Positions 1-9,791 of a stretch of 9,791 nt of DNA are shown here, in pieces. Source of the stretch: Armatimonadota bacterium (GTDB lineage: Bacteria; Armatimonadota; Zipacnadia; Zipacnadales; UBA11051); NCBI GenBank assembly GCA_003542955.1, contig DPJP01000242.1:39511-49301 (forward strand), given 5' to 3'. A model generated the notes under the pieces. The model made no database searches and was not told the DNA's origin. It saw only the letters and a list, made by a program, of their open reading frames with translations. Numbering within the stretch: the first letter of the stretch is position 1; each line of letters starts with the position of its first letter. Both the position numbers and the translations under genes were made by a program.

Positions 1-2946
1 CACCATCCCGAACTCGCCGGTAACCGCGAGGTCGCCGCCCTCGGTCTTCCACACGCACTGCTCCTCCGGCACGATGGAGCTATGGATCAGGTCTCGCGCG
101 CCCTCTCGTCTGACGGCAATTCCGGCCGCCTGGTGCGAGGCGTCCACCGCCTCGAGCCTGCCGGCTGATTGCGTCAGCGCCGGGCCCCTGTGCGGCTCCG
201 AGAGTGTGATGTAGGTCGAGGACAGGTCATCCTCCGTTGCGCCCTCCGGCAGCGCGTTGCGTGCCAGCACGTATTGCAGCGTCTTCGGGTGGCCGGGCTT
301 GAGTTCGGGCTCGGCATCGGCCAGGATTGCTTCCTGCGTGCACCCGCCGGGCATGAACATCGTCAGCGCGAGGCCCTCGAGGGGGTCACGCCAGGTGGCG
401 GACCACTCGCCCTGTGGCCGCATGCGCCGGATGTTGAACAGGTACTGGAAACCGCTGGAGCGGATGTCGGCGATACGCGGCGAGGCGCCACCGAGTTCGT
501 CGGTAATTGCAGCTCCGAGCACCAGTGCGTAGGTCTGCCCTGCGATCTGCTTCGCCATCATCGTGAGCGTCTTCGCCGCCTGTGGGAGGTCGAAGACCTC
601 CGATACCCACATCGGCCCGACCTGCCCGGAGGGCTCCCAGGTGATGTCCTTGCTGATGCCGCCGATATCGACGCTCACGGTCACCGAGCCGGTGTTGTAG
701 TCGTGGACCTGCAAGAAGAGTTTCCACGTCCCGGTGGGGACCTCGGGGAACTCGACTGTCATCGGCACATCGAGCTTCCGTGTCAGCACGTATGAGCCGC
801 TGTACCTGGCCCAGCCATCCAGCGATTGCTCGCCGTAGGTGCGATCATCTTTGACCAGGTCCGGGCTATTGCTGAGTGCGAGCACGCGCGCCTGCCCCTT
901 GCCGCCAACCGTCGTCGTCGATGGCACGCCGCCGAACTCGCAGTCCTCGCCGGCGAGTGTCCCCTTCTCCTGCAGCGGGCCCGGCTCGGCGCCTGCGACG
1001 GTGAACTCCGGGAACGGCGGCCCGTGGAAGCTGTAGTCATGCTGATACCCGCCGTCGACTCGGAAGATGTCGAGCAGGTAGGAGGTCTCAGGCGAGATGT
1101 CGATCAGCACACAGGTGCGCCGGTAGAGGCTGACGTCGTGCGGATATGTGACACGGTCGGCGCTCGCATCCATCAACTGCACCTGCGGCGTACTCACCAG
1201 CGTGTTGAGGAAGCCGCGGTACATGCTCTCCTGCCGCTTCTGGTTGACCAGCACGGCATAGTGGCTGACGGTGTTGGAGGTCCAGTAGGTGTTCTTCTCC
1301 AGCCAGTGGGCCGGGTAGCCCATGTCGGTCAGCATCGGCTTGCCGTGCGACATCAACTGGATCGTCAGCCGATCAGAGTGTCCGTGTCCGCCGCCGGCGT
1401 GCCCGTAGTACATGCACGCGCCGCGCCGATTGCCCGGCCCGCCGCTCTCGAGCACCGCCAGCCCGTAGCCGCCGAGGTTGCGGGTACTGTAGTCCATCTG
1501 CGTGCCGACTTGAGCCACTGCCGCATCGACTTCATCCTGGTCGAAGTAGGTCTCGAAGAGGTCCTCCCCGCCGGCCTTCATCGTTGCCAGCGCCTGCGCG
1601 TGCCTGGGGTCCTTGTAGTGGTCGAAGGCCCTCCCCTGCAGGGTGCGACTCCAGCCCACACGGCCCGCGCCGAAGATCGTGCCCGCGTCACCAATCGAGG
1701 GGCAGGTCGTTTCCGCGACATACAAGTCCAGGCCGATGTCGGCCATCTTCTTCAGCTTCGGGTTCGCCCAGATGTCCACTCCCAACTTGGGCAGCAGCGC
1801 GGCAACCTGGTAGAAGCCTTCGCACCAACCGGCGGAGTAGCCCGGGGAGCTTTCCCCCCCGTGCCCATCCCGGTAGAAGCCGTTCCAGAGCAGGTACTCG
1901 CTATCACCTCCGCCGGTCATCACCCAATCGGCCATCTCTTTGGTCGTCGGGCCCTTCGCCGGGTCATCGTTGTCGATTGCGATGGCGACGGTACACATCG
2001 CCTGCTGGTGCATGCCCTCGTTGCCGACGATGAAGCGGCGCTTGAGGTCATCGACCATCACATGCAGCATCTGTGTCTCGATGTGGTGTGGCAGGTCGTC
2101 AATCCCCCTGGCACTGAGGTAGGTGGCCAGCTCGGTATCCTCCACCAATGCCGGGAAGATGGCGTCGTATGCCATCGAGAGCGTACTGATTGTGCCGTTG
2201 GACCAGATGTAGTCGACGATGCGGCCGTTGATGCGCGCGGGCCATAGTCCGTTGTGGTAGGCCTGCTTTGGGTAGTCATACCGCGCCCAATCACCGGCGA
2301 TTTTCGCGAGCATCAGGGCGCACTTGTGTGCATAGATGGGCTCATCGGTCAGCAGATAGGCATTCGCAAGCGCCCGCACACCGGGGATGACATCCGCCTG
2401 CCAGCGCCGCCAGAACACGTAGTAGCCGACGAAGAAGTAGCGCTTGCCGTCCTCGGACATCCAGCCGGCTCCGTGGTCGATGTAGTCGGAGCCCTTCTGC
2501 GGCTCTTCGGTGATGCTGTTGGGATTCCACGGCGCGAAGTCATTCGAGGGATAGACGGTGTGGCAGACGGGGCACTCGACCTTGAAAGGCCTGTCGCGGC
2601 TCGTGATCCATGGATAGTGCCCGGCGGCACGGAATATCTCCTTGCCGCACTTGGGGCAGCCGTTGCCGAAGCTGACATTGAGCGCCCGGAGCTGCTCAGG
2701 TGGCGGGATGAAGTCCCACAACTCGTCATCGGACATGTCCACAAGCCACTGCGCGGAGCTTCGTGCCGCCGCGACCTGGTTTCTGGCCCACTCGTGCTGC
2801 TCGATCAGCTTGTGCACGCGGGCCATCATCTCATCATCATAGTAGCTGCGGCCGTCCTTGCCGAGGGCTGCTGGAGCAGAGACAACCAGAAGTGCCATCA
2901 GACAGGCAACCAGCAATGCATGGGAAGAGCGCGACACGGCCTTCAC
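1..2946 (-). CDS. Secreted heparinase II/III-family protein (partial, runs off left edge)
   Basis: The minus strand is open from a GTG at 2944-2946 to base 1, giving 982 residues with no stop, so the C-terminus lies outside the window. Residues 1-29 form a signal peptide (MKAVSRSS, then a hydrophobic run ending near SAPAALG), pointing to export. Residues 97-128 hold two Cys pairs (C97/C100 and C125/C128) that look like a zinc ribbon. Next comes an alpha-helical region typical of the toroid fold, with NEGMHQQAM at 309-317 and GYSAGW around Y370. The GGGHGHSD motif (H521, H523, D525) begins the heparinase II/III-like C-terminal domain; a beta-rich region follows. In this superfamily such His and Tyr residues act in uronate polysaccharide lysis; the exact catalytic assignment here is inferred by analogy. 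The GTG start is preferred because the signal peptide follows at once and a purine-rich GGGGAAAA lies upstream. The ATG at 2964-2966 is in another frame and meets a stop just before the GTG. The substrate cannot be read from sequence. Confidence 0.88.
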   Translation of the reverse strand, partial: MKAVSRSSHALLVACLMALLVVSAPAALGKDGRSYYDDEMMARVHKLIEQHEWARNQVAAARSSAQWLVDMSDDELWDFIPPPEQLRALNVSFGNGCPKCGKEIFRAAGHYPWITSRDRPFKVECPVCHTVYPSNDFAPWNPNSITEEPQKGSDYIDHGAGWMSEDGKRYFFVGYYVFWRRWQADVIPGVRALANAYLLTDEPIYAHKCALMLAKIAGDWARYDYPKQAYHNGLWPARINGRIVDYIWSNGTISTLSMAYDAIFPALVEDTELATYLSARGIDDLPHHIETQMLHVMVDDLKRRFIVGNEGMHQQAMCTVAIAIDNDDPAKGPTTKEMADWVMTGGGDSEYLLWNGFYRDGHGGESSPGYSAGWCEGFYQVAALLPKLGVDIWANPKLKKMADIGLDLYVAETTCPSIGDAGTIFGAGRVGWSRTLQGRAFDHYKDPRHAQALATMKAGGEDLFETYFDQDEVDAAVAQVGTQMDYSTRNLGGYGLAVLESGGPGNRRGACMYYGHAGGGHGHSDRLTIQLMSHGKPMLTDMGYPAHWLEKNTYWTSNTVSHYAVLVNQKRQESMYRGFLNTLVSTPQVQLMDASADRVTYPHDVSLYRRTCVLIDISPETSYLLDIFRVDGGYQHDYSFHGPPFPEFTVAGAEPGPLQEKGTLAGEDCEFGGVPSTTTVGGKGQARVLALSNSPDLVKDDRTYGEQSLDGWARYSGSYVLTRKLDVPMTVEFPEVPTGTWKLFLQVHDYNTGSVTVSVDIGGISKDITWEPSGQVGPMWVSEVFDLPQAAKTLTMMAKQIAGQTYALVLGAAITDELGGASPRIADIRSSGFQYLFNIRRMRPQGEWSATWRDPLEGLALTMFMPGGCTQEAILADAEPELKPGHPKTLQYVLARNALPEGATEDDLSSTYITLSEPHRGPALTQSAGRLEAVDASHQAAGIAVRREGARDLIHSSIVPEEQCVWKTEGGDLAVTGEFGMV

Positions 2947-3014
2947 CCCGTTTTCCCCGTGCGCATGGCCGCGCACGGCGATGAGTACGACACGGGGCAG
3001 TATTCGCCGTGGAG

Positions 3015-3032
3015 GGCCAAACTCCCTTGGCC
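3015..3032 (-). terminator. Short hairpin downstream of ppk2, possible terminator
   Basis: GGCCAA (3015-3020) and TTGGCC (3027-3032) form a perfect 6-bp stem with a 6-nt loop, 40 bases past the ppk2 stop. There is no T-run, and the hairpin also sits in the leader of the next gene. Terminator function is a weak inference; the symmetric stem could equally be a leader structure. Confidence 0.25.
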
Positions 3033-3071
3033 GTGCCACGGGCCGGGGCCGCCGATGTGACCGCCCTGAGC

Positions 3072-3929
3072 CTACTTCGCCTCCGCCTCGCCATCCTCCG
3101 GCACCGCGCACAACTCCGCGTAGTGGTCCTCGATGATGATGTGAGCCTCACGCGGTGGACGGACGTAATACTCATCGCGCGGCGGGCGCGGAGTCAGGTC
3201 GATTGGTTCGGGGATCGCGTCGGTGTAGGGAATCGTGCTGAGGATATGGCGGATGCAGTTGAGGCGCGCGCGGCGCTTGTCATCGCCCTCGACCTGGTGC
3301 CATCGCGCCTGCGGCAGATCGGTGTGCTGGAACATGATATCCTTGGCCTTGGAGAACTCGACCCACTTCTCCCGCGCCTCGATATCGACATCGCTGAGCT
3401 TCCAGCGCTTGAGCGGATCGCTCGCGCGCTCCTGGAAGCGCCGCTCCTGCTCGCTGTCACTCACCGAGAGCCAGTACTTGAGCAGTGTGATGCCCGAGCG
3501 CACGAGCATGCGCTCGAACTCGGGGCAGGAGGCCAGGAATTCCCAGTACTCCTCATCGGTACAGAAGCCCATGACGCGCTCGACGACGGCCCGGTTGTAC
3601 CAACTGCGGTCGAACATGACGATCTCGCCCGCTGAAGGCAAGTGGGCAACATAGCGCTGGAAGTACCACTGCGTGCGCTCGACATCGGATGGCTTGTTCA
3701 GTGCGACCAACCGCAGGCCGCGGGGGTTCAGTGGCTCCGTGATGCGCTTGATGACCCCGCCCTTGCCGGCGGCATCGCGGCCCTCGAAGAGAATCACGAC
3801 CCGCGCGCCCTCCTGCTTGACCGAGTACTGCATCTTCACAAGCTCGGTCTGCAGCCGCGCGAGTTCGCTCTCGTAGGCCTTCTTCTTCAACCAGCCCGTC
3901 TTCGGTCCGGCTTCCTTCAGCTTTGCCAT
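3072..3929 (-). CDS. ppk2: Polyphosphate kinase 2, class I (PA0141-type)
   Basis: This 285-residue protein transfers phosphate between inorganic polyphosphate and nucleoside diphosphates. It is cytoplasmic and belongs to the P-loop kinase fold. The Walker A segment is EGRDAAGKGG at 49-58, and the Walker B segment is MFDRSWYNR with D107. Family-typical strings follow: ERVMGF, LKYWLSVSD, DPLKRWKLS and DDKRRARLNCI. The length and single kinase domain match one-domain class I PPK2 enzymes. I chose the ATG at 3927-3929 because GGGAGAG and GGAGG lie just upstream and family similarity begins with MAKLKEAGPK. The frame is open further upstream, to an ATG at 4224-4226, but that extension resembles no kinase sequence. 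The gene lies 413 bases downstream of the RNA polymerase on the same strand, with a hairpin between, so cotranscription is uncertain. All expected motifs are present, so it is probably active. Confidence 0.95.
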   Translation of the reverse strand: MAKLKEAGPKTGWLKKKAYESELARLQTELVKMQYSVKQEGARVVILFEGRDAAGKGGVIKRITEPLNPRGLRLVALNKPSDVERTQWYFQRYVAHLPSAGEIVMFDRSWYNRAVVERVMGFCTDEEYWEFLASCPEFERMLVRSGITLLKYWLSVSDSEQERRFQERASDPLKRWKLSDVDIEAREKWVEFSKAKDIMFQHTDLPQARWHQVEGDDKRRARLNCIRHILSTIPYTDAIPEPIDLTPRPPRDEYYVRPPREAHIIIEDHYAELCAVPEDGEAEAK

Positions 3930-4122
3930 GGCTCTCCCGCCTCCGCACGGCTGACGTCCCTGTCGCCCGGCCGACGCTGTGCCCGACGCCTGACTGACGC
4001 CGACAGCCGCCGATTGCGCTCCCTCAGCAGCCTTATCGGCACACACGGCCCATCTCTCAACGGATCCCGGCCCGGCCCGTCGCGAACTCGTCAGTAGTCC
4101 GTATTCGCCACAGCCCGGCAGA

Positions 4123-4136
4123 TTCCGCCTGCGGAA
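4123..4136. repeat. 14-bp palindrome, operator-like
   Basis: TTCCGC-CT-GCGGAA is an exact inverted repeat with 6-bp arms and a 2-base centre. It lies about 195 bases upstream of the ppk2 start codon. The tight centre is more like a dimeric repressor site than a terminator. No dedicated regulator is encoded nearby, so operator function is inference and chance occurrence in GC-rich DNA is possible. Confidence 0.3.
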
Positions 4137-4279
4137 GCCGGGTTTGGTCGGCAGTTGGTGCGGATGTAGGCGGTACACAGGGGCATCGCATACCCGGGAC
4201 CATCGGTCGACAGCGGGAGGCACCAACTCCCCGAAACACGACTGCTCGGGCTACGCGAAGGTGTCGGCGGCGGCACGCC

Positions 4280-4318
4280 AGGGGGCTGTCCGGGGTGTGC
4301 GGAGCTGGGCAGCCCCCT
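4280..4318 (-). terminator. Hairpin just after the RNA polymerase gene, probable terminator
   Basis: GGGGGCTG (4281-4288) pairs perfectly with CAGCCCCC (4310-4317), and the flanking A4280/T4318 adds a ninth pair. A TCC/GGA pair inside the 21-nt loop can stabilise it. It starts 25 bases past the polymerase stop codon, where a terminator is expected. There is no T-run after it, so it would be a non-canonical GC-rich terminator or a Rho-linked 3-prime end structure. Confidence 0.5.
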
Positions 4319-4342
4319 TGGCCGCGTTGTCGGAGGGAGGCC

Positions 4343-7300
4343 CTACTTCGGCTCTAGGCCCACGAACAGCCTCGCGTCCACATCATCGAGCGGATCGCAT
4401 GCCCTGTCACGGGCGGCCTCCGCGAACACCCGCTCCGGCCGGGAGCTGCACATCGCCCGGGCCAGGATGCCGTCACCCTTCGGCGCCAGCAGGTTCCTCA
4501 GGCGTGTCCCCTCACCAATCCGCCACGCCATCGCCTGCAGCGACTCGACTCCCTCGAAGCCCGCGCTGATGCACTCCTCTGCATCCAGCCCGTCGCGGAA
4601 GCCTCCGGGGAGCGCGCGTTCGCCCATCGCGTCGGCCGGCACGCCACGCGGCCCGATGATCTGTCGCAGTTGCGGGATACTACCCCGCGCTCCGCAGCGG
4701 GCGGCAAGCACCTGCGGCCACACACTGCACTCCGGGGCGCTTCCCTGGTCGAGGAGGGCGGCGTCCACCGCTGAGCAGTAGGCGCGCCAGAGCCACGGGT
4801 GGAGGCTGCTCGGCGACTGTGGCACTCGGATGTCCTCGCCGATGAACGGGGATATCGAGGCGCCCGAGCGCGTCATCGCAGTCGTCCCGAGGACCTTGAG
4901 GGCATCAAGCACACGCACCGCTGTGTTCGGTCCGCTGCGCGACAGGAGGTCGCCCAGAGCGTCGATGAACCAGGCGCGCGTGAGTGTCTGCGGCGGCTGG
5001 GGCAACTCAGTGGGCCATGAGGCCAGCAGTTCAGGCCGGTGCGCACCATCACCCGCCCAGTAGGCCAGTCCCCACAACACCCCCTGATCCGGCGCGGTGT
5101 GCACCATGAGTGAGCCCGGATCGGCCACCATGTGCCCGGTCACGCTGAGCTTCTGCTTCGCCTCCGCCTGCCCGGCCTCCGTGATCGGCAGGAACACGGC
5201 GACCTGGTCGCCGTCGTAGTCGGCATTGAACAACCGGCAGCAGAACGGGTGCATGCGGATGACAGGCCCGTCGGTCAGCACCGGAGTGAATGCGGTGATG
5301 TTGGTCGGCTCGATGCTCGGCGCGCGGTTGATGAGCACGACATTCCGTGCCATGATGCGTTCGAGAGCGCCCAGCGCCTCCGCGGTCTGTTCTGATGCCG
5401 CCTCCGCCCCCGCCTCGCGCGCCACCAGCGGCCTGAAGAGCCCCCATGCCAACTCGTGCGGGAGACCGACCTGTCCGAGCTGCAGGCTCGCGCCCGGCGC
5501 CAGTACCGCGCGTGCGCTGAAGCTGACCTGGTTCCCCCCGCGAAGCGTCTCGCCGATGCCGGGACCGCGCACGTAGGACGCAACCGCGCCGCCGAGCACC
5601 TGCGTTGCACCCTCCGAATCGTCCTCCGCAACCAGCCGCTCCGCCCGCCGGTTTGCCTGGATGACCATCTCGAACCTGTCATCGCGTCTGTCGGGAGGAG
5701 GCAGATGTGTCAGGCTGATGTCGCTGAACCAGGGGTGCGGGATCGGCGTCGCCAGCGACAGGTCGTCAGGCCCCGGGGCCACGAGGGAGAACGCCACACC
5801 GGCCCGATCGAGGTCCATGCTGATGCCGGCTTTCCGCAGTTGCTCGGCGAGCCGGGCAAATGCCGGGGAAGGCGGCGGCAACTGCTCCACGGGGCCCGCG
5901 GCAAGCCGCTCGGCGAGCGACTCCGCACCCGGCGCGTCGACGTTACGCAGGCCGTAGGTCTCGAGCATCGTCTCGTGCGCGTCTCGGGCCCGAAGCGCAT
6001 ACCACTCGAGTTCGCCCTGCCTGCAGCCCCGGCCGGGTGTGCCGTCGGCCGTCCATCGCGCAAGCTTGGGCCGGGCGGTGTGGACCGTCTTCCCCCAGTA
6101 CACGTAGCCGACGGTCGAGGGCCGCTCCAGCGGCTCGCCGTCGCGCCCGTCCCAAAGGCGTGTCTGCCCGCAGGCAGGCAGCCCGGCTGCCGTGAGCATC
6201 TCCCGGATCGCCTCGGTCGAGGGCCCATCCAGCGGCGGCGCAATCACGGGCTTCCCGGTCGCATGCGCGACGTTGCCCAGCATCGCCTCCAGTACCTGAC
6301 CGAAGTTGCAGCGCGTGTGCATCCCGATGAAGTCGAAGATGATGTCGACCGCACGACCATCCTCGGTGTGGGGCATCTCCGCATCGGGCAGTATGGCGCC
6401 GACCACGCCCTTGGTCCCATGGCGGTTCGCGAGCTTGTCGCCGGGCTCCAGTGCGTCGGGCGATGCCAGCCTCGCAGCGCACGACTCACTGACCACGATG
6501 CCATCCTCGTAGTTGAGACCCTTCCAGTGGATGAACGCGGTCAGGAGATTCCTCCCGCACCAGAACTCGGCATCATCGGGCTCGTTGCCGGTCCGCACCA
6601 GTGCGGGCTCCGGCTCGGGCAGTGGCAACCACTGCCGGGTCATGTTCACACCCATCAGTGCCCGGACCGGGCTGTTGTGGTTGACCAGTGGCACCATGCC
6701 GGCGCTCAGCCCGAGCGCCCCTGCCGGTGTCTCATCGACGACGGCAATGTGGCCATCCCGCACCTCCGCCCCAGTCGCCAGGTGGAGCACGCGCCCCGAG
6801 TTCGGGCCCTCCGGCGTCTCCAGACAGCAGACGCGCCCGCGATGCGACGGGTGCATTGCGCAGTCGCCTTCAGGCAGCACGATGCGCCGCAGCGCGGTCC
6901 GCCTGTCCAGCCAGTTGGTGGCGTCCAGCACCTGACTGGTGGGCGAGTGAGTGAGGAAGTCCCGGATCCACTTGCCCAGCGGCAGCCATGCCTGCAGCAG
7001 CTCTTCGGTCAGGGCCACACCATCGGGCAGGCGCTGGATGCGCCCGGCAATCTCATCGACCAGCTGCTCGCCGACGCACTTGATCGCCCCGGTCTGCAGA
7101 TCGGTGCCCTCCGCGGCCATGATCACGACGCGCTCGCGCCCGTTGACCAGCAGTGTGCCATCCTCACGCATCATCGGGATGTCGGGGTAGGTTGTACTGA
7201 TGCTGCCGCCGCAGGAGCAGACGGTGACAGATACCTCGCCGGCGTCGTTCTGGGTACGGCTGACTTCATACTCGAGCAGGTCGAAGGCCGCACCGATAGC

Positions 7301-7360
7301 GGCGGGCAGGGCTTCATCCAGGAAGTGTCCGTAGCTCGCAGCGTGCGGGTTCGGGGTCAT
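4343..7360 (-). CDS. Compact single-chain RNA polymerase (beta / beta-prime fusion)
   Basis: The 1005-residue chain has beta-like sequence at about 1-470 and beta-prime-like sequence at about 500-1005. Beta signatures in order: IPMMREDGTLLVNGRERV (61-78); a rifampicin-cluster-like SQVLDATNWL (142-151); GRVCCLETPEGPNSG (175-189); NMTRQWLPL (239-247); GLNYEDGIVVSE (281-292); GDKLANRHGTKG (307-318, K309 and K317 matching the catalytic lysines); CNFGQVLE (351-358); GELEWYAL (449-456). Beta-prime signatures: LATPIPHPWF (536-545); coiled-coil VIQANRRAERL (566-576); VSFSARAV (612-619); NRAPS (678-682); NADYDGDQ (712-719, metal ligands D714, D716, D718); RSGAS (831-835); CGARGS (889-894); FRDGL (921-925). 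The two E. coli subunits together are about 2,700 residues. Lobe, flap, zinc ribbon, rim, jaw and trigger loop are missing. Both barrels look intact, so I infer DNA-directed RNA synthesis. It starts within the stop codon of the sigma gene. A phage-type or inactive relative cannot be excluded. Confidence 0.93.
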   Translation of the reverse strand: MTPNPHAASYGHFLDEALPAAIGAAFDLLEYEVSRTQNDAGEVSVTVCSCGGSISTTYPDIPMMREDGTLLVNGRERVVIMAAEGTDLQTGAIKCVGEQLVDEIAGRIQRLPDGVALTEELLQAWLPLGKWIRDFLTHSPTSQVLDATNWLDRRTALRRIVLPEGDCAMHPSHRGRVCCLETPEGPNSGRVLHLATGAEVRDGHIAVVDETPAGALGLSAGMVPLVNHNSPVRALMGVNMTRQWLPLPEPEPALVRTGNEPDDAEFWCGRNLLTAFIHWKGLNYEDGIVVSESCAARLASPDALEPGDKLANRHGTKGVVGAILPDAEMPHTEDGRAVDIIFDFIGMHTRCNFGQVLEAMLGNVAHATGKPVIAPPLDGPSTEAIREMLTAAGLPACGQTRLWDGRDGEPLERPSTVGYVYWGKTVHTARPKLARWTADGTPGRGCRQGELEWYALRARDAHETMLETYGLRNVDAPGAESLAERLAAGPVEQLPPPSPAFARLAEQLRKAGISMDLDRAGVAFSLVAPGPDDLSLATPIPHPWFSDISLTHLPPPDRRDDRFEMVIQANRRAERLVAEDDSEGATQVLGGAVASYVRGPGIGETLRGGNQVSFSARAVLAPGASLQLGQVGLPHELAWGLFRPLVAREAGAEAASEQTAEALGALERIMARNVVLINRAPSIEPTNITAFTPVLTDGPVIRMHPFCCRLFNADYDGDQVAVFLPITEAGQAEAKQKLSVTGHMVADPGSLMVHTAPDQGVLWGLAYWAGDGAHRPELLASWPTELPQPPQTLTRAWFIDALGDLLSRSGPNTAVRVLDALKVLGTTAMTRSGASISPFIGEDIRVPQSPSSLHPWLWRAYCSAVDAALLDQGSAPECSVWPQVLAARCGARGSIPQLRQIIGPRGVPADAMGERALPGGFRDGLDAEECISAGFEGVESLQAMAWRIGEGTRLRNLLAPKGDGILARAMCSSRPERVFAEAARDRACDPLDDVDARLFVGLEPK

Positions 7361-7362
7361 CA
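7358..7362 (-). promoter_or_regulatory. TGATG stop-start overlap coupling sigma and RNA polymerase genes
   Basis: On the minus strand the sigma TGA (7360-7362) shares its A with the polymerase ATG (7358-7360). Only a weak GGGACG-like purine run lies upstream, so initiation probably relies on ribosomes finishing the sigma gene. Such coupling usually goes with partner proteins made in linked amounts. Confidence 0.8.
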
Positions 7363-7923
7363 GTCATCGTCCCATCTCGCGGCCAGCCATCGCGTGGTCG
7401 AGTGCAGCCGCGACTTGATTGTCCCCACCGGCACACCGGCCTGCGCCGCGATATCCTGCAGCCGCCTCTGCTCGAGGCGTGCCATGCGCAGCAGGGCCTG
7501 CCGGTCCTCCGGCATCTGCGCAATCAGCTCGAGCAGCCGCTCGGCCCGGTCGCGCAGATGGGCCTGCTCCGGCACACCGAGCCCTGAGGCCTCCAACTGC
7601 CTGGTGGGCTCGTCGGCATACTCATCGATCTCGTCGTCGATGTTGCCGTGGGCTCGCAGGCGGGAGTCGCGGATGTGGTTCAGCGCGAGGTTGGTCGCGA
7701 TCCGCAACAGCCACGCCAGGGGCGCCCCTGACCCGTCCCATTGCTCGCAACGCTCCCACGCTCTGACCCACGTCTCCTGCAGCAGGTCCTGGACATCGCC
7801 GGAGTCGACGTAGCGCAGCAGGTGGAGGCGTAGCGTGCCCTCGTGTCGGCGCTTGAGTGCGCCGAGGGCCTCGCCTTCACGTGACTGCACCAGCAGCATC
7901 AGGTCATGATCGGTGTGTGCCAT
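7360..7923 (-). CDS. ECF-family RNA polymerase sigma factor
   Basis: This 187-residue protein has the two-domain layout of an extracytoplasmic-function sigma factor. Region 2 spans about 8-90: the core DVQDLLQETWVRAWER (43-58), then PLAWLLRIATNLALNHIRD (68-86), the -10-recognition and core-binding part. An acidic linker (96-105, IDDEIDEYAD) leads to region 4 at about 125-180, with the helix-turn-helix LQDIAAQAGVPVGTIKSRL (155-173), which reads the -35 element. There is no region 1.1 or region 3. The ATG at 7921-7923 is the first start after an in-frame TGA 13 codons upstream. No good Shine-Dalgarno precedes it, which fits a very short leader. No anti-sigma gene adjoins it; its partner in the operon is the compact RNA polymerase. 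I infer that it serves as that enzyme's specificity factor, though it could also use the cell's main polymerase. Confidence 0.95.
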   Translation of the reverse strand: MAHTDHDLMLLVQSREGEALGALKRRHEGTLRLHLLRYVDSGDVQDLLQETWVRAWERCEQWDGSGAPLAWLLRIATNLALNHIRDSRLRAHGNIDDEIDEYADEPTRQLEASGLGVPEQAHLRDRAERLLELIAQMPEDRQALLRMARLEQRRLQDIAAQAGVPVGTIKSRLHSTTRWLAARWDDD

Positions 7924-7937
7924 GGGGGTACATGGTA

Positions 7938-7965
7938 GATGACACGCGAGGGGCCCGCCGGTTCA
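7938..7965 (-). promoter_or_regulatory. Possible ECF-type promoter of the sigma/RNA polymerase operon
   Basis: On the minus strand TGAACC (7960-7965) is followed by a 16-nt spacer and GTCATC (7938-7943), which resembles AAC-type -35 and GTC-type -10 elements used by many ECF sigma factors. GAACCGG occurs twice at 9-base spacing (7958-7964 and 7967-7973). Transcription starting about 7 bases after the -10 would leave roughly 8 bases before the ATG, fitting the lack of a ribosome-binding site. The match is by eye. Confidence 0.35.
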
Positions 7966-7990
7966 CCCGGTTCTCCAAAGCGGCCCATCC

Positions 7991-8003
7991 CCCCGCTACG
8001 GGG
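7991..8003 (-). terminator. Small hairpin after the ceramidase-like gene
   Basis: CCCCG (7991-7995) and CGGGG (7999-8003) form a 5-bp stem with a 3-nt loop, 3 bases past the stop codon. No T-run follows. It may be a weak 3-prime end structure separating this gene from the sigma operon; a chance GC-rich repeat is possible. Confidence 0.25.
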
Positions 8004-8006
8004 CGC

Positions 8007-9239
8007 TTACCTCGTGGCATCGATGGCGGCCTCGAGCCGCTCCATCAGCAGCGGCACGGCGTTCGGGTTGATCGACATCCGCTGCTCGTAGGCGTATCTC
8101 TCATTGTCGACCGCTTCGGCGTGCAGCAGGTAGCCCAGCTCATCGTCGGCCAGCCCGAAGAAGAAGCGGAACTGCGCATCCATCAAGCCCTTTACCGCCA
8201 GGCCGACCTTCGGCAACGGCTCTCCCGGCATGGTGGCGAACTGCGCCGGACCGATCCGCCCCGCAGTCACGGTAGTCGTGATAGTCCCATCAGCGTTGGG
8301 GGCTCGCTTGATCACCCCCAACTGCGCAGCCAGGGCGAGCAGCGGATTGGCCATGGGGAGAGAGAACCTGGCGCGGGCGAGTCTGATGTCGGCTTCCGCG
8401 ACCTCGACCGCGTGCTCAATCGCCGCCGCTGCCGCCCGGCCGAGTGCACGGCCGACGCGCTCGGTCTCCGCAAACGAGTTCTCACTCACCTCCGGGGTGA
8501 CCATTCCGCCGAGCGCGCCGTTGACGAACAGCACGTCACCCGTGCCCGCAGTCTCCATCTGCTCGCGGAGGGAGTGGACGAAGTCGGAGGTGATCAGCTT
8601 GCTCTGGGTGGTCAGCACTTCGGGGTGGCATGCGTAGTTGACCAGCGTGCAGATCGGCACACCATCGAGCGTGACCGCCTGCATGATGCTGATCTCGGGG
8701 TCGATGAGATCGCGTTCGCGGGAGTTGTGGCCGGTCCTCTCCGGCGCGACCGCTCTGGCGAACCGGAGCCTGCACGGGGTGAGGGCGGAAACTGCCTCGG
8801 CAATGGCTCCCGCCGCCCGCTCCTTGACCATGCTCATGTATGCCGGGTCGACGCCCGACACCGTCGGGGCGGGACCCCACAGCCCGAGCGTGTCGGGGCC
8901 CGAGTGGACGTGCGTACAGGTGATGATGATGCTCTCGCGGGGAACACCCGTAACCCGTCCGGCGATCTCGTCGGTGTCGGGCAGGAACAAGCCGATGAGG
9001 TCGCACGCGACGATCACGAGCGTCGTCTCACCGTCATCGAGCGCGATCGCGCGCACCCACAGGTCGTCGTGGACACCCTCGGCGATGCGATTGGCGCCGT
9101 ACCCGGCGATGAACTGCCCCGGCTGCTCGGGGGTGATGGTGGCCCTCGCATAGCCGGCGCGTAACGGACCGGCTATCGCGGGCAGAGCCATGCACAGCGT
9201 CAGCAGCAGGCTTGCGAGGGCGAGTGCCTTCAGTGGCAT
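8007..9239 (-). CDS. Secreted neutral/alkaline ceramidase-domain hydrolase
   Basis: The product has 410 residues. Residues 1-23 are a signal peptide (MPLKALALASLLL, ending ALPAIA before GPL), so it is exported. The mature part opens with GYARATITP (29-37), the usual opening of the neutral ceramidase N-terminal domain. By analogy with neutral ceramidases the zinc ligands would be H110 in THVHSGP (109-115), H205 in CHPEV, E340 in MPGEP and Y370 in LGY. The position of the catalytic serine (GDxSP in true ceramidases) reads GGMVTP (244-249), with Thr248 in place of Ser. Known neutral ceramidases exceed 600 residues; this one has only the catalytic domain. It may therefore be an amidase-like enzyme with another substrate. 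The ATG at 9237-9239 was chosen because a strong GGAGGAGG lies 9 bases upstream and the signal peptide follows directly; the open frame extends further upstream without similarity. Confidence 0.87.
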   Translation of the reverse strand: MPLKALALASLLLTLCMALPAIAGPLRAGYARATITPEQPGQFIAGYGANRIAEGVHDDLWVRAIALDDGETTLVIVACDLIGLFLPDTDEIAGRVTGVPRESIIITCTHVHSGPDTLGLWGPAPTVSGVDPAYMSMVKERAAGAIAEAVSALTPCRLRFARAVAPERTGHNSRERDLIDPEISIMQAVTLDGVPICTLVNYACHPEVLTTQSKLITSDFVHSLREQMETAGTGDVLFVNGALGGMVTPEVSENSFAETERVGRALGRAAAAAIEHAVEVAEADIRLARARFSLPMANPLLALAAQLGVIKRAPNADGTITTTVTAGRIGPAQFATMPGEPLPKVGLAVKGLMDAQFRFFFGLADDELGYLLHAEAVDNERYAYEQRMSINPNAVPLLMERLEAAIDATR

Positions 9240-9248
9240 GTCGGTGAG

Positions 9249-9256
9249 CCTCCTCC
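9249..9256 (-). promoter_or_regulatory. Strong ribosome-binding site deciding the ceramidase-like start
   Basis: GGAGGAGG lies 9 bases before the ATG at 9237-9239. It is the best Shine-Dalgarno sequence in the window and contrasts with the sigma gene, which lacks one. Confidence 0.75.
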
Positions 9257-9300
9257 AATCGAGTGCGAGGACACTTCGCGGCCGCGGGCGTCTCTTCCTG

Positions 9301-9320
9301 CCGGGCAGGGCGCCGCCCGG
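9301..9320 (-). terminator. GC-rich hairpin after the methyltransferase gene
   Basis: CCGGGC (9301-9306) pairs with GCCCGG (9315-9320) around an 8-nt loop, 20 bases past the methyltransferase stop and about 60 bases before the next start codon. There is no T-run. A terminator is plausible by position but unproven. Confidence 0.35.
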
Positions 9321-9340
9321 GGCGACAGCGGCCGGATTGC

Positions 9341-9791
9341 CTAAGGCCGCACCGCACACACGTGATAGCTCCCGCTCTGGTTCTGCTCGCCACACTCGAC
9401 CTCGGCCCACCCCGCCTGGCACAACAGCGCCGCGGCGCGCTCCGGCTCGAATAGCAGCAGGTCGAACCACTGCTCCACATTGCCCTCGTACTCGTACCTG
9501 ATCCGCACCTGCCCCGGCGGCCGTCGGGCATCGCGATTGGCCTGGTGGTAGGCCAGGTGCACAGGCTTATCAGTCGCCAGCGGATCGCGCACGGCGGCCA
9601 GCAGCTTCCCGCCGGGGGCGGTGACATCCAGGAGGGCTGACAGCATCCGGCGCGTCCCCTCCTCGGTCCCACCGATGCCCATGTTGTTGAACATCATGAT
9701 GACGCCGTTGAAGGTGCGTGGCTTGAAATCGAGGTCAAACACGCTCATCACGCGCACATCGGGACACCCGCGCTCGCGCGCCACCTCGACG
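9341..9791 (-). CDS. Class I SAM-dependent methyltransferase, C-terminal part (cut by right edge)
   Basis: The frame ends with TAG at 9341-9343 and is open through the right edge, so about 149 C-terminal residues are visible and the N-terminus with the SAM-binding glycine loop lies outside. The fragment starts in the acidic strand-2 area (VEVARERG), continues with VRVMSVFDLDF, then the post-motif strand GVIMMFNNMG, the helix TRRMLSALLDVTAPGG and the strand KLLAAVRDP. This order is typical of class I Rossmann-fold methyltransferases. The NNMGIGG loop is where the substrate pocket normally forms. The C-terminus has the usual antiparallel strands (AGWAEVECGEQ, then SGSYHVCAVRP). The substrate is unknown. 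The GTG at 9782-9784 is internal and not a credible start. Confidence 0.8.
   Translation of the reverse strand, partial: VEVARERGCPDVRVMSVFDLDFKPRTFNGVIMMFNNMGIGGTEEGTRRMLSALLDVTAPGGKLLAAVRDPLATDKPVHLAYHQANRDARRPPGQVRIRYEYEGNVEQWFDLLLFEPERAAALLCQAGWAEVECGEQNQSGSYHVCAVRP

Follow-up and report, generated by a model that had tools for sequence, protein, structure and literature searches.

The window, that is, the whole stretch of 9,791 nucleotides of Armatimonadota DNA analyzed here, carries on its minus strand two overlapping genes, of which the downstream one (4343..7360; ATG start, 1,005 amino acids) encodes a putative compact RNA polymerase (RNAP), and the upstream one encodes a putative sigma factor, the sigma stop codon and the polymerase start codon sharing one base. 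An earlier note, made from the letters of the DNA, had given the polymerase frame exactly but missed that it runs on the minus strand (the plus-strand frame across the same positions contains stops), and it had overlooked the overlapping sigma gene as well as the conserved promoter-like sequence ahead of it. The pair is flanked by a PPK2 polyphosphate kinase gene (3072-4226) and by a ceramidase-like ORF (8007-9470; 30.0 bits, below the Pfam cut-off of 32.1), in keeping with the statement of that note that the polymerase sits among ordinary chromosomal genes. The features discussed below are as follows.

7941..7965, minus strand: predicted promoter of the sigma-RNAP operon, TGAAC-N15-GTGTC (-35/-10-like), a conserved element
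7360..7923, minus strand: putative ECF-type sigma factor, 187 amino acids, with regions 2 (residues 25-88) and 4 (residues 128-174)
4343..7360, minus strand: putative compact single-chain beta-beta' RNA polymerase, 1,005 amino acids (from the ORF, Pfam, homologues and a structure model)
5807..7360, minus strand: beta-like half, residues 1-518, corresponding to E. coli beta 31-146 and 442-1342
6452..6469, minus strand: site of the missing flap, residues 298-303, located by the D286-K309 column spacing
6410..6436, minus strand: barrel lysines K309 and K317 (E. coli K1065 and K1073), mapped by profile alignment
4346..5806, minus strand: beta'-like half, residues 519-1005
5570..5680, minus strand: clamp helices, residues 561-597, on which sigma region 2 is predicted to dock
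5207..5221, minus strand: catalytic aspartates D714, D716 and D718, present in 121/121 members
4514..4582, minus strand: bridge helix, residues 927-949, aligned to the end of beta' 267-799 and modelled as a helix
4358..4438, minus strand: C-terminal segment, residues 975-1001, where the structure alignment reaches beta' 1358

Within the single polymerase frame, beta landmarks are followed by beta' landmarks, as had been proposed, and this order was recovered both in profile alignments and in the Pfam matches: Rpb2_3 (residues 143-200), Rpb2_6 (301-430, E 3e-39), Rpb1_2 (667-736, E 6e-23) and a sub-threshold Rpb1_4 match (887-918). All active-site residues named beforehand (E285, D286, K309, K317, D714, D716 and D718) are present. 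In the alignment of the window protein with its 120 best homologues the aspartate triad is invariant (121/121), and the other columns are conserved in 120 (K309), 118 (K317), 116 (D286) and 104 (E285) members, with R679 found in 120 and H427 in 119. The compact family has the DxDxD triad and the basic beta-barrel residues by which the two-barrel RNAP superfamily is recognized. The profile search suggested in the earlier note yielded bacterial RpoB and RpoC as the closest profiles, at scores below the curated cut-offs (for RpoB, PRK00405 with 207.1 bits versus 896 and TIGR02013 with 205.9 versus 801; for RpoC, TIGR02386 with 115 versus 963.5). The length of the protein is 37% of that of E. coli beta plus beta' (1,342 + 1,407 = 2,749 residues), close to the 40% estimated previously. 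Judged from its sequence, the product of 4343-7360 is a beta-beta' fusion that has kept its catalytic residues.

Profile alignments did not recover the full RpoB/RpoC domain set: the lobe, flap, zinc ribbon, trigger loop and jaw are absent, as is the rudder, and the clamp helices and the bridge helix are retained. At the site of the flap, the distance from D286 to K309 is 22-47 residues in the 121 compact members versus 250 in E. coli. The clamp helices align from beta' 267 onward and are modelled as two helices (561-578 and 582-597). The structural comparison with core RNAP that the earlier note had called for turned out in its favor, since the two halves of the model (pLDDT 94.1, pTM 0.92) superpose on cellular beta and on cellular beta', chains of both kinds being among the structure matches listed. 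The model thus predicts the core folds of beta and beta' joined in one chain, from which the flap, lobe, zinc ribbon and trigger loop are gone. A reading of the C-terminus as a shrunken trigger loop was rejected because the structure alignment extends to the beta' C-terminus; according to the model, residues 975-1001 are likely the beta' C-terminal switch segment. With hhalign, the C-terminus reached a score of 16.7 on beta' 1330-1354 versus 10.2 on the region of the trigger loop, and permuted columns reached 20.9. A trigger-loop signature was detected in none of the 121 compact members, the control for this count being weak: the signature was present in E. coli and in three of nine canonical rpoC pieces, which are cut by locus ends. 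Taken together, sequence and model support the initial reading of a minimal single-chain beta-beta' polymerase.

The compact polymerase belongs to a real and widespread family and is not a deletion product. At least 401 homologues at E≤1e-3 were found among 7,997 scored candidates in a search of 5.8 billion proteins. The best 120 of them, mostly called 'hypothetical protein' in the sources that give a name, are 991-1,055 amino acids long, cover 97-100% of the query at 39-84% identity and lack the same parts; since they are equally short and have the same gaps, the window frame is not an assembly artefact. The earlier note had allowed for close homologues of full cellular length and for an assembly-made deletion in a genome devoid of other rpoB/rpoC genes. 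What was found instead are close homologues as short as the window protein and, in the same genome, ordinary rpoB and rpoC frames on contig C389, partial in that they are N-interrupted and cut at the contig end. Ordinary rpoBC genes were also present in six of the seven compact carriers among 61 relatives, and in the remaining carrier (G014, 86% complete) only the compact one was seen.

A search of the genome collection returned 48 loci, 41 of which (L012-L052) represent the compact family. By record titles, which may be outdated, the family spans about eight phyla, with members in Armatimonadota, Hydrogenedentota, Poribacteria, Chloroflexota, Latescibacterota and Gemmatimonadota; two further groups are named at order level, Myxococcales and Phycisphaerales. 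Three loci with a Gemmatimonadota title are closely related to Latescibacterota loci. Within phyla, compact members were recorded in 17 of 291 genomes from the source phylum (8 of 194 high-quality ones), being absent from the same-genus genomes G001-G004, in 4 of 400 genomes of the phylum of D. kobayashii (that species included, one match partial) and in 11 of 84 genomes of the phylum of G291 (G291 included, several matches partial). In D. kobayashii, G286 and G707 the frame is broken by stops. Among the 18 closest pairs listed, dN/dS was 0.147-0.180, values from which the family is judged to be under purifying selection. In a beta' tree, 21 compact members grouped apart from 26 other sequences with support of 100 on a branch of 0.99; this tree, unrooted and built without archaeal or phage outgroup, gives no date for the family.

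The upstream gene product matches sigma regions 2 and 4 (Sigma70_r2, E 2.6e-15; Sigma70_r4_2, E 1.8e-10) without regions 1 and 3, the composition of ECF factors, and scores 75.6 bits against TIGR02937 (sigma70-ECF; cut-off 42.9). All 42 loci (the window and L012-L052) have a homologous sigma ORF immediately ahead of the polymerase gene in the same orientation; its end falls from 277 nt upstream to 3 nt downstream of the aligned polymerase start, and the L022 copy is cut by the contig end. It was likewise present at 16 of 16 further loci from the source phylum, eight of which look conspecific with loci of the 48-locus set. ORF clustering revealed no other family-wide neighbour gene, hence no candidate at that level for an adjacent anti-sigma factor, and the local gene order around the pair is kept within clades. 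The polymerase and sigma distances were correlated (Mantel r 0.879, n=35; best of 2,000 permutations 0.322), for loci that are not independent, as close relatives inherit promoter and distances together. By these distances the two proteins of this fixed gene pair co-diverge. Between the two sigma regions, a PxWMIDxxSLGPD-like stretch was seen by eye in many, not all, members; in the window it is not clear. Separately, the possibility of a defence system was considered and rejected, no PADLOC match being found at E≤0.01.

The element at 7941-7965, located 17 nt before the sigma start codon, is the only exact occurrence of TGAACN{15,16}GTGTC in the window (0.02 expected). The element TGAAC-N15/16-GTGTC, with no more than one mismatch, precedes the sigma gene at 41 of 41 loci (L022 is without this region): 30 copies are exact, nine have one change in GTGTC and two read CGAAC, and the spacing is 16 in 38 and 15 in three. 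Two hundred shuffles gave on average 0.065 exact matches (maximum 1) and 1.83 with up to one mismatch (maximum 5). The count of 41/41 overstates independence, because the element was first seen in upstream clade alignments of part of these loci and is shared by descent. Among the 16 further source-phylum loci it was found at 15, including, by a slightly looser pattern, all eight that belong to other species, the miss (L156) resulting from an interrupted frame that shifted the interval searched. ECF promoters have an AAC-type -35 and a GTC-type -10 element. The bipartite, fixed-spacing sequence in front of the sigma factor's own gene resembles them.

Searches for further targets gave little beyond the operon. 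The pattern TGAACYTN{8,20}GTGTC, which the operons of four of the eight genomes searched do not fit, matched 67 times versus 52 for the reversed control; 13 of the 67 matches had the right spacing (mean of the 12 other spacings 4.5), and four of these 13 were the operon itself. The nine others are a slight excess over 4.5; eight of them lie inside frames of ≥290 codons and one is intergenic (L200). In four Poribacteria genomes TGAAC-N16-GTGTC occurred 37 times versus 44 for the reversed pattern, and among 30 matches examined four were operon promoters and 3 of the 26 others fell outside long frames, with no convincing gene behind those three. In 737 kb of flanks, 37 of 41 matches were operon promoters and four were elsewhere. 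Overall, neither a clear regulon nor a convincing second target emerged from the eight genomes, the four Poribacteria genomes and the flanks.

Considering these data, we assume that the compact RNAP and the adjacent sigma factor quite probably form a two-protein holoenzyme that starts transcription at TGAAC-N15/16-GTGTC, its own promoter in the first place; the pair is likely a second, separate transcription machine beside the normal polymerase. In ordinary RNAP, sigma region 2 binds the beta' clamp helices and region 4 the beta flap tip. In the proposed mechanism, one overlapping operon would yield both sigma and core. Docking through region 2 is inferred because the clamp helices, unlike the flap, are retained: this region would dock on the clamp helices and read GTGTC as the -10 element, and region 4 would read TGAAC as the -35 element without the usual flap-tip anchor. 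The spacing, fixed at 15-16 bp, suggests that the two elements continue to be recognized at a defined distance from each other, which in a flapless enzyme calls for some other means of positioning region 4; the conserved stretch that separates the two sigma regions is a candidate for this role. The holoenzyme would run beside the normal polymerase and drive its own operon by positive feedback, positive autoregulation being the simplest circuit because the operon promoter is the only conserved predicted target. Counting against this reading are the absence of the flap and the trigger loop, both important in ordinary RNAPs, the lack of a clear regulon in the genomes searched, the patchy distribution of the family and the interrupted frames. 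Catalysis would here proceed without a trigger loop, as reported for the highly processive YonO of Bacillus phage SPbeta, in which none is detectable (PMC5467207).

The best surviving alternative, albeit an unlikely one, is that the sigma factor acts through the ordinary core, with the compact protein serving as a regulator or decoy that binds sigma or nucleic acid and not as a functional polymerase. ECF sigma factors normally do use the shared core, and the compact protein lacks flap and trigger loop, but the metal triad and the barrel lysines are kept in nearly all members, which a decoy would not need, and the low dN/dS among the closest pairs listed speaks against it as well. Slightly less likely still is that the enzyme belongs to a mobile element or an old prophage, has been retained by chance and serves to copy or express the element in question. 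The patchy distribution of the family could be taken in this sense, as could the single-chain two-barrel RNAPs that phages possess (PMC5467207, PMC10770324). However, none of 72,556 plasmid and 50,697 phage records had a match covering 80% of the query, partial matches (66 plasmid and 38 phage records) being mostly of the ordinary rpoBC type where annotated; the best 80 of 215 loci on viral contigs were only 21-29% identical, and viral predicted structures matched weakly (best E 7e-17, TM 0.30). A phage or plasmid origin was rejected on these grounds, the 80 best viral-contig loci being only distant relatives. The near-canonical motifs, the gene order kept within clades and the sigma gene as sole family-wide neighbour also disagree with a mobile element.

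It is very improbable that the enzyme makes RNA otherwise than as a sigma-dependent transcriber of DNA, e.g., on RNA templates or as a primer-making enzyme: the two-barrel class does include the RNA-dependent polymerases of RNA interference (PMC10770324), but the fixed sigma pairing, the bipartite promoter element and the bacterial RpoB and RpoC as closest profiles do not fit. An assembly-made deletion or decaying rpoB-rpoC duplicate, which the large missing parts and the three interrupted frames might suggest, is scarcely credible given the same gaps in 121/121 members, full-length open frames in many independent assemblies and purifying selection, and for the window it is refuted by the full-length homologues.

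We retain the reading of a dedicated sigma-core holoenzyme. In its widest form, held with somewhat less confidence than the holoenzyme itself and still judged rather probable, it describes a chromosomal two-gene operon that encodes a private sigma factor and a flapless, trigger-loop-less RNAP of 37% size, has its own promoter class, activates itself like an autogene and occurs in about eight phyla. The textbook rule of bacterial transcription, by which many sigma factors share one core, would, if this reading is true, be broken by a chromosomal core dedicated to a single sigma. Such an enzyme would also rank as the smallest known RNA polymerase that depends on sigma, in an orthogonal holoenzyme parallel to the cell's own. 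It makes testable the old question of what sigma-dependent initiation and catalysis require of the large core, because this enzyme has shed the flap, lobe, zinc ribbon, rudder, trigger loop and jaw and has kept a sigma partner and a promoter element of fixed spacing. An orthogonal two-protein sigma-RNAP pair with a predicted promoter could also be a useful tool for in vitro or synthetic transcription.

Three genomes of the collection contain another extra RNAP, a single chain with alpha-type domains before beta and beta'. Two of its loci comprise 2,246 (L056) and 1,999 (L053) codons, L059 and L057, which share an assembly, seem to be opposite ends of a third such gene, and ten proteins of this type (P0121-P0130) are 2,234-2,363 amino acids long, five of them with the trigger-loop signature. 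The same three genomes have rpoB-like frames of ordinary length (1,263-1,475 codons). The larger relative L053 has no sigma gene just upstream; the genome that carries it also gives a match of compact type on contig C92, which is likely L034, a locus from that assembly.

Among known systems, the compact RNAP resembles YonO in having one chain, two barrels, the aspartate triad and no detectable trigger loop, but YonO is a prophage protein of 839 amino acids for which no dedicated sigma is named in the available text (PMC5467207). No sigma gene is annotated adjoining yonO in the stretch examined. The two proteins proved distinct, as the earlier note had held, with no BLASTP similarity (best E 2.7) and a profile match confined to 26 columns around the DGD motif (probability 0.3%, E 0.2). 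The P23-45 proteins gp64 and gp96, compared by description only, are likewise single-chain two-barrel RNAPs, gp64 being crab-claw shaped, but they are phage-encoded and no sigma partner is named in the part of the source available (PMC10770324). Fusions of the Helicobacter type share with the compact enzyme the joining of beta to beta' in the same order and the near-canonical motifs, but have about 2,880 residues versus 1,005 and the full Pfam domain set (P0158, P0161, P0163) in place of a reduced one, which bears out the distinction from full-length rpoB-rpoC fusions drawn at the outset. Such a fusion is the main RNAP of those species. The alpha-beta-beta' enzymes (P0121-P0130, L053, L056) are also single-chain and additional to ordinary rpoB, but differ in size (about 2,000-2,360 residues), in their alpha-type domains and in a full-length, flap-containing Rpb2_6. 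With ECF factors acting on the ordinary core, the present system shares sigma regions 2 and 4 and a bipartite promoter of fixed spacing before the sigma gene, but it encodes a private flapless core beside that gene; to our knowledge, known ECF factors share the cell's one core. No description of the compact family was recognized in the literature searched, an earlier mention being possible. In function it would correspond to a sigma-dependent bacterial RNAP pared down to the core parts. The polymerase itself is best regarded as a variant within the two-barrel RNAPs, and the two-gene orthogonal sigma-core system, if shown to work, would be new in kind.

The gene next after that of the compact polymerase encodes PPK2, and just past the right end of the window, on the same contig (locus L010), a pair of ORFs resembling thymidylate kinases by eye is accompanied by one that likewise looks like another PPK2:
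Window 3072-4226, minus strand: PPK2 gene
L010 408-1232 (minus), 1266-2303 (minus) and 2294-2842 (plus): the two thymidylate-kinase-like ORFs and the PPK2-like ORF

In the cultured strain of Dictyobacter kobayashii (L036, NZ_BIFS01000001.1), the compact polymerase frame is broken by three stops (two TGA and one TAA); the sigma frame is open, and the predicted promoter element preceding it is an exact match. In the scan of 8 genomes for this element, the sole intergenic match outside the sigma-polymerase operons with the right spacing between its halves was found in genome G293 (contig C89, locus L200), where the motif starts at about base 2001 of the locus, 102 nt upstream of an ORF resembling, by eye, an ABC-type substrate-binding protein.

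In Methylococcales bacterium AMbin149, a frame of 1,478 codons (L058 504-4937, plus strand) carries the DFDGD motif, while the RHGxKG motif was not found in it with the pattern used; possibly, this frame represents another divergent RNA polymerase.

Larger single-chain RNA polymerases of approximately 2,000-2,360 residues, in which the alpha-type domains RNA_pol_L and RNA_pol_A_bac are followed by beta and beta', were also observed, both as proteins P0121-P0130 and at the following loci:
L056 8678-15382, plus strand: alpha-beta-beta' polymerase
L053 635-6574, plus strand: alpha-beta-beta' polymerase
L059 8933-11878 with L057 2-3607: pieces of an alpha-beta-beta' polymerase, likely two ends of one gene

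The L056 enzyme possesses a second alpha-like domain, RNA_pol_L_2, and a sigma-like ORF lies on the opposite strand at 7589-8140 of the same locus. Besides the alpha-beta-beta' polymerase, an ordinary rpoB is present in all three genomes.
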